From: Catenovulum agarivorans DS-2
GTDB taxonomy: Bacteria > Pseudomonadota > Gammaproteobacteria > Enterobacterales > Alteromonadaceae
Direction of reading: 5' to 3'
NCBI RefSeq assembly: GCF_000568405.1
Contig: NZ_ARZY01000001.1
Span: 62,001 to 126,000, forward strand
Length of the DNA stretch: 64,000 bases
Every line of letters starts with the position of its first letter. Within the stretch, counting starts at the first letter, position 1. Below, piece after piece: positions 1-64,000 of this stretch. The position numbers and the translations under genes are program-made. The notes below the pieces were generated by a model. The model saw only the letters and a list, made by a program, of their open reading frames with translations. It made no database searches and was not told where the DNA came from.

Positions 1-258
1 AAACCCTTTAATAAAACTATTATTGCTGCTGGCTGCTTTGTTTGTGTTGAGCTTATTTAACATTTGCTGTTTTTTATCAGCTGAGAGTTCTGGTGTTTGT
101 AAGCCAGCCAACTTAGTTAAATAAGCTTGGTGTTGCTCAAGCATGTGTTGGCATTCTGGGCAATTGGTTAAATGTGCGTCAACTTTTTGCTGCTCTAGGC
201 TGGTTAAATTGCCTTGGCAAACGTCGTTGATGTTTTGATGGATAAATTCGCAGTTCAT
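1..258 (-). CDS. Anti-sigma factor, zinc-finger N-terminus (partial)
   Basis: The reading frame starts with ATG at 258 and stays open to the window edge for 86 codons, so the C-terminus is missing. Residues 29-36 form the HX3CX2C motif (His29, Cys33, Cys36) of the ZAS/zf-HC2 fold that holds ECF sigma factors inactive; further cysteines lie at residues 3 and 14. It begins 21 bases after the stop of the ECF sigma gene on the same strand, with a GAGA-like ribosome site, which is the standard sigma/anti-sigma operon. Known anti-sigmas of this type often carry a membrane helix after the zinc domain, but that part is not visible. The stimulus cannot be told from the sequence. Confidence 0.75.
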   Translation of the reverse strand, partial: MNCEFIHQNINDVCQGNLTSLEQQKVDAHLTNCPECQHMLEQHQAYLTKLAGLQTPELSADKKQQMLNKLNTNKAASSNNSFIKGF

Positions 259-279
259 AATTAAGTTCTCACACATTAG

Positions 280-837
280 TTACATACAATGACGTGATTG
301 GATATCAGATGGTTGCAAATTAAATAAAATTTTTAATTTAGCTCTTGCGCGGTGCAAATCAGACTTAAGTGTACCGACAGGTTTTTGCATGATTTCGGCA
401 AGTTCCACCAGCGTATAACCATTGATGTCATGCATGGTAACGAGAGCTCGCTGGTTGGAATTCAACTGTGATAAACCTGCCAAAACTTGTTGGTGGGTTA
501 ACAACAACTCGTGCTCTGGGGTTGCTTGGGTCAGGGGGATCTGTTGTTCGTCGTCTAGGCTATCAATCAGTGGGCGTGACTTTTGTTGGCGATACTGGTC
601 GACAAACTTGTTGTAGAGGCAGCGCATTATCCAAGCTTTGGTTTTTTCTGCTTGCTGTAACTTTGTTAGGTTTTTGAACAGTTCAGCCAATACCTCTTGT
701 ACTAGATCTTCTGCGTCTTCTGTATTACCTGTGTATTGATAAGCGACTTTAAACATCAGGTTTAAATATGGCTCAACAATTTGTTCGAAACTTTGTTGTT
801 TGTTGTTGCCAAACAGCAGTGACACAACCTTGTTCAT
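280..837 (-). CDS. ECF-type RNA polymerase sigma factor
   Basis: This 185-residue protein has the two conserved parts of group IV sigma-70 factors and nothing else. Region 2 spans about residues 15-85, with the NTEDAEDLVQEV segment typical of regions 2.2/2.3 and a basic segment near residue 75. Region 4 spans about 125-175, with a helix-turn-helix reading YTLVELAEIMQKPVGTLKS. It directs core polymerase to a small regulon and should be restrained by the zinc-finger protein encoded just downstream. It starts with ATG at 837. Upstream is a possible self-recognised promoter (864..901). The family is certain; the signal and target genes are unknown. Confidence 0.93.
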   Translation of the reverse strand: MNKVVSLLFGNNKQQSFEQIVEPYLNLMFKVAYQYTGNTEDAEDLVQEVLAELFKNLTKLQQAEKTKAWIMRCLYNKFVDQYRQQKSRPLIDSLDDEQQIPLTQATPEHELLLTHQQVLAGLSQLNSNQRALVTMHDINGYTLVELAEIMQKPVGTLKSDLHRARAKLKILFNLQPSDIQSRHCM

Positions 838-863
838 ATTCGCGACGCTACATTTTTTTATTC

Positions 864-901
864 ATTATATAGGTATAACGAAGCGCAGCTAAAAAGGTTG
901 C
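864..901 (-). promoter_or_regulatory. Promoter of the ECF sigma gene, possibly autoregulated
   Basis: On the minus strand a GCAACC element (896-901) is followed after 15 bases by CGTTA (876-880). An AAC-type -35 and a CGT-type -10 at this spacing are common for ECF-dependent, self-regulated promoters. A perfect TATAAT (864-869) also lies here but has no good -35, so vegetative transcription is an alternative. Confidence 0.4.
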
Positions 902-941
902 AAATTATTTGAATTATTTTTTGGGAAGAGAGCAAGTAGAT

Positions 942-975
942 AAAAAAAGCCCCACTGGCATCCTACTAGTGGGGC
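942..975 (-). terminator. Rho-independent terminator after xylA
   Basis: On the minus strand the stem GCCCCACT (968-975) pairs perfectly with AGTGGGGC (949-956) across an 11-base loop and is followed by a run of T. It lies 45 bases after the xylA stop and closes the xylBA transcript. Confidence 0.9.
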
Positions 976-1020
976 TAACACATGGGCTAGATTACTCTAA
1001 CAACAAGGAACTCTTTTCAA

Positions 1021-2355
1021 TTAAATATATTGATTGATGATGTTTTCGAACAATTCTTGTTTGCCTGAAATTTGTTCAGGTTCACCTACAGCTGCACCAA
1101 TTTCCGCTAGCTGTTCTAAAGTAAGTTTGCCATCAACAAAGTCTTTACCTTGACCTGACTCGAAAGTCTCGTAACGTTTGTTACGTAATTCAGTGTATTT
1201 AGACTTAGTTAATATTTCGTCAGCGATAATGAGTGAACGTGCAAATGTGTCCATACCACCAATGTGACCTAAGAAGATATCTTCCATATCTGTTGATTCA
1301 CGACGAGTTTTAGCATCAAAGTTAACGCCGCCACCTTGTAAACCACCAGCTTCTAAATAAACCAACATTGCTTCAACTGTTTCGTTGATGTTGTTCGGGA
1401 ATTGGTCTGTATCCCAGCTGTTTTGGTAGTCACCACGGTTTGCATCGATAGAGCCTAACATGTTGTTATCGGCTGCAACTTGCAATTCGTGTTGGAAAGT
1501 GTGGCTTGCAAGTGTTGCATGGTTAACTTCAATGTTTACTTTAAAGTCGTCTGTGCTTAGACCGTATTTTTGTAAGAAACCGGCTACAGTTGCTGTATCA
1601 AAGTCGTATTGATGCTTAGTCGGTTCCATTGGCTTAGGCTCAATGAAGAAAGTACCATTCCAACCTTGGCTGCGCATGTAGTCTTTAGCCATATGTAACC
1701 AACGAGCGAAGTTTTCTTGTTCGCGTTCCATCTTAGTATTCAATAAAGTGATGTAACCTTCACGGCCACCCCAGAATACGTAGTTTTCGCCGTTTAGCTT
1801 CATTGTTGCGTCCATCGCAATCTTGAGCTGAGCACCAGCACGCGCTAACGTTGGGAAGTGAGGGTTAGTGCCTGCACCATTCATATAACGTGGGTTAGAG
1901 AATAGGTTTGATGTACCCCAAAGCAATTTAACGCCTGATGCTTTTTGCTTCTCTAACGCGATATCTGTTATAAATTGAATTTTTTCTTCAAATTCACCGA
2001 CTGATGAATTCTCTTCGTCGATTAAATCAGTATCGTGGAAGCAGTAGTAAGGCAAACCCATCTTAGTAAAGAATTCAAACGCTGCATCCATTTTATCTGC
2101 TGCACGTTGCTTAGCAGAATTTGCATCGTTCCATGCAAAACGTTGTGGACCCGGGCCAAATGGGTCATGACCTTGACCACAGAAAGTGTGCCAGTAACAG
2201 CCAGAAAAACGTAACCATTCTTTCATGGTTTTGCCTGCAACTACGCGGTTTTCGTCGTACCATTTAAATGCAAATGGGTTGTCTGAATCTCGGCCTTCAA
2301 ATTCAATTTTGCCCACTGTAGGGAAAAATTCTTTATCACCTAAAATAATACTCAT
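1021..2355 (-). CDS. xylA: Xylose isomerase
   Basis: XylA interconverts D-xylose and D-xylulose in the cytoplasm using two divalent metal ions. The 444-residue length matches the long (class II) isomerases. Family landmarks are visible: FCFHD-like catalytic segment YYCFHDTDL near residue 103, the metal-site motif WGGREGY near 195, [15 protein letters not shown] near 238, and [10 protein letters not shown] near 303. It begins at ATG 2355 behind a GAGG ribosome site and follows xylB by 29 bases, so the two are cotranscribed. A strong terminator follows. No xylose transporter or xylosidase lies in this window, so uptake must be encoded elsewhere. Confidence 0.98.
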
Positions 2356-2384
2356 GGCTATTACCTCACTAATTGGGATCTAAC

Positions 2385-3875
2385 TTAAATAGATTTCTGT
2401 AAAAATTTCTTCCAGTTTTGATAGGCATTGGCATATGCATCTACTTTACTGGCTTCAGGTTCGTATTGAGCGCACAACTCTAAACCTTTAAACATTTCGT
2501 CGCGGTTGCTGTAGTAACCTAGACCGAATCCTGCACCGCGCGCTGCACCTTCTGCACCGTCGGTTTCATATAGTTCAACTGTTGTTTGGCAGCTATTTAC
2601 AAAAGCTTCAACAAAAATTGGACTCAAAAACATATTGCCTTTACCCGCGCGGATAACATTGCTGCTTACACCCATGTCTTTTAAAACATCAAAACCATAT
2701 TTAAGCGCAAACACTATGCCTTCTTGTGTGGCGCGTACCATGTGGCCGAGTTGATGACGGTTAAAATCTAAATTTTGAATATGGCCACCAACATTTTTAT
2801 TCTGTAATACACGCTCAGCACCATTCCCAAATGGCAACATGCTTAAACCATCTGAGCCTATAGCTACGTCTTTGGCTAGGTCGTTTAAAAGTGGGTAACT
2901 GACTTCTTGCCCTTGTACTGAAACAATTGAGCGCAACCAGCTAAATAAGCGGCCTGTGCCATTTACGCACAACAATACGCCGTTTGCGTTGTTGTCTGGT
3001 GTGCTTGATACGTGTTGGAAAGTGTTAACGCGTGAAGCTGAGTCATAGACGTTTTTATCTGTCACCGCGTAAATAACGCCTGATGTGCCAGCGGTTGCCG
3101 CGACTTCACCTGCTTGCATTACGTTTAATGACAACGCATTGTTTGGTTGGTCGCCACCACGGTAAGTTACTTTTATGCCTGCTCGTAATCCTAATTCAGC
3201 TGCAGCTTGTTGGCTTACACTGCCTTGGTCGCCAAAAGAAGGCACTATGGTTGGAATTAAATTTTGTTCAAATCCATAGTGGTTAATAATGTCGGTAGCA
3301 ACACTATTGTTTTCGAAATCCCACAAAATACCTTCACTTAGGCCGGAAGATGTTGTGGTAATATCGCCGGTTAGTTTCATCGCGATGTAGTCACCCGGCA
3401 ACATTATTTTGTCAATTTCTTGATAAACTTCGGGTTGGTTGTCCTTTACCCACTTTAATTTAGACGCGGTAAAGTTACCCGGTGAATTTAAAAATTGTTT
3501 TAAGCACTTCTCTTGGCCTAATTGGTTGAATGCTTGTTCACCAATTTCAACTGCGCGGCTGTCACACCAAATAATAGCAGGTCGCACAATTTGCTGATTT
3601 TTATCAACACAAACTAGGCCATGCATCTGATAAGAAATACCGATTGCTTCAATTTTTGTTGGGTCGACTTGTTCTAACGAAAACAGCTCTTGGCAGGCTT
3701 GTTTAATGCAGTCCCACCAAGTCTCTGGTGCTTGTTCAGCAAACCCTGCTTGTGGTGCTGAAATTGTTAGTTCAGTTTTTGGGTAGTGTGTGGAAGCAAT
3801 GCTTTTACCTGTTGCTGCATCTAAAATAGATGCCTTGGTTGACGAACTACCGATGTCTAAACCTAAAAAGTACAT
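2385..3875 (-). CDS. xylB: Xylulokinase (FGGY family)
   Basis: XylB phosphorylates D-xylulose to xylulose 5-phosphate, feeding the pentose phosphate pathway. The N-terminus shows the FGGY/ASKHA phosphate loop LGLDIGSSSTK, and about residue 75 reads GISYQMHGLV, typical of xylulokinase. The C-terminal nucleotide-binding half contains GAEGAARGAG near residue 440. The frame can be opened by GTG at 3881, but ATG at 3875 has the better-spaced AGG ribosome site and starts directly at MYFLGLD, so it is preferred (496 residues). First gene of the xylB-xylA operon; a sigma-70 promoter with a repeated TGGTTAGC element lies upstream. Confidence 0.96.
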   Translation of the reverse strand: MYFLGLDIGSSSTKASILDAATGKSIASTHYPKTELTISAPQAGFAEQAPETWWDCIKQACQELFSLEQVDPTKIEAIGISYQMHGLVCVDKNQQIVRPAIIWCDSRAVEIGEQAFNQLGQEKCLKQFLNSPGNFTASKLKWVKDNQPEVYQEIDKIMLPGDYIAMKLTGDITTTSSGLSEGILWDFENNSVATDIINHYGFEQNLIPTIVPSFGDQGSVSQQAAAELGLRAGIKVTYRGGDQPNNALSLNVMQAGEVAATAGTSGVIYAVTDKNVYDSASRVNTFQHVSSTPDNNANGVLLCVNGTGRLFSWLRSIVSVQGQEVSYPLLNDLAKDVAIGSDGLSMLPFGNGAERVLQNKNVGGHIQNLDFNRHQLGHMVRATQEGIVFALKYGFDVLKDMGVSSNVIRAGKGNMFLSPIFVEAFVNSCQTTVELYETDGAEGAARGAGFGLGYYSNRDEMFKGLELCAQYEPEASKVDAYANAYQNWKKFLQKSI

Positions 3876-3933
3876 AACCACTTAACCTATTTAAATTCTG
3901 CGCGACAGTGCGCGGTCGTTTAACTTGGAATTA

Positions 3934-3962
3934 AGTTTATGGTTAGCGAAAAAAACCAACAA
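3934..3962 (-). promoter_or_regulatory. xylBA promoter with candidate operator
   Basis: On the minus strand TTGTTG (3957-3962) and TAAACT (3934-3939) are 17 bases apart, a good sigma-70 spacing. The plus-strand octamer TGGTTAGC lies inside the spacer (3940-3947) and recurs at 4008-4015, suggesting a regulator site. The rest of the 3876-4190 gap shows no open reading frame of note. Confidence 0.45.
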
Positions 3963-4190
3963 GTAGCAAAATTCGTTGTTTTAGTATGAAATTTTGTTTT
4001 AACGGTTTGGTTAGCTATTTTTGTTAGTTTGGCGGGGTAGGGCGCTCAGGATTAACCTCAAAAGGCGCAAAAATGCATGCGAGGAGTCAGCACAACCTAG
4101 AGTTTGTGAAAAAAAATCGAAGTTTTAACAGTATGTTTTAATTGAACGGCTGGTTGAAACTTATGCCAACCAGCACTGTAGCGAACTGGA

Positions 4191-4565
4191 TTAATGCTCT
4201 TCAACACCTAACAGTTCATGATACTCTTCTTCGATATCGTGCAAGGCTTTTAATTGAGGTTTAATGTTTTCGATATTGCCTTGTGACAGGGCCAATTTAA
4301 TCGCTTGAATTTCGCCAAGCAGTTTTTCCATACCTTCATCGTAGTTTGCCTGATCTTCAGCTTTCACTTTTTGCTGTTTTGCAAACAATACATGTTCTTC
4401 TAATTGAGCAATTAACTGTTGTTTATCGGCAACAGTTTCAGCTTGTTTTAAACTTTTGTAGGTGTCTCCCATTGACTCCATAGCTTCATGAATTGGGTTA
4501 GGTTTGCTACAAGCCATTAAGAATGCAGACGTCAATACCGCGGTTATTAGTAATTTTTTATTCAT
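4191..4565 (-). CDS. Cytochrome b562-family lipoprotein
   Basis: The 124-residue protein starts at ATG 4565 behind AAGGAAG; the frame is open further upstream but without a better start. It opens with a lipoprotein signal ending in the lipobox LMAC, so it should be anchored in the envelope. The mature part is an all-helical, charged four-helix-bundle sequence. AMESMGDTYKSL resembles the first helix of E. coli cytochrome b562 (NMETLNDNLKV, with the haem-ligand Met), and EEEYHELL resembles its last helix with the ligand His (NAYHQKY). Both axial ligands are therefore present, so haem b binding is likely. It stands alone, with no obvious redox partner next to it. Confidence 0.7.
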   Translation of the reverse strand: MNKKLLITAVLTSAFLMACSKPNPIHEAMESMGDTYKSLKQAETVADKQQLIAQLEEHVLFAKQQKVKAEDQANYDEGMEKLLGEIQAIKLALSQGNIENIKPQLKALHDIEEEYHELLGVEEH

Positions 4566-4728
4566 TTTTGACTTCCTTAAAATTATTCGGTCAACAGACC
4601 TTAGCGCAACTTTAGACGCTATCGCCGTTTGGTGCAATACGTAGCGAATTATTAGTTGCAAAATGTAAACGTTTTATGCGTTAATTGCTGGCGCTTTGTA
4701 CACAAAATAACTAGATTAAAAACGAATT

Positions 4729-5829
4729 ATGAAAATTTTTTTAAACACATGGAAAAAAACGGCAATAGCAGCTTCTGCTGCAATATGTTTACACGCACCC
4801 GCGCAGGCGGCTGACTACTTTATTTTAGGTGCAGATTCTGAAACAGAGTCTGGTGTATATCAACTAACTATTGAATCTTACACTAATAAGGCATACCAAT
4901 TAGAACGGCTTATAGCAACGCAGGACCCATCCTATATTGCTATGAGTTCTGACTATCAATCCCTATTTGCAGTAAACGAAGAAGCAAATTCGGGTGTATT
5001 TGCTTTTAATTATACTAATGGCCACTGGACAAAGGCTGGGCAAATTGAAGGCTTGGGAGATTATCCTTGTTATGTCAGTTGGAATGGTATTCGTAATCAA
5101 TTGGCGGTTGCGACGTATGTTTCACCTAACTATTCTGTGATTGACTATACAGACAACCAATTAAGTTTATCTGGGCAAGTTATTCATAGTGGTGCTGGGC
5201 CGCATAAGCGCCAAGAAGCACCTCATCCACATTGGATGGGCTGGTCACCAGAAGGGCAATTTTTATATGGTGTGGACTTAGGCACAGATCAAATATTACA
5301 GTTTAGCCAGCAAAATGGTCAGTGGAATGCAAAAGTTGCCGCTAGTTTACAAGCGGGAGATGGCCCTCGTCATTTGGCTTTTCACCCAACTAAAAATTAT
5401 GCTTATGTGTTAAATGAGTTATCCAATACTTTGGTCGCTTATGAGCAATCAGTTGTTGATGGTTCGCTAACGCAAATTCAGCGCGTGAATACGTTGTCGA
5501 CTGATAAAAAGTCGCAAGCTGCTGCCATTCGTTTATCTGCGGACGGTAAGTTTATTTACTTAACTAACCGTGGTGAAAATTCAATCGCAGTATTTAAGGT
5601 GTTAAATTCTGGCGAAGTTCAGCTGGTGCAGCACATTAGCACTAATGGTAATTGGCCACGTGATTTTAACTTTAGCTATAAACAAGATTATTTGCTTGTT
5701 GCCAATCGTAAAAGTGACAATTTAGCTGTTTATAGCCGTGATAAAGACACTGGCAAGTTAACTGATTTGGCTTTTGATATTAAAGCTGACAATGTTAAGT
5801 TTGTTCAAGGCGTACCGGCGGGATATTAA
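4729..5829 (+). CDS. Exported beta-propeller lactonase (Pgl/YbhE-like)
   Basis: A 366-residue protein with a clear signal peptide (about residues 1-27, ending AQA). The rest resembles the seven-bladed lactonase family that includes 6-phosphogluconolactonase YbhE. Blade-like repeats include GDGPRHLAFHPTKNYAYVLNE near residue 210, ending in the family's RHLAFHP-type strand, and AAAIRLSADGKFIYLTNRG near 263. Export is odd for a phosphogluconolactonase, because that substrate is cytoplasmic. A periplasmic sugar lactone or another cyclic ester is more likely, and a purely binding role cannot be excluded. It is a single-gene unit ending at a bidirectional terminator. Confidence 0.8.
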   Translation: MKIFLNTWKKTAIAASAAICLHAPAQAADYFILGADSETESGVYQLTIESYTNKAYQLERLIATQDPSYIAMSSDYQSLFAVNEEANSGVFAFNYTNGHWTKAGQIEGLGDYPCYVSWNGIRNQLAVATYVSPNYSVIDYTDNQLSLSGQVIHSGAGPHKRQEAPHPHWMGWSPEGQFLYGVDLGTDQILQFSQQNGQWNAKVAASLQAGDGPRHLAFHPTKNYAYVLNELSNTLVAYEQSVVDGSLTQIQRVNTLSTDKKSQAAAIRLSADGKFIYLTNRGENSIAVFKVLNSGEVQLVQHISTNGNWPRDFNFSYKQDYLLVANRKSDNLAVYSRDKDTGKLTDLAFDIKADNVKFVQGVPAGY

Positions 5830-5845
5830 TTGTATTGATTACTAA

Positions 5846-5869
5846 AAAGCGCGGTATAAACCGCGCTTT
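5846..5869. terminator. Bidirectional terminator between lactonase and ibpA
   Basis: AAAGCGCGGT (5846-5855) and ACCGCGCTTT (5860-5869) form a perfect 10-bp stem with a four-base loop. Tracts of A and T on both sides serve the two convergent genes; the T run is better on the minus strand. Confidence 0.8.
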
Positions 5870-5902
5870 ATCAAAGGTTGTTGAGTGTAAAATGACAGAA
5901 AA

Positions 5903-6373
5903 CTATTTGTTTTCTAACAGCCCATCCGTTGATTTTTTATTACCAATTGGAATGGTTTTTGGTTTAAGTGCTTCAGGCACTTCACGATATAAATCGATAT
6001 GCAACAAACCATTATCCATATCTGCACCACTTACTTTGATGTGGTCGCTCAATTGGAATTTTCTTTCAAAATTGCGCTCAGAAATTCCTTTGTAGATAAA
6101 GCGCTTTTCATCATCTTTTTGTTGTTGCTCTGCGTTGTTTTCTTTACGCCCAGTCACAGTTAGCGTGTTATTTTCTAAATTAATCTCAAGTTCATCATCT
6201 GCAAAGCCCGCTACTGCTAGCGTAATACGGTATTTATCTTCTGCAGTTAGTTCAATATTGTATGGTGGATAACCTGCTGATTTATCAGAGCGTGCAGCAG
6301 AGTCCATTAAGTTAGCTAGATGGTCAAAACCAATAAATGAACGGTATAATGGAGTAAAGTCTAAAGTTTTCAT
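5903..6373 (-). CDS. ibpA: Small heat-shock protein (Hsp20/IbpA)
   Basis: IbpA is an ATP-independent holdase that binds unfolding proteins and passes them to DnaK/ClpB. The N-terminus (DFTPLYRSFIGFDHL) matches the E. coli IbpA/B start closely. The alpha-crystallin domain spans about residues 35-130, with GYPPYNIEL, VAGFADDELEI and ISERNFERKFQL all conserved. The I-x-I-like tail TIPIGN is present. The ATG at 6373, behind GAGGA, is preferred to an upstream in-frame start because it begins at the conserved N-terminus (156 residues). A sigma-32 promoter and a leader with two similar hairpins lie upstream, indicating heat control at both transcription and translation. Confidence 0.95.
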   Translation of the reverse strand: MKTLDFTPLYRSFIGFDHLANLMDSAARSDKSAGYPPYNIELTAEDKYRITLAVAGFADDELEINLENNTLTVTGRKENNAEQQQKDDEKRFIYKGISERNFERKFQLSDHIKVSGADMDNGLLHIDLYREVPEALKPKTIPIGNKKSTDGLLENK

Positions 6374-6376
6374 AAT

Positions 6377-6446
6377 CATATCCTCGCTATTAAGCAATAT
6401 GGTAAAGTTTGATTTTTAGCTCACTTCCTCACTATTGAGCGAAGTG
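6377..6446 (-). promoter_or_regulatory. ibpA leader: candidate ROSE-like RNA thermometer
   Basis: On the minus strand the bases before the ibpA start fold as CAUAU-UGCU-UAAU-AGCG-AGG-AUAUG (6377-6401), placing the Shine-Dalgarno AGGA in or beside the stem. A UUGCU element, conserved in ROSE thermometers, sits opposite. A second hairpin CACTTC...GAAGTG (6422-6446) lies upstream and is a near copy of the first (16 of 20 bases from 6440 versus 6395). The fold was judged by eye. Confidence 0.5.
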
Positions 6447-6482
6447 AAGTTTGGTTAGACCCGTTACCGGCGTCTAATATAG

Positions 6483-6510
6483 ATATAGGGTGGTTATTTT
6501 GCCTTTCAAG
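6483..6510 (-). promoter_or_regulatory. Sigma-32 heat-shock promoter of ibpA
   Basis: On the minus strand CTTGAAA (6504-6510), then 13 bases, then CCCTATAT (6483-6490). The sigma-32 consensus is CTTGAAA, 11-16 bases, CCCCATNT, so the -35 is perfect and the -10 differs at one defined base. The element overlaps the ribosome site of the divergent yjjV. Confidence 0.85.
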
Positions 6511-6518
6511 GCTTTTTT

Positions 6519-7349
6519 ATGAAATTTTTTGATTCACACTGTCATTTGGATTTATTGGGCGTTACAAAGCCGCTAGCAGACGTATTTGAGTTGGCTTATA
6601 AAAACCGCGTGCATTCAATGCTGATTCCAGCAACAACCCAAGAAAGCTGGAAGAGAATTGACGACCTAATTGATCATCAACTAGCAAATAAAAGCGCAAA
6701 AACACAACCGCTCAAGTTGTATAAAGCGTATGGATTTCACCCGTACTTTTTAGCGCAACATCAACTTTCAACAGTGGTCGACAATTTAGTGTATCAACTG
6801 CAACAAGCTGACAAAGCTTGTGTAGCAGTTGGAGAGGTTGGTTTAGATTATGCTAGTCAAGTTTGTTCAAATCAGCAGGTCAAACAGCGTCAGCGCCATT
6901 TATTTTGTCAGCAAATAGAGATTGCCAATCAATTTAAAAAACCACTGATTATCCATCACAGAAAAAGCATTGATGATATTTGTAAATATCTTAAGCAGCA
7001 TCATTTTCACTACGGGGGAGTTGTGCATGCGTTTTCAGGTAGTGTGCAACAAGCTAAAAATTTAATCGACTTAGGGTTTTATTTAGGCATAGGCGGCACT
7101 ATTACCTACAGTAGAGCAAATAAAACCAAACAAGCGATTCAGGCGGTCGGCGCTGCGCGTTTATTGTTAGAAACGGATAGTCCTGATATGCCTATTTGTG
7201 GCAAACAGGGGCAGGTTAATGAACCGGGGTTTATCCCACAAATATTTTATGTGCTGCATAATTTGCTCAAACATCAAAGCGAATACAGGCAAGCGGATCG
7301 GCTTGCGCAGCAGCTTTGGCAAAACACGCACCAGTGTTTTTCGCTTTGA
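6519..7349 (+). CDS. yjjV: TatD-family metal-dependent hydrolase (YjjV-like)
   Basis: The 276-residue protein belongs to the TatD family of metal-dependent nucleases/amidohydrolases. Metal ligands are visible in order: SHCHLD (His7, His9), VGEVGLDY near residue 107 (Glu), IIHH near 147, VVHAFSG near 173, and the terminal aspartate in ETDSPDMP near 224. The stretch GGTITYSRANKT and the following ETDSPDMP match YjjV more closely than TatD or YcfH. It starts at ATG 6519 with AAGG seven bases upstream. It is divergent from ibpA and convergent with the barrel-SPOR gene. The true substrate of YjjV proteins is poorly known. Confidence 0.88.
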   Translation: MKFFDSHCHLDLLGVTKPLADVFELAYKNRVHSMLIPATTQESWKRIDDLIDHQLANKSAKTQPLKLYKAYGFHPYFLAQHQLSTVVDNLVYQLQQADKACVAVGEVGLDYASQVCSNQQVKQRQRHLFCQQIEIANQFKKPLIIHHRKSIDDICKYLKQHHFHYGGVVHAFSGSVQQAKNLIDLGFYLGIGGTITYSRANKTKQAIQAVGAARLLLETDSPDMPICGKQGQVNEPGFIPQIFYVLHNLLKHQSEYRQADRLAQQLWQNTHQCFSL

Positions 7350-7364
7350 GGTGTGTTAATCAGA

Positions 7365-8393
7365 CTAATTTGCCCGAATAATGCCGTCAATTGCAAATCG
7401 GCTACTGATGGCTTTTCTGGCAGAGGTGGCTTGGTTTCTGTCGTTAAAACCAACGGCATATACAATATTCAGATTATCTTTTTTGACAACCTCAGCTTGA
7501 TAACCAGCTGATTCCAATTTGCTTGCTAATTGTTTGGCATTGCTTGGGTTAGCAAATGCGCCTAGCTGCAATTTGAAATTATTTTGTGACGGCCGTTGTT
7601 GGACATTAGTTTCAATTTTTTTACTAAGGACTTTAGGTTCTTGTTCAGCTACACCTTGTGCGGCTCGTTCGGCCATTCTTTGTTCAACTAAGGTTGATGA
7701 AGTAGTCGGTGCAACAACAGGTTGCACCGGGTCTGATGCCTGCACAGAGTTTATGGTTATTTTATCTGCCTGCTGCGCTTGCCTATTGGTTGCAGGGGCG
7801 GTTTTGTTGCTCACCAATGGTTTTGGTTTGGAAATTTCACCGCGTACCACTTTATTGGATTTGTCGGCAAAGCTGAGCCGATAGGTTAACCCTAACTGTA
7901 AGTTAGATATGTCACCAAAATAGTTTAGTCCGTCAATACGGTTTAGCCCCATATTGAGGCTTAATACATCACTGACTGCCCAGTTCATTTGAACTGCATA
8001 GGTAAGCGCTGTATCTCCTGGCTCCAACCATGTTTGCTGACTATCTGATATCTGTTGATTTGCAATTGCCGCACCCAATCTAAACGCAACAGAGAGTTTC
8101 TGATTTAACGGAACTCGATATTGATATCCTACTAAATATGCGGGCAATGAATTTTTTTGTTCAACATCGTTGTCATCAATGAATTCGATATTATCAATAT
8201 TCAAATAGTCTAGATAAACGCCGCCCCAACTTTTGCTCTCGTAGCTTACGCCAACTAGGGCGCCAGCTGATGGTTTATCGGTTCGAGCTTGGATATACGC
8301 AGCGGTTAAGTTTATTTCATCTGCGCACACAGCTAAGGTTGGGATTGTAGTCAAACTTGCCATTAAAACGGCGGTTAGGCGATTCCGTTGCAT
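7365..8393 (-). CDS. Outer-membrane beta-barrel protein with C-terminal SPOR domain
   Basis: A 342-residue protein with a signal peptide (about 1-24). Residues 25-180 alternate hydrophobic and polar residues in strand-sized blocks (for example WGGVYLDYLNI, LQLGLTYRLSF), as in a small outer-membrane barrel. A low-complexity linker of about 90 residues follows. The last 75 residues form a SPOR domain (FKLQLGAFANPSNAKQLASKL...), which binds denuded septal glycan. A barrel joined to SPOR would tie the outer membrane to peptidoglycan. It starts two bases after the fatty-acid hydroxylase stop and is the last gene of the Fur-type operon. The barrel part matches no family I can name. Confidence 0.7.
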   Translation of the reverse strand: MQRNRLTAVLMASLTTIPTLAVCADEINLTAAYIQARTDKPSAGALVGVSYESKSWGGVYLDYLNIDNIEFIDDNDVEQKNSLPAYLVGYQYRVPLNQKLSVAFRLGAAIANQQISDSQQTWLEPGDTALTYAVQMNWAVSDVLSLNMGLNRIDGLNYFGDISNLQLGLTYRLSFADKSNKVVRGEISKPKPLVSNKTAPATNRQAQQADKITINSVQASDPVQPVVAPTTSSTLVEQRMAERAAQGVAEQEPKVLSKKIETNVQQRPSQNNFKLQLGAFANPSNAKQLASKLESAGYQAEVVKKDNLNIVYAVGFNDRNQATSARKAISSRFAIDGIIRAN

Positions 8394-8395
8394 AG

Positions 8396-9400
8396 TTAGG
8401 TGTTATTTTGTTTAGAATTTTCTAAGTGTATGCTTTTTTTATTATTAGTCAAAGTTGCTGTAAATTTGGCCAGGTTAAACATAAATGGTGCTAAGTAGAG
8501 GTTGAGTAAATTATGTGGTTTAGCTTGTTTGCTCTGTATGCCAAAAGTCAGTTTGAATGGCCGTTTTTTACTGGTAACGATCAAGCTTGCAAAAAGTTTA
8601 TCCCAAATAGCCAGTGCGGTGCCAAAGTTACAGTCGTAATATTGTTTTTGTTTAGCATGATGGAGTTGATGTTGTGCAGGGCTGATTAATATATGCTCAA
8701 GTTTGCCCCAAGACCACCATACGTGGGAATGCCTGAGGTTTGCCCCAAAAATATTAAAAACAAATACAAATACATTGGCGCCAAGAATATCTAGCATGGT
8801 TAAAAAAGGCCCGTAAAGACACATACAAATGCCGAGTGCAAGAGCTTGTGTTAACGTCATTCGGATTGCATATAATAAATTTTCAATTGGATGACTACGG
8901 TAAATCGTCAGTGGGGTTAAAACTTCAGCGCTATGGTGCACTTGATGAAAACGCCACAACAGTGGAATTTTGTGCATGAGCCAATGCAACAAGAAACGCG
9001 AAAAGTCATCTAACAAAAATAGCACCAGAGTAAATACCCATAATGCAGATTGACTGCCCACAACGGGGCGAGACGACAACGCAAAAGTTTGGTTGATAAA
9101 TAAATAAATTTCTATCGCCAGTGGTGCTGCGGCAAATAAAAACGGTGATATTAACAGTACCTTTATAAACTTATTGATAAACATGAGTTGGTAGTCAGCC
9201 AGCGCACTTGGATGCAACCAAATTGTTTTGTTAAACAAATATTGGTAGAGGCCTTTTTTTTGCCTTGTGTTGTGGTTAAGGGCATAAACACAGATGGCAA
9301 TGGCGCAGGAGCTGGCTAAATATACAACAAATACACGTTTATTGGCGTCAGTAATATTTGACGCCAATTCAAGTAAATTTGTTTGCAACCAATCTAACAT
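8396..9400 (-). CDS. Sterol desaturase / fatty acid hydroxylase family membrane protein
   Basis: This 334-residue integral membrane protein has about five hydrophobic segments. It carries the histidine clusters of the di-iron fatty-acid hydroxylase superfamily: HWLMH near residue 137, HQVHH near 150 and HQLHH near 242. Such enzymes use O2 and two iron atoms to hydroxylate or desaturate lipids, fatty chains or sterol-like substrates. It lies 13 bases after the TonB receptor gene and 2 bases before the barrel-SPOR gene, so it belongs to the same operon. Its role beside an iron-uptake set is not obvious; it may modify a lipid or a ligand. The substrate is unknown. Confidence 0.85.
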   Translation of the reverse strand: MLDWLQTNLLELASNITDANKRVFVVYLASSCAIAICVYALNHNTRQKKGLYQYLFNKTIWLHPSALADYQLMFINKFIKVLLISPFLFAAAPLAIEIYLFINQTFALSSRPVVGSQSALWVFTLVLFLLDDFSRFLLHWLMHKIPLLWRFHQVHHSAEVLTPLTIYRSHPIENLLYAIRMTLTQALALGICMCLYGPFLTMLDILGANVFVFVFNIFGANLRHSHVWWSWGKLEHILISPAQHQLHHAKQKQYYDCNFGTALAIWDKLFASLIVTSKKRPFKLTFGIQSKQAKPHNLLNLYLAPFMFNLAKFTATLTNNKKSIHLENSKQNNT

Positions 9401-9413
9401 GTTAAACCTATAT

Positions 9414-11618
9414 TTATAGGCTTATTTTGTAACCCACTACAAACATGCGTGGTTTACCTGGGCGCGCGCCATTGGGGCGGCTACTAATCACATTGACTTC
9501 GTCTGTCAAGTTATCCACTTTTAGGTAGACTGATTGATCAGACGAAATAAAATAGCTTGCCGACAAATCAAATATGGTTTGAGCATCAATTAAATGATCA
9601 GACAAATTGACCCCGCTTCCTGCGGCTTCTTGCATTTCACCGGTATATTTGGCCTGAAGGTTAACCGCCCAGTCGTTAGCAGATAAACCAGTTGTTAAGG
9701 TTAAGCTGTGATCTGGCTGATAAGGCATGCTATCACCTTTGCTTACTTCACCCCACTGTGGGTAATCAGAGACAAAACTTTGTTGGAACTCAGATTGAAT
9801 GTAACTATAGGTTAGACTCCACGGCATATCTAAACTAGGGGTTAAATTGACCCTAGATGCTATATGCGCTTCAATGCCTAATACATTAACATCACCACCG
9901 TTAAAGTCAGCGTCTAACTGGCAGTTAGATGACTGTGAAAACGAACAGCTTTCTTTTAGATTACTATAGTCGTTGAAGAAGCCAACAATTTCACCATTGA
10001 TTTGGTTGTTGTTGAATCTAAACCCAACTTCGTAATTGATGCTTTTTTCAGCTTCAACATTTTCATCATTTTGCTGTGGGCTGCTCGGTACATATCCTTG
10101 ATGAACACCCGCAAATACACCATAGTCTTCATCCAACTTATAAAAAGCGCTGATACTCGGTAACCAAATGCGACTGTCTTTTTTTAGATAATCGAGCTCA
10201 TTTTTGCCATTGGTGTATTTGGAATCGATAAATTCACCCCGTACACCTGCTGTTAACGTGAGCGCATCTATGCTAATTGTGTCTTGAATATAGACAGAAA
10301 CAGCATCAGATTTTTCTTGGTTTACTGTGGTAAAGGTTTTATCGTTTAGGTTGCTTACTTGACCACCAACTGCCATCGAATAAGTTTCTTCGAAATGGTC
10401 GCGGTTGATGTAGTCTTGGTGTAAACGAATACCTGCATCTAGCTTATGCTCAAGACCAATAAAGCTAAAACTAAAGCCTAGGTCTGATTGAATACCTTGC
10501 GAGCGATAACTTCTGTCATTGGTGCCTAAGACAAATTGTCCGTCACCAGAGCCCGCTAATATTTGGTAATAGCTTTGATTCTCTTCAGATATTGGGTTAA
10601 TAAGTACATCTAACAAAGACGGCGTGTTGGTGCCAAAACCAGAAACTTTTGCCCAATCACGACTAAAGTTATGTTGATAGATACGAGTGGTGATATCAAA
10701 AGCATCTTGTTCGTAATAGTGGGTCAACTGAATGGTATCGTGATCCCAATTCATTTGGTCGTTTTGCGATGCTGCGTAACGTCGAAATGGGTTTACCGCT
10801 AAATCTTGTTGTGTCAGGCCTAAGTATGTTTCATTCGATTTTTCAGTGGCATACGCGAGTTTTAGCTCAACAAAATTCTTCATTTTGCCTTGGCTAAAGT
10901 CGTAATTAAATTTAATCATAACATCTGATTTTTCAAAGCCTGTTGTTTGCTCGGAAAAGTCTATGTTTTTAAAACCATCTGCGCGGGTGTACAAACCTTC
11001 AATTAAATAACCAAAATGATTATTGGTATTGCCGTGATACGCGTGTATTTTGCCGTATTGGTCAGAGCCATAGGCAATATCTAACGCAGTTGACTGCACA
11101 TCAGGCACTTCGCGCGTGACTAAATTAAGTGCACCAGCAACTGTATTTGGGCCATATTTTATTGCTGCAGGGCCTTTAAACACCTCAACAGCTGTCATAC
11201 GGCTGACCATTGGAAAATAGTAAGCTGAAGGTGCAGAGTAGGGCGCAGGGGAGATGAGCACACCATCTTCCATTAACGATATCTTTTTACTGCGCTCAGG
11301 TGTTGCGCCACGAAAACCTATATTGGGGCGTAAACCATAACCATCTTCTTCACGAATATTGACCCCAGGTACAGTTGCTAAAATTTTATTGATATCGTCA
11401 AATTCAAATTTTTCTAACTCAGCTTCAGACACTAGGCTAGTCGCACCACCTTGGGTGCGCAGTTTATCGTGCGCGCCCAAAATTTGAATGCGCTCGTGAA
11501 AGCGACTGTCGTTGCTGTTTTGTTGTGTTTGCTCAGCGGATTCTGCCGCATATACTGGCACGTTCAACCCAACTAAACTGGTTGTTACGGCCAAAGTAAC
11601 TTTTGAAATTTTGCTCAT
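9414..11618 (-). CDS. TonB-dependent outer-membrane receptor (FecA-like)
   Basis: A 734-residue receptor that imports a ligand using TonB energy. It has a signal peptide (about 1-25, ending VYAAE), a plug domain at about 45-165 (VPGVNIREEDGYGLRPNIGFRG, shortened here to VPGVNIREEDG; VFKGPAAIKYG) and a barrel ending in the terminal strand with a final aromatic/hydrophobic pattern (VVGYKISL). Plug and barrel features resemble FecA-type ferric-citrate receptors. ATG at 11618 is preferred to the upstream TTG. It follows the imelysin gene by 33 bases and lies in a set headed by a Fur-like box, so an iron complex is the likely ligand. No FecI/FecR pair and no N-terminal signalling domain are visible. 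Confidence 0.92.
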   Translation of the reverse strand: MSKISKVTLAVTTSLVGLNVPVYAAESAEQTQQNSNDSRFHERIQILGAHDKLRTQGGATSLVSEAELEKFEFDDINKILATVPGVNIREEDGYGLRPNIGFRGATPERSKKISLMEDGVLISPAPYSAPSAYYFPMVSRMTAVEVFKGPAAIKYGPNTVAGALNLVTREVPDVQSTALDIAYGSDQYGKIHAYHGNTNNHFGYLIEGLYTRADGFKNIDFSEQTTGFEKSDVMIKFNYDFSQGKMKNFVELKLAYATEKSNETYLGLTQQDLAVNPFRRYAASQNDQMNWDHDTIQLTHYYEQDAFDITTRIYQHNFSRDWAKVSGFGTNTPSLLDVLINPISEENQSYYQILAGSGDGQFVLGTNDRSYRSQGIQSDLGFSFSFIGLEHKLDAGIRLHQDYINRDHFEETYSMAVGGQVSNLNDKTFTTVNQEKSDAVSVYIQDTISIDALTLTAGVRGEFIDSKYTNGKNELDYLKKDSRIWLPSISAFYKLDEDYGVFAGVHQGYVPSSPQQNDENVEAEKSINYEVGFRFNNNQINGEIVGFFNDYSNLKESCSFSQSSNCQLDADFNGGDVNVLGIEAHIASRVNLTPSLDMPWSLTYSYIQSEFQQSFVSDYPQWGEVSKGDSMPYQPDHSLTLTTGLSANDWAVNLQAKYTGEMQEAAGSGVNLSDHLIDAQTIFDLSASYFISSDQSVYLKVDNLTDEVNVISSRPNGARPGKPRMFVVGYKISL

Positions 11619-11651
11619 TGTTATCTTATCCAAAACCTTAATAAACCATAG

Positions 11652-12875
11652 TTAATCGTTGTCGCCAGCTGAAGTGTCAGGTAAGTCGACTGCTAGGCTA
11701 GTGATAAAGTGGGTTTTAAGCTGATCTGTTGCCACTTTGATTTGTGAGTGCAAAGTTGCATAATGGGCGTAGTCTTGATTTTGGCTATTAATTGCAGTTG
11801 CAAAATCGCTGTCAATTGTTGCTAAGGTTGCTTGTGCATCTGTGACAGCCTTAATTATCACGTTAGCGGTTTCTTCATCACCAACTGCTTTTAAGAAGTC
11901 ATCAAAACCAAGTGCATCTTCATCATCGCCGGCTAACGAGTCTGTTGCGCCAGTAAATAATTGCTGGAAGGTCGCTAGGTTTTGTTCGATTGCTTGGTTA
12001 CTTAATTTTGCGTATTTGGCTTCTACTTGTTCGGCTCTATCCGTTGATGGGCATGTGCTTGGACCCACTGAAAGCGGGCAGCCTAATTTAAAATCTTTAA
12101 GTTGGTAATCTAAGTAAAAAAGTGCTTGACCCAGAGTGTTTATCGCGGTTTTAGCGTCACCTTGTTTTATCTCATTTAGATAGGCTGATTCGCCTTGTTG
12201 CCAACTATTTTGCCAAGCGGTGACATTGTCATTCAGCTCCATTTGCACCGCTTGCAAATAGTTACACTGGCGTTCCAGCTTAGTCTGTTCGGGTAGGTCG
12301 TTCCAACCAACTAGTGAGCCTGATTCTACGCGGCAACTATGTTCAGTCCCTGATTTAAATAATAAATATTCCTGAGCGAATAATCCCTTTCGTTCCTTTA
12401 GTCTTTGACTTAACTGGTAAGGCTGGCCATTTACTGTACCTGTGTGATAAAAGGCCACTTCTTGATCGACGCCACATGCTGCCGTGCTAGGCCAAGCATA
12501 AATTTTATCTCGTAAGGCAAAAAACTCTTTTGCAAGTGGTTCTAACTGGACCGCTTCAATATTTTGCCAAGCCAAAAATGTATTAGAGAAAGCTTGTTGC
12601 GCAACTTGTTTAGCTTGGTCAATTTGACTGTTTTGAGTCACTGCTGTGCAGTAATTGTTGATGGCGGTGGTTTGCTGTTTAAATGCTATAGTAAAAGCCT
12701 GATGCTTTGGCAAAACAACATTGTCGACTAAGTGATTAATCAACTCGGATTCAGTGAATTTAGCACTTAGGCCATACTCAGGGCCTGCTTCGCTGGTAGT
12801 TTGTTCTCCACAGCTAACCATTGATAAACTGATAGCAGCAATGGCGATGGCGCTTAAAGTATTTCGCAATTTCAT
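11652..12875 (-). CDS. Imelysin (M75/IrpA-like) lipoprotein
   Basis: A 407-residue lipoprotein with lipobox SMVSC (about residues 18-22). The rest is helical and fits the imelysin family of periplasmic iron-regulated proteins: FLAWQNIEAVQLEPL near 92 and WPSTAACGVD near 127. The family motif GxHxxE appears as GLFAQE near residue 168, so the His is replaced by Phe while the Glu is kept. Imelysins bind or deliver iron but their chemistry is unsettled. It lies between a DUF4856 lipoprotein gene and a TonB receptor gene, an association known from other bacteria. Start ATG 12875. A terminator separates it partly from the upstream gene. Confidence 0.85.
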   Translation of the reverse strand: MKLRNTLSAIAIAAISLSMVSCGEQTTSEAGPEYGLSAKFTESELINHLVDNVVLPKHQAFTIAFKQQTTAINNYCTAVTQNSQIDQAKQVAQQAFSNTFLAWQNIEAVQLEPLAKEFFALRDKIYAWPSTAACGVDQEVAFYHTGTVNGQPYQLSQRLKERKGLFAQEYLLFKSGTEHSCRVESGSLVGWNDLPEQTKLERQCNYLQAVQMELNDNVTAWQNSWQQGESAYLNEIKQGDAKTAINTLGQALFYLDYQLKDFKLGCPLSVGPSTCPSTDRAEQVEAKYAKLSNQAIEQNLATFQQLFTGATDSLAGDDEDALGFDDFLKAVGDEETANVIIKAVTDAQATLATIDSDFATAINSQNQDYAHYATLHSQIKVATDQLKTHFITSLAVDLPDTSAGDND

Positions 12876-12917
12876 GCAGCTTTTCTCTCATTAAAATAGT
12901 TATGATTTATATACGAC

Positions 12918-12950
12918 AAAAAGGTTAGGTGTAAAACACCTAACCTTTTT
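12918..12950 (-). terminator. Terminator between DUF4856 and imelysin genes
   Basis: GGTTAGGTGT (12923-12932) pairs perfectly with ACACCTAACC (12936-12945) over a three-base loop, with five A/T on each flank. On the minus strand it lies after the DUF4856 gene and before the imelysin gene, so it may reduce expression of the downstream genes. Confidence 0.85.
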
Positions 12951-13003
12951 ATTATTGTTAACGCAACACAGCATGTATGTTTGTTGCTAACTAGCTTAGT
13001 TTC

Positions 13004-14710
13004 TTACCATTGAGCAGCTACTGTTGCGTCAAACGCATATGCAGTTTGTAGCTTAGTACGAGCTGTTTCTAAACCAGTGATATAGTTAGCTTTACCAGCG
13101 AGGCTAACATCTGGTTTGTCACCAACTAAGTCATTTACGATAGTAAAATCAGCATCAGATAGAGGACTTGCAGGATTAAATTGTAAGCCTAATAAGAAGC
13201 CTTTTAATTCCGACCAATGTTTAGCCAAATCTGCTGTTGGAGTTTCGTCTGAAATACCATTTAAATCAGTAACCGTATCATTAATATAATGAATAACAGT
13301 TGCAGCGATTGACTTTTCCCAAGCTAAAACGGCTTGATCGCGGTGATCTTTTAACTCATCCATTTGTGCTTCAGTGAGCGCAGAGCCGGCATTGGCGTTA
13401 ATCAATGCTCGACCTTTCAAGAAACCTTCCATTGCATCTTTGGTTAAGTCAGTTGTTGCTAAGCTACCTAAATCTCGTTTAGCTGCATTGGTTGAGTTCC
13501 CAAAGTTAAACTCGCTGTTTAGGTCGATTTTACCATCGCCATTAGTGTCATAATAGCCGCTGCTCCAGCCATCGCGTCCACCTTTAGCTGCAATTTCTTC
13601 GTCAGTGTATGCTAAGTAGTCACGTGCCGCACCAAAGTAACCAAAACCTTCATCCCATTGGTGTTCTAGGTTTGTATAGGTTTTATTTTCAACAATTGCT
13701 GTGTTGTCGGCTTTCAAGCCTTTACCATCAACATCGTCACCTAAATAATCGTCAGCACCTTGTTGGAATGCCACTGCACCTAATAAAAACTTTTGGATTA
13801 ATTGTTTTAAATCTTGGCCATCTGCGGTTACATAAACACTACTTACTGTACCAGCTGCAAATGCTTCGGCATTTTCCGCAAGCTTGTCTAACAAACGCAA
13901 TAACAAACCTTCAGGGGTATTTTCAAAAGAGCCGCCCATAAATGCTGCAGAGAATCCTTCAAATTTGTCACCAGCTTTCCAATCTTTGTGGTCGGTTACT
14001 GAATCGTTGCCTGCAATTTTAGCTTGCAAGTTCTTACCAGTAGAAATAGCGTTGATATTTGCTTGTTCGCTGTTATCAACCAAAGTGATATCTTTTGCAA
14101 GAATTGCTGCAACATCTACACCAGCAGGTGCTTTAGCTGGATCATAAAAATAAGCATGTAACTTGGCTAAAATCTCAGCTTTTGTGGCAATATCACCATT
14201 GTTGATTTCTGTTGCTAGTGTAGAAGAAATGTAGTTGTTTAATTCTGCAATTATCGCATGACGCGCAACTTGGCCACTATAACTTACAGTGCTTTGGCCG
14301 TTACCATCGTAGAAGCCGTAATAATCTAGCTCGTCGGTTACTTTAATTACAAGCGTTTCTTCTTTTTCTGACTCACCGTCAGAAACAATTACTGGCAAGG
14401 TGATTTCAGGCGTTGCAACGCCTTTTGGCTCAAAGTCTAGGCTTTGGTCTGCCGCCAATTTTAATGTAACACCATCAATCTCAAAACGTGCATCAGCGCC
14501 GCTGGCTAGTGCGAAAGTGACTGAGTCGCCTTGATCGTCGGTAGCTGAAAGAGTGCCGATAGTTGCACCCGCTTGGTTTTCAGCAACTGTATTGCTAGAT
14601 AAAGTTATGCTGTATGGTGCTGTATTGGTTTCATTATCGTCTGAACCGCCACATGCCGTAAGCGATAATGCCAAAGCTGAGAATACGACCGAGTGTTTGA
14701 AGTTAAACAT
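13004..14710 (-). CDS. DUF4856 lipoprotein with cadherin-like N-terminal domain
   Basis: A 568-residue protein with lipobox SLTAC followed by an acidic, Asn-rich tether. Residues about 30-125 form an immunoglobulin-like cadherin-type repeat (SSNTVAENQAGATIGTLSATD, shortened here to VAENQAGATIG; DFEPKGVATPEITLPV). From about 130 (STVSYSGQVARHAII) to the end it resembles DUF4856, a family often encoded beside imelysins and TonB receptors; HQWDEGFGYFGAARDYL near residue 350 is a family landmark. DNDGK-like acidic loops (YDTNGDGKIDLNSE) suggest Ca2+ binding. It is the first gene after a promoter overlapped by a Fur-like box. A surface or periplasmic role in capturing metal is likely but unproven. 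Confidence 0.8.
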   Translation of the reverse strand: MFNFKHSVVFSALALSLTACGGSDDNETNTAPYSITLSSNTVAENQAGATIGTLSATDDQGDSVTFALASGADARFEIDGVTLKLAADQSLDFEPKGVATPEITLPVIVSDGESEKEETLVIKVTDELDYYGFYDGNGQSTVSYSGQVARHAIIAELNNYISSTLATEINNGDIATKAEILAKLHAYFYDPAKAPAGVDVAAILAKDITLVDNSEQANINAISTGKNLQAKIAGNDSVTDHKDWKAGDKFEGFSAAFMGGSFENTPEGLLLRLLDKLAENAEAFAAGTVSSVYVTADGQDLKQLIQKFLLGAVAFQQGADDYLGDDVDGKGLKADNTAIVENKTYTNLEHQWDEGFGYFGAARDYLAYTDEEIAAKGGRDGWSSGYYDTNGDGKIDLNSEFNFGNSTNAAKRDLGSLATTDLTKDAMEGFLKGRALINANAGSALTEAQMDELKDHRDQAVLAWEKSIAATVIHYINDTVTDLNGISDETPTADLAKHWSELKGFLLGLQFNPASPLSDADFTIVNDLVGDKPDVSLAGKANYITGLETARTKLQTAYAFDATVAAQW

Positions 14711-14748
14711 ATAAAGAATGTTCCTTTAAATCTTATTGGCTATGAAAA

Positions 14749-14763
14749 TGATAGTAATTTTTA
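14749..14763 (-). promoter_or_regulatory. Second, weaker Fur-like box
   Basis: TGATAGTAATTTTTA fits 10 of the 14 defined positions of the Fur 7-1-7 pattern TGATAATNATTATCA. It lies just downstream of the -10 of the DUF4856 promoter, where Fur binding would reinforce repression. The AT-rich context makes a chance match possible. Confidence 0.35.
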
Positions 14764-14773
14764 TTTATGTTGG

Positions 14774-14801
14774 ATTATACAGAAAAGTAGATGCGAATCA
14801 A
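14774..14801 (-). promoter_or_regulatory. Sigma-70 promoter of the DUF4856-imelysin-TonB receptor operon
   Basis: On the minus strand TTGATT (14796-14801) and a perfect TATAAT (14774-14779) are 16 bases apart. The -35 is embedded in the Fur-like box at 14792-14806. The ATG lies about 60 bases downstream. Confidence 0.7.
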
Positions 14802-14806
14802 TATCA
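14792..14806 (-). promoter_or_regulatory. Fur-like box over the -35 element
   Basis: On the minus strand TGATATTGATTCGCA matches 11 of the 14 defined positions of the Fur 7-1-7 pattern. It covers the -35 of the promoter for an imelysin/TonB receptor operon, so iron repression is the natural reading. Confidence 0.65.
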
Positions 14807-14930
14807 TTTAATTAATGAAATAAATTTTATTTAACTTTAATACAGCGGTCATAAATAGCCTCTAGAAAGCAAGTTTTTATCCAGAATTCAGGTTAAATAG
14901 AGCACAGAGGATAAGTTGCTGCGGTAGATT

Positions 14931-14957
14931 AGGACAGGTACATCGCTTGCCTGTCCT
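14931..14957 (-). terminator. Hairpin after feoB, weak terminator
   Basis: AGGACAGG (14931-14938) and CCTGTCCT (14950-14957) form an 8-bp stem 16 bases after the feoB stop. There is no proper T run, so termination would be weak or Rho-assisted. Confidence 0.4.
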
Positions 14958-14972
14958 ATAGTATGGAGGGGG

Positions 14973-17321
14973 CTAGTGAATATTTACCACTGGAATAAGC
15001 AATGCTTCTTTTTTTGCGATCTTTTTACCATGCTGTTTCATTAGGAAGATAACGACTGAAACGAACAAGGCGCAGCCGACTAACCACATAGTGCTAAAGT
15101 AAGGGTGGTGAGCAAATGTCGCAACTTGATAGATAGTTGACGCAGTGATGTAGGCTAAACCAGTTGACCAAAGTGCGATAAAACTCATCCATTTTAAGCC
15201 TGCTTCTCGGTACATTGCCCCCATAACCGCTACGCAAGGGGTGTACAGCAGAACAAAAACTAGATATGAAAATGCGGCTGCAGTACTGCCAAATAACAAT
15301 GCCATCGCCTGAAATGTACTTATTTGTACACCTTGTGCATCAGCTGCACTGGTGAGGTCTTGTTCGGTTACCACTCCCAAGCCGAGTGGATCGAAGATAT
15401 TATTGTACATGTCAACCAAGTTCGCTGGTATTGTTTGCCAAGCTTCAATAAAACGTGCAGACAAACTAAATTTATTATCCGCTTCATCTGATGCTGCTAC
15501 ACTTGCATTTGTTGAAATATCTATTTGACCATATAGTGCATCTAAGGTGCCGACGACTGCTTCTTTGGCAAAAATCCCAGTAAAAATACCCACTGTGGCT
15601 GGCCAGTTTTGTTGTTGTACGCCGATAGGTTCAAATACTGGTGTGATGGTACGACTAATTTGACTTAACACTGATTTTTCTGAATCTTGGTTGCCAAAAG
15701 TACCGTCTGTACCCCAAGAATTTAAAAAACTTAGGAGTGTGACCACAACGACTATGGTTTTACCCGCACGCGTGATAAAACCATGCAATTTGTCCCAAGT
15801 TTTTATTAAGACATTTTTCATCGATGGCATATGGTAAGCAGGTAGCTCCATAATGAATGGGGTCAGCGTCGGCTTAAACAAAGTGCGTTTGAGTAGCATG
15901 CCAGTTAATATTGCCATAACAATGCCCAGTAGGTATAACAAAAATACAATGTTGTGGCCGCTGTTGGCGAAAAAGGCTGCAGCAAATAATGCATACACTG
16001 ACAAACGTGCGCCACAAGACATAAAAGGTGACATTGCAATAGTCAATAATCTATCTTTGTGGGTGTCTAGTGTTCTACTTGCCATCACTGAAGGCACATT
16101 ACATCCAAAGCCGACAATTAACGGTACAAAAGATTTACCGGGCAGGCCTACCGCACGCATAAACCTGTCCATTACAAAAGCCGCTCGTGCCATGTAGCCA
16201 GAGTCTTCAATAAAGGATAAGAAAAAGTACAACCCAGCAATCACTGGGATAAAGGTTGCAACTAATTGAACGCCACCACCTATACCATCACTTAATAGGG
16301 TGACTAACCAAGCGGGCAATCCGAGTGATTGATAAAATAGCGCGGCGCCTTCAACAAATACAGCTGCAAAGCTAATATCAAAAAAGTCGATAAATGCGCC
16401 GCCGATATTTATGGCAAAGATGAACATGCAATACATCACTAGCAAAAATATCGGAATTCCTAACCAACGGTTAAGCACGACATCGTCAATATAATCGGTC
16501 AGTGTGCGTTGACCATTTTGTTGTTGCTGACAGACTTGCTCAACCCAAGATTGAATGACTTGGTACCTTTGATTCGCTTTAATAGTTTGATATGCATCAT
16601 CAAATTGATTGAGTAGCGCTTGTGCATCTGTTTGGTCTGATACCCATTGATTTAGTACGTCAAGCCTTTGCTGACTATTTGCATTGACCAGCTGGGTTAA
16701 TTGTTCTGCTGTAAATTGCTTAAGAGCAGGCGCGCTATCGCACAATGTTTTAATTGTTGGGGGGTGGCTAAGTTCAGATGGTGCAACAACCAAGGATTGT
16801 TTGTTTGATAGGCTTTTACTTATTTGACCCTTAAGTTCGTCGATACCTTGGCGTTTTGTTGCAGAAATTGTTACCACCGGCAAACCCAGTAATTTTGACA
16901 GTAGCTGGCTATCTATGTGAATACCTTGTTTTATCGCGACATCTTGCATATTGAGTACAACTATCACGTTGGCACCCATTTCGACTAACTGTGTGGTTAG
17001 GTACAAGCTGCGTTCAAGTCTAGTGGCGTCAACAATGTTGAGAACTAAGTCGCCTTGGTTATTTTCGAGATAATCTCTGGCAATTTTTTCATCGAGTGAT
17101 AATTCATGATCGTCGTTATCTAACGAATAGGTACCGGGTAAATCTGTCACTTCAACTGACTGATTATTGTTCAGTTCGGTAATGCCTGTTTTCTTTTCAA
17201 CAGTAACGCCAGCCCAGTTACCTACTTTTTGCTTTGAGCCAGTCAATAAATTAAATAGCGTAGTTTTACCACAGTTTGGGTTACCGATTACGGATACTGA
17301 ATTTGCTTGTGCTGTTTGCAT
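14973..17321 (-). CDS. feoB: Ferrous iron transport protein B
   Basis: FeoB is the GTP-dependent inner-membrane Fe2+ permease. The 782-residue protein has the cytoplasmic G domain first: G1 GNPNCGKTT near residue 13, G3 DLPGTYSL near 60, G4 NMQD near 125. A helical GDI-like region follows to about 275, then the membrane domain with two Gate motifs, including FVPLIVGFGCNVPSVMASR near 397 with its conserved Cys, and SCGARLSVYALFAAAF near 436. It starts four bases after feoA. No feoC-like gene follows. A Fur-like box precedes feoA, so the pair should be induced under iron limitation. Confidence 0.98.
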   Translation of the reverse strand: MQTAQANSVSVIGNPNCGKTTLFNLLTGSKQKVGNWAGVTVEKKTGITELNNNQSVEVTDLPGTYSLDNDDHELSLDEKIARDYLENNQGDLVLNIVDATRLERSLYLTTQLVEMGANVIVVLNMQDVAIKQGIHIDSQLLSKLLGLPVVTISATKRQGIDELKGQISKSLSNKQSLVVAPSELSHPPTIKTLCDSAPALKQFTAEQLTQLVNANSQQRLDVLNQWVSDQTDAQALLNQFDDAYQTIKANQRYQVIQSWVEQVCQQQQNGQRTLTDYIDDVVLNRWLGIPIFLLVMYCMFIFAINIGGAFIDFFDISFAAVFVEGAALFYQSLGLPAWLVTLLSDGIGGGVQLVATFIPVIAGLYFFLSFIEDSGYMARAAFVMDRFMRAVGLPGKSFVPLIVGFGCNVPSVMASRTLDTHKDRLLTIAMSPFMSCGARLSVYALFAAAFFANSGHNIVFLLYLLGIVMAILTGMLLKRTLFKPTLTPFIMELPAYHMPSMKNVLIKTWDKLHGFITRAGKTIVVVVTLLSFLNSWGTDGTFGNQDSEKSVLSQISRTITPVFEPIGVQQQNWPATVGIFTGIFAKEAVVGTLDALYGQIDISTNASVAASDEADNKFSLSARFIEAWQTIPANLVDMYNNIFDPLGLGVVTEQDLTSAADAQGVQISTFQAMALLFGSTAAAFSYLVFVLLYTPCVAVMGAMYREAGLKWMSFIALWSTGLAYITASTIYQVATFAHHPYFSTMWLVGCALFVSVVIFLMKQHGKKIAKKEALLIPVVNIH

Positions 17322-17325
17322 ATAT

Positions 17326-17562
17326 TTATTTGATCTCTACTTCTATCGTTTCCGCCTCAGCTTTACGTAAACTCAAGCTAAAACCTCTAACTTCGATTTC
17401 CATTGGGTCTCCTAATGGTGCTAGGCGCTTTACTTTTATATTGGCACCCGGTGTCATTCCCAAAGACAGTAGCTTTTTTCTGAATCCAGCTTCGCTAGGT
17501 GATATCGACACTACAGTCGCATTTTGTCCTACCGGAATGTTGTTTAATGTCATCGTTACCAT
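17326..17562 (-). CDS. feoA: Ferrous iron transport protein A
   Basis: FeoA is a small cytoplasmic SH3-like protein needed for full FeoB activity. The 78-residue sequence shows the family core FRKKLLSLGMTPGANIKVKR near residue 30 and APLGDPMEIEVRGFSLSLRK near 50. The start is uncertain: ATG at 17562 is taken here, with a TTG at 17565 and a further ATG at 17553 also possible. It is the first gene of feoAB. Confidence 0.95.
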   Translation of the reverse strand: MVTMTLNNIPVGQNATVVSISPSEAGFRKKLLSLGMTPGANIKVKRLAPLGDPMEIEVRGFSLSLRKAEAETIEVEIK

Positions 17563-17601
17563 CAACCTATTTGAATTTACATACTCGCAGTATATTGCAA
17601 A

Positions 17602-17616
17602 TGATTGTGATTATCA
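17602..17616 (-). promoter_or_regulatory. Fur-like box upstream of feoAB
   Basis: TGATTGTGATTATCA matches 12 of 14 defined positions of the Fur 7-1-7 pattern, including a perfect right half, about 40 bases before the feoA start. This agrees with known Fur control of feo operons. Confidence 0.75.
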
Positions 17617-17852
17617 TCTGATAACTTAGATTAAAGTTAATTGAGATTTTTCCGATAAAAAACTGTTCAAGTTCGCGGACTTAATCTAAAGTTAAGTTTA
17701 ATATTGTAACTACACCATGCATTTGCTTGTTTTATAAACAATATTTAGCAATCGGCTTGAGTGGCTTTAGATGGTTTAAAATTGCAATATAAATAAGAAT
17801 TTGATAAAAAATTTAATAAAAATCATTTGTTTAATGTAATAAAGGGTCGGAT

Positions 17853-18758
17853 ATGCTGAGTTGGATGAAACCTGCAATACCTGCTGGCAAAACTTTGGTT
17901 GACCAGTCTGAACTAGTCGAATTAGAAAAAAAAGCGGCCTTGCTGGATAGCTTGTTGGAAAGTGACGCCTATGACGTAGCAGAGCAGATTAGAGCAAACG
18001 CGACTAACGTCAATTATTCTAACCAAGAAGGTTTAGAAATGATTGAGCGCAGTTTTGATATGGTTAAACACTTTATCGAACAGTCGATGGAAATAGAAAA
18101 TATTGCTAAAAACTCACACGAGGCAGCAGCTGAAACATCTAATACTAGTGAAGAATGCATTGCTGAGCTGGCAAATTTAGTCAATAACATACGAAGTTCA
18201 GCGCAGTACATTTCTGAATTCACTCAGTTATTATCAAACCTTGAAGAAAATAGTAAAAATATTGACCACTTGGTTGAATCGATTAAAGGCATTGCTGAGC
18301 AAACCAATTTACTTGCCTTGAATGCTGCAATTGAAGCTGCAAGGGCTGGTGAGCATGGTCGAGGTTTTGCGGTTGTTGCTGATGAAGTTCGTTCACTGGC
18401 GAATACAGCAAATCACTCAGCCGACCAAATTCAAACTGAAATGCGCAAAATAATGGATATTTCTGGTTCGATTATTACTAAACAAAAAGAAGTTGAAGAG
18501 TTAATCGACAACAGTGTCACCATTGCTGATACCACCAGTGACCAGTTAAATTCTTTGGTGCAAGTGGCAAAAAGTAGTGCTGAATCTATGGCAAACATGA
18601 TTGAGCAAATAAAAGTTCAGTTGGAAAATTCTGAAGCAATTCAAGAAACAATGCAGCAATTAGTTAGCCAAACTCATGGCGCAATTGAGGGGGCTAATGC
18701 TAGTTCGACTTTAAGCACTGAGTTGCTGCAAAATTTAGAAAGTATTCGCCGATATTAA
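17853..18758 (+). CDS. Soluble methyl-accepting chemotaxis protein
   Basis: The 301-residue protein has no transmembrane helix or signal peptide. A short N-terminal region of about 110 residues has no recognised ligand domain. It is followed by the chemoreceptor signalling domain, with the hairpin tip [19 protein letters not shown] near residue 150 and [13 protein letters not shown] close after it, then a C-terminal coiled coil. The cytoplasmic domain is shorter than that of Tsr/Tar-type receptors. It should talk to CheA/CheW, but no che genes lie nearby. Start ATG 17853; a hairpin follows the stop. What it senses is unknown. Confidence 0.9.
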
Positions 18759-18764
18759 GGTGGG

Positions 18765-18790
18765 ATAGGGCTTTGTTTGCAAAGCCCTAT
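18765..18790 (+). terminator. Hairpin after the chemoreceptor gene
   Basis: ATAGGGCTTTG (18765-18775) and CAAAGCCCTAT (18780-18790) form an 11-bp perfect stem with a four-base loop right after the stop. The T run is poor (TTGAT), so strength is uncertain. Confidence 0.6.
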
Positions 18791-18810
18791 TGATAAGCGA
18801 CTTAACCTAC

Positions 18811-18942
18811 ATGTTAAATAAGTTGTATAAGTTAATTTGGCCAGATTGCCCAAAATGTAGGAAATGGCGCTTAATGTTTGTTTGGGGGGCGTGCATGCTG
18901 TGGTACGTGTTAGATGTTTATCTGCCCCAACTAACAGGGTAA
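18811..18942 (+). CDS. Putative 43-residue membrane microprotein with CxxC
   Basis: An ATG at 18811 opens 43 codons ending at TAA 18940-18942, seven bases before the DUF2982 gene. The product begins MLNKLYKLIWPDCPKCRKW, has a CPKC pair at residues 13-16, then a hydrophobic, Trp-rich segment (MFVWGACMLWYVLDVYL) that could span the membrane. A Cys pair next to a short helix suggests zinc or another metal. The ribosome site is weak, so expression is uncertain, but the tight spacing to the next gene supports coupling. Confidence 0.4.
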   Translation: MLNKLYKLIWPDCPKCRKWRLMFVWGACMLWYVLDVYLPQLTG

Positions 18943-18949
18943 TAATTTT

Positions 18950-19639
18950 ATGGCTGAGTTTGATACTGTTTACATAAAGTCATCAGCAAAACAGCACGGC
19001 TATAGCCTAGCTTTGTATAGCGGCATAGGTTTTGTTCTTTCTTTACTGCTTTTTATTCAATTTTCCCACCTAGCAGAGCTACCGTTATTGTTTTTAATGA
19101 TGTGCTCGGTCGTTGCTTTTGTTGTGGCTCTGTTTAAATTACAAGAGCCAGACTTAAGTTTTATGTTGAACAATCAGGGCATTCTTTATCATCACAAGCG
19201 CGGGTTTATGTTAGTGGAGTGGTCTAACATTCGGCGTATCGGTATTCCTACTGTCCAGCATGGTCTAGAACAAAAAGAACTTGCTTACATCGGTGTTAAC
19301 CTTATTGATTCTGAAAAAATATTGAGTGCAGTCAGCCTGCGACTTATCTCCCATTTATTAATGGAGCAAAGGGCCATTTTACATAAGTACTTGTTGGTCG
19401 ATTGTCCAACTGGTACGTGTCCAAGTGAAATTACTTTAAATACTGACCCTTACAAGTCTAGCTCTGGTCAAGTATATAAAGGATTGAGAGGAATGTTTGC
19501 TCATCGCATGGATTGGTTAAAAAAGTTAAGTGGATATGACTTATTAATCCCTGAAACAGCATTTGATCGTAGCTCGGACGAGTTTGCAAAATTGTTAAGG
19601 CAGTATAAATCTGAAGCGGAAAAATTTGAGAATAGTTGA
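18950..19639 (+). CDS. DUF2982 family membrane protein
   Basis: A 229-residue protein with two hydrophobic helices at about 22-42 and 46-64, followed by a cytoplasmic-type domain. The order of features, including a W-SNIRRIGIPTV segment near residue 90, matches DUF2982 proteins of Vibrio, Shewanella and Alteromonas as I remember them. The helices followed by a compact domain resemble PH-like membrane proteins, but this is weak. Function is unknown. It stands between the possible microprotein and fapA on the same strand, with a 56-base gap to fapA. Confidence 0.7.
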   Translation: MAEFDTVYIKSSAKQHGYSLALYSGIGFVLSLLLFIQFSHLAELPLLFLMMCSVVAFVVALFKLQEPDLSFMLNNQGILYHHKRGFMLVEWSNIRRIGIPTVQHGLEQKELAYIGVNLIDSEKILSAVSLRLISHLLMEQRAILHKYLLVDCPTGTCPSEITLNTDPYKSSSGQVYKGLRGMFAHRMDWLKKLSGYDLLIPETAFDRSSDEFAKLLRQYKSEAEKFENS

Positions 19640-19695
19640 TATTTATGTTTAATTGATGCTAATGAAAAGAATAGAAGTTTGGGTTGCAGAATTAA

Positions 19696-21351
19696 ATGTC
19701 GCAGTTTCAATTTAAAATTAACGACAATAATCAAGTAGTCGCGACAACAGAAATTGACTCAAATTGCACTGCCATCAAAGAGAGTGTAATTAAAGAGCAT
19801 TTTACCAAGAGTGAACATTGCGATTGTTATATGCTCGACGATTTGGTCGCCGAATATGCGGCTTTGTATAATCAAAAGCTTATTCCTCCTCCCTCTGAAC
19901 CTATCCAATTTGAAGCCCCAATTGCTGAAAAACGCGATGCGAAAGTAAACGTAGTTGTTTCAGCTGATGCGATGTCAGCCAAAATTGAAATTACTGGCCC
20001 CTATGGTGGCAAGGCGCTTACCAGTAATCAAGTTATGCGTATTATCACTAAAAACGGTGTGACTATGGGGGTGAATAAAGCTGAAGTTGAAAAAATATCG
20101 CTGGCAGCTGAACAAAGCAAGCCAGGACAACTACTGAGTGCAGACATAGCTAAAGGTCAGCAACCTGTAAAGGGGGATGACAGTTGGTTTGAACCGCTGA
20201 CAAAAAACGCGCGAGATAGAATCTTACAACCGCAAGAGGTGAATGAAACCGGCAAGGTTGATATGCGTGATCTAGGGGAGTTGATTTCAGTTAAACCTGG
20301 TGATGCGCTTGTTCGACGACATTTACCAACCCATGGAAAACCTGGGTTTACAGTCAAAGGAGATGCACTGTCAGCGGTGCCGGGTCAATTGATAGATTTT
20401 GATATTGGTGATGGCACTCAACTGGCCAGTCATGATGAAAATTTGCTGGTGGCCCAAGCTGCTGGCTTGCCTTATGTTACTGCTAAAGGGGCTAGAGTTG
20501 ATGATGTACTGGAACTCAAAGGCGTTGATGTTTCAACAGGACACATAGATTTTGACGGCGGTGTGATTGTTAATGGTGATGTTGCTGAAGGCATGCGTTT
20601 AAAAGCTAAAGGCAATGTGACAATCAATGGGTTTGTTGAAAATGCACTGATTGAAGTTGACGGTGATGTAACTGTTTTAAACGGTATTATTGGTCGTAAA
20701 GTAGATACTGAGCATGTTGATGACAACACTGAGTTTGCATGTGTTATTAAAGCAACAGGCGTTGTGTGCAGTAAGTATATTCAATATGCGAAAGTGATTA
20801 GCAGCAAGGAAGTGTTTTTTTCAAGCCAGCTATCAAATGTATATGTTAAAGCTCGAGCTGTTGTTGGTGGAACCGAGCAGACACCTTTAGGCAAAATTAT
20901 TAGTGGTTATTTTGATGTGCAAGACTTTTTATCTTGTGCGTCGATTGGCGCGCCAGCATCGACTGCATTGCATGTCCATTTATATTCTAATTTTCAATCT
21001 GATGTCACAAAGAAACAAGCAGTATTTAGTCGTTTAAAAGTTAAAGCGCACGAACTAGAGCTGTTACGAGCAAATTGGTTAAAGTTAAAAGAGCAGGGAA
21101 TAGGTGAAGATAAAAATGCTCAGATTGCAGCCAAATACAAAGAACGAGAGTTAAAAGTTAAGAAACTCAAAAAAGCATATTTATTATTAGAGAAAAAAAT
21201 TCAGCAACAGTTTAAACAAGTTTACGTGTATGCGAGTCGGACCATGTTTAGTCATATTCACATTCACTGTGGCGAGTTGAATAAACTAACCACAGGTGAA
21301 CATACAAACAGCCGAATCAAAGTTGTTGAGCGCAAATTTGTTCGAGTTTAG
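19696..21351 (+). CDS. fapA: FapA family protein (DUF342)
   Basis: A 551-residue cytoplasmic protein of the DUF342/FapA family. The N-terminal part (about 1-180) is variable. The middle holds the family's beta-helix-like region, with VKPGDALVRRHLPTHGKPGFTV (shortened here to RRHLPTHGKPGF) near residue 210 and the repeated HIDFDGGVIVNGDV and KGNVTINGFVENALIEVDG strands near 280-320. The C-terminus has a charged coiled coil near 440-510. Related Vibrio FapA links sugar-phosphotransferase signals to flagellar assembly. Here no flagellar genes are adjacent. It ends four bases inside the opposite-strand gene. Gene symbol assigned by family only. Confidence 0.8.
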   Translation: MSQFQFKINDNNQVVATTEIDSNCTAIKESVIKEHFTKSEHCDCYMLDDLVAEYAALYNQKLIPPPSEPIQFEAPIAEKRDAKVNVVVSADAMSAKIEITGPYGGKALTSNQVMRIITKNGVTMGVNKAEVEKISLAAEQSKPGQLLSADIAKGQQPVKGDDSWFEPLTKNARDRILQPQEVNETGKVDMRDLGELISVKPGDALVRRHLPTHGKPGFTVKGDALSAVPGQLIDFDIGDGTQLASHDENLLVAQAAGLPYVTAKGARVDDVLELKGVDVSTGHIDFDGGVIVNGDVAEGMRLKAKGNVTINGFVENALIEVDGDVTVLNGIIGRKVDTEHVDDNTEFACVIKATGVVCSKYIQYAKVISSKEVFFSSQLSNVYVKARAVVGGTEQTPLGKIISGYFDVQDFLSCASIGAPASTALHVHLYSNFQSDVTKKQAVFSRLKVKAHELELLRANWLKLKEQGIGEDKNAQIAAKYKERELKVKKLKKAYLLLEKKIQQQFKQVYVYASRTMFSHIHIHCGELNKLTTGEHTNSRIKVVERKFVRV

Positions 21352-22001
21352 CGAAACAAGCGCCATTTTGTTGAATCTGCCGAGCGCGCGGGGGCACAGT
21401 TTTCTCTGACATAGTGTTCCACAACATCTGTGACCACTAAAGTTCGCTGAAGTGGGCAAAAGAATGCGTGCACATCACGCTCAAAGTCGCTGTCTATTGC
21501 TGTGCTCATCTTGTACAGCGTACCAACTGTGGTTTCTTCCACCCTAAATGGTAGTTTTACAACAAAATCTCTTTCAAGCCACCAAATTAAGTGCATGTTC
21601 TCTTCTGCCGCCATTTCGCGCATGCGTTGGCGCAAGGTATCACCTTGGACAAATCGACGGTTTTTCATTTTGCCAACCCAAGCGCCACTGACTGAGCGAG
21701 TGGAAACGCCAATTTTCTGCAGTTCTTGAGTTAATGTGCTGTCGGGCTTTTTTAAATCAATGACATATTGTTCGTCACCACCAGCCATGGCCTTGTCATA
21801 TTTTTCTTTTAGCTCGGAATAAAAATTACCAAAACCTTCCATAGCTTTTTTACCTGCCTCTTTGCTGCCAGTTACAGCCTCATTTTGAGATGCAGAGCTA
21901 ATCGTCTCTCTTGTAACTATTGGGCTGTCATACATTATGATGTATGCGCCTAAAATTATGAGGACAATGGCTGCGCTTGCATGCCTAATCCAAAACCACA
22001 T
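21348..22001 (-). CDS. Membrane-anchored TcpQ-like protein
   Basis: A 217-residue protein with one N-terminal membrane helix (about 8-24) that is likely an anchor rather than a cleaved signal. After a charged coiled-coil region, residues about 105-190 resemble the TcpQ/secretin-associated domain: GDTLRQRMREMAAEENMHLIWW followed by strands (shortened: GDTLRQRMREMA, LIWW). In that family the domain helps assemble pilus or secretin complexes. No pilus genes lie here. It shares four bases with fapA at their 3' ends. Family assignment is by pattern only. Confidence 0.45.
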   Translation of the reverse strand: MWFWIRHASAAIVLIILGAYIIMYDSPIVTRETISSASQNEAVTGSKEAGKKAMEGFGNFYSELKEKYDKAMAGGDEQYVIDLKKPDSTLTQELQKIGVSTRSVSGAWVGKMKNRRFVQGDTLRQRMREMAAEENMHLIWWLERDFVVKLPFRVEETTVGTLYKMSTAIDSDFERDVHAFFCPLQRTLVVTDVVEHYVRENCAPARSADSTKWRLFR

Positions 22002-22103
22002 AACAAGAATTCCGTTGAAATAAGTTCTCCAAGTGCCGACAGGTTATAAAAATGTTGGGTAAATTTCAATCATTTATATGGTAAACCAATTGACGGATAA
22101 CGA

Positions 22104-23039
22104 TTATTTAGGAGAGCGAGCATAAACAGACGGGTCTTGTTTGTCTGGTCTGGTTTTGAAACGTCGATGCAACCACATATATTGTTCAGGTGCTTGGCGA
22201 ATACCTTGTTCAATCATTGCGTTAATGCGTGCTGCATCTGCTTCGTCGTCACCGCTGGGGTAATTGTCTAAAACTGGACTAATGGTGATTTTGTAACCTT
22301 GTGCATTTGGCAATCTTTGAGGATGGACAATTACCACTGCACATTTTGACTGCCCAGCAAAAAGGGTTGTGCCTGTGGTGGTGCAAGCTTGCTGTTCTGC
22401 AAAAAAAGGAACAAAAGCGCTGCGGCGACGGCCATAATCTTGGTCTGGCAAATAAATGCATGCTTCGTTATCGGCTAGTGCTTTGAGTAAACCTTTGACA
22501 TTTTTAGCTCCGATTAGATATTTATTGTCTCGTGCTCGGCCATGGTACTGGAAGTACTCCATCAATGGATTATTGTGCGGACGATAAAAAGCAACATTTG
22601 GGTGTTTTTGCCCTAGTACTCGGCCACAAATTTCTAAACACATCATGTGATAAGCGATGAGTAAAACACCTTTTCCTTGTTTTTTCGCTTCTTCGATATG
22701 CTCAATTCCTTCGTAATGACACAGTGGCTTGAGCCGCCATTTAGGCCAAAACCAACCCATACTAGATTCAAAAAATGCAATACCAACTGAATCGAAGTTG
22801 CGTTTAAGCATATTGTTTTTGGCCGATTCAGACAGCTCAGGAAAACAAATATCAATGTTTGTTTTAGCGATATGTCGTCGGCGTTTGGCTATGTAATAAA
22901 GCAGCCGCCCGATAACAACACCTAAACCAAGCTGCAGCCGATAAGGCAGCCAACTAACGATATATAAAATGGTGATACCTAGCCAAGTCAACCAATACTT
23001 TGGTAAGAAAAATCGCCAACTAAATTGTGGTTCTTGCAA
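22104..23039 (-). CDS. lpxL: Lipid A lauroyl acyltransferase (LpxL-like)
   Basis: The enzyme adds a secondary acyl chain to Kdo2-lipid IVA at the inner membrane. FFLPKYWLTWLGI at the start and NFDSVGIAFFESSMGWFWP near residue 88 match LpxL. The HX4E acyltransferase motif is HMMCLE near 132. The frame is open for 27 further codons upstream, but a TTG at 23039 with AGGA nine bases before it gives 311 residues, close to the 306 of E. coli LpxL, and removes a stretch unlike the family. It is followed by a 102-base gap before the TcpQ-like gene. Confidence 0.85.
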   Translation of the reverse strand: MQEPQFSWRFFLPKYWLTWLGITILYIVSWLPYRLQLGLGVVIGRLLYYIAKRRRHIAKTNIDICFPELSESAKNNMLKRNFDSVGIAFFESSMGWFWPKWRLKPLCHYEGIEHIEEAKKQGKGVLLIAYHMMCLEICGRVLGQKHPNVAFYRPHNNPLMEYFQYHGRARDNKYLIGAKNVKGLLKALADNEACIYLPDQDYGRRRSAFVPFFAEQQACTTTGTTLFAGQSKCAVVIVHPQRLPNAQGYKITISPVLDNYPSGDDEADAARINAMIEQGIRQAPEQYMWLHRRFKTRPDKQDPSVYARSPK

Positions 23040-23137
23040 AACAAATATCCTAATAAGCACACTGCGAGGGCATTTTATGTAGATAACTAACCGACTGCAA
23101 GCGATAAAGGCAAATGTCACACAGCGTCGTATTCAGC

Positions 23138-24466
23138 TTATTTACTCACCACTTGGCTGGTAATCACCCCGTCTGCCACTGTGTGTTCTAAAGTGTCACC
23201 AACGGCAACTTGGGTGACAGACGTTATCGCTTTACCCTGATGTTGAGTTATTGAAAAACCTCGACTTAAGGTATTCAATGGGCTGAGTGAGTGCAGTCGT
23301 AGCGTAAGATTTTGTAGTTGGTCAGATTTTGAATAAAGCGACTTTTCCAACGATGTGTCTAAATTTTGCGCTAGGAATGTTAGTTGCTGCTGTTGCTGAT
23401 TTAATAAAAACTTAGGGTTGTGCTCGGCTAATTTCTGCTGCAATCGTGCAAGCCTATTGGTGTTATTTTGTAGGTTCAAGTTTACCTGTTGCACTAATCT
23501 AAGCTCTGCTTCGTCTAACCATTGTTGCTTAATTTGAATCTGGTTTTGTGGACTTAAGTGCGTTAATTGCTGTTTGGCTGAATTTAGTCTAGTCACTAAA
23601 GCCATATATTGCTTGTCGAACGCTTGTTCTAGTTTATGTTGTAAGTGAGGCAATTGCGTTTGAATATCCAAGCTAGTCTGGCTTACTAACTCAGCTGCGG
23701 CTGATGGTGTTGCGGCTCTGATATCCGAAACAAAATCACAGATGGTAAAGTCGGTTTCATGGCCGACTGCACTAATGATGCAAGTATTCGCTTGATGAAT
23801 AGTGTAAGCAAGCGTTTCATTATTGAATGCCCATAAATCTTCGATTGAGCCACCGCCACGCCCAACAATAATAGCGTCATATTTATCATCTTGGCAGGCC
23901 CAAAACAATTTTTGGCAGATATCCATTGCTGCTTGCTCGCCTTGAACTAAGCAAGGGTATATGTCGACCTCAATGTGTGGTGCGCGTCGTTGTAATATAC
24001 TGAGAATGTCGTGAATAGCCGCACCTTTTGCTGAGGTGACAATCGCCAGTCTTTCAATGTTTTTGGGCAGAGCTTGTTTGTAATCAGCTGCAAATAAACC
24101 TTCTTCTGTTAATTTTTTCTTGAGCGCTTCAAACTCTAGTTGCAATTTACCTAAACCTGCCGGTTGCATTGACTCGACAATCAGCTGGAATTCACCACGA
24201 GGTTGATACAGGCTAGCGTTAGCTCTAACCAATACTTGCGAGCCATTTTCAACGGCAAAGGAGAGGCGATTGTTTGCGCTGCGAAACATTGCACACCGAA
24301 CTTGAGCTCTGTTGTCTTTTAGCGAAAAATACCAATGTCCGGAGCTGGCTTTAACTAGATTAGAGATTTCGCCTTCTAACCAAATGTAGCTAAAATTTTG
24401 TTCTATTAGATATTTTATTTGCCCATTTAATTGGCTGACAGAAAGTACATTTGCGGATGATGTCAT
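23138..24466 (-). CDS. xseA: Exodeoxyribonuclease VII large subunit
   Basis: XseA with XseB degrades single-stranded DNA from both ends. The 442-residue protein has the N-terminal OB-fold (about 1-105, SQLNGQIKYLIEQNFSYIWLEGE, shortened: SYIWLEGEISN), the catalytic domain with IVTSAKGAAIHDI near 138, RGGGSIEDLWAFN near 200 and SAVGHETDFTICD near 235, and a long coiled coil to about 400 that binds XseB. xseB is not in the window. It is divergent from guaB and upstream of lpxL by about 98 bases. Confidence 0.97.
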   Translation of the reverse strand: MTSSANVLSVSQLNGQIKYLIEQNFSYIWLEGEISNLVKASSGHWYFSLKDNRAQVRCAMFRSANNRLSFAVENGSQVLVRANASLYQPRGEFQLIVESMQPAGLGKLQLEFEALKKKLTEEGLFAADYKQALPKNIERLAIVTSAKGAAIHDILSILQRRAPHIEVDIYPCLVQGEQAAMDICQKLFWACQDDKYDAIIVGRGGGSIEDLWAFNNETLAYTIHQANTCIISAVGHETDFTICDFVSDIRAATPSAAAELVSQTSLDIQTQLPHLQHKLEQAFDKQYMALVTRLNSAKQQLTHLSPQNQIQIKQQWLDEAELRLVQQVNLNLQNNTNRLARLQQKLAEHNPKFLLNQQQQQLTFLAQNLDTSLEKSLYSKSDQLQNLTLRLHSLSPLNTLSRGFSITQHQGKAITSVTQVAVGDTLEHTVADGVITSQVVSK

Positions 24467-24639
24467 ATGGCTTCAATCAAGCTTTTAATAACAGATTAGT
24501 CGGTAATGGTAAGATGATTTGTGCTGCATAGGCAAATTTAATCGAAAATAAATAAAATATCGGTTTACCTAACCCTTCAAAGTCGTTAAAATTCTGCCGC
24601 AACTATATATACCCCATAACCTTTTGGTGAGAAGTTGCA

Positions 24640-26109
24640 ATGCTAAGAATCGCTAAAGAAGCTTTAACGTTTGATGACGTTCTCCTTGTACCCGGTCATT
24701 CGACCGTGTTGCCGCATACTGCGGATTTAACGACCCAACTAACTAAAAAAATTCGCCTAAATATTCCGATGTTATCTGCCGCTATGGATACAGTAACAGA
24801 TGCGCGTTTGGCTATTGCGTTAGCGCAAGAAGGCGGGTTAGGTTTTATTCATAAAAACATGACAATTGAAGAGCAAGCTGCTCAAGTACGTCAGGTTAAA
24901 AAGTTTGAATCTGGTATCGTATCTGATCCGATCACAGTTTCGCCAGAAATGACCATTCAAGAAGTAATTGCATTATCTGAGCAAGTTAAATTTTCTGGTT
25001 TTCCAGTTGTTGATGCCGACAAAAACCTTGTTGGTATTTGTACTGCGCGAGATATTCGCTTTGAAACCAATTTACAATTGCCCGTCACCTCAATCATGAC
25101 ACCTAAAGATAAGTTAGTGACTATCAAAGAAGGTGAAAAATCAGAGGTGATTTTAGACTTAATGCATCGCCACCGTATTGAGAAAGTATTGGTCGTTGAT
25201 GATGCATTTAAACTTGCTGGCATGATTACTGTAAAAGATTATTACAAAGCAGAAAATAAACCAAATGCATGTAAAGACGAATTAGGTCGTTTACGTGTTG
25301 GTGCCGCTGTTGGTGTTGGTGCAGGTACAGATGAGCGTGTAAAAGCCTTAGTTGAGGCTGGCGCTGACGTGATATTAGTTGATACTTCTCATGGCCATTC
25401 ACAAGGTGTTATTGACCGTGTTAAATGGGTACGTGAACAATTCCCAAATGTTCAATTAATAGCTGGTAATGTAGCAACAGCAGAGGGTGCTATCGCATTA
25501 GCCGATGCAGGTGTTGATGCGGTTAAAGTTGGTATTGGCCCTGGCTCAATTTGTACTACACGTATTGTAACTGGTTGTGGTGTACCACAAATCACTGCAG
25601 TTGCTGATGCCGCAGGCGCATTGGCTGAACGCGGTATTCCAGTTATCGCCGATGGTGGTATTCGTTTCTCGGGTGACGTCGCAAAAGCATTAGTTGCTGG
25701 TGCGAGCTGTGTAATGGTTGGTTCAATGTTTGCGGGTACTGAAGAAGCGCCTGGTGAAGTTGAATTATTCCAAGGCCGTTATTACAAATCATATCGCGGT
25801 ATGGGTTCGTTAGGTGCGATGAGCCAAAAAGAAGGTTCAAGTGACCGTTATTTCCAAAAGTCTAACGAAGCAGACAAATTGGTACCAGAAGGTATTGAAG
25901 GCCGAATTGCTTACAAAGGACCATTGTCTAATATTATCCATCAACAAATGGGCGGCTTGCGCTCAGCTATGGGTCTTACTGGCTGTGGCACAATTGAAGC
26001 TTTAAATACCAAGGCTATGTTTGTAAAAATTACTTCTGCTGGTATGGGTGAATCACATGTTCATGATGTGCAAATTACCAAAGAAGCTCCGAATTACCGC
26101 TTAGGTTAA
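24640..26109 (+). CDS. guaB: IMP dehydrogenase
   Basis: GuaB oxidises IMP to XMP with NAD+, the first committed step to GMP. The 489-residue protein has a TIM barrel interrupted by two CBS domains (about residues 92-210). The active-site loop [15 protein letters not shown] near 300 carries the catalytic Cys; the phosphate-binding [14 protein letters not shown] lies near 340 and the mobile-flap [10 protein letters not shown]-type segment near 385. It starts at ATG 24640 behind GGTGAG. guaA follows after 79 bases with an intervening hairpin. Confidence 0.98.
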
Positions 26110-26133
26110 AAGTTAATCGCTAATTAATTCTAG

Positions 26134-26159
26134 GGCTAGCCTTTGACAAAAGGCTGGCC
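26134..26159 (+). terminator. Hairpin between guaB and guaA
   Basis: GGCTAGCCTTT (26134-26144) pairs with AAAGGCTGGCC (26149-26159) with one G-U pair and a four-base loop. It is followed by TTCTTC rather than a clean T run, so it may reduce, not stop, read-through into guaA. Confidence 0.5.
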
Positions 26160-26188
26160 TTCTTCATTTATAAGACTGGATATTACCA

Positions 26189-27766
26189 ATGAGTAAAAAT
26201 ATTCATGACAGCCGAATTCTTATCTTAGATTTTGGTTCGCAGTACACTCAATTAATTGCTCGCCGAATTCGTGAAATAGGCGTTTATTGTGAACTTTGGG
26301 CATGGGACGTTACCGCAGAACAAATTAAAGAATTTAATCCAAACGCGATTATTCTTGCTGGTGGCCCTGAATCTGTTACCGAAGAAAATTCGCCTCGTGC
26401 ACCTGAATATGTTTTTGAGGCGGGAGTTCCTGTGTTGGGGATCTGCTACGGCATGCAAACCATGTCACACCAACTTGGTGGTTCGGTTGAAGTTTCTATG
26501 GAGCGTGAATTTGGTTACGCGCAAGTAGAAGTCGTTTCAGAATCTGCATTGGTTAAAAATATAGAAGACTCTATCGCAGCTGACGGTAATGCGTTGCTAG
26601 ATGTATGGATGTCACACGGCGATAAAGTAAGTGCAATTCCTGCTGATTTTAAAGTAGTGGCACAAACTGAAAATTGCCCGTTTGCAATTATGTCGAACGA
26701 AGAAAAACGTTTTTACGGTGTTCAGTTCCATCCTGAAGTAACTCATACTAAACAAGGTATGCGTTTGTTAGAAAACTTCGTTTGTAATATTGCTGGTTGT
26801 GAAAAGCTTTGGACTTCTGCTTCTATCATTGAAGACGCTATCGCTAAAATGAAAGCACAAGTAGGGGATGACGAAGTTATTTTAGGCCTTTCTGGTGGTG
26901 TCGATTCATCAGTCGTTGCTATGCTGTTACACCGAGCGATTGGCGATAAGTTAACTTGTGTATTTGTTGATAACGGTTTATTGCGATTAAACGAAGGTCA
27001 GCAAGTTATGGAAATGTTTGGTGATCACTTTGGTTTAAACATCATTAAAGTTGACGCTGAAGATCGTTTCTTAGAGCGCTTAGCCGGTGAAGATGACCCT
27101 GAGAAAAAACGTAAAATTATTGGTAACGTTTTTGTTGATGTTTTTGAAGAAGAATCGAAAAAACTAGCCAATGCTAAATGGTTAGCTCAAGGTACGATTT
27201 ACCCTGATGTAATTGAATCAGCAGCATCTAAAACTGGTAAAGCACATGTGATTAAATCACACCATAATGTAGGTGGTTTACCAGATTACATGAAACTTGG
27301 TTTGGTTGAGCCATTACGCGAATTATTTAAAGATGAAGTGCGTAAAATCGGCTTAGAATTAGGTTTGCCGTACGACATGTTATATCGTCATCCATTCCCA
27401 GGCCCAGGTTTAGGTGTACGCATTTTAGGTGAAGTGAAGAAAGAATACGCTGATCTATTGCGTCGTGCCGATGCTATCTTTATCGAAGAGTTACGTGCAG
27501 ATGGCTTGTACGACAAAGTGTCGCAAGCATTTACTGTATTCTTACCTGTACGCTCTGTTGGTGTTATGGGCGACGGCCGTAAATACGACTGGGTTGTCAG
27601 TTTACGTGCAGTAGAAACCATAGACTTTATGACAGCTCACTGGGCACACTTGCCGTATGATTTCTTAGGTAAGGTTTCTAACCGCATTATTAACGAAATT
27701 GATGGTATCTCACGGGTTGTTTACGATATCTCTGGTAAGCCGCCAGCGACAATTGAGTGGGAATAA
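26189..27766 (+). CDS. guaA: GMP synthase (glutamine-hydrolysing)
   Basis: GuaA converts XMP to GMP using glutamine and ATP. The 525-residue enzyme has a class I glutamine amidotransferase domain (about 8-207) with nucleophile GICYGMQ near 86 and the His/Glu pair in FHPEVTHT near 182. The ATP-pyrophosphatase P-loop LSGGVDSS lies near 234, and the C-terminal dimerisation domain has [16 protein letters not shown] near 400. It ends at a strong terminator, forming the guaBA operon. Confidence 0.99.
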
Positions 27767-27793
27767 GTTTTCCACTTAACTTTAAAAAATTCG

Positions 27794-27819
27794 AAAGCCG
27801 CTGATTTCAGCGGCTTTTT
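27794..27819 (+). terminator. Terminator after guaA
   Basis: AAAGCCGCTG (27794-27803) and CAGCGGCTTT (27808-27817) form a 10-bp stem with a four-base loop, ending in five T. It closes guaBA, with the complementary A run also serving folE from the other side. Confidence 0.92.
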
Positions 27820-27847
27820 GTTATTAACTGAGTTAACGAAGCAAATA

Positions 27848-28486
27848 TTACCTTAAAAACTCTTGCCGAGTACTTGGGTTGGTTTTAAATAATCCACCTA
27901 ACGCTGTGGTTTGTGTCAGTGAATTTGCATCCATAACCCCGCGCGCTTTCACACAAAAGTGGGTTGCTTTAATCGATACCGCAACGTCGTCTGTTTCCAA
28001 CAAAGTTTGTAACGCAATTAAAATTTGTTGGGTTAACCTTTCTTGCACTTGTGGACGCTGAGCAAAAAAGCGCACAATGCGGTTTATTTTTGATAAACCA
28101 ATCACTTTATCTTGTGGAATGTATGCAACTCTTGCATAACCGTCTATGGTAATAAAATGATGTTCGCAGGTGCTGCTGACGCTAATTTGATCTACCGTGA
28201 TCATTTCGTCTACACCCATTTTATTTTCTATATCTGTTATTTTAGGAAAGTTGTCGTAATTTAACCCACCAAAAATCTCATCGACATACATTTTGGCAAT
28301 GCGCTTGGGCGTTTCTGATAATGAATCGTCGGTTAAGTCTAGGCCAAGTAATTGCATCACATTGCTCATGTGCTCTGCAATTTTAACTTTTTTTTCTTCA
28401 GGTAAAAGTGATGTGTCGACCTGGGGGGTTTCAAGGTTTCTAGCAATTAAAGCTTGTTTGACTTTTAAAGCTGCTTCACTAGCCAT
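27848..28486 (-). CDS. folE: GTP cyclohydrolase I
   Basis: FolE makes dihydroneopterin triphosphate from GTP, the first step of folate synthesis. The 212-residue protein shows the zinc-site STCEHHF near residue 108 and the second Cys in [12 protein letters not shown] near 182. [20 protein letters not shown] near 128 is diagnostic. It begins at ATG 28486. It lies 78 bases downstream of minE on the same strand, separated by a large perfect inverted repeat, so it may be partly cotranscribed with min. Confidence 0.97.
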
Positions 28487-28506
28487 TGGTTACTCCGTTT
28501 GCTGCT

Positions 28507-28541
28507 ATGTCGTTTTACAGGGTATACGGGTAAAACGACAT
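28507..28541. repeat. 12-bp perfect inverted repeat between minE and folE
   Basis: ATGTCGTTTTAC (28507-28518) and GTAAAACGACAT (28530-28541) flank an 11-base centre. GCTGC (28501-28505) and GCAGC (28551-28555) can extend the fold. No T run follows on the folE strand, so an operator or an RNA hairpin is as likely as a terminator. Confidence 0.6.
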
Positions 28542-28563
28542 GTTAGTTTTGCAGCACGCTAAT

Positions 28564-28827
28564 TTATTTGTCGTCATCCGGCAAGGTAACGTTTAGCTCT
28601 AGTACCGACAAATCATCTTCATTTTGTTCAAGTTGAACTGAAATCGCACTAGAGTCGATATTCATGTAATACTTTCGTATTACTTCAAGTATATCTTTTT
28701 CCATTGCGCTCAGCGTTTCAGAAGTATCATCGGCTCTGCGTCGTTGCGCTACAATAATCTGTAAACGCTCCTTAGCTTGGTTTGCCGCGGTTGTTTTCTT
28801 TGGGCGAAAATAACTTAGTAATGACAT
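28564..28827 (-). CDS. minE: Cell division topological specificity factor
   Basis: MinE stimulates MinD ATPase and drives the pole-to-pole oscillation that places the division site. The 87-residue protein starts SLLSYFRPKKT, resembling the E. coli membrane-targeting segment (ALLDFFLSRKK), has the MinD-contact helix region RLQIIVAQRRR near residue 22, and the topological domain ends in a charged tail. It follows minD by six bases. Confidence 0.96.
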   Translation of the reverse strand: MSLLSYFRPKKTTAANQAKERLQIIVAQRRRADDTSETLSAMEKDILEVIRKYYMNIDSSAISVQLEQNEDDLSVLELNVTLPDDDK

Positions 28828-28833
28828 AGTCCA

Positions 28834-29643
28834 TTAACCTCCGAATAAGCGTTTAAAGATGCCTTTTTTCTCTTCCTCAATAAAACGATATTCTACTTCA
28901 TTACCTAACAATCGCTCTATCGTGTCCACATAAGCTTGGCCCGCATCGCTTTGTTCATCCAAAATAACCGGTTCACCAACGTTAGAAGCACGCAATACTG
29001 CTTGTGATTCAGGGATGACACCAATTAGTTTAACCGCAAGGATTTCGCTCACGTCTTCAACACTTAACATATCGCCACGTTCAGCTCGACCAGGATTGTA
29101 GCGAGTTAACAACAAGTGTTCTTTTACTGGGTCTTTACCTTGCTCTGCTCGGCGTGATTTAGAGGCTAAAATACCTAAAATACGGTCAGAATCTCGAACA
29201 GACGAAACCTCAGGGTTTGTTACAACAATGGCTTCGTCAGCAAAGTATAACGCCATTAAAGCACCTTGCTCTATACCAGCAGGGCTGTCACAAATAATAT
29301 AGTCGAAGGTTTCGGATAATTCATTTAAAACGCGTTCAACACCTTCACGGGTAAGTGCGTCTTTATCACGTGTTTGCGAAGCCGGTAAGATATACAAACC
29401 ATCTACTCGTTTATCTTTAATCAAGGTTTGATTTAAGTTTGAGTCGCCATTTATTACATTTACAAAATCGTAAACTACACGGCGTTCCACGCCCATGATT
29501 AAATCCAAATTACGCAAACCGATATCAAAATCGATAATAACTGTTTTAAAACCTTTTAGGGCTAAACCCGTGCCTAATGCAGCGCTTGACGTGGTTTTGC
29601 CTACACCGCCTTTACCAGAGGTCACAACAATAATACGAGCCAT
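28834..29643 (-). CDS. minD: Septum site-determining ATPase
   Basis: MinD binds the membrane with ATP and recruits MinC. The 269-residue protein has the deviant Walker A KGGVGKTT near residue 11, switch region DFDIGLRNLD near 38 and DSPAGIE near 118. The C-terminus EEEKKGIFKRLFGG is the amphipathic membrane-targeting helix. Start ATG 29643; it follows minC by 15 bases. Confidence 0.98.
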   Translation of the reverse strand: MARIIVVTSGKGGVGKTTSSAALGTGLALKGFKTVIIDFDIGLRNLDLIMGVERRVVYDFVNVINGDSNLNQTLIKDKRVDGLYILPASQTRDKDALTREGVERVLNELSETFDYIICDSPAGIEQGALMALYFADEAIVVTNPEVSSVRDSDRILGILASKSRRAEQGKDPVKEHLLLTRYNPGRAERGDMLSVEDVSEILAVKLIGVIPESQAVLRASNVGEPVILDEQSDAGQAYVDTIERLLGNEVEYRFIEEEKKGIFKRLFGG

Positions 29644-29658
29644 TTAATTACTCCCTCA

Positions 29659-30393
29659 CTAAATCTCTAAACTTGAAACGGTAATTTTATCACCGTCTAA
29701 ATAAATACATGCGGACTGTTTCCAACACACTTTTTGTAGTTGTTCGCTCGTCCAATAATTGCCGTTTATGCTAATTAATTCTGCTTCAACTTTATGCGCA
29801 AATATACGCGCTTCGTTGTTACCTTTAGCGCCCGCAACCGCTCTACCACGCAGTGCACCATATACATGGACATTGCCATCTGCGACAACTTCTGCACCAT
29901 TGCTGACTGCGCCGATTACAACTAAGTCAGTGTCTTTGGCATAGATTTGCTGGCCGGAACGCAAATTCTGTTTAACCACCATTGCTGGTTTATAGGTAGG
30001 TACTTCAACTTCTACAGGTACTTCAACTCGTTCGTAGCGAACTTGAGTTTGAACCTGTCCATTGTTGTCGGTGGTAACTGGTTGAGCTTTTGCTGCGTTT
30101 AGGGTGGCTAAACCAGCGGTTTTCGCAGCTGCTTTTTGCTCATCGGTTGCACCAGAAATACCAACAACAACCAAATTTAAATGTTCGAATGTTTGTTTTA
30201 GTTGTTGAAAGTCGACCGCTTCACCATTTAATTTTTCTATGTTTACCACTATTGGCGCCATCATAAAAAATTGTGGTGCTTGGGAAATTTTACTTTCCAA
30301 TGCCTGCGCGGCGGCTGTTAAATCATTATTTTGCAGATGCAAAACTGACAGGGTGAAACCACTGCCTTTAAGTTCAATATTGGTATCTGACAT
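29659..30393 (-). CDS. minC: Septum site-determining inhibitor of FtsZ
   Basis: MinC inhibits FtsZ ring formation away from midcell. From ATG 30393 the protein is 244 residues: the N-terminal FtsZ-binding domain (about 1-105, ELKGSGFTLSVLHL near the start), a variable linker, and the C-terminal beta-helix (about 140-244) with VRSGQQIYA-like VKQNLRSGQQIYAKDTDLVV (shortened: LRSGQQIYAKDTDL) and GALRGRAVAGAKGN. The frame is open 15 codons upstream but 30393 matches the family start. The ribosome site is weak. Operon order minC-minD-minE. Confidence 0.95.
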   Translation of the reverse strand: MSDTNIELKGSGFTLSVLHLQNNDLTAAAQALESKISQAPQFFMMAPIVVNIEKLNGEAVDFQQLKQTFEHLNLVVVGISGATDEQKAAAKTAGLATLNAAKAQPVTTDNNGQVQTQVRYERVEVPVEVEVPTYKPAMVVKQNLRSGQQIYAKDTDLVVIGAVSNGAEVVADGNVHVYGALRGRAVAGAKGNNEARIFAHKVEAELISINGNYWTSEQLQKVCWKQSACIYLDGDKITVSSLEI

Positions 30394-30494
30394 TGTTGGT
30401 ATTGTTATTTTATTTGCTCTGTGAAAGTTAGCGGGCACATGAGATTGTGCTATATAAACTTGCTCAACATGGTATAGTGCACCCCTTATGAACG

Positions 30495-30541
30495 CAAGCT
30501 TTTATCACGTTTATCCCCAAGTAACTTGGGTTTAAAGCTTG
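30495..30541 (+). promoter_or_regulatory. Nested hairpin in the ycgL leader
   Basis: CAAGCTTT (30495-30502) pairs with AAAGCTTG (30534-30541), and inside it CCCAAG (30516-30521) pairs with CTTGGG (30525-30530). It lies 40 bases before the ycgL start, between the divergent minC and ycgL. No T run follows, so it is a leader structure or operator. Confidence 0.35.
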
Positions 30542-30580
30542 TACAATCTGGTCTTTTCTATTCAGCTAGGGTGAATCATT

Positions 30581-30880
30581 GTGCTCTGTTACATATATCG
30601 AAGTTCAAAAAAAGAAGATACCTACTTATATTTAGCAAAAAAGGATGATTTTGCGCAAGTTCCTGAACCCCTAATGCAATCTTTCGGTCAGGCGCATTTT
30701 GTGATTATATTGGATTTGTCGAAGAAGAAACGTTTGGCGCTTGCAGATATTGATAAGGTCAAACAAGAGTTATCCGACAAGGGGTTTTATTTGCAATTAC
30801 CGCCACCGAAAGAGAACCTGTTGGATGAACTGAAAGCTTATGTGAAAAAGGATCTAAACAATGAAAAAAATTCTGACTAA
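30581..30880 (+). CDS. ycgL: YcgL domain protein
   Basis: This 99-residue protein has the full YcgL fold: CYIYRSSKKEDTYLYL at the start, the acidic middle and QLPPPKENLLDELK near residue 75. It starts with GTG at 30581 behind AGGG. YcgL is a conserved gammaproteobacterial protein of unknown function, commonly encoded beside minC in the opposite orientation, exactly as here. The end overlaps the next gene by 20 bases. Confidence 0.95.
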   Translation: MLCYIYRSSKKEDTYLYLAKKDDFAQVPEPLMQSFGQAHFVIILDLSKKKRLALADIDKVKQELSDKGFYLQLPPPKENLLDELKAYVKKDLNNEKNSD

Positions 30881-31922
30881 ATTTGGTTTAACTAAACTAA
30901 TAGCATCAGCGGTTTTACTTGCAGTTTCACCTGTTTCAATTGCTGCAGAGTATGATCCAGTCGCTGACGAAAAAAAGTTTAATCAATTTGTGACTGATTT
31001 AAGGGCTGAGGCACTAAAAAAAGGCTATTCAGCAGAGTTAGTCAATAAAGCGTTTTCAGATGTTAAGTTTAAGCCAAAAGTCATTAAAGCAGATCGCAAC
31101 CAACCTGAGTTTGTTGAAACATTAGAAACCTATTTACCTAAGCGTGTGCCAGAATGGAAGGTTGAGCGCGCTCGGGCTAAATACAAAGAACATCAAGCTT
31201 TGCTCGAGCAGATTGGCCAAGAGTATGGCGTACAGCCTAGGTTTATTGTCGCCTTGTGGGGGCTTGAAAGTAATTTTGGTAAGATTCAAGGCAACTATCC
31301 AGTGGTGTCTTCATTGGTTACGTTAAGCTACGATGGCCGCAGAGGTGCATTTTTTAAACGGCAACTATGGGATGCTTTAGATATCGTTCATACGGGGCAA
31401 GCGCCTTTTGAAAAACTTAAAGGTTCATGGGCAGGGGCTATGGGGCAAGCTCAGTTTATTCCTAGCTCATTTAAAGCTTATGCTGTTGATTACGACAAAG
31501 ATGGTATTAAAGATATCTGGTCTAATCCTGCGGATGTGTTTGCCAGCGCGGCCAATTATTTAAAAAGTGAAGGCTGGAATGACAATTTAACTTGGGGTCG
31601 CCAAGTAAAAGTGCCAGCAGATTTCGATTTTAGTTTAGCCATACCCAAAAGTACTAATGGGCGCTCGCATTGGTTAAAAAAATGGAAAGAAACTGAGGTC
31701 GACTTAGCAACTTGGCAGGCAAGGGGCGTGCGCAGAATGGATGGCAGTGATTTGCCCAAGGTTAATATTAAAGCCGCTATGTTGATCCCTGATGGTGAAA
31801 AAGGTCGAGTTTATTTAGCCTATGATAACTACAAAGTGCTGATGCACTGGAATCGTTCGTATTATTTTGTTACGACGGTAGGTTATTTGGCAGATAGAAT
31901 CGGTTATCCGGCGATTAAATAA
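30861..31922 (+). CDS. Lytic murein transglycosylase (MltB-like)
   Basis: A 353-residue periplasmic enzyme with a signal peptide (about 1-28, SIAA). It cleaves peptidoglycan between MurNAc and GlcNAc with formation of anhydro-MurNAc. ALWGLESNFGKIQGNYPVV near residue 131 carries the catalytic Glu of glycoside hydrolase family 103, and GSWAGAMGQAQFIPSSF near 187 is the second landmark. Unlike MltB it lacks a lipobox, so it should be soluble. It overlaps ycgL by 20 bases, so translation is likely coupled. Confidence 0.95.
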   Translation: MKKILTKFGLTKLIASAVLLAVSPVSIAAEYDPVADEKKFNQFVTDLRAEALKKGYSAELVNKAFSDVKFKPKVIKADRNQPEFVETLETYLPKRVPEWKVERARAKYKEHQALLEQIGQEYGVQPRFIVALWGLESNFGKIQGNYPVVSSLVTLSYDGRRGAFFKRQLWDALDIVHTGQAPFEKLKGSWAGAMGQAQFIPSSFKAYAVDYDKDGIKDIWSNPADVFASAANYLKSEGWNDNLTWGRQVKVPADFDFSLAIPKSTNGRSHWLKKWKETEVDLATWQARGVRRMDGSDLPKVNIKAAMLIPDGEKGRVYLAYDNYKVLMHWNRSYYFVTTVGYLADRIGYPAIK

Positions 31923-31933
31923 GGCTAGTTAAC

Positions 31934-32599
31934 ATGACATATCAGCACTTAGATATAGATGGTAAACCCATTGATTTGCCTGTAGGTAAAGTGGTTTGTT
32001 TGGGCGGCAACTATGCAGATCATATTGAAGAGATGTCGTCTTTGGTAACGGAAGAGGCGGTGATTTTTATGAAACCTACAACCGCACTCGTGCCATTGAC
32101 GCCGTCGTTTTCGATACCAACAGAGCAAGGTGATTGCCATAACGAAACTGAAGTCGCGGTACTGATAAAATCATCTCTAACCCAAGCAGATGAACACCAC
32201 TGTTTATCTGCAATTTGGGGACTAGCCATAGCGCAAGATTTAACCTTGCGAACAGTGCAAAAGCGTTTGAAAAGCCAAGGTAGACCTTGGGAGCGCGCGA
32301 AAGCGTTTGACGGATCATGTCCTATATCTGGCTTTGTGCCTGTGTCAGCCATTGCGAATCTGCAAGATATTGATTTTTCACTGGCGGTAAATGGTCGTGC
32401 TCGCCAACAATCAAATACCAAGTTGATGGAACACAGTATTGCAATGGCATTGGCAGAAATTAGTCAGCAATTTACCCTGTTACCAGGTGATATTGTGTTA
32501 ACGGGTACGCCTGCTGGTGTCGCTAATCTTAATGTAAATGACCAACTAAATTTGAAGTTTGACCGATATGAATTCGAAACCCGCATTTTGGGAAGTTAA
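31934..32599 (+). CDS. ycgM: Fumarylacetoacetate hydrolase family protein (YcgM-like)
   Basis: A 221-residue member of the FAH family, acting on acylpyruvates or oxaloacetate with a divalent metal. The metal ligands are visible: GDCHNETEVAVLI near residue 66 (Glu, Glu) and AIAQDLTLR near 98 (Asp). GDIVLTGTPAGV near 184 is the family end motif. The synteny ycgL-ycgM-ycgN resembles that of E. coli. It follows the transglycosylase by 11 bases and overlaps ycgN by 32 bases. Confidence 0.92.
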   Translation: MTYQHLDIDGKPIDLPVGKVVCLGGNYADHIEEMSSLVTEEAVIFMKPTTALVPLTPSFSIPTEQGDCHNETEVAVLIKSSLTQADEHHCLSAIWGLAIAQDLTLRTVQKRLKSQGRPWERAKAFDGSCPISGFVPVSAIANLQDIDFSLAVNGRARQQSNTKLMEHSIAMALAEISQQFTLLPGDIVLTGTPAGVANLNVNDQLNLKFDRYEFETRILGS

Positions 32600-33068
32600 A
32601 AAGCTCGAAGAAATGACTCGAGCTGAATGGGAACAGATTTGCGATGGCTGTGGTAAGTGCTGCCTGCATAAGTTTATCGCCGATGACTCGGTTGAGTCTT
32701 TAACAACCACAGATTATATAGACGATGGTGAGCAGTTGGAATATACCAATGTGGTTTGCCAGTATTTAAACGATAAAACTTGTTCTTGTACTGTCTATTC
32801 TGAACGGCGCAGGTTAGTGCCTGATTGTGTTGAACTTACCCCAGAAAACTTATCTGATATTTTTTATATGCCACCTAGTTGCAGTTATCGTCGTTTGCAA
32901 GAAGGGCGAGGGCTGGCATCTTGGCATCCTTTGTTAAATAAAGGCAAAAAATCTAAGATGCATCAGGCGGGTATAACTGTTCGAGGCAAAGTGTTAAAAG
33001 ATAATCAAGTGGATATCGATTTTTTCGAGGATTACATCGTTAAATGGCCTTTGAAGGATATTGACTAG
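32568..33068 (+). CDS. ycgN: YcgN family cysteine-cluster protein
   Basis: From ATG 32568 the protein is 166 residues; a TTG three codons earlier is less likely. It carries the UPF0153/YcgN cysteine cluster: CDGCGKCCLHK near residue 25, C in VVCQYL near 62, CSCTVY near 70 and DCVEL near 84, plus SCSYRR near 103. The cluster pattern suggests a metal or iron-sulfur centre. Function is unknown. Overlap with ycgM and matching synteny with E. coli support the call. Confidence 0.92.
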   Translation: MNSKPAFWEVKKLEEMTRAEWEQICDGCGKCCLHKFIADDSVESLTTTDYIDDGEQLEYTNVVCQYLNDKTCSCTVYSERRRLVPDCVELTPENLSDIFYMPPSCSYRRLQEGRGLASWHPLLNKGKKSKMHQAGITVRGKVLKDNQVDIDFFEDYIVKWPLKDID

Positions 33069-33124
33069 GGCAGTAAAAAAATTCAAAAAACGCTTTTCAT
33101 TTAGGCTAAATGTGTTTTAATTCG

Positions 33125-33141
33125 CGCCAGACGAGCTGGCG
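33125..33141 (+). terminator. Short hairpin after ycgN
   Basis: CGCCAG (33125-33130) pairs with CTGGCG (33136-33141) over a five-base loop, followed by TAAGTTTCCTTT. This is a weak terminator candidate. Confidence 0.35.
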
Positions 33142-33230
33142 TAAGTTTCCTTTCTAAGACGTACCCAAGCAGAGCGGTCAGGTAGGCAAAGTTGTCCCAA
33201 TTTAATTGGTGAATAGCCTGTTTATTCTTA

Positions 33231-33277
33231 TGTCCGTACTCTGCACATACCTTGATATTAATGTGTATTCGCGGACA
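33231..33277 (+). promoter_or_regulatory. Nested inverted repeat before the decarboxylase gene
   Basis: TGTCCG (33231-33236) pairs with CGGACA (33272-33277), and CACAT (33244-33248) pairs with ATGTG (33261-33265) inside it. The ATG lies 20 bases after the outer arm, so the fold is close enough to affect ribosome access. Confidence 0.35.
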
Positions 33278-33297
33278 CATAACCGTGAGATATACGT

Positions 33298-35553
33298 ATG
33301 AAATTTAAATTCCCTATCATTATTTTTGACGAAGATTTTCGAGCCGAAAACATTTCTGGTTCAGGTATTCGAGAACTTGCTGAAGCTATTGAAAATGCTG
33401 GCATGGATATTGTCGGATTAACAAGTTACGCTGCGCAAGGCTCAATTGCACAACTATCAAGCAGAGCCAGTGCATTTATCTATTCAATTGATGACGACGA
33501 ACTTCTAGATGAAGATGAAATGGCTAATCCACAGGCATTGGCAAGCATGCGCCTTTTTATTGCAGAGGTTAGACGCCGTAACCCAGATATTCCAGTATTT
33601 TTGTATGGTGAAACCCGTACATCGCGACATATTCCAAGCGATATATTGCGTGAATTGCATGGCTTTATTCATATGTTTGAAGACACACCAGAATTTGTTG
33701 CGAAATATATTATTCGTGAAGCGAAAAAGTATTTGCAAGCGTTAGCTCCGCCTTTTTTTAAAGAGTTGGTGCGATATGCTGAGGATGGATCCTATTCATG
33801 GCATTGCCCGGGGCACTCTGGTGGGGTGGCTTTTTTAAAGAGCCCGGTAGGACAAATGTTTCATCAATTTTTTGGTGAAAATATGTTGCGTGCCGACGTA
33901 TGTAATTCGGTCGATGAGTTGGGGCAATTATTGGATCATACTGGCCCTATTGCGGCCAGCGAAGAAAATGCGGCGCGCATTTTTAACTGTGATCACCTAT
34001 TTTTTGTCACGAATGGTACATCGACTTCAAACAAGATAGTGTGGCACTCAACTGTTGCACCCGGTGATATTGTTGTTGTTGATCGTAACTGCCATAAATC
34101 AATTTTACATTCGATCATCATGACAGGCGCGATACCCGTGTTTTTAATGCCAACGCGCAATCATTACGGCATAATTGGGCCAATTCCCAAGTGTGAATTT
34201 AGCGCTGAAGCGATCAAAGCTAAGATCGCAAAAAATAAATTTGCGGCCAATGCTAAAAGTAAAACACCACGCATTTTAACTATTACTCAAAGCACGTATG
34301 ACGGCGTGTTATACAATGTTGAGCAAATCAAACATGAACTAGATAACTATATCGACACGTTACATTTTGACGAAGCTTGGTTACCGCATGCGACATTTCA
34401 TGAATATTACCAAGATATGCATGCGATTAGCCAAACCGGTGAGCGAGCGGACAATACGGTAATATTTGCAACACAGTCGACCCATAAATTATTAGCAGGG
34501 TTGTCGCAAGCGTCGCAAATCTTGGTACAAAATGCGAGTTTACGTCAGTTGGATACGCATAGGTTCAACGAATCGTATTTAATGCATTCGTCAACCAGCC
34601 CACAGTATTCGATTATTGCATCTTGTGATGTTGCCGCGGCTATGATGGAACAGCCTGGCGGCCGTACTTTAGTTGAAGAATCAATCAACGAAGCAATTGA
34701 ATTTAGGCGTGCTATGCGCAAAGTAGACCATGAATATGGTGAACATGATTGGTGGTTTAAAGTTTGGGGGCCCGATAGCCTGCCTGAAGAAGGGATTGGT
34801 AGTCAAGATAACTGGATTATTCGTCAGCAGGACAGCTGGCACGGGTTTGCTGACATATCTGAAGATTTTAATATGTTAGATCCGATAAAAGCTACGCTGG
34901 TCACGCCTGGACTAGATATTCATGGTGAGTTCTCGAAATTAGGCATTCCCGCTGTGATTGTGACTAAGTATTTATCCGAGCATGGCATAGTGGTTGAAAA
35001 AACTGGGCTGTATTCATTTTTTATCATGTTTACCATAGGTATTACTAAAGGCCGATGGAATTCGCTGGTTACAGAGTTGCAGCAGTTTAAAGATGATTAT
35101 GATGCAAATATACCTTTGCACCGAGTGATGCCACAATTTGTCGGCAAATGCCCACAATATGCGCGAGTTGGCCTGGCTGACTTATGTCGGCAAATACACG
35201 ATATGTATCGTCGTTACGATGTTGCTCGAATAACCACGGATATGTATTTGTCGGATATTGAAACTGCAATGTTGCCAGCAGATGCCTGGGCAAAAATGGC
35301 CCATAGAGAAGTAGAGCGGGTGAGTATTGATGAGCTAGCGGGCAGAATTACCGCAATGCTGGTAACACCTTATCCTCCAGGGATCCCACTAATGGTCCCA
35401 GGTGAGCGCTTTAATGCAACCATAATAAAATATTTGCAGTTTGCGCGAGATTTTAATAATGAGTTTGCAGGTTTCGAAACCGATGTACATGGTTTGATAA
35501 AGCAACAAGTTGATGGTGCTTTAAAGTATTATGTCGACGTTGTAGTTGAATAA
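33298..35553 (+). CDS. Lysine/arginine/ornithine decarboxylase (LdcA-like)
   Basis: A 751-residue PLP enzyme of the large, wing-domain-containing Orn/Lys/Arg decarboxylase family; it removes CO2 from a basic amino acid to give cadaverine, agmatine or putrescine. The N-terminal wing spans about 1-140, the PLP domain about 150-560, with the Schiff-base Lys in TQSTHKLLAGLSQAS near residue 402 and the substrate-side HFDEAW near 352. Overall similarity and length recall LdcA of Pseudomonas, so lysine is the first guess; the substrate is not certain. Single gene ending at a strong terminator. Confidence 0.92.
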   Translation: MKFKFPIIIFDEDFRAENISGSGIRELAEAIENAGMDIVGLTSYAAQGSIAQLSSRASAFIYSIDDDELLDEDEMANPQALASMRLFIAEVRRRNPDIPVFLYGETRTSRHIPSDILRELHGFIHMFEDTPEFVAKYIIREAKKYLQALAPPFFKELVRYAEDGSYSWHCPGHSGGVAFLKSPVGQMFHQFFGENMLRADVCNSVDELGQLLDHTGPIAASEENAARIFNCDHLFFVTNGTSTSNKIVWHSTVAPGDIVVVDRNCHKSILHSIIMTGAIPVFLMPTRNHYGIIGPIPKCEFSAEAIKAKIAKNKFAANAKSKTPRILTITQSTYDGVLYNVEQIKHELDNYIDTLHFDEAWLPHATFHEYYQDMHAISQTGERADNTVIFATQSTHKLLAGLSQASQILVQNASLRQLDTHRFNESYLMHSSTSPQYSIIASCDVAAAMMEQPGGRTLVEESINEAIEFRRAMRKVDHEYGEHDWWFKVWGPDSLPEEGIGSQDNWIIRQQDSWHGFADISEDFNMLDPIKATLVTPGLDIHGEFSKLGIPAVIVTKYLSEHGIVVEKTGLYSFFIMFTIGITKGRWNSLVTELQQFKDDYDANIPLHRVMPQFVGKCPQYARVGLADLCRQIHDMYRRYDVARITTDMYLSDIETAMLPADAWAKMAHREVERVSIDELAGRITAMLVTPYPPGIPLMVPGERFNATIIKYLQFARDFNNEFAGFETDVHGLIKQQVDGALKYYVDVVVE

Positions 35554-35587
35554 CTAACTGGTTATTCAGAGTTTGGGTTAACTATAA

Positions 35588-35626
35588 AAAATGGCAGCCT
35601 ACTAGGCTCTACTAGGCTGCCATTTT
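35588..35626. terminator. Bidirectional terminator after the decarboxylase gene
   Basis: AAAATGGCAGCCTA (35588-35601) pairs with TAGGCTGCCATTTT (35613-35626) over an 11-base loop. It lies between two convergent genes and can work on both strands. Confidence 0.9.
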
Positions 35627-35658
35627 AGAATACAAGCTTGGCAAGATTAACCCGATCA

Positions 35659-36426
35659 TTACCATTTCTTTTTCGGTTGAAAAAGCATGTCCAAGTCGTC
35701 TTTTTCTTCTGCTTGTTTTTTTATTCTGTCGCGAGCGTTAGAGTTTTTGAGCTCTTCGTTGATTTCGGCTAAGGTTTTTTCTAGTTCAGCTTTACGTTGG
35801 TTAATATAATCGTCTCTGACTGGCTGCGATGTAATGGTTGACAAGGCTTTTTCAAAATATTGGCGAGCTGAACCAAGCATTTGTCCTTGACGGGCAGATT
35901 GGCCACGATTCATTAAACTTTCAACATTTATTCTTAACTGCAGCCTGTCAAGGCGCTTGTCTTCATTCATAAATAAATGAGTATCAACTTTGCCTTTACT
36001 ATGTTCTGCTCGCAGGGCTGAACGCAATTTTTTGATACTTTGCAAAAGGGCAATGGTTGCTCTTTCGTCATCTGGTAATGCAAAGCTGTCTTCCGACTGA
36101 ACCTTTTCGTTCGGATCCATACTTTGCACACGGCCTTGAGCATCCCTAACACGTTGTTTTAGCTCGTTGGATTCAGGCATGAGCTCATACATGTTTTTTA
36201 CTGCATCTAAAACACGCTGGTGCAATACCAAAACAAGTTGATTACTAACAGGTATATTGCCTATGTTCATTAACAGAGATTCAGTATCTTCAATGACAGC
36301 TTTATATTTTGCTATTTCGTTACGTTTTTCAGCTTCCACCTTTTCTTTGTGCTGCTGAACTGCATTTATAACTATGGCTAACACTACAAGAGCGACGACA
36401 AGCGCTATTACAATAGAAAAAATCAT
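35659..36426 (-). CDS. Membrane-anchored coiled-coil protein
   Basis: A 255-residue protein with a single N-terminal membrane helix (about 3-22) and an otherwise charged, almost all-helical body with predicted coiled coils at about 25-55 and 200-245. No catalytic motif is visible. Proteins of this layout are conserved in Alteromonadales but I cannot name a family. It could be an envelope scaffold. Start ATG 36426; single gene, convergent with the decarboxylase and followed by a terminator. Confidence 0.6.
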   Translation of the reverse strand: MIFSIVIALVVALVVLAIVINAVQQHKEKVEAEKRNEIAKYKAVIEDTESLLMNIGNIPVSNQLVLVLHQRVLDAVKNMYELMPESNELKQRVRDAQGRVQSMDPNEKVQSEDSFALPDDERATIALLQSIKKLRSALRAEHSKGKVDTHLFMNEDKRLDRLQLRINVESLMNRGQSARQGQMLGSARQYFEKALSTITSQPVRDDYINQRKAELEKTLAEINEELKNSNARDRIKKQAEEKDDLDMLFQPKKKW

Positions 36427-36532
36427 CTCAAATCCTGATTGAATAGGGTTATTATTGTTAAATTTTTAACCTTCTGATAGTACAAGAATAATCGTTATTA
36501 GTCGACTTGCAAATAGTAGAAGACAAAATTGT

Positions 36533-37222
36533 TTATGGAAGTATCAGTTTGAACACGCTCCCATTGTATTTGCCGCCATTTTTTAGCTCAATTCGACCTG
36601 TATTTTTATTGTTGGTATGTGCGCTGGCAATCATTCTTGCAAAAAATAAGCCCAGACCAGTGCGACCAGTAGATAAATTTAGCTCTTGCATTGGCATATC
36701 GATAAGTTGCAACATTTCAGGTGGGTAACCATTGCCGTTATCTTCAATACAAATCTCTAGTTGATCATTGTAAATAGCCGCAGAAATTTTGATTAAGTTT
36801 TTGCTATAACGCATTGCGTTGATAAAAATATCGTTGAGTAAATTACCAATTAAATCGAGATCGAAAAACCAACACAAGTCGTCATCAACCTCTAGTTCTA
36901 TGGTTAAGCCTTTCTTTTCAATGTATAGCTCATTTTTGGCTAACATTTCTTCGACCAAATCAGCCACAAAATTTTCTTCTATGGTCAGCGGGAGCTGGTG
37001 TTTTTCAGCTCGGTACAAAGATAAAAGTTGTAAAAGGTTAGTGTTTAGTCGAGAGGCTTCGTAGTGCAGGCTCGCTAATTCAGTTGCTTGCTCGGGATCA
37101 TGCTGAGCGCAGTTTTGACCCAAATGCTCTATTGATTGAATCAGCATACATAAAGAGTTTTTCATATCGTGTACCGCGGATGCCAACACGGTCGAGAAGT
37201 CTATTTGTGGATCTCTGTCCAT
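36533..37222 (-). CDS. Short soluble histidine kinase
   Basis: A 229-residue protein consisting of a phosphoacceptor helix pair and an HATPase domain only. The H box is VHDMKNSLCML near residue 17, with His18 as acceptor. The ATP lid shows N box NDIFINAMRYSK near 137, G1 EDNGNGYP near 166 and G2 GRTGLGLFFARMI near 193. There is no membrane segment, PAS or HAMP domain, and no adjacent response-regulator gene. It must be steered by a partner or serve as a phosphatase. Start ATG 37222, divergent from cysB. Confidence 0.85.
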   Translation of the reverse strand: MDRDPQIDFSTVLASAVHDMKNSLCMLIQSIEHLGQNCAQHDPEQATELASLHYEASRLNTNLLQLLSLYRAEKHQLPLTIEENFVADLVEEMLAKNELYIEKKGLTIELEVDDDLCWFFDLDLIGNLLNDIFINAMRYSKNLIKISAAIYNDQLEICIEDNGNGYPPEMLQLIDMPMQELNLSTGRTGLGLFFARMIASAHTNNKNTGRIELKNGGKYNGSVFKLILP

Positions 37223-37427
37223 TTTATGCCTCTTAATTTTGTGGCTTGTGCTGTGTCAATGATTAAAATAGTCGATTGCTCAAAAACTAGCAAAGGCTGT
37301 CAATCATTTTTGGCTTTATATGGAATTTACGCTAAAAGTGGTAATTAATCATCGAATTTTATTTTTACCCAGTATAAACTTAAGAAAAAGTAATAAAACC
37401 CTAACAAACTATTCTAAATCAGAATAA

Positions 37428-38994
<1,567 letters not shown>

Positions 38995-39008
38995 TGATTG
39001 TAACCAAC

Positions 39009-40412
39009 TTACGCCTGCTGCAATTGTTCGCTAAGAACTGGTAGAATTTTTGAAACTTTGTCAAAAGTTTCTTTGTATTCATGCGCACATTTTGAGTCGT
39101 AAACAAGACCCCCGCCAGCCCAGCAGTGGATTTGCTGCGAGTCTGCAACTAAAGTTCTAATGGCGATATTAGTATCCATATTGCCACGCCAGTCAATAAA
39201 ACCGATTGCGCCACAATAAATTGTGCGCCTGTGTGGTTCTAACTCTTCAATAATTTCCATTGCTCTTACTTTAGGGGCACCTGTAATACTGCCGCCAGGA
39301 AAACAAGCTTTTAGCAAATCAAAGGCATTTTTACCTTGGTTTAACTCACCTGTAACTGTACTCACCAAATGATGAACAGCAGGAAAGCTCTCGACATCAA
39401 ATAATTTAGGAACTTTAACTGTACCAGCTGCGCAAACTTTACTGATGTCATTGCGTAACAAGTCTACAATCATCAGGTTTTCAGCTCGGTCTTTGGCTGA
39501 ACCCTTAAGCTTATCTATTTGTTGTTGATCTTGCTGAACAGATTGACCACGTGCTAATGTGCCTTTAATTGGTTTGGTTTCTACTCGCTGGCCTTGTACC
39601 TGCAAAAATCGCTCGGGCGATATCGATAAAACACTGTGGTGTCCTTGTTGAATAAACGCGGAAAATGGTGCTTTATTTTTTGCTCTTAAATTTAAGTATG
39701 CTTGCCAAGTACAACCCGAATATTCAGCGCTAAATCTTTGCGCTAGGTTTATTTGATAACAATCACCTGATCGTAAGTAATGTTTTACTTGATTAAATTT
39801 GTCTTGGTAGGCGGTTTTACTCATATTTGACTGCCATTCAGTCAACAAGCAAAAACGATTGTCCTTGGTTGTGGCTTGTTGGTAGCGGTTTAGCCAATTC
39901 TCAATGCGCTTTAATTCAGGTTGATAGTCGAGTGCGTACCACTGTTTGTTTTGGTTGTCTTTGATGAGCGCAAAATCAAATATGCCAATGTACATATCTG
40001 GCAATTGTATGTCTGCCAACGCTATTTCTGGTAGCTTTTCGATACTGCGACCTAAGTCGTAAGAGAACCAACCTACGGTACCACCAGCAAATGGCAAATG
40101 GCTAAGATCATTGGACGCTAGTTTATCGATTGGCATTAATTCTTTGTGCAAGCGTCTAGCCGCTCTAAAAGGGTCTTCTGAACTCTCAGAAAGATAGCCA
40201 CCATTTAGTAATTTTATTTGGGTTTTACCCATTTGGTAGCGTAAAGTTGCCAATGGTTGACAGAGTAATATATCGTAGCGACTGTTTTGATGCTGAGCGT
40301 TTGCAGAGTCCAAAAACATCGCACCATTTTCATGGGCTACGACCGAAAAAATACTAGCTGCGTCGATATTTGGCGACAGCTCAAGTTGTGTACAATATGG
40401 GCTGGTGTTCAT
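39009..40412 (-). CDS. pabB: Aminodeoxychorismate synthase component I
   Basis: PabB turns chorismate and ammonia into 4-amino-4-deoxychorismate for folate, with PabA supplying ammonia. The 467-residue protein has the chorismate-binding core: QINLAQRFSAEYSG near residue 225, SPERFLQVQG near 265, KPIKGTLARG near 280, AENLMIVDLLRNDI near 307 and PGGSITGAPKVRAMEII near 370. PIKGT marks PabB-type rather than TrpE-type active sites. No pabA in the window. Start ATG 40412, divergent from the fumarase gene. Confidence 0.95.
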   Translation of the reverse strand: MNTSPYCTQLELSPNIDAASIFSVVAHENGAMFLDSANAQHQNSRYDILLCQPLATLRYQMGKTQIKLLNGGYLSESSEDPFRAARRLHKELMPIDKLASNDLSHLPFAGGTVGWFSYDLGRSIEKLPEIALADIQLPDMYIGIFDFALIKDNQNKQWYALDYQPELKRIENWLNRYQQATTKDNRFCLLTEWQSNMSKTAYQDKFNQVKHYLRSGDCYQINLAQRFSAEYSGCTWQAYLNLRAKNKAPFSAFIQQGHHSVLSISPERFLQVQGQRVETKPIKGTLARGQSVQQDQQQIDKLKGSAKDRAENLMIVDLLRNDISKVCAAGTVKVPKLFDVESFPAVHHLVSTVTGELNQGKNAFDLLKACFPGGSITGAPKVRAMEIIEELEPHRRTIYCGAIGFIDWRGNMDTNIAIRTLVADSQQIHCWAGGGLVYDSKCAHEYKETFDKVSKILPVLSEQLQQA

Positions 40413-40509
40413 TTAAACAATTGCATGTGCCAATGGCGAGAAATGGACAACAAGGTTATCATATTGCACGCTTATTGGAAAATAGATATCAAGCCACCGA
40501 GGAAATACC

Positions 40510-42036
40510 ATGACAGTCATAAAGCAACAAGACTTTATTGAAAGCATTGCTGATGCTTTACAGTTTATCTCCTATTATCATCCGTTAGATTATATTCAAG
40601 CCGTTGAAGCTGCTTACAAGAAAGAAATTAACCCCGCAGCTAAAGATGCTATGGCGCAAATTCTAATCAACTCGCGCATGTCAGCTGAAGGCCACAGACC
40701 TATTTGCCAAGACACAGGTATAGTGACCTGTTTTGTTAAAATTGGTATGCAAGTGCAGTGGGACAAACATGATTTGACTGTGCAACAGATGGTTGATGAA
40801 GGTACACGACGAGCTTATTTGAACCCAGATAATCCATTGCGTGCATCAATTGTTGCAGATCCTGCTGGAGCAAGAAAAAACACCAAAGATAATGCACCTG
40901 CTGTTGTTCATATTGATATGGTTGCGGGTGACAAAATTGAAGTGATGATCGCTGCGAAAGGCGGTGGCTCTGAAAATAAATCGAAGATGGTGATGTTAAA
41001 CCCAAGCGATTCAATTGTGGACTGGGTATTAAAAACATTACCAACTATGGGCGCGGGTTGGTGTCCACCAGGTATGTTAGGCATAGGTATTGGTGGTACT
41101 GCAGAAAAAGCGGCGGTTCTTGCCAAAGAAAGTTTAATGGAATCGGTTGATATTCAAGAGCTATTAGAGCGTGGCGCACAAAATGCGGAAGAAGAGTTAC
41201 GTTTAGAGCTGTATAAAAAAGTCAACGACCTAGGCATAGGAGCACAAGGTTTAGGTGGTTTAACAACTGTTGTTGATATTAAAGTTAAAACCGCACCTAC
41301 TCATGCTGCGTCGAAACCTGTGGTGATGATCCCTAACTGCGCAGCAACACGTCATGCACATTTTTATTTAGATGGTTCAGGCCCAGCTGATCTAACCCCG
41401 CCTAAATTGGAAGATTGGCCTGAGGTTACTTGGGAAATTGGTGATAATGTTCGCCGAGTAAATGTAGACCAAATCACTAAAGAAGAAACGCAAAGCTGGA
41501 AAGCGGGTGATACTGTATTGTTATCGGGTAAAATTTTAACCGGTCGTGATGCAGCACATAAGCGTATTCAAGAGTATTTGGCACGTGGTGAAGCTTTGCC
41601 GAACGGTGTTGATTTTAACGGTCGTTTTATTTACTACGTTGGTCCAGTTGATGCGGTCGGTAATGAAGTTGTCGGCCCTGCAGGCCCAACAACTGCAACT
41701 CGTATGGATAAATTTACTGATATGATGTTAGCAGAAGCCGGTTTGATGGGCATGATTGGTAAAGCTGAGCGAGGTCCTGCTGCCGTTGAATCGATCAAAA
41801 AGCATAAAGCCGTTTATTTAATGGCGGTGGGTGGTGCTGCATATTTAGTTGCTAAAGCTATTAAAAAGTCAAAAGTCGTGGCTTTTGATGATTTAGGTAT
41901 GGAAGCCATCTACGAATTTGAAGTAGAAGATATGCCAGTCACGGTAGCAGTTGATTCTGATGGCAACAATGTTCACGAAACAGGCCCTGCAATTTGGAGC
42001 GCTAAAATTGCTGAGTTAGATGAAAAACTAAATTAA
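40510..42036 (+). CDS. Class I fumarate hydratase ([4Fe-4S])
   Basis: A 508-residue fumarase of the FumA/FumB type, which hydrates fumarate to malate with an oxygen-sensitive [4Fe-4S] cluster. Cluster cysteines are in RPICQDTG near 59, GWCPPGMLG near 185 and NCAATRHAHFYLDGSG near 278. The C-terminal domain ends in AKIAELDEK. It stands alone and is followed by a hairpin. E. coli symbols fumA/fumB cannot be chosen between. Confidence 0.95.
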   Translation: MTVIKQQDFIESIADALQFISYYHPLDYIQAVEAAYKKEINPAAKDAMAQILINSRMSAEGHRPICQDTGIVTCFVKIGMQVQWDKHDLTVQQMVDEGTRRAYLNPDNPLRASIVADPAGARKNTKDNAPAVVHIDMVAGDKIEVMIAAKGGGSENKSKMVMLNPSDSIVDWVLKTLPTMGAGWCPPGMLGIGIGGTAEKAAVLAKESLMESVDIQELLERGAQNAEEELRLELYKKVNDLGIGAQGLGGLTTVVDIKVKTAPTHAASKPVVMIPNCAATRHAHFYLDGSGPADLTPPKLEDWPEVTWEIGDNVRRVNVDQITKEETQSWKAGDTVLLSGKILTGRDAAHKRIQEYLARGEALPNGVDFNGRFIYYVGPVDAVGNEVVGPAGPTTATRMDKFTDMMLAEAGLMGMIGKAERGPAAVESIKKHKAVYLMAVGGAAYLVAKAIKKSKVVAFDDLGMEAIYEFEVEDMPVTVAVDSDGNNVHETGPAIWSAKIAELDEKLN

Positions 42037-42047
42037 TTGGCCGATTG

Positions 42048-42073
42048 AGCGGTAGGGCATAAGCACTACCGCT
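42048..42073. terminator. Hairpin between fumarase and binding-protein genes
   Basis: AGCGGTAG (42048-42055) pairs with CTACCGCT (42066-42073) over a 10-base loop. The right arm includes the stop of the convergent gene. The T runs are short, so its strength is uncertain. Confidence 0.5.
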
Positions 42074-43187
42074 GCTTTAGTAAGGATTGCACGTTAAAGT
42101 TATAATGCACCAAGCTAGGATTAAAACACTTACTTAACTTTTTAAAATCGTTTTTATTCCATCCATTGCCCGTTACAAGCTCGCTCACTTGCGTTAAATT
42201 ATCCTGTGTCAACGGGTGTAACCGAGTCGTAATTGTCGAGCCAGTTTCATCGACGAAGTCTAAGCCATTTAAATAATCTAGCGCTAATACTAACGCCCAT
42301 GCACCTTCTAAAAAGTGCCCACCGTAACTAACGGATATCTGTTTTGTCTTTATTGCTTCAATCGCTTGAGGTGTCCAATCAAACGAGCCGATGGTGATGT
42401 TATTTTGCTGCTCGGTTGGTAACTCTTGAATCGCTTCGGCACTGCCTACTCCAATCGACGCAGCAGCTGTCCAAATAATATTGGTTTCTTTAACGCGTGA
42501 GAGTATTTTCTGGGTAACAGAGTAGCCATTAACAGCGCTCCAATCTACATGAATTGTTGGTAATAATGATATTGCATGTTGCTGACTATAATTAGTTAAA
42601 CCTTTGATGCGATTCTCACTGACCATAGATTGTGCTTGGCCAGCAATCACAGCAATGGTGTTATTGCTTGTATCATCACGGATAAGGTACTGGGCAAGTT
42701 GATAACCTGCATTGGTGTCGTCGGGACTGATATGGGCTAACCAGTAGGTAAATTTTTCTCTAGGTTGACCAGTTTGTAATATGGTTGCAGTTGGCAGGCT
42801 GGTATTCACACTGATAAATGGAATTTGTTTTTGTTCAAAAAAACGCAATATACTCACCTCGCCATGCAAATAAAAATAACCTATAACAAGGTCTGGTTTG
42901 GGAGATTGTGCCAACTTTTGCTGGATGGCGTTGACAAAAACATATCTGTTTCGGGTGTTTTTTGGTAATGAAATAACCTGGTAGTTTAGTTGTAAATCTT
43001 GTGCTGCAGCCGTTGATGCAAGGGTAAATTGTTTCCAAAAGCCGACGTCTGTGCTATCGGGCACAAAGTGGATGATGTTAAAGTCAGTTTGGCATTGTGA
43101 CGCGATGTTTGCCCATACACTGTGCACGCACAACAGGCTAGATGCTAAAGTTAGATGTTTAATATAAGTTTTCACAGGCACGTGCAT
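42066..43187 (-). CDS. Orphan periplasmic sugar-type binding protein
   Basis: A 373-residue protein with a signal peptide (about 1-27). The rest is the type I periplasmic binding fold (Peripla_BP_4, the ribose/LuxP group): PDLVIGYFYLHGEV near residue 99 and WTAAASIGVGSAEAI near 240 are in the usual places, and GAWALVLALDYLNG near 312 is a late landmark. No ABC permease or ATPase gene is near, and rmuC follows divergently. It may serve a remote transporter or a receptor, as LuxP does for LuxQ. Ligand unknown; a sugar or AI-2-like molecule is a guess. Confidence 0.8.
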   Translation of the reverse strand: MHVPVKTYIKHLTLASSLLCVHSVWANIASQCQTDFNIIHFVPDSTDVGFWKQFTLASTAAAQDLQLNYQVISLPKNTRNRYVFVNAIQQKLAQSPKPDLVIGYFYLHGEVSILRFFEQKQIPFISVNTSLPTATILQTGQPREKFTYWLAHISPDDTNAGYQLAQYLIRDDTSNNTIAVIAGQAQSMVSENRIKGLTNYSQQHAISLLPTIHVDWSAVNGYSVTQKILSRVKETNIIWTAAASIGVGSAEAIQELPTEQQNNITIGSFDWTPQAIEAIKTKQISVSYGGHFLEGAWALVLALDYLNGLDFVDETGSTITTRLHPLTQDNLTQVSELVTGNGWNKNDFKKLSKCFNPSLVHYNFNVQSLLKQR

Positions 43188-43289
43188 TTATTGGCTAGAC
43201 TCATCTTAGTATAGCGAATAATTGCCGTTGGCAACCAATTCATCAATGTGTTAAATTCACTGTAAATATTTACAGTTTATTGTTGGCTT

Positions 43290-44552
43290 ATGTTTGATCC
43301 TGCTTGGTTGTTTCCTGCTATTTTTGTTTTAAGTGCTATTTCTACTTTATTATTGATTATTTTGTGTATTGCGCGTTTTGTCAGTAAAGATAAAAATAAA
43401 TTATTGCAGGCGCAAATGCATGAATTTAATGACTTGCGGATGTCATTAATGAATCAAGTGCACGAATCATTCGCTAACCTTGAATCTAGGCAATCACAGC
43501 AATACCAGCAATTACTTAATCTGATTCATACCGCCGATAAGGCTGACTCACAACATAGAATTGAGTTGTTGGATAAACTGGCTCGACAGCATCATGAGCA
43601 TAGACAAGAATTGACCAAGGCAATCAATAGCCATAGCGAAACTGTTGCAAAGCGGCTTAACGAATTATCCAATATAACCGAAAGTCGCTTAGACAAAATG
43701 TCTCAAAAAATGAATGATAAACTTGCTGAGGGCTTTGAAAATACAGTTAAAACCTTCTCTGATATTTTACAACGATTGGCACTTATTGATGAGGCGCAGA
43801 AAAAAATTACTGAACTTTCAGGCAATGTTGTTAGTTTGCAAAGTGTTTTAACCGACAAGCGCAGTCGTGGTGCGTTTGGTGAGGTGCAGTTATATTCATT
43901 AATTGAAAATGTGCTAGCGCCTAACCAGTTTATAAAACAGTCTAAACTGTCAAACGGAAAAATTGCCGATTGCCAATTGTTATTGCCAAAACCAACAGGC
44001 AATATCGTCATTGATGCAAAATTCCCACTGGAGTCGTTTAAAAATTTGTTGCAGCCTGAAATTTCAGAGATTGAAAAACGAGCTTTTGAGCGCCAGTTTA
44101 AACAAGATATTAAAAAGCACATTCAAGACATTGCCAGCAAATATATTCTGCCACCTGAAACCGCAGAAAGTGCGATTTTATTTTTACCTGCAGAGGCTAT
44201 TTTTGCTGAAATTCATGCGTACCATTCGGATATTGTTGATTTTGCGTGGCAGCAAAAAGTTTGGTTAACGTCACCAAGCACATTGATGGCTGTGTTGACA
44301 ACTGCAAAAGCTGTATTAAAAGATGAAGCGACGCGTAGCCAAATTCATACGATTCAAAAGCACTTAATTCATTTAGCTGAAGATTTTAATCGTTTTCAAG
44401 GGCGTTTTGATATGCTTGCTCGGCATATCGATCAAGCAGCAGATGATGTTAGAAAAATTCATATATCAGCAGACAAAATTTCAACTCGGTTTAAATCGAT
44501 TGAGCAAGTGAATATTGATGAGGGGGAAGATAAGTCCGCAAAACTTTCATAA
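43290..44552 (+). CDS. rmuC: DNA recombination protein RmuC
   Basis: RmuC limits inversions at short repeats and contains a restriction-type nuclease fold. The 420-residue protein has one N-terminal membrane helix (about 10-30), a coiled coil to about 190, then the conserved core: KRSRGAFGEVQLYSLIENVL near 192, IVIDAKFPLESF near 240, and AVLTTAKAVLKDEATRSQ near 335. It is a single gene. The stop overlaps the terminator of the convergent sulA gene. Confidence 0.95.
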   Translation: MFDPAWLFPAIFVLSAISTLLLIILCIARFVSKDKNKLLQAQMHEFNDLRMSLMNQVHESFANLESRQSQQYQQLLNLIHTADKADSQHRIELLDKLARQHHEHRQELTKAINSHSETVAKRLNELSNITESRLDKMSQKMNDKLAEGFENTVKTFSDILQRLALIDEAQKKITELSGNVVSLQSVLTDKRSRGAFGEVQLYSLIENVLAPNQFIKQSKLSNGKIADCQLLLPKPTGNIVIDAKFPLESFKNLLQPEISEIEKRAFERQFKQDIKKHIQDIASKYILPPETAESAILFLPAEAIFAEIHAYHSDIVDFAWQQKVWLTSPSTLMAVLTTAKAVLKDEATRSQIHTIQKHLIHLAEDFNRFQGRFDMLARHIDQAADDVRKIHISADKISTRFKSIEQVNIDEGEDKSAKLS

Positions 44553-44573
44553 AAAAAGGCCAGTAACCTGGCC
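44551..44573 (-). terminator. Terminator of sulA
   Basis: On the minus strand GGCCAG and CTGGCC (44558-44563, 44568-44573) form a six-base stem over TTA-like loop of four bases, followed by seven T (44551-44557 as A). It starts 33 bases after the sulA stop. Confidence 0.85.
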
Positions 44574-44606
44574 GGGTGAGAGGTGCAAATGCACGAAACT
44601 GGATGT

Positions 44607-45023
44607 TTAAGCTGCTCGTTTAGTTGATTTCGATTTCGCCTGACTGTCAGCTTTAACTAATAGGGTATTACAGTTATTTTGTGCGCCGAGTGCTGTTAAA
44701 GCTTGATATTGCAAACTACTGCATTCTTCTACCCAGCCTACAACAGTGCTGCATTTACCCGCTTTAACTGCCTTTATAATGGTTTCAATTGCTTTACTTT
44801 TGTTTTGATGGATAACCAACATTTTATTTAGTTGCACGCCCATTTCTTCTAGTGCCTGCCTTGAAGGCATATTTTGAGGTGCAACAACGCACAACCAACG
44901 TTTAGTTTCTTGAATTCTAGCGACTTTTTGCCAAAAACGTTTTGTAACAGTTTCAGCTTGGTTATCGCTGGTCGCGCACAATTGAATCGGTTGGTTGGGT
45001 TTAATCGCAATAAATGTTTTCAT
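44607..45023 (-). CDS. sulA: SOS cell-division inhibitor SulA
   Basis: SulA blocks FtsZ polymerisation during DNA damage. From ATG 45023 it is 138 residues; the frame extends upstream through the SOS boxes and is not used. KRWLCVVAPQNMPSRQALEEMGV near residue 40 (shortened: RWLCVVAPQNMPSR) and GKCSTVVGWVEE near 90 match the SulA pattern RWxxWLTPQ..., and ...SVVIGWL of E. coli. Two LexA-type boxes cover its promoter, which supports the call. Start codon chosen because it follows directly on the promoter region. Confidence 0.85.
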   Translation of the reverse strand: MKTFIAIKPNQPIQLCATSDNQAETVTKRFWQKVARIQETKRWLCVVAPQNMPSRQALEEMGVQLNKMLVIHQNKSKAIETIIKAVKAGKCSTVVGWVEECSSLQYQALTALGAQNNCNTLLVKADSQAKSKSTKRAA

Positions 45024-45051
45024 AGCAGCACCTGATTGTTTATCCAGTAAA

Positions 45052-45067
45052 GTGTATGGATATACAG
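45052..45067 (-). promoter_or_regulatory. LexA (SOS) box 2 of sulA
   Basis: On the minus strand CTGTATATCCATACAC follows the CTG-N10-CAG pattern except for the last base (CAC). It lies 29 bases upstream of the sulA ATG. Confidence 0.6.
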
Positions 45068-45071
45068 TATA

Positions 45072-45087
45072 CTGATGTTTTATACAG
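45072..45087 (-). promoter_or_regulatory. LexA (SOS) box 1 of sulA
   Basis: On the minus strand CTGTATAAAACATCAG is an exact CTG-N10-CAG LexA box, overlapping the spacer of a TTGACC promoter. It is 20 bases from the second box, so cooperative binding is possible. Confidence 0.8.
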
Positions 45088-45199
45088 GTCAACTGCTGGT
45101 TAAGTAAACAGGTATAATTAATTTTTATATACTTATTGTGATTGTTTCTATGTGCGGATTTTGTTGGCTTAACGGGAAGGCTGGTTAGTTAGCAGATAC

Positions 45200-45222
45200 A
45201 AAAAAGGCGAGTTAAACTCGCC
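45200..45222 (-). terminator. Terminator after the DUF3108 gene
   Basis: On the minus strand GGCGAGT (45216-45222) pairs with ACTCGCC (45206-45212) over three bases, followed by six T (45200-45205 as A). It ends the purM-purN-DUF3108 transcript. Confidence 0.9.
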
Positions 45223-45251
45223 TAATTAATTGAGTCAGTACTACTGGATAT

Positions 45252-45986
45252 TTACAGTGGGTTAAATACGTATTGCTCTAACTGAGCGTCTGCAACTTCA
45301 CTGCCACCACGCTCTTGGCGGATGCGTACTAATAGGTAACCGAGTTTTGGAGCTAACCAAAATTCAGTCACTCTGTCGCTGCTATCATCTCTGATTCGCT
45401 GCAGTTTAACAGTTTCAATTTTACCTGCTGGAACTTCAAGCAGTTCTTCAGCTACGACTTTAAAGTGGTACAATTTATCTCTTTTTTTATGGTTAACTAG
45501 ATAATATTGCATCTCTTGCTTGCCAGCAGCTAAATCTAATTTTAGTTGTAGTTGATAACTGACTTCGTCATACCATTGAATATCTTTAGCAACGTCAATC
45601 GGTCTGTCTGCTTCAACATCTAACACTTGGCCATTAGTAAATTCCAGTGTTGTGCTTTTGTCACTGCCAGTTCCTTCACGTTTAAATAAGTAGCGTAAAG
45701 GTTTAACTTTTTGGTTTTGTTCAATAATTAGCTCTGACGTTTCACGTCTATGGTCGCTTAAAATTAACAAAGATAAATCTGAAAAATATGAGAAGGTAAA
45801 GCGGTTTTCACCAATTTGTGACAGCTGGCGCTTAGCGCTACCCAAATTTAAGCGTCCTTTTGACACCTTATATTTAGCCGTAAAAGGTGTTAAGACTTGG
45901 GTTTCAACAGCTTTAGCAGGTGCATTAAAAGCTAATGAACTTGCCATGATACACAAAAATGATAAACCACTAATTCTCTTCAACAT
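45252..45986 (-). CDS. DUF3108 periplasmic protein
   Basis: A 244-residue protein with a signal peptide (about 1-26, AKAV). The rest is the beta-rich DUF3108 domain: FTAKYKVSKGRLNLGSAKR near residue 35 and EFWLAPKLGYLLVRIRQERGG near 208 (shortened: EFWLAPKLGYLLVRIRQ). Function is unknown; envelope or outer-membrane quality control has been suggested for relatives but not shown here. It overlaps the end of purN by 17 bases, so it is expressed with it. Confidence 0.85.
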   Translation of the reverse strand: MLKRISGLSFLCIMASSLAFNAPAKAVETQVLTPFTAKYKVSKGRLNLGSAKRQLSQIGENRFTFSYFSDLSLLILSDHRRETSELIIEQNQKVKPLRYLFKREGTGSDKSTTLEFTNGQVLDVEADRPIDVAKDIQWYDEVSYQLQLKLDLAAGKQEMQYYLVNHKKRDKLYHFKVVAEELLEVPAGKIETVKLQRIRDDSSDRVTEFWLAPKLGYLLVRIRQERGGSEVADAQLEQYVFNPL

Positions 45987-46620
45987 ATCTTATCCCGGTT
46001 GCCGGTAAAACTTTGTTATCTAGCCAAGCTTGGCCATTTTTCATGGTTAACTTGCCTTTACAAAACCAATCTACCACTAAGGGGTAAATAATGTGTTCTT
46101 TCACATGTATACGTTGCGCCAAGCTGTCAGCTGTATCAGTTTGAGCCACATCTATACTAGCTTGACACACAACAGGACCACCATCGAGCTCTTCGGTAAC
46201 AAAGTGAACACTTACGCCGTGTTCTTTGTCGCCAGCATCTAATGCTCGTTGGTGGGTATTCAATCCTTGGTACTTAGGCAGCAAAGATGGGTGAATGTTC
46301 AACATTTTACCAACAAATTTTTGCACGAAGCCTGCAGTTAAAATACGCATAAAGCCAGCGAGCACAACCAGATCAGGTTGATAGCTGTCAATGAGCTTAG
46401 CTAATTCTGTATCATAGTCTTCACGACTAGCAAAAGATTTGTGGTTTAACGTGTGGGTGGGAATAGAAGCGTTTTCTGCTCTAACAAGTCCATAGGCATC
46501 GGCTTTGTTAGAGACAACAGCGCTAATGCGGCCATCAATTTGGCCGCTTTGGCAAGCGTCAATAATTGCTTGCAGATTAGAACCGCTTCCAGATATCAAT
46601 ACAACAATATTTTTTGACAC
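45970..46620 (-). CDS. purN: Phosphoribosylglycinamide formyltransferase
   Basis: PurN transfers a formyl group from 10-formyl-THF to GAR in de novo purine synthesis. The 216-residue protein shows VVLISGSGSNLQAI at the start, AGFMRILTAGF near residue 89, NIHPSLLPKYQGLNTHQRAL near 107 (His/Asn active-site pair) and FVTEELDGGPVV near 138 with the catalytic Asp. It starts at ATG 46620, two bases after purM. Confidence 0.97.
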   Translation of the reverse strand: MSKNIVVLISGSGSNLQAIIDACQSGQIDGRISAVVSNKADAYGLVRAENASIPTHTLNHKSFASREDYDTELAKLIDSYQPDLVVLAGFMRILTAGFVQKFVGKMLNIHPSLLPKYQGLNTHQRALDAGDKEHGVSVHFVTEELDGGPVVCQASIDVAQTDTADSLAQRIHVKEHIIYPLVVDWFCKGKLTMKNGQAWLDNKVLPATGIRYVEEN

Positions 46621-46622
46621 TG

Positions 46623-47663
46623 TTATTCCATCTCTACCTGTTCTTCACCATCAGCCGCTTCACTAACATGGCCGATAATCCAAGCTTTTTCGCCCGATTG
46701 ACGTAAGCTTACCAATGCCGCTTCAGCGTCATCTTCATGAACAGAAATGATCAAACCAACGCCACAGTTAAAGGTGCGTAACATTTCGTGAGTTTCAACA
46801 TTACCAGCTTGCTGTAGCCATTTAAATACTTCAGGCCACTGCCAGCTGCTGCTGTCGATAACCGCTTTGCTGTTTTCTGGTAATACTCGTGGAATATTTT
46901 CCCAGAAACCACCGCCTGTGATATGTGAAATGGCGCTAACTTTAACGGTTTCTAATAATTTTAATACCGACTGAACATAAATTCTGGTCGGCTCCATTAA
47001 GTGGTCTTTTAACGGTTTACCCGCAAGTGGGGCTTCTAAATCAGCTTGTGAAACTTCCAAAATTTTACGGATTAATGAATAACCGTTTGAATGTGGGCCT
47101 GAGGAGGCTAGGGCGATTAATTTATTGCCCGGTTGCACGCGTGTACCGTCAATAACTTCACTTTCTTCTACAACACCAACACAGAAGCCAGCAATGTCGT
47201 AATCTTCTGATTCATACATGCCAGGCATTTCTGCTGTTTCACCACCAATTAGTGAGCAGTTAGACAGTTTACAGCCTTCGCCTATACCAGAAACGACAGA
47301 TGCGGCCACATCTATGTCTAATTTACCTGTAGCGTAGTAGTCTAAGAAAAATAGTGGCTCAGCACCTTGTACAATCAAGTCATTGACGCACATAGCAACT
47401 AAGTCAATCCCTACGGTGTCGTGATAATTTAAGTCGATTGCTAGTCTTAATTTGGTACCAACACCATCTGTACCTGAAACTAAAAGTGGCTTTTTATATT
47501 TTTCAGGCATTCTGCATAGTGCACCAAATCCACCAATATTACCCATAACTTCTGGGCGACGAGTTGCCTTGGTTACACCTTTAATTCGGTTGACTAATTC
47601 ATTACCAGCATCGATATCAACGCCAGCATCTTTATAACTTAAAGAGGTTTTTTGATCGGCCAC
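46623..47663 (-). CDS. purM: Phosphoribosylformylglycinamidine cyclo-ligase
   Basis: PurM closes the imidazole ring of AIR with ATP. The 346-residue protein has [15 protein letters not shown] near the start, [13 protein letters not shown] near residue 63, [11 protein letters not shown] near 145 and [15 protein letters not shown] near 245. It uses GTG as start (47663), behind AGGAG. A LacI-type operator-like sequence lies 133 bases upstream but overlaps the divergent yeaD promoter more directly. Confidence 0.98.
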
Positions 47664-47783
47664 AGTGGCTCCTAGAGACTAAACAATAGAACTTAATGGC
47701 AATATTGTACCAAGTATGGATGACTAATATAAAGCTTTGCTCAAATTTATTTTTGCTATTTTTCATCTAATTGATTGCGCGAC

Positions 47784-47812
47784 TTGGTTGGGCTGAGTGT
47801 AAACGTTATACT
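47784..47812 (+). promoter_or_regulatory. Promoter of yeaD with LacI/PurR-like operator
   Basis: TTGGTT (47784-47789) and TATACT (47807-47812) are 17 bases apart. The near-palindrome AGTGTAAACGTTATACT (47796-47812), with the central CG of LacI-family sites, overlaps the -10. It matches 8 of 12 defined positions of the PurR consensus, so PurR and the neighbouring LacI regulator are both possible binders. Confidence 0.5.
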
Positions 47813-47846
47813 TACGCGCGATTTTATTACAGGCAGGCAAACATAC

Positions 47847-48746
47847 ATGACAATTGAAAGCAAAATTCAGAATATTAACGCGGTTCATTTATCCGATACC
47901 AAAAGTTACTATGGTGATAAACACGACGCACTCCCATTGTTGGTAATAGATTCAGCTTTGTGTAAAGCGACAATTTGTTTGCAAGGCGCACACTTGATTG
48001 AATTTTCTGCCAAAGGCAGAGCGCCATTGTTATGGGTTAGCCCCAAAGTCGCTTACAAGCAAGGTAAGGCAATTAGAGGGGGTGTGCCGATTTGTTTCCC
48101 TTGGTTTGGTGAAAACCAACTGGATAAATCACAACCTAGCCATGGCTTTGTTCGCAATAGAAGTTGGCATTTGGAGCGGGCGCAGCAATTTACTGATGGG
48201 CGCATAGCCTTAACTTTTTCTACTCAATCGGATGCTGACACGCTGGGCCTTTTCCCGTTTGCATTTGCTACTGAATTTCAAGTGATTTTGGGGCAAAAGA
48301 TAGAGTTGAAGCTTGCAACACAAAATCATTCCGACCAAGTAATGCCAATCAGCTTTGCGTTACACAGTTATCACCCTGTATCTGCATTGGCAGAAGCAAA
48401 AGTACAAGGGTTAGATTTGACCACTTATCTAGATAACACCTGCCAATACCAGGCTCATATCCAACAAGGTGACGTGGTATTTAATGGCGAAGTGGATCGT
48501 ATCTATCTTAATGTTGCCAGTGAGCAAATTATACAAACACAAACGCCAATAGCGCTTAAGAGTGATAGTTGTAGAAGTGCAATTGTTTGGAACCCTGCTG
48601 CAGAAAAAGCGGCGTCTATGGGGGATTTAGGTGAAGAAAATTATCCAAGTTTTGTTTGTGTTGAAAGAGGAAATGCGTTTTCTGATAGCTGGTATTTAGC
48701 GCCAGGCGAAATTAAACAAGCAGAGTTAGTGATCGATTATGCTTGA
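47847..48746 (+). CDS. yeaD: D-hexose-6-phosphate mutarotase (YeaD-like)
   Basis: From ATG 47847 the protein is 299 residues; an upstream in-frame start would read into the promoter. It is an aldose 1-epimerase-fold enzyme that interconverts sugar-phosphate anomers. QGAHLIEFSAKGRAPLLWVSP near residue 47 (shortened: GAHLIEFSAKGRAPLLWVSP), RGGVPICFPWFG near 76, HGFVRNRSW near 98 and ALHSYHPV near 168 match YeaD. The final four codons overlap the next gene by eight bases, so the two are coupled. Confidence 0.9.
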   Translation: MTIESKIQNINAVHLSDTKSYYGDKHDALPLLVIDSALCKATICLQGAHLIEFSAKGRAPLLWVSPKVAYKQGKAIRGGVPICFPWFGENQLDKSQPSHGFVRNRSWHLERAQQFTDGRIALTFSTQSDADTLGLFPFAFATEFQVILGQKIELKLATQNHSDQVMPISFALHSYHPVSALAEAKVQGLDLTTYLDNTCQYQAHIQQGDVVFNGEVDRIYLNVASEQIIQTQTPIALKSDSCRSAIVWNPAAEKAASMGDLGEENYPSFVCVERGNAFSDSWYLAPGEIKQAELVIDYA

Positions 48747-49395
48747 TAAAATTGAAGCTTTGTTGCTCGACCACGACGGCACTTTAGTTAATTCTGAACC
48801 CGCTCAGTTTGAGATTTGGCAGGAAATTTTAGCTGAATATCAAGTTGAATATACCTTCGAGGATTTTATTCCTCGAATTGGTATCCCAGGCAATTTGACT
48901 GCTGAGCATTTGGTTGAGCGTTATCAATTACCTGTTGCCGCCGCAGAACTAGCTCAAATAAAAGAGCAGCAGACTGATAGCTATCTGCAGCAAAAGGCGT
49001 TTCCATTGATGCCAGGTATAAGCGATATTATTGATTGGGCAAAAGTCCAACAGATTAAACTCGCTGTGGTCTCTGGTGCAGAGCGCCCCAGTGTTATGCG
49101 CAGTCTGCAGCATCATAGTTTGTTGAGCAAAGTAGATTGCATTGTCGCGGGAGGAGATACAAGTAAAAATAAACCCGATCCAATGCCATACCTAGCTGCG
49201 CTTGAGCATTTACAGGTGTCGGCGCGTTGTGCGGTTGCATTAGAAGATTCAGCTGGTGGTATTGAATCCGCCACGGGGGCAAACGTTACCTGTGTGGCGA
49301 TCCAACATAGTTTTACGCCAATCGCTAAACTGACAAAAGCGAATAAAATATTTGCCTCACATTCAGATATTTTGGCTTGGTTGAAATCAGTTTAG
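48739..49395 (+). CDS. HAD-family phosphatase / phosphoglucomutase-like
   Basis: A 218-residue protein of the HAD subfamily IA. Motif I is LLDHDGTLVNSEP (nucleophile Asp at about residue 10), motif II is VVSGAE near 105, motif III is a Lys in DTSKNKPDP near 140, and motif IV is ALEDSAGG near 168. A helical cap of about 65 residues is present. Relatives are beta-phosphoglucomutase or sugar-phosphate phosphatases. It overlaps yeaD by eight bases, which suggests a joint role with an anomer of a sugar phosphate. Confidence 0.88.
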   Translation: MLDKIEALLLDHDGTLVNSEPAQFEIWQEILAEYQVEYTFEDFIPRIGIPGNLTAEHLVERYQLPVAAAELAQIKEQQTDSYLQQKAFPLMPGISDIIDWAKVQQIKLAVVSGAERPSVMRSLQHHSLLSKVDCIVAGGDTSKNKPDPMPYLAALEHLQVSARCAVALEDSAGGIESATGANVTCVAIQHSFTPIAKLTKANKIFASHSDILAWLKSV

Positions 49396-49409
49396 ACTAA
49401 ATCGAATTA

Positions 49410-50426
49410 TTAATTTGTTTTGTTTGGCCCCGTACTTTGCCGCACTATTAGCTCGACCGGCAGCACGGTTTCGTTGTCTGCTGGTGCCTTGTTTAACAAT
49501 TGATGCAGTTGCAGCATCGCGATACGTCCGAGCTCGGCAACAGGTTGGCGAACTGTTGTTAAAGCTGGTGTCATATAGGTTGCATATCGAATATCATTAA
49601 AGCCAACCAATGAAACATCTGCTGGAATATTATAGCCATTTTCTTTTAAAACTTTACTGGCACCGATTGCCATGTCGTCGCAGAAACAGAAAATAGCGGT
49701 TGGGCGGTCTTTTAACAGCAATAACTTTTCGGTTTCATTCATGCCAGATTCTAAGTGATAGTCACCTTCGCATACAAGCTGTTCATCGTAAGCAATACCT
49801 GCGCTAAATAAAGTATCTTTATAACCTCGTAGCCGTTCTTGTGTACTGTTTGTTTGTAGCGGACCAGTAATGATTGCAATACGTTTATGGCCTAAGTCAA
49901 TCAGATGCTGTGTGGCTTGGCATGCACCAGAATAATTGTCGACTAATACCTTGGGCAGTTCTTGATGTTCAGTTGCTTCACTGGCATTAATTAACGGCGG
50001 CAGTTGTTCTAGCACATTTTTATTCGGGTCAAGATTAAATGGCAATTCATGAGAAAACAAAATAATACCGTCAGCTTGACCATACTCGGCCATTTCTGCA
50101 TATTGCTTGGCTCGCTCTTTGTCGTTTTGTGTATCTCCGAGTAATACCGAGTATCCGAGTTTTTGCGCTTGTTGTTCGATGGCGCATATTATGCCTGAAT
50201 TAAAGGGGTCGGTTACATCTGGGATAATTGCCACCACATTACCACTTCTGTGGGTTCTTAAGCTTGCGCCTAACTTGTTTGGTTTGTAACCAGATTCATC
50301 AATTGCTTTTTGTACTTTATTGCGGGTTTGTTCTGAAACGATTTCTGGATTACGTAATGTTCTAGAAACTGTTGCGATTGACACACCTGCAAGTGCGGCA
50401 ATTTGTTTGATACCCATTCTGGCCAT
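49410..50426 (-). CDS. LacI-family transcriptional regulator
   Basis: A 338-residue regulator with the N-terminal helix-turn-helix IKQIAALAGVSIATVSRTLRN (shortened: IAALAGVSIATVSRTL; about residues 8-25) and the hinge helix near 50, followed by the periplasmic-binding-like effector domain. GHKRIAIITGP near 180 is a usual landmark. The sequence resembles CytR/GalR-type proteins, so a nucleoside or sugar effector is possible. A perfect palindrome lies 40 bases before its start, typical of self-control. It is convergent with the yeaD-HAD pair. Confidence 0.92.
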   Translation of the reverse strand: MARMGIKQIAALAGVSIATVSRTLRNPEIVSEQTRNKVQKAIDESGYKPNKLGASLRTHRSGNVVAIIPDVTDPFNSGIICAIEQQAQKLGYSVLLGDTQNDKERAKQYAEMAEYGQADGIILFSHELPFNLDPNKNVLEQLPPLINASEATEHQELPKVLVDNYSGACQATQHLIDLGHKRIAIITGPLQTNSTQERLRGYKDTLFSAGIAYDEQLVCEGDYHLESGMNETEKLLLLKDRPTAIFCFCDDMAIGASKVLKENGYNIPADVSLVGFNDIRYATYMTPALTTVRQPVAELGRIAMLQLHQLLNKAPADNETVLPVELIVRQSTGPNKTN

Positions 50427-50466
50427 GAAAATTTTTCCTAAATGTCGTCAATTACAGTTATTTTAC

Positions 50467-50480
50467 AGAAAACGTTTTCT
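50467..50480. promoter_or_regulatory. LacI-type palindromic operator
   Basis: AGAAAACGTTTTCT is a perfect 14-base palindrome with a central CG, the form bound by LacI-family proteins. It is 40 bases before the LacI-type gene and fits autoregulation. Confidence 0.7.
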
Positions 50481-50488
50481 AAATTGAA

Positions 50489-50737
50489 TAGCTAACGCGA
50501 ACTCTGAGTTAGAAGTTAGCTAAGATAAATTATTGTAAAAAGGATTACATACGTATTCAGCTTGAGCATTTTTTAAAGATGCCTAAACTAATCGACATTA
50601 CACGAGTTCAGGTGGTCTAACACTATGAGTTTGCTGTAATAGCTTGAGTTTGTTTTTATGCTTTATGGGAAGCCGACAGGTTAAAGTGTTCAAGCAAACA
50701 GAGTATAAGCTCCCATGTTATAGCCTTATGTTGCTAA
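50489..50737 (+). ncRNA. Possible small RNA before an isolated terminator
   Basis: This stretch ends at a strong plus-strand terminator but holds no convincing gene; the longest plus frames are under 20 codons. It begins with an inverted repeat TAGCTAAC (50489-50496) / GTTAGCTA (50515-50522). A small RNA or the leader of a lost gene is possible. No known RNA family was recognised, and 5' end and promoter are not fixed. The 50427-50488 part carries only the LacI operator region. Confidence 0.3.
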
Positions 50738-50781
50738 CGCCCTATTGCCAGTTTTGACGGTTCTGTAATAGGGCGCTTTTT
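50738..50781 (+). terminator. Terminator with no gene upstream on its strand
   Basis: CGCCCTATT (50738-50746) pairs with AATAGGGCG (50767-50775) over 20 bases, followed by C and five T. The T run is on the plus strand only, so it does not serve the minus-strand gene at 50816. Confidence 0.85.
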
Positions 50782-50815
50782 CTCCTTTGTATACTTGGTT
50801 ATTTTACACAAGCGC

Positions 50816-51274
50816 TTAACTGCACTGTTGTTGCGAGTTGGGTGATATCGCGGTAATTTTGCCATCAACAGATAAATACACAGTTACCATTTGTGTTTTT
50901 TTCAGTGCGTTTAAAAAGTCTGATTGCTGTTGCTGATTGAGTTTGCTTGCATAAAACTTTTGCATAGGCGGAGCAGGTTGGCAAAAATGTAAAACCAGTT
51001 GTTCGCCTGAATAACGTATTTGTCCTGCAACAGCATAAACGACAGAATCTGGTTTATTTAAATACTGTGCTTGGTAGTTTAATAAATGTTGGTTAAAACT
51101 TGCGGTTAGTGTGCGTTGTTGTTGGTTAATAGATTGAATAAATTCCGATAACTTGATCACTTCTTTAGCTACAACCGTCTGATCGAGTTGTGCTGTTTCT
51201 ATAGGAGTGAGCTGAACTAGGTTATTAAACTGGTTGTCTTGAGAATGGTTAAATTGATTGCTCCACTGAGTCAT
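50816..51274 (-). CDS. Gln-rich hypothetical protein
   Basis: A 152-residue protein with no signal peptide or membrane helix. It is rich in Gln and Asn (about one residue in five), and ends QQQCS. The middle, with VVYAVAGQIRYSGEQL, looks beta-rich. No family recognised. It begins nine bases after the stop of a 56-residue membrane protein, with no separate ribosome site, so it is probably translated by coupling. Role unknown. Confidence 0.6.
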   Translation of the reverse strand: MTQWSNQFNHSQDNQFNNLVQLTPIETAQLDQTVVAKEVIKLSEFIQSINQQQRTLTASFNQHLLNYQAQYLNKPDSVVYAVAGQIRYSGEQLVLHFCQPAPPMQKFYASKLNQQQQSDFLNALKKTQMVTVYLSVDGKITAISPNSQQQCS

Positions 51275-51282
51275 TTCGACTG

Positions 51283-51453
51283 TTAATAGGAGTCGTGTTC
51301 TACTTTGGCAGTTGGAACGCGAACGAGTAGTTCCATTAATACAAAAAGTGCAACGCTAATGAACGCCCCTAACGAAAAAATGCTAAAAAATTTGCTTAAA
51401 CGGTGAGAGTAGGTGTGATTGGGTTGAATCGATGAAAATGTCATTGTATTCAT
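51283..51453 (-). CDS. Small single-helix membrane protein, 56 residues
   Basis: ATG at 51453, behind GAGGA seven bases upstream, opens 56 codons. The product has a basic N-terminal part (MNTMTFSSIQPNHTYSHRLSK), shortened: TYSHRLSK, then a membrane helix of about 20 residues (FFSIFSLGAFISVALFVLME) and a short tail LLVRVPTAKVEHDSY. The helix with its LFVLMELLV ending recalls the N-terminal anchor of TonB proteins, but there is no proline-rich or C-terminal domain. It precedes the Gln-rich protein gene by eight bases. Confidence 0.65.
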   Translation of the reverse strand: MNTMTFSSIQPNHTYSHRLSKFFSIFSLGAFISVALFVLMELLVRVPTAKVEHDSY

Positions 51454-51628
51454 AAGCTGTCCTCTTTAATTCACTCAGTATCAGTAAAGAAAACGCACTA
51501 AAGAGCAAAAAGGGGTTAAAAAACTAAAAAAAATCTTTAAACATCACTATTTACTATTCAATCACTTATTAATACAAGCTATGATATATCCAACTTTGTA
51601 TGAGATTTGGTTCACATCTTAGTTAAAT

Positions 51629-51788
51629 TTGACACATCGCACTTCGAAAGTCAGGTTAGGATATCATGGCAACGAAGCGCAAAATAATTTGACTGTATAC
51701 ATATTTATGTCGTTTTAGGATGGTGTAATTGGGTCACTATCTTTCATAAACAACACCCGTTTTAATAAAATGGTTAAGGATATTCACT
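51629..51788 (+). promoter_or_regulatory. Long ompA leader and upstream region
   Basis: The 335-base gap before ompA has no gene. A TTGACA at 51629-51634 and a TTGACT near 51691 are -35 candidates, but no partner -10 is convincing. The last 100 bases are AT-rich. Long untranslated leaders on ompA genes often respond to small RNAs; nothing specific can be seen. Confidence 0.25.
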
Positions 51789-52928
51789 ATGAAAAAATCA
51801 TTTAAACTAGCAACTTTAACAGCAGCAATGCTTTGTTCTGCACATGCAATGGCAAATGAACCAGTTTATGTAACTGGCGGTGCCAACATGTTTTTCTTTG
51901 ATACAGATGTGCACAACGTTGACAATGGTGCTATTGGTCCATGGTTAGGTTTGGGTTACCAAATCGACAAAGAGTGGGCTGTTGAAGTTAATTACAACAT
52001 GGCAAGCACTGAAACTGACACAGCGTCTGCCGTGGATACAGATGTAAGCTTATTATCTGTAAATGGTGTATATCGTTATGCACCAGTTGGCGAAAATAGC
52101 TTGTTGGCTAAAGCTGGTTTAGGCCAATACAAATTAGACGCTGGCAGCTTAGGCGACGAAAGCAAAGTTGCGATTCGCGCAGGTGCTGGGTATGAGTATT
52201 TCATTCAGCCTCAATTATCAGCTACTTTCTTTTGGGATTTGTTAGTTTCATTTGACTCAACTTTGATTGAATCTATGCCAAGCATCGGTCTTAAATATCA
52301 ATTCGGTCAGGCGAGCAGCAAGTCGACAAAATCAGCAGCTAAAACGACTGCTCCTAAAGCACCAGTAAAACCAGTTGTTGTTGATACCGATGCTGATGGT
52401 GTAGCTGATTCAGCTGATTTATGCGCAAATACACCAACTGGCGTACGCGTAAACAGCCAAGGTTGTCCATTTGACCGTGATGCTGATGGTGTATACGATT
52501 ATTTAGACGAATGTCCAATGACGCCTGAAGGTGCAAAAGTGACTGACAATGGTTGTCGTGAGCAATTAGTTGAAACTGTTTCTATTCAGTTATATGTTTC
52601 ATTCCCGAACAACAGTAGTGTTGTGCCTGCTGAATATCATGATGAAATCAAAAAAGTAGCTGACTTTATGCGTCAGTACCCAGATTCAACTGTAACTTTA
52701 GTTGGTCACACTGATTCTTCTGGTTCTGCTGCTTACAACCAAATGTTGTCTGAAAAGCGTGCTGCACGTGTTGCCGCTTATTTAGTGAATAACTTTGGTT
52801 TAGAGTCTGAGCGTGTGTTATCTCGTGGTGAAGGTGAAACTAACCCAATCGCGGATAACTCTACTGCACAAGGCCGTGAGAAAAACCGTCGTGTAACAGC
52901 AGAAATTTCAGCTACTGCAACAAAATAA
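51789..52928 (+). CDS. ompA: OmpA-family outer-membrane protein
   Basis: A 379-residue protein with a signal peptide (1-22, AMA). Residues about 25-175 form an eight-stranded OmpA-type barrel (GLGYQIDKEWAVEVNYNM, AGAGYEYFIQPQLSATFFWDL shortened: AGAGYEYFIQPQL). Two thrombospondin type-3 Ca2+ repeats (DTDADGVADSADLC, DRDADGVYDYLDEC) connect to the C-terminal peptidoglycan-binding domain with TVTLVGHTDSSGSAAYNQMLS near residue 300 (shortened: VTLVGHTDSSGS) and GEGETNPIADN. It ties the outer membrane to peptidoglycan. Strong ribosome site; ends at a terminator. Confidence 0.93.
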   Translation: MKKSFKLATLTAAMLCSAHAMANEPVYVTGGANMFFFDTDVHNVDNGAIGPWLGLGYQIDKEWAVEVNYNMASTETDTASAVDTDVSLLSVNGVYRYAPVGENSLLAKAGLGQYKLDAGSLGDESKVAIRAGAGYEYFIQPQLSATFFWDLLVSFDSTLIESMPSIGLKYQFGQASSKSTKSAAKTTAPKAPVKPVVVDTDADGVADSADLCANTPTGVRVNSQGCPFDRDADGVYDYLDECPMTPEGAKVTDNGCREQLVETVSIQLYVSFPNNSSVVPAEYHDEIKKVADFMRQYPDSTVTLVGHTDSSGSAAYNQMLSEKRAARVAAYLVNNFGLESERVLSRGEGETNPIADNSTAQGREKNRRVTAEISATATK

Positions 52929-52952
52929 TTTGCTTAATTAGTTCAAATTATT

Positions 52953-52978
52953 AAAAGCCGGCCCTTGTGCCGGCTTTT
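52953..52978 (+). terminator. Terminator after ompA
   Basis: AAAAGCCGGC (52953-52962) pairs with GCCGGCTTTT (52969-52978) over a six-base loop and runs into five T, 25 bases after the ompA stop. Confidence 0.93.
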
Positions 52979-53069
52979 TGCGTTTATAAACTCCCTATTT
53001 GTCCCCCAAGCATATTGCGCTTAAGTGGATCACTAAATTGCACTATTTGTGGTAAAAGTAATACCAAAA

Positions 53070-53080
53070 TAATGCATCTT
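53070..53080 (-). promoter_or_regulatory. NsrR-like half site
   Basis: On the minus strand AAGATGCATTA matches 10 of 11 bases of the NsrR half-site AANATGCATTT. NsrR is a nitric-oxide-sensing repressor. The second half is not well conserved, so this is a lead only. It lies 23 bases before a promoter for the redox operon. Confidence 0.35.
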
Positions 53081-53102
53081 CTGATTTTTTTATGCTCATT
53101 CT

Positions 53103-53131
53103 TTGCCTAGTTTTTTGTAACTAACTGTAAT
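53103..53131 (+). promoter_or_regulatory. Sigma-70 promoter for the redox operon leader
   Basis: TTGCCT (53103-53108) and TGTAAT (53126-53131) are 17 bases apart. The -10 has five of six consensus bases. Transcription from here would begin near 53138 and reach the terminator hairpin after about 66 bases. Confidence 0.5.
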
Positions 53132-53203
53132 TTAAGGCTATTAAAAAGTTGGTTGGCTTTTTGCTTTAGTGTGTTTGATTAAATAATTTGTTCGGCATTG
53201 CAG

Positions 53204-53250
53204 CCCGCTATTGACTGATGTGTAAGCGTCAGTCAATAGCGGGTTTTTTT
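53204..53250 (+). terminator. Strong terminator / attenuator before the redox operon
   Basis: CCCGCTATTGACTGA (53204-53218) pairs perfectly over 15 bp with TCAGTCAATAGCGGG (53229-53243), loop of 10, followed by seven T (53244-53250). The next gene begins 41 bases later and ompA already has its own terminator, so the hairpin may end a small leader RNA or regulate read-through. Confidence 0.8.
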
Positions 53251-53291
53251 ATGCACAAATTTTATCGACTTTGAGTTTGGGGCTAGACGAT

Positions 53292-55226
53292 ATGAGTGAA
53301 CCTATAATTGTAATTGGCACAGGACCTGTTGGCTTAAGATTTGTCGCTGAATTGCGCAAGCACCAGCCTTCTGTCGAAATTAAGTTATTTGGTAATGAAC
53401 CATGGACGCCATACAACAGAGTTAAGTTGTCTTCATTGCTGGCTAAGGATGCAAATTGGGATGAATTGAAGAGCATTGAATGGCAAAAAATCACTCAAGA
53501 TAAAAACGTTCGCACTTATCTTAATTGCCCAATAGATTTAATTGATCCTGCAAATCAAACTGTATTAGACGCAAATGGCGAGCAGCATAGTTACAGTGAA
53601 TTAATTATGGCTGTAGGCTCTCGTCCCTATATTCCTAACATTTCAGGCCGCCAGTTGTCTGGTGTGTATTCTTTTCGAGATATGAATGATGTGCAAGCTT
53701 TGCTCGCTCGAACCGTTCGAGCTCGCCATGTTTGTGTATTGGGGGGTGGGTTACTTGGCTTGGAAACTGCAAAAGCGCTTCGAAAATTTCACACGCAAAT
53801 CACGGTTGTTCAGCGTGCAGGGCATTTAATGAATAACCAGTTGGATGACGTTGCAGGTTTAATGTTGCAGCAAAGTGTCGAGCAAATGAACATTAATGTT
53901 GAGTGCGGGGAAGGGGTTATTGAGCTTCTCGGCGAACAACGTGTTGAAGCAATTAAACTGCAAGATGGGCGAATTATTGCGTGTGACACTGTGGTATTTG
54001 CCGCGGGCATAGTTCCTAACAAAGAGCTGGCGTTTAAATCAGGCATTCACGTTGGTCGCGCGATTAAAGTCGACCATCACTTAAGGACAAATCAAAAACA
54101 TATTTATGCAATAGGTGAATGTGCTGAATATCAAAATACTACTTATGGCTTGGTCGCGCCTGGCTTTGAGCAAGCTGCGGTATTGGCTGCATTTTTATCT
54201 GGGCAAGCAGCCGCTTATTTAGGAAGCACAACAGCCACCGAATTAAAAGTGGTAGGTGAACAAGTATTTTCAATCGGGGAAGTGGAAAAACCGCGCCGCC
54301 CTAGAGCTGACGAGTGGGTTTTCCAACAAGGCAATCTATATCGAAAAGTAATTATTGAAAGTGGCAAAATTATTGGTGCTCAGGCGATAGGTGCATGGTC
54401 GGAAGCTCGAAGGGTGCAGGAACATGTGGTCGCAGGTCGATCAATATGGCCTTGGCATTTATGGAAGTTTCGACAATCTGGTGAATTATTCAGTGATGCT
54501 GATTCAGGTGTGCTTGATTGGCCAAATGAAGCATTAGTTTGCCAATGTATGGCAGTGCCTAAGTCAACCATTGTCAATTGTGTAAATGCTCGAACAAGTT
54601 GCACGCAAGCTCAGGTAATTTCCGAAACGGGCGCAGGTACGGTTTGTGGCTCATGTAAACCACTTATTGCTGAGCTTTGTGGTAGTCAAACTACCCAAGC
54701 CTCTGAATATTGGCAAGCTCTGCTAAATACTTCTGTTGTTTCACTTATTTTGTCGTTTTTATTGTTGCTGATGCCAGCTATAGCAGTTGCTGATTCAGTG
54801 CAAACCTTTTCGTTTGAGGTCTTGTGGACTGACCCTCTTTACAAACAAATTTCTGGTTTCACCTTGCTGGCTTTGTCTATTTTGCTTGCGATTGTATCGC
54901 TGAGAAAGCGGGTAAAACAATTCACTTGGTTAAGTTTTCCAACTTGGCGGGTTGTTCATTCATCACTGGCAATTGTTGCCTTGTTTGCGTTGTTACTGCA
55001 TAGCGGATTGAGCTTTGGGGTTAACTTAAATCAAGCATTGATGATTAGTTTTGTTGCGACGGCCATTTTGGGCATTGTGTTGGCAAGTGTTATTTCATTG
55101 GAGCACAAGTTATCAATCTCGCAAGCAAAAATGCTGAGGAAGGCGAGCTTGTGGGGGCATATTCTTGCGGTGTGGCCGCTGCCAGTGTTGTTAAGTTTTC
55201 ATATTGTCTCTGTTTATTATTTTTAG
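53292..55226 (+). CDS. NirB-like FAD/[2Fe-2S] reductase fused to a di-haem b membrane domain
   Basis: A 644-residue fusion. Residues 1-400 form the NAD(P)H:FAD oxidoreductase module of nitrite reductase large subunits (IVIGTGPVG at 5-13, NAD site VLGGGLLGLETAKAL near 150). Residues 410-465 form a BFD-type [2Fe-2S] domain with Cys417, Cys419, Cys452 and Cys455. The sirohaem domains of NirB are missing. Instead about 175 residues hold five membrane helices. Two helices carry paired histidines 14 apart: His556/His570 and His623/His637, the pattern of two stacked b haems. It should move electrons from NAD(P)H across the membrane. ATG 53292 is preferred to an upstream TTG. First gene of a five-gene set. 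Confidence 0.8.
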   Translation: MSEPIIVIGTGPVGLRFVAELRKHQPSVEIKLFGNEPWTPYNRVKLSSLLAKDANWDELKSIEWQKITQDKNVRTYLNCPIDLIDPANQTVLDANGEQHSYSELIMAVGSRPYIPNISGRQLSGVYSFRDMNDVQALLARTVRARHVCVLGGGLLGLETAKALRKFHTQITVVQRAGHLMNNQLDDVAGLMLQQSVEQMNINVECGEGVIELLGEQRVEAIKLQDGRIIACDTVVFAAGIVPNKELAFKSGIHVGRAIKVDHHLRTNQKHIYAIGECAEYQNTTYGLVAPGFEQAAVLAAFLSGQAAAYLGSTTATELKVVGEQVFSIGEVEKPRRPRADEWVFQQGNLYRKVIIESGKIIGAQAIGAWSEARRVQEHVVAGRSIWPWHLWKFRQSGELFSDADSGVLDWPNEALVCQCMAVPKSTIVNCVNARTSCTQAQVISETGAGTVCGSCKPLIAELCGSQTTQASEYWQALLNTSVVSLILSFLLLLMPAIAVADSVQTFSFEVLWTDPLYKQISGFTLLALSILLAIVSLRKRVKQFTWLSFPTWRVVHSSLAIVALFALLLHSGLSFGVNLNQALMISFVATAILGIVLASVISLEHKLSISQAKMLRKASLWGHILAVWPLPVLLSFHIVSVYYF

Positions 55227-55238
55227 TGGGTAAGTATT

Positions 55239-56555
55239 TTGAAGACGATTTCTTGGATAATTTGGATTGTTTCTAGTTTAGCGTTAGCAGCGTACTTGCT
55301 GTTTGAACTTGTCTGGTCGCAAGATAAGTCGAGCTTTCTGATTGGCGAAGCAACCCATGGACATCATCAAATTGAATTAGCTTGTGCCACTTGTCACACG
55401 TCGCCATTTGGTGGTGGTGAAGTAATTCAAGATGCTTGTGTTGGATGTCACGGACAAGAACTGGCTAGCGCTGAAGACTCCCACCCAAAAGCTAAATTTA
55501 CAGATCCCCGAAATGCTGACCGTCTGGCCGTGCTAGATGCAACAGAATGTGTAACTTGCCACTTAGAGCACCAAAATGAACAAACGCGTGCGATGGGGGT
55601 GACCTTAGCGGACGATTTTTGCTGGCATTGCCATCAAGACGTTGCTGCTGAGCGTCCCAGCCATGAAGGTATGGAGTTTGATACTTGTGCAAGTGCCGGC
55701 TGCCACAATTATCACGACAATAAAGCCTTGTATGAAAACTTTTTAGTCAAACATGCTAACGAAGCGGACGTGTTTATGTCGGCAAAACGACCGTTACGCG
55801 AAGCGGTTACACAATATTTAGCGAATAATCCAAACACTAAAGCATTAACAGTAGCGGATATTGAGCTTGTTGAACAGGCCCCTGGCGAGGTCTATCAGCA
55901 TTGGCAAGCCAGCACGCACGCAACTGTTGGCATCGCATGCAACGATTGTCATCAATCTGCCGACGGAATATGGCAGCAACAACCTAAAATTCAACTATGT
56001 CAAAACTGCCACCAACAAGAGTGGGAGAATTTTACCCAGAGTCATCATGGTATGCGTTTGTCAGATAAATTAACCCAAACGCTTTCGCCAATGACGCCAG
56101 CCCAGGGACGGTTAGCATTTCAACCCTCTAGCTTAGCTGCAGAGATGACCTGTTCTACTTGCCATGGTCCACATGAATTGAATGTTGAAAAAGCGGCCAG
56201 TGAATCGTGTTTAAGTTGTCATGCTGACGAACATAGTTTGGCTTTTGAGCAAAGTCCACATGGGCAGCTTTGGCAACAGGAGCTGGCAGGCGAAATAAAT
56301 AAAGGTGAAGGCGTTAGTTGTGCGACATGCCACATGCCAGTTGTAGAGCAGGGTAAACAACATCAAGTTATGCATAACGTAAATCATAACCTACGTCCAA
56401 ACGAAAAAATGCTCCGCACTGTGTGTATGAATTGCCATGGTTTAGCTTTTTCAATTGATGCACTAGCAGATAAAGATTTGATTAAAAATAACTTTTTACA
56501 CGCACCATCTGTGCATATTGAAAGCATAGATATGGCGTTAGAAAGACTGAAATAA
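55239..56555 (+). CDS. Membrane-anchored 11-haem cytochrome c
   Basis: A 438-residue protein starting with TTG at 55239. An N-terminal hydrophobic helix (about 5-25) anchors or exports it. Haem-binding motifs in order are CATCH, CVGCH, CVTCH, CWHCH, a longer CASAGCH (CX4CH), CNDCH, CQNCH, CSTCH, CLSCH, CATCH and CMNCH: ten CXXCH and one CX4CH. Extra His residues are plentiful for axial ligation. It is 12 bases after the flavoprotein gene. It probably accepts electrons from the di-haem b domain in the periplasm. The family is the broad cytochrome c3/multihaem class; the terminal substrate is unknown. Confidence 0.85.
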   Translation: MKTISWIIWIVSSLALAAYLLFELVWSQDKSSFLIGEATHGHHQIELACATCHTSPFGGGEVIQDACVGCHGQELASAEDSHPKAKFTDPRNADRLAVLDATECVTCHLEHQNEQTRAMGVTLADDFCWHCHQDVAAERPSHEGMEFDTCASAGCHNYHDNKALYENFLVKHANEADVFMSAKRPLREAVTQYLANNPNTKALTVADIELVEQAPGEVYQHWQASTHATVGIACNDCHQSADGIWQQQPKIQLCQNCHQQEWENFTQSHHGMRLSDKLTQTLSPMTPAQGRLAFQPSSLAAEMTCSTCHGPHELNVEKAASESCLSCHADEHSLAFEQSPHGQLWQQELAGEINKGEGVSCATCHMPVVEQGKQHQVMHNVNHNLRPNEKMLRTVCMNCHGLAFSIDALADKDLIKNNFLHAPSVHIESIDMALERLK

Positions 56556-56582
56556 ATTAACCAAGCCAACGAGGAAACCACT

Positions 56583-57149
56583 ATGAAAAACACCTTAAAA
56601 ATGACCCTAGCTGCATCAAGCATTGCAATTTTAACTGCTTGTGGCGGTGATAAAGAAGCAGGTATTTCACCACAACAATTTACTGATGCATTGCACTTAG
56701 TTATGGATTCAGACCGAGCTGTTTATACCAAAAAGGTTGTCGGTCGATTAACTAAGGAAGAAAAAGTGATTAAAGCTTCAGAGCACTTTATGGATGATAA
56801 AGCGCTGCCATTGCCAGCACAGATGTTCCGTTTTGGCGCTGAAACAGTTGCAGAAAAGACAGATGAATTTACTTATTCATTGCAGTCTCTTTGGCCAATA
56901 AATAGCCAGAATGCGCCCGTTACAGCGGTTGAGAAGGAAGGCTTACAGTTTATAGTGGATAACCCAGGCAAGAATTTTTATAAGGAAGAAACGCTTGGTG
57001 GTAAAAACTATTTTACTGCTATTTATCCGGATGTAGCGGTCGCACCAGTTTGTGCTTCATGTCATAACGATCACAAAGATTCACCAAAAACAGACTTTAA
57101 GGTTGGTGATGTAATGGGTGGTGTGGTTATTCGCGTCCCACTGGGTTAA
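56583..57149 (+). CDS. DUF3365 haem-binding lipoprotein
   Basis: A 188-residue lipoprotein (lipobox LTACG) with one haem-c motif, CASCHND, near residue 159. The order of features, with SLWPINSQNAPVT near 100 and GGKNYFTAIYPDVAVAPVCASCH, matches DUF3365 (Tll0287-like). Some relatives serve as haem-based sensors or electron carriers. It follows the 11-haem gene by 27 bases behind a GAGGAA ribosome site. Confidence 0.85.
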   Translation: MKNTLKMTLAASSIAILTACGGDKEAGISPQQFTDALHLVMDSDRAVYTKKVVGRLTKEEKVIKASEHFMDDKALPLPAQMFRFGAETVAEKTDEFTYSLQSLWPINSQNAPVTAVEKEGLQFIVDNPGKNFYKEETLGGKNYFTAIYPDVAVAPVCASCHNDHKDSPKTDFKVGDVMGGVVIRVPLG

Positions 57150-57189
57150 GTATTTCAAGCTCACTTTTGCTGAGTATAGGAGTAAGTAT

Positions 57190-57525
57190 ATGAAAATAAG
57201 TGCTTATCCATCTATTGCTGTGGTTGCCATATTGTTATCCGCTTGCTCTGAATCTCCTGAGCAAGTTGCATTGGAACAAGGCAAAGCAATTTGGGAAGGT
57301 ACCTGTGCTGTTTGCCATGCACAGGGGTTGGCTGGCTCACCACCTATTGGTAACAAAAAAATGTGGGCCAAGCGAATTGAAAAAGGATTACCTGTTTTAT
57401 TTGAGCATGCCAAGAATGGATTTTCAGGAGAAACAGGTTTAATGCCACCACGTGGTGGAAATGAAGATTTGACCGACCACCAAGTTGAATTGGCCGTTAA
57501 ATACATGGTGAGTCAAAGCCAATGA
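57190..57525 (+). CDS. c5-type cytochrome lipoprotein
   Basis: From ATG 57190, behind AGGAG, the protein is 111 residues with a lipobox LLSAC. One haem site CAVCHAQG near residue 38 and the methionine ligand in GLMPPRGGNEDLT near 88 match cytochrome c5 and related monohaem cytochromes. It is probably anchored in the envelope and hands electrons to or from a terminal enzyme. Its stop overlaps the globin ribosome site. Confidence 0.88.
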   Translation: MKISAYPSIAVVAILLSACSESPEQVALEQGKAIWEGTCAVCHAQGLAGSPPIGNKKMWAKRIEKGLPVLFEHAKNGFSGETGLMPPRGGNEDLTDHQVELAVKYMVSQSQ

Positions 57526-57535
57526 GGAAAAAACT

Positions 57536-57943
57536 ATGAATGATAGATCAATAGAGTTAGTACAAAATACGTTTGCCCAAGTCGCGCCAATTGCGGATAA
57601 AGCCGCTGCGCTGTTTTACGCGCGCTTATTTGAAATTGCTCCAGAGGTCCGACCGTTATTTAAAGCGGATTTAACCGAGCAAGGTGCTAAGTTGATGCAA
57701 ATGATTGGGACAGCGGTCGCAAGTTTAACAAATTTAGACGCATTAGTGCCTGTAGCGCAAGATTTGGCCAAACGTCACATTGATTATGGCGTGAAGAAAG
57801 AGCATTATGCTGTTGTTGGTGCTGCATTGATCTGGACCTTAGAACAAGGTTTGGGGGATGCATTCACTGAAGAAGTCAAACAAGCTTGGGTTGATGTATA
57901 TGGTTTGTTGTCGTCGGTTATGATTGACGCAGCTTACGATTAG
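57536..57943 (+). CDS. Single-domain globin (Vitreoscilla type)
   Basis: A 135-residue globin without reductase or signal peptide, so cytoplasmic. The proximal haem His lies in AKRHIDYGVKKEHYAVVG near residue 81, where the KH...GV...HY pattern matches Vitreoscilla haemoglobin. Helix E reads LTEQGAKLMQMIG. Such globins bind O2 and NO and can aid NO removal when given electrons. It is the last of the five redox genes, 10 bases after the cytochrome. The nearby flavoprotein could supply its reductant, but this is inference. Confidence 0.9.
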   Translation: MNDRSIELVQNTFAQVAPIADKAAALFYARLFEIAPEVRPLFKADLTEQGAKLMQMIGTAVASLTNLDALVPVAQDLAKRHIDYGVKKEHYAVVGAALIWTLEQGLGDAFTEEVKQAWVDVYGLLSSVMIDAAYD

Positions 57944-57968
57944 TTGACGAGGGATTTGGAGGCAATGG

Positions 57969-57985
57969 AGGGGCAAGATGCCCCT
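57969..57985 (+). terminator. Short hairpin after the globin gene
   Basis: AGGGGC (57969-57974) and GCCCCT (57980-57985) form a six-bp stem over five bases, with a TTT tail. It ends the redox operon and faces dnaB from the opposite side. Confidence 0.55.
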
Positions 57986-58000
57986 TTGCCAATTTTGCGG

Positions 58001-59404
58001 TTAATAACCTTGATAATCAGTACGAGCCAAGTTATCAAATCGAGAAAACTGACCTAAAAAGGCAACATCTACATGGCCAATTGGACCATTACGTTGTTTA
58101 CCGATAATAATTTCTGCAATACCCTTTCGCTCCGACTCTGGGTAATATACCTCATCACGATAAATAAACATGATTAAGTCAGCATCCTGCTCAATAGAGC
58201 CCGATTCACGTAAATCTGAGTTTACAGGTCTTTTGTCAGCACGTTGTTCTAAGCTCCTGTTTAGCTGAGAAAGTGCGACAACGGGTACTTCAAGTTCTTT
58301 TGCGAGCGCTTTAAGTGAACGCGATATTTCGGCTATTTCGAGCGTACGATTTTCCGACAGCCCTGGCACTTGCATTAACTGCAAGTAATCTACCATAATC
58401 AGCCCAATACCCCCTTTGTGATCGCGCGCAACTCGACGTGCACGCGAGCGCACTTCTGTCGGTGTTAAACCCGAAGAATCATCAATGTAAATGTTATTTT
58501 TTTCAGCAAGCAGCGCCATGGTGGATGAAATACGTGCCCAATCTTCATCTTCTAATTTACCAGTACGAATACTGGTTTGATTAACTCGACTGAGTGAGGC
58601 TAACATCCTCATCATAATTTGTTCGCTAGGCATCTCAAGGCTGAAAACCAACACAGCTTTGTCAAACGACATCGCAGCATTTTCACATAGATTCATCGCA
58701 AATGTTGTTTTACCCATAGATGGACGAGCCGCTACTATGACCAAATCAGAAGGTTGTAGGCCCGACGTCATATCGTTTAAGTCGTTAAACCCAGTTGTTA
58801 CGCCGGTTACGCCATCGGCACCATTTTTCATTGCATCTTCAATACGTGTGATGGTCGAGGCGAGTACGTCTTTTAACTGTTTAGGCCCTTCATTGGCATT
58901 GGCGCGAGCCTCGGCGATTTTAAACACACGGCTTTCAGCTAAATCAAGTAATTCGCTGCTACTGCGTCCTTGTGGATCGTAACCTGCTTCGGCAATTTCA
59001 TTTGCGACTGCTATCATTTCGCGAATAACCGCTCGCTCGCGCACAATATCAGCATATGCGGTAATATTGGCTGCACTTGGAGTATTGTCAGCGATTTCAG
59101 CTAAATAGGCAAAACCGCCAACTTCTTCTAACAGTTTTGCTTGTTCTAACGACTCTGATAGTGTGATTAAATCTATTGGTTGATGTTGTTCAACCAATTT
59201 AGCCATATGCTCAAAAATACTTTTGTTGGCATGGTGATAAAAATCTTGAGCAACAACTCGTTCAGCAACACGGTCCCAAGCTTCATTGTCTAATAATAAA
59301 CCACCTACGACCGATTGTTCTGCTTCTAATGAGTGAGGAGATGATTTTATATCTTCAACAGATTGAGCTGGCTTTTTTGCTTGCCAAGTAATATTTTGCG
59401 CCAT
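58001..59404 (-). CDS. dnaB: Replicative DNA helicase
   Basis: DnaB is the hexameric fork helicase. The 467-residue protein has the N-terminal helical domain (about 20-120, SLEAEQSVVGGLLLDNEAWD), a linker, and the RecA-like domain with Walker A ARPSMGKTTFA near residue 227, Walker B LIMVDYLQLM near 337 and the C-terminal RESGSIEQDADLIMFIYR-type segment near 412 (shortened: RESGSIEQDADLI). Start ATG 59404. No dnaC-like loader or rpl gene is adjacent. Confidence 0.99.
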   Translation of the reverse strand: MAQNITWQAKKPAQSVEDIKSSPHSLEAEQSVVGGLLLDNEAWDRVAERVVAQDFYHHANKSIFEHMAKLVEQHQPIDLITLSESLEQAKLLEEVGGFAYLAEIADNTPSAANITAYADIVRERAVIREMIAVANEIAEAGYDPQGRSSSELLDLAESRVFKIAEARANANEGPKQLKDVLASTITRIEDAMKNGADGVTGVTTGFNDLNDMTSGLQPSDLVIVAARPSMGKTTFAMNLCENAAMSFDKAVLVFSLEMPSEQIMMRMLASLSRVNQTSIRTGKLEDEDWARISSTMALLAEKNNIYIDDSSGLTPTEVRSRARRVARDHKGGIGLIMVDYLQLMQVPGLSENRTLEIAEISRSLKALAKELEVPVVALSQLNRSLEQRADKRPVNSDLRESGSIEQDADLIMFIYRDEVYYPESERKGIAEIIIGKQRNGPIGHVDVAFLGQFSRFDNLARTDYQGY

Positions 59405-59552
59405 AGTTTTCTACCTTGTGATTGAACTGGCTATTATGCCAATAAACCGATAAAGATTGAATGATAACGTTAATTAAAGTTTACAAAGCCTCAAATTGTT
59501 TTGCTTCAAAATATTTTTAAAAGTTGAACTCGGGTTAAATTGAACTATGGTT

Positions 59553-59574
59553 AAAAATGCGGTTTAGCATTTTT
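59553..59574 (+). promoter_or_regulatory. AT-rich hairpin before the DUF4250 gene
   Basis: AAAAATGC (59553-59560) pairs with GCATTTTT (59567-59574) over six bases, 31 bases before the DUF4250 start. It looks like a weak terminator but no gene precedes it on this strand. Confidence 0.3.
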
Positions 59575-59604
59575 GACAACTTAACTTGAGCTTCGGAGGC
59601 CAAG

Positions 59605-59802
59605 ATGGATTTACATAAAGCAACCAATATGGATCCAAACATATTGTTGGGTATTGTTAATGATCAACTGCGGCATGAGTGCAAAGATCTGCACAGCTTA
59701 GCAATGATGATGGACGTTGATGAATTTACCCTTGAAGATAAAATGGCACGCATAGGCTATCATTATGAAGCGGACTTGAACCAATTTAGCCCTGATCTGT
59801 AA
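59605..59802 (+). CDS. DUF4250 small protein
   Basis: A 65-residue acidic protein behind a good GGAGG ribosome site. The pattern (MDPNILLGIVNDQLRHECKDL, shortened: DPNILLGIVNDQLRHE; then ARIGYHYEADLNQF) matches DUF4250, seen in many bacteria and of unknown function. The fold is likely all-helical, HTH-like. It is a single gene between dnaB and nadE. Confidence 0.85.
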   Translation: MDLHKATNMDPNILLGIVNDQLRHECKDLHSLAMMMDVDEFTLEDKMARIGYHYEADLNQFSPDL

Positions 59803-59939
59803 ATAAATTAAAGCTTATAACTCGCAGCTCAGTTAAAAAGCTCAATTACCAGCTGATCAAATGTTGTTTTGGCGTATATTTTGTACGTCAATCAGTATAT
59901 TATTGCGCTATTGAAATTTTTTAGACTCGTTGGAATTCT

Positions 59940-61894
<1,955 letters not shown>

Positions 61895-61905
61895 TCTAGC
61901 TAGTT

Positions 61906-62274
61906 ATGTCACATAGTCCTGAATTTTTGGCTTTAGTGAATGATGCGCGTAGCCGAATCAAAGAAATAGATATCGAAACTTATTTACAAATGGTTGCAAG
62001 CAACCAACAGCTGCTGTTGGTTGATGTGCGAGAACAAGATGAATGGCAAAAGGATCACCTTCCGAATGCTGTTTATCTTGGCCGCGGCGTGATTGAGCGA
62101 GATATTGAAACTTTATACCCAAACAAGGACCTTAAGTTGGTTTTGTACTGTGGGGGAGGCTATCGCTCCGCATTGGCGGCAGATAGCTTAAGCAAAATGG
62201 GCTATAAGAACGTTATTAACCTAGACGGTGGTTATCGTCGTTGGTGTAGTTTGAATTTACCCTTAGAAAGTTAG
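61906..62274 (+). CDS. Rhodanese-domain protein
   Basis: A 122-residue single-domain rhodanese. LLLVDVREQDEWQKDHLPNA near residue 36 and the active-site loop CGGGYRS near 81 are complete, with Cys as the sulfur carrier. It has no signal peptide, so it acts in the cytoplasm. It is 11 bases after glnB and probably cotranscribed. The sulfur donor and acceptor are unknown. Confidence 0.9.
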   Translation: MSHSPEFLALVNDARSRIKEIDIETYLQMVASNQQLLLVDVREQDEWQKDHLPNAVYLGRGVIERDIETLYPNKDLKLVLYCGGGYRSALAADSLSKMGYKNVINLDGGYRRWCSLNLPLES

Positions 62275-62286
62275 ATATAACTTTGA

Positions 62287-64000
62287 TTAAAATTTGTTGA
62301 TATCTATCTTGCCCACGGCATGCCAAAAACAAGAGGTATCGACCACTTCAATTATCGCGTTTATCTGATTGGCAAGCTGCTTAATTTTATCTGCTTGATG
62401 TTTGTTATATCGGGCAATATAGCTAAGCTCTTGGTTAATTTCATTGATCAAGTTATTTGCACTTGGCTGGATGTTTAGCGCAAATACCTTCAGCTCATCA
62501 TGACTTAAGGCTTTACGGATAAATTGATTCTGAAGCCTAGGGTTCGCGCCTGCTCGTGCTTGTTTGCGAATGTCCGTTCGACCCGAAATATAGTTAAATG
62601 CAACCTCATCTTCAATTGCTTCTTGGTTTTTCAAAAAACGGCTGATCGAGCGCAGAAACGGTGGGTTACGTTTTTCATCATATATGAGCTGAAACACCGA
62701 AATATGTTGTTGGTGAATAGGAGACTGCAGATCCGACAAGCTTACGAGCTCAGTCGTTTGATAATTTGCTGTCAGAAGCCTAGCAACATGAAATGCTTTT
62801 TTAGCTGGCGTGGTTAAACCAAAAGCTATTGCAGGATAAAAAGTCATAAAAGCGATACATAACGCTTTTTGCAAAATAACAAACTTATCATAAGTGTCGT
62901 TAATCGAAAGTAATGTTCGATTGGTTTTGATTAGTAGAGCCATAAACTGGCGAATATTATCCGCATTACCATCTTCGAATACGCGCAAATGCAAACTGTT
63001 CGCTTTGGGATTTATACCCACAACCTGATAAAAAGCGTTGTGAATGGCATTTCTTTCACCAAATTGTTCAAATTTGGCAATGGTCAAGGAAACGATTTGT
63101 GATACTTCAAAATGTTCCGCCGCATTGTTTATTGTCACGCTTAAACCGTTTTGCGATAGGTCGATTAACACACCTTCGAAACTAGTTTTGCTATCAATTT
63201 GTTTAAGCTTCACTAAGGTTTTATAGAAATAACGGCTCTCACTTCGAGCATCTTTAGGCTGTACATTAAAGTGACCAATACTATGATTTTTTATACTTGG
63301 CGCTAAATATTGACTTAAAGCTTTAACTTTTTCACCGATAAGTTTGTAGCTTTTATCTAATTCTAGGGCAGATTCCTGCTGGTTGAGCGGGTACAAACTG
63401 ATTAATTGATTGACGTCGCTAAGTGGAGCTAATGCTTTGTCTGCCTCTTGTTTGTTATCAAACCAGCTAAACTTAATGTCGTCTTTCTCCTCTTGGCTGA
63501 TTTGATACTTTCGCAGCATAAAGAGTCGCAGCACACCTTTTTGCCGGGCGAATGCGACAAAGCTGGCAAGTTGTTTTTCGGCGATAAGTTTGTTTAATGT
63601 GGCGGCTAAAAATTGAATCTTACCTTGTTGTTCAAACCTGACTATGGCAACTGCTTCTGAAGGTGCTTTTAAATGCGGCCACAAACGTACCAGTACCCCG
63701 TTTAGACGGTTTAGTTTGTGTTCATCGACAAAATACTTGTATAGTTGTTCGGTTTTAGGATTGGTTAATACGTACTTGAGTTGTTTAAGTTGTTGCTGGT
63801 CGGTACGAGCAAAAATGCACATCCAGTTACTACTATTAAGCAAGTGCGCTTCAAGTAGTCTCGTTTCCGCCAAGTTTTTTGCATTGCTAATATCTACTTT
63901 ATATTGAGCGCGGTTTTCTAGTACATATTTGTCTAAGAATTGTGTCCATTCGTAATTGTTATCACATAACTGCACGCCGACTCTTTGGCTACCATCTTTG
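62287..64000 (-). CDS. PilZ-domain protein (5' end outside the window)
   Basis: A long frame ending at 62287 and open through 64000, at least 571 codons, so the start is missing; a GTG at 63975 is not necessarily the true start because the frame continues upstream without a stop. About residue 240 from that GTG the PilZ signature appears: SESRYFYKT for the arginine box and DLSQNGLSV for the [D/N]xSxxG box, which bind cyclic di-GMP. The other parts match no family I can name. It may link c-di-GMP to motility or surface growth. It lies convergent with the rhodanese gene. Confidence 0.75.
   Translation of the reverse strand, partial: KDGSQRVGVQLCDNNYEWTQFLDKYVLENRAQYKVDISNAKNLAETRLLEAHLLNSSNWMCIFARTDQQQLKQLKYVLTNPKTEQLYKYFVDEHKLNRLNGVLVRLWPHLKAPSEAVAIVRFEQQGKIQFLAATLNKLIAEKQLASFVAFARQKGVLRLFMLRKYQISQEEKDDIKFSWFDNKQEADKALAPLSDVNQLISLYPLNQQESALELDKSYKLIGEKVKALSQYLAPSIKNHSIGHFNVQPKDARSESRYFYKTLVKLKQIDSKTSFEGVLIDLSQNGLSVTINNAAEHFEVSQIVSLTIAKFEQFGERNAIHNAFYQVVGINPKANSLHLRVFEDGNADNIRQFMALLIKTNRTLLSINDTYDKFVILQKALCIAFMTFYPAIAFGLTTPAKKAFHVARLLTANYQTTELVSLSDLQSPIHQQHISVFQLIYDEKRNPPFLRSISRFLKNQEAIEDEVAFNYISGRTDIRKQARAGANPRLQNQFIRKALSHDELKVFALNIQPSANNLINEINQELSYIARYNKHQADKIKQLANQINAIIEVVDTSCFWHAVGKIDINKF

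Follow-up and report, generated by a model that had tools for sequence, protein, structure and literature searches.

Bacterial nitrate assimilation is usually described as cytosolic, with NasA and NirB as its enzymes. In NOX and ferric reductase (FRD) proteins, a single polypeptide takes electrons from NAD(P)H through FAD to two haems b, bound by paired His residues on two helices. In the nitrite reductase NrfA, the catalytic haem has the motif CXXCK. The narK-bjgb-flp-nasC genes of Bradyrhizobium japonicum are under NasT control, and Bjgb and Flp protect against NO, as described in the accessible part of PMC4724949. Stand-alone DUF3365 proteins are given redox rather than gas-binding roles in the accessible text of PMC12889525, which also describes a Cys-less signalling protein with a slowly dissociating NO complex and a Cys-to-Ala mutant whose NO release is still fast. 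As far as that text goes, the behaviour of the mutant indicates that loss of the Cys alone does not make an NO binder. Our literature search found no description of the gene set analysed here or of its link to nitrate assimilation.

The locus and its conserved core

The locus lies in the window, the whole 64,000-nucleotide stretch of Catenovulum agarivorans DS-2 DNA that was analysed. Its features are as follows.

53194..53205, + strand: P2-type hexaloop hairpin GGC-ATTGCA-GCC with loop A1/G4, which overlaps the terminator in its 5' arm
53204..53250, + strand: intrinsic terminator of the leader (dG -34.6), its T-run beginning 48 nt upstream of gene 1
53292..55226, + strand: gene 1, 'flavoFRD' (644 aa), with an NAD(P)H/FAD domain, a BFD [2Fe-2S] domain and a 5-TM haem-b-type domain
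54687..55223, + strand: transmembrane (TM) domain of gene 1, residues 466-644, with the HX13H pairs H556/H570 and H623/H637
55239..56555, + strand: gene 2, MHC11 (438 aa), a cytochrome with 11 haems c and a hydrophobic N-terminal anchor
56583..57149, + strand: gene 3, a PF11845 DUF3365/Tll0287-like mono-haem c lipoprotein with one CXXCH and lipobox LTAC
57190..57525, + strand: gene 4 (optional), a mono-haem cytochrome c lipoprotein with lipobox LSAC
57536..57943, + strand: gene 5 (optional), a single-domain globin

A sequence-only reading of the window had described five co-directional genes with gaps of 10-40 bases, encoding a protein with FAD/NAD(P)H and [2Fe-2S] motifs and two HX13H helices, a cytochrome with 11 haem-c motifs, two further haem-c lipoproteins and a globin. 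This description was borne out. The five genes share the + strand with intergenic gaps of 12, 27, 40 and 10 bases; gene 1 has Pfam matches to Pyr_redox_2, Rubredoxin_C and Fer2_BFD, followed by the C-terminal domain with its two His pairs; gene 2 carries 10 CXXCH motifs and one CX4CH; genes 3 and 4 have lipoboxes together with Pfam matches (to cytochrome c families in gene 4); and gene 5 matches Pfam Globin. In all, 13 c-haem motifs of the operon lie on the predicted periplasmic side. The best NCBIfam match of gene 5 is to the globin part of flavohaemoprotein, and its globin domain stands without a reductase domain. The concern that the gene 1 fusion might be a sequencing or assembly artefact could be dismissed, since full-length homologues are present in C. 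agarivorans (L097; 83%) and in dozens of further genomes.

MHC11 was found in 27 of 369 gammaproteobacterial genomes. The TM domain of gene 1, at E<=2.5e-25, was present in all 27 of these and in none of the other 342, 16 of which gave weak partial matches only (best 4.3e-9). The flavoprotein gene adjoins MHC11 in 24/26 class-sample loci and in 15/15 named loci (two as partial frames, L072 and L074), and the DUF3365 gene does so in 24/26 and 14/15, respectively; these counts exclude L031, L033, L089 and the window, and orthologue starts and frames were picked automatically. Pairwise distances of the core proteins correlate (Mantel r 0.58-0.75 over 34 loci, L068, L071 and loci with short frames being left out). 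A globin of either type occurs in 16/26 class-sample and 7/15 named loci, in some with a Fer2-FAD-NAD reductase, and was not found in 18 of the 41. We conclude that the conserved core consists of three genes, encoding the fusion, MHC11 and the DUF3365 lipoprotein, and that the globin and cytochrome c are optional. Of the five-gene neighbourhood set first envisaged, the trio stays together in nearly all loci and the remaining two genes do not belong to the constant part. The trio also occurs in Alphaproteobacteria and Lentisphaerales, and named strains are among its carriers, such as C. agarivorans YM01, Hahella ganghwensis DSM 17046 and Jannaschia pagri. No outer-membrane cytochrome conduit was recognised among neighbours recurring in at least four loci. 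MHC11 had no match among plasmids at E 1e-30, and in an empty-site comparison with six other Catenovulum genomes ompA was not found in the fetched flank past dnaB.

A predicted electron path across the inner membrane

The flavoprotein half of gene 1 is of the NasC/NirB type, with Pyr_redox_2 and a Fer2_BFD domain whose four cysteines (C417, C419, C452 and C455) are invariant in 16 aligned rows. Gene 1 was rejected as a NirB nitrite reductase: it scores 372 bits against TIGR02374 (NirB), below the cut-off of 578 and over positions 1-471 only, and has no match to NIR_SIR, the siroheme half. The TM domain has the NOX/ferric reductase layout of two HX13H His pairs in two TM helices. In the same 16 rows H556, H570 and H623 are invariant and H637 is at least 90% conserved, this fourth His being Arg in one row (L098). 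In the predicted topology H556 and H623 lie near the cytoplasm and H570 and H637 near the periplasm, and the loops obey the positive-inside rule, with 4 and 4 K+R inside and 0 and 0 outside. The domain falls below gathering for DUF4405 and for Ferric_reduct (PF01794), the latter matching the window protein at E 0.77 and two of 16 members, at best 0.0093. The AlphaFold model of gene 1 has a mean pLDDT of 82.6. The best 50 of its 1605 Foldseek rows are solely pyridine-nucleotide-type flavoproteins, so the search is uninformative for the TM domain. The conserved Cys and His residues, the positive-inside loops and the restriction of the TM domain to MHC11 genomes in the 369-genome sample support the earlier idea of a transmembrane electron path within one polypeptide; we propose such a path, with haem b binding, for gene 1.

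All 11 haem motifs of MHC11 keep their Cys and His in 43/43 aligned rows, in which one genome appears twice (L033 = L097) and no pair is >80% identical, barring L033, L097 and the window. The frame of L088 matches query residues 2-155 only, and this locus bears no MHC11 cluster label in the neighbour analysis. Beyond the motifs there are 11 near-invariant His together with H172, and these are enough for bis-His ligation at every haem. No clear open haem was found in the 43-row alignment. MHC11 scores 56 bits against TIGR03508 (the DmsE decahaem family), for which the cut-off is 192, and a partial DmsE-family match covering the middle haems is seen in 16/16 members. The last two haems resemble those of NrfA and octahaem nitrite reductase, below the NCBIfam cut-offs, over a region that excludes what we take to be the place of the NrfA catalytic haem. 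Assignment of MHC11 to these nitrite reductases was rejected, the CXXCK motif of the catalytic haem being present in 0/43 locus sequences and absent from the window protein. The AlphaFold model of MHC11 (mean pLDDT 46) was used for no fold claim.

Gene 3 scores 75 bits against PF11845 (gathering 24.1) and carries the CXXCH. Its product is the most conserved of the core proteins, with a mean pairwise identity of 60% as compared with 47% and 41%. None of 41 operon copies has a Cys beyond residue 30 outside the CXXCH, whereas, of 17 other stand-alone DUF3365 proteins in the same family of bacteria, 12 carry a Cys 73-85 residues N-terminal to the motif. As the remaining five of the 17 equally lack a Cys at that distance, the Cys-less form is no mark of the operon. 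A Tll0287-type sCache_heme with Cys/His ligation was rejected for gene 3, the axial Cys being absent from every operon copy. The DUF3365 profile had no match among PDB sequences.

Leaders and the link to nitrate assimilation

The leader terminator and the hairpin overlapping it had been missed in the sequence-only reading. The window leader has the P2 hallmark of ANTAR/NasT targets, a hexaloop with A1 and G4 that overlaps a terminator, and the C. agarivorans (L097) leader has the same kind of element. Such an overlapping A1-G4 hexaloop was found in 19/20 strong-terminator leaders as compared with 25/327 controls, and loop rules other than A1-G4 were satisfied in at most 3/20. The leader survey left out L033 (the same genome as L097), and the comparison with controls also left out L095 and L078. 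The terminator is absent from 13/39 leaders. A P1 hexaloop with A1/G4 upstream of P2 was found in 15/26 terminator-bearing leaders, but neither the window leader nor that of C. agarivorans showed one. Rfam gave 12 matches to the leader, every one below gathering. The window's genome encodes one ANTAR protein (201 aa), and the leader of its nas operon similarly combines a hairpin with a terminator, the loop there beginning with G, not A. An A1-G4 hexaloop hairpin is the signature of ANTAR antiterminators, from which we infer that the operon analysed here is under NasT control.

Nrt-like or ANTAR (NasT-type) genes lie in the fetched stretch of 10/26 class-sample and 6/15 named loci (16/41); the other 25 stretches, some of them short contigs, have neither. 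For the neighbours called NrtA and NrtB, the best family match stays under the NCBIfam cut-off, and the representative's NrtC is 4 bits short. PF13379 (NrtA-type, E<=1e-30) is present in 24/27 carriers, three lacking it, as compared with 87/342 other genomes (Fisher p 5.6e-11, uncorrected for phylogeny). On this genomic evidence, the link of the operon is to nitrate assimilation. The leaders and nitrate-transport neighbours strengthen the earlier guess of a nitrogen oxide acceptor, the acceptor itself being putative.

A NirB-length siroheme protein is kept in 22/27 carriers. A NirB-length frame was not seen in the other five, one of which is a genome 72% complete and three of which encode a 561-629-aa NIR_SIR protein, maybe NirA or CysI. 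General replacement of NirB by the operon was rejected: since most carriers keep the NirB-length protein, the operon is no plain nitrite-reductase substitute. The window's genome also encodes a separate 497-aa protein of the NirB-N-half type beside a nitrate-reductase-like gene.

Candidate functions and comparison with known systems

The operon probably exports electrons from NAD(P)H independently of quinone, under NasT control and as part of nitrate assimilation, with periplasmic nitrite or NO as its putative substrate. Induced by nitrate or nitrite as part of the nitrate-assimilation regulon, it would work as follows. The leader terminator would hold off transcription until released by NasT on nitrate or nitrite. 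Gene 1 would carry electrons from NAD(P)H through FAD and the BFD [2Fe-2S] cluster to a stack of two haems b, and by these across the inner membrane with no quinone involved; gene 2 would accept them at the periplasmic face into its 11 haems c. They would end at a terminal site that reduces nitrite or nitric oxide formed in the course of nitrate assimilation; the likeliest such site is the labile haem of the Cys-less DUF3365 lipoprotein, the alternative being a gene 2 haem. In loci that have them, the small cytochrome c would be a shuttle and the globin would handle NO in the cytosol. It counts against this explanation that nitrite reduction is already covered in the 22 carriers that keep the NirB-length protein. 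The His supply of MHC11, sufficient for bis-His ligation throughout, its lack of CXXCK, the redox roles given to stand-alone DUF3365 proteins in PMC12889525, and the leaders, loci and carriers in which the P1 hairpin, the terminator, Nrt-like or ANTAR genes or PF13379 are missing also count against it.

Two readings overlap with this explanation. The operon may serve solely in defence against NO and nitrosative stress, scavenging the NO by-product of nitrate assimilation without feeding nitrogen, in the periplasm via DUF3365 and the cytochromes and in the cytosol via the globin, like the Bjgb-Flp pair; we regard this as a serious possibility, somewhat short of even. The frequent globins, the B. 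japonicum precedent, the Cys-less DUF3365 and the retained NirB-length protein are all in its favour, but the trio is nearly constant where globin is not, and an 11-haem wire would suit multi-electron reduction more than simple NO binding. That MHC11 or DUF3365 is instead a periplasmic assimilatory nitrite reductase, forming ammonium in a second arm beside NirB, is doubtful: the ANTAR/NasT-type leaders, the NrfA/octahaem-like last two haems and the five carriers without a NirB-length frame are consistent with it, but MHC11 lacks both CXXCK and a clear open haem, and its NrfA-like region presumably omits the catalytic haem.

The sub-threshold DmsE-family match of the middle haems and the weak ferric-reductase-like resemblance of the TM domain would also fit periplasmic redox balancing or metal/thiol reduction, switched by nitrate incidentally and with iron, oxygen or another compound as acceptor. 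This is improbable, since the operon is tied specifically to genes and leaders of the nitrate-assimilation type and no outer-membrane conduit was recognised among the recurring neighbours. It is very improbable that gene 1 uses its cytosolic half chiefly to reduce the globin or NasA, a role proposed for Flp, with the membrane domain a mere anchor; the likeness to NasC and the NirB N-half and the precedent of Flp (in the accessible part of PMC4724949) point that way, but four conserved haem-ligand-type His, the strict pairing of the TM domain with MHC11 and the separate 497-aa protein in the window's genome argue against it.

If the electron-exporter explanation is true, part of nitrate assimilation, or of its NO protection, would be periplasmic and powered directly by NAD(P)H. 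We put forward only tentatively the broader view of an unrecognised periplasmic arm of nitrate assimilation across a broad range of marine and other bacteria, in which a Cys-less sCache-haem lipoprotein on an 11-haem wire would be a new class of nitrite/NO reductase. The module is phylogenetically wide, spanning Gammaproteobacteria, Alphaproteobacteria and Lentisphaerales with named strains included, and offers a direct test case for the function of Cys-less DUF3365 haem proteins.

Several known systems resemble parts of the module. Gene 1 resembles NOX/FRD proteins in its one-polypeptide layout and paired His, with haem b predicted, but its flavodomain is Pyr_redox_2 with a BFD cluster, its neighbour is an 11-haem cytochrome and it falls short of Ferric_reduct. 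It shares FAD/NAD(P)H and BFD domains with NirB/NasC over TIGR02374 positions 1-471, but lacks the siroheme half, has a membrane-embedded C-terminus and reaches 372 of the 578 bits. MHC11 partially matches DmsE-type cytochromes in its middle haems and NrfA/octahaem cytochromes in its last, but stays below their cut-offs and differs in its 11 haems including a CX4CH, its N-terminal anchor and the lack of CXXCK. Gene 3 is like the Tll0287/sCache_heme proteins of PMC12889525, in its accessible text, in PF11845, the single CXXCH haem c and its stand-alone form, but all 41 operon copies lack a Cys beyond residue 30 outside the CXXCH. The B. japonicum NasS-NasT system is alike in NasT control, the nitrate-assimilation link and the pairing of an NAD(P)H flavoprotein with a single-domain globin, there serving NO protection; what sets the present operon apart is its membrane haem-b-type domain, its multihaem cytochrome and its DUF3365 protein, none of which is mentioned in the accessible part of PMC4724949.

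The five-gene operon and its conserved trio

The five genes had been described as a compact set on one strand; the window reading and protein scans placed all five on the + strand, with intergenic spacings of 12, 27, 40 and 10 bases, within the claimed gaps of 10–40 bases. The scans gave the following.

53292–55226, +, gene 1: flavoprotein (Pyr_redox_2, Rubredoxin_C and Fer2_BFD) fused to a membrane domain
55239–56555, +, gene 2 (MHC11): cytochrome with 11 haem c motifs (ten CXXCH, one CX4CH)
56583–57149, +, gene 3: DUF3365 protein (PF11845), lipobox at the N-terminal start
57190–57525, +, gene 4: small cytochrome c, lipobox at the N-terminal start
57536–57943, +, gene 5: globin

The count of 11 motifs was upheld: their Cys and His were present in 43/43 aligned rows, one genome being entered twice. 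The closest named relative was Catenovulum agarivorans YM01 (83% identical in genes 1 and 2, 97% in gene 3), and high-identity gene 1 was found in only two of eight Catenovulum genomes searched. In a class-wide gammaproteobacterial sample, MHC11 was detected at E≤1e-20 in 27 of 369 genomes (carriers). A scan of named genomes turned up 15 loci, among them Hahella, Motiliproteus, Filomicrobium, Jannaschia, Rhodobacteraceae and two Lentisphaerales/Lentisphaeraceae bins.

As a neighbourhood set across genomes, the five proposed in the sequence-only reading reduced to a near-constant trio. MHC11 was accompanied by the flavoprotein gene at 24/26 class-sample loci (counted without the window) and 15/15 named loci, and by DUF3365 at 24/26 and 14/15, but a globin of either type was present at only 16/26 and 7/15, and a gene 4-type cytochrome at 11/26 and 6/15. 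Loci L087 and L095 were cut by contig ends, and MHC11 was visible only in part at L088; L086 is a genuine exception to the trio. A genome of the same family as the window's (G437) kept genes 1–4 in order, and a globin was looked for at that locus and not found. Pairwise distances of the core proteins were correlated across 34 loci (Mantel r 0.64, 0.75 and 0.58; as high in 0/999 permutations).

A profile of the gene 1 membrane domain gave near-full-length matches (E≤2.5e-25) in the same 27 of 369 genomes as MHC11, and weak partial matches only in 16 more (best 4.3e-9). One of the 27, G321, has the domain away from MHC11, in a different protein (L181:4764-7421) that also contains two cNMP-binding domains, BFD and an FNR-type reductase; this fusion suggests that BFD and the membrane domain may be fed by interchangeable NAD(P)H modules.

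Variant loci were also seen. In G218 a second copy of the system includes a 416-aa frame (L089:6986-8236) that carries a GPP34 domain, matches the membrane domain in part and adjoins a second MHC11. In G036 a divergent set (L031:3602-7826; 29–57% identity) adjoins a TonB-dependent receptor; it gave no separate FRD match at 1e-4, and Nas-type neighbours were absent within the 15 kb fetched. At L063, L076 (PF01152), L096 and L100 a truncated globin replaces the window type, adjoining a Fer2-FAD-NAD reductase in three of the four.

Predicted haem ligands and electron path

In 16 aligned gene 1 rows, the four BFD Cys and H556, H570 and H623 were invariant and H637 was at least 90% conserved; helices were visible in the AlphaFold model (mean pLDDT 82.6). 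The membrane-domain loops carry 4 and 4 K/R on the flavin-domain side and none on the opposite side, which would put H556/H623 towards the cytoplasmic face and H570/H637 towards the periplasmic face. Because Pfam gives only weak resemblance to DUF4405 (5/16 members, best 2e-5) and Ferric_reduct (2/16, best 0.0093), we infer, and do not assert, that gene 1 binds haem b. MHC11 has an N-terminal hydrophobic anchor. Its 11 near-invariant non-motif His, with H172 (38/43 rows), are enough for every haem to be bis-His, and no CXXCK was present in the 43-row alignment.

DUF3365 is the most conserved core member (mean identity 60%). All 41 operon copies examined lack Cys beyond residue 30 outside CXXCH, whereas Tll0287, like a P. 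putida protein, uses an axial Cys according to PMC12889525. In 12 of a further 17 stand-alone copies from the same bacterial family, a Cys precedes the motif by 73–85 residues; the remaining five, larger (249–278 aa), lack Cys at that distance. The Tll0287-type ligand is thus missing from the operon copies, as it is from the signalling copies and this larger group. In the same paper, the Cys-less signalling type forms an NO complex that is slow to dissociate. The operon protein is predicted to have an open haem; against this, that paper ascribes redox roles to stand-alone copies and reports a C59A mutant still fast in NO loss.

Proposed leader control and nitrate-assimilation-type genes

According to PMC3369931, ANTAR proteins bind two small hairpins (here P1 and P2), each with a 6-base loop whose first base is A and fourth is G; the second hairpin overlaps the terminator. 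Nitrate/nitrite is the signal for NasS–NasT (PMC3795266). A terminator lay 15–150 nt upstream of gene 1 in 26/39 leaders. An overlapping A1-G4 hairpin was present in 21/26 of these versus 105/1754 control terminators, and both hairpins in 15/26 versus 12/1754, controls that may include genuine nas leaders. In a strict set (terminator dG≤-18, three near-duplicates dropped; 20/37 leaders) the figures were 19/20 versus 25/327 and 14/20 versus 8/327, and each of 15 other loop rules gave at most 3/20. The case for ANTAR control, as read from these leaders, is strong for the operon family. The window leader (P2 53194–53205, terminator 53204–53250) and that of C. agarivorans have P2 and the terminator, no P1 was found in either, and a similar hairpin in the nas leader of the window's genome has the loop GATGAA, with G in place of A; for the window operon such control is thus only likely, not certain. 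This genome has one ANTAR protein (201 aa).

Neighbours recurring at 10 or 11 loci were an NMT1_2 (PF13379) binding protein, a permease, an ATPase, a NasT-type receiver-ANTAR protein (PF03861 above cut-off) and an Alginate_exp/Opr-like porin. Permease and ATPase best matched NCBIfam nitrate transporter models (162 bits, cut-off 209; 288 bits, cut-off 292). With NrtA, NrtB, NrtC and NasT assigned from these family matches, some below cut-off, at least one such gene was found in 10/26 class-sample and 6/15 named stretches. PF13379 (E≤1e-30), which takes in NasS and other binding proteins too, occurred in 24/27 carriers versus 87/342 other genomes (Fisher p 5.6e-11, genomes counted as independent despite relatedness).

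The porin (cluster c8, e.g. L092:10105-11340; also L140:16067-17224) adjoins nas-type genes and the operon at 10 loci and is a candidate for a nitrate porin of the outer membrane; NCBIfam gave no match for the L140 protein, its porin likeness being our reading. A glucose-1-phosphate adenylyltransferase-like gene (our reading) lies directly upstream at five loci (cluster c10, e.g. L094:2682-3947), and genes resembling NirB are found a few kb away from the operon at L068:2354-4798 (above the TIGR02374 cut-off) and L071:897-3344.

The window's genome carries a cytosolic nas cluster on a different contig from the operon. It comprises a PF13379 protein, NrtB-like (171 of 209 bits) and NrtC (358 bits, cut-off 292) proteins, a NirB-N-half protein (497 aa), a molybdoprotein resembling nitrate reductases (below cut-offs, with formate dehydrogenase alpha as best match and NasC next), a porin-like protein (our reading), two proteins above cut-off (a uroporphyrinogen-III methyltransferase and a NarK-family transporter), an NIR_SIR frame (853 aa) and a NirD-like frame (111 aa, our reading).

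Function and relation to known systems

We consider it reasonably probable that the system exports electrons from NAD(P)H to reduce nitrite or NO in the periplasm as part of nitrate assimilation. Two overlapping sub-readings name the task more narrowly: defence against NO is a real possibility that falls somewhat short of probable, and reduction of nitrite to ammonium is rather unlikely. A NirB-length NIR_SIR frame (at least 780 aa, our count) was found in 22/27 carriers, which argues that the system complements NirB and does not replace it.

Our literature search did not find a description of this gene set; each part is of a known kind, and what appears new is how the parts are combined and controlled and where they sit in nitrate assimilation. 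MHC11 resembles DmsE in its middle portion and NrfA/octahaem nitrite reductase at its last haems; in NCBIfam the window protein scores below cut-off. The closest functional parallel is Bradyrhizobium narK-bjgb-flp-nasC, in which, according to PMC4724949, a flavoprotein and a globin under NasT control serve nitrate reduction and NO protection.
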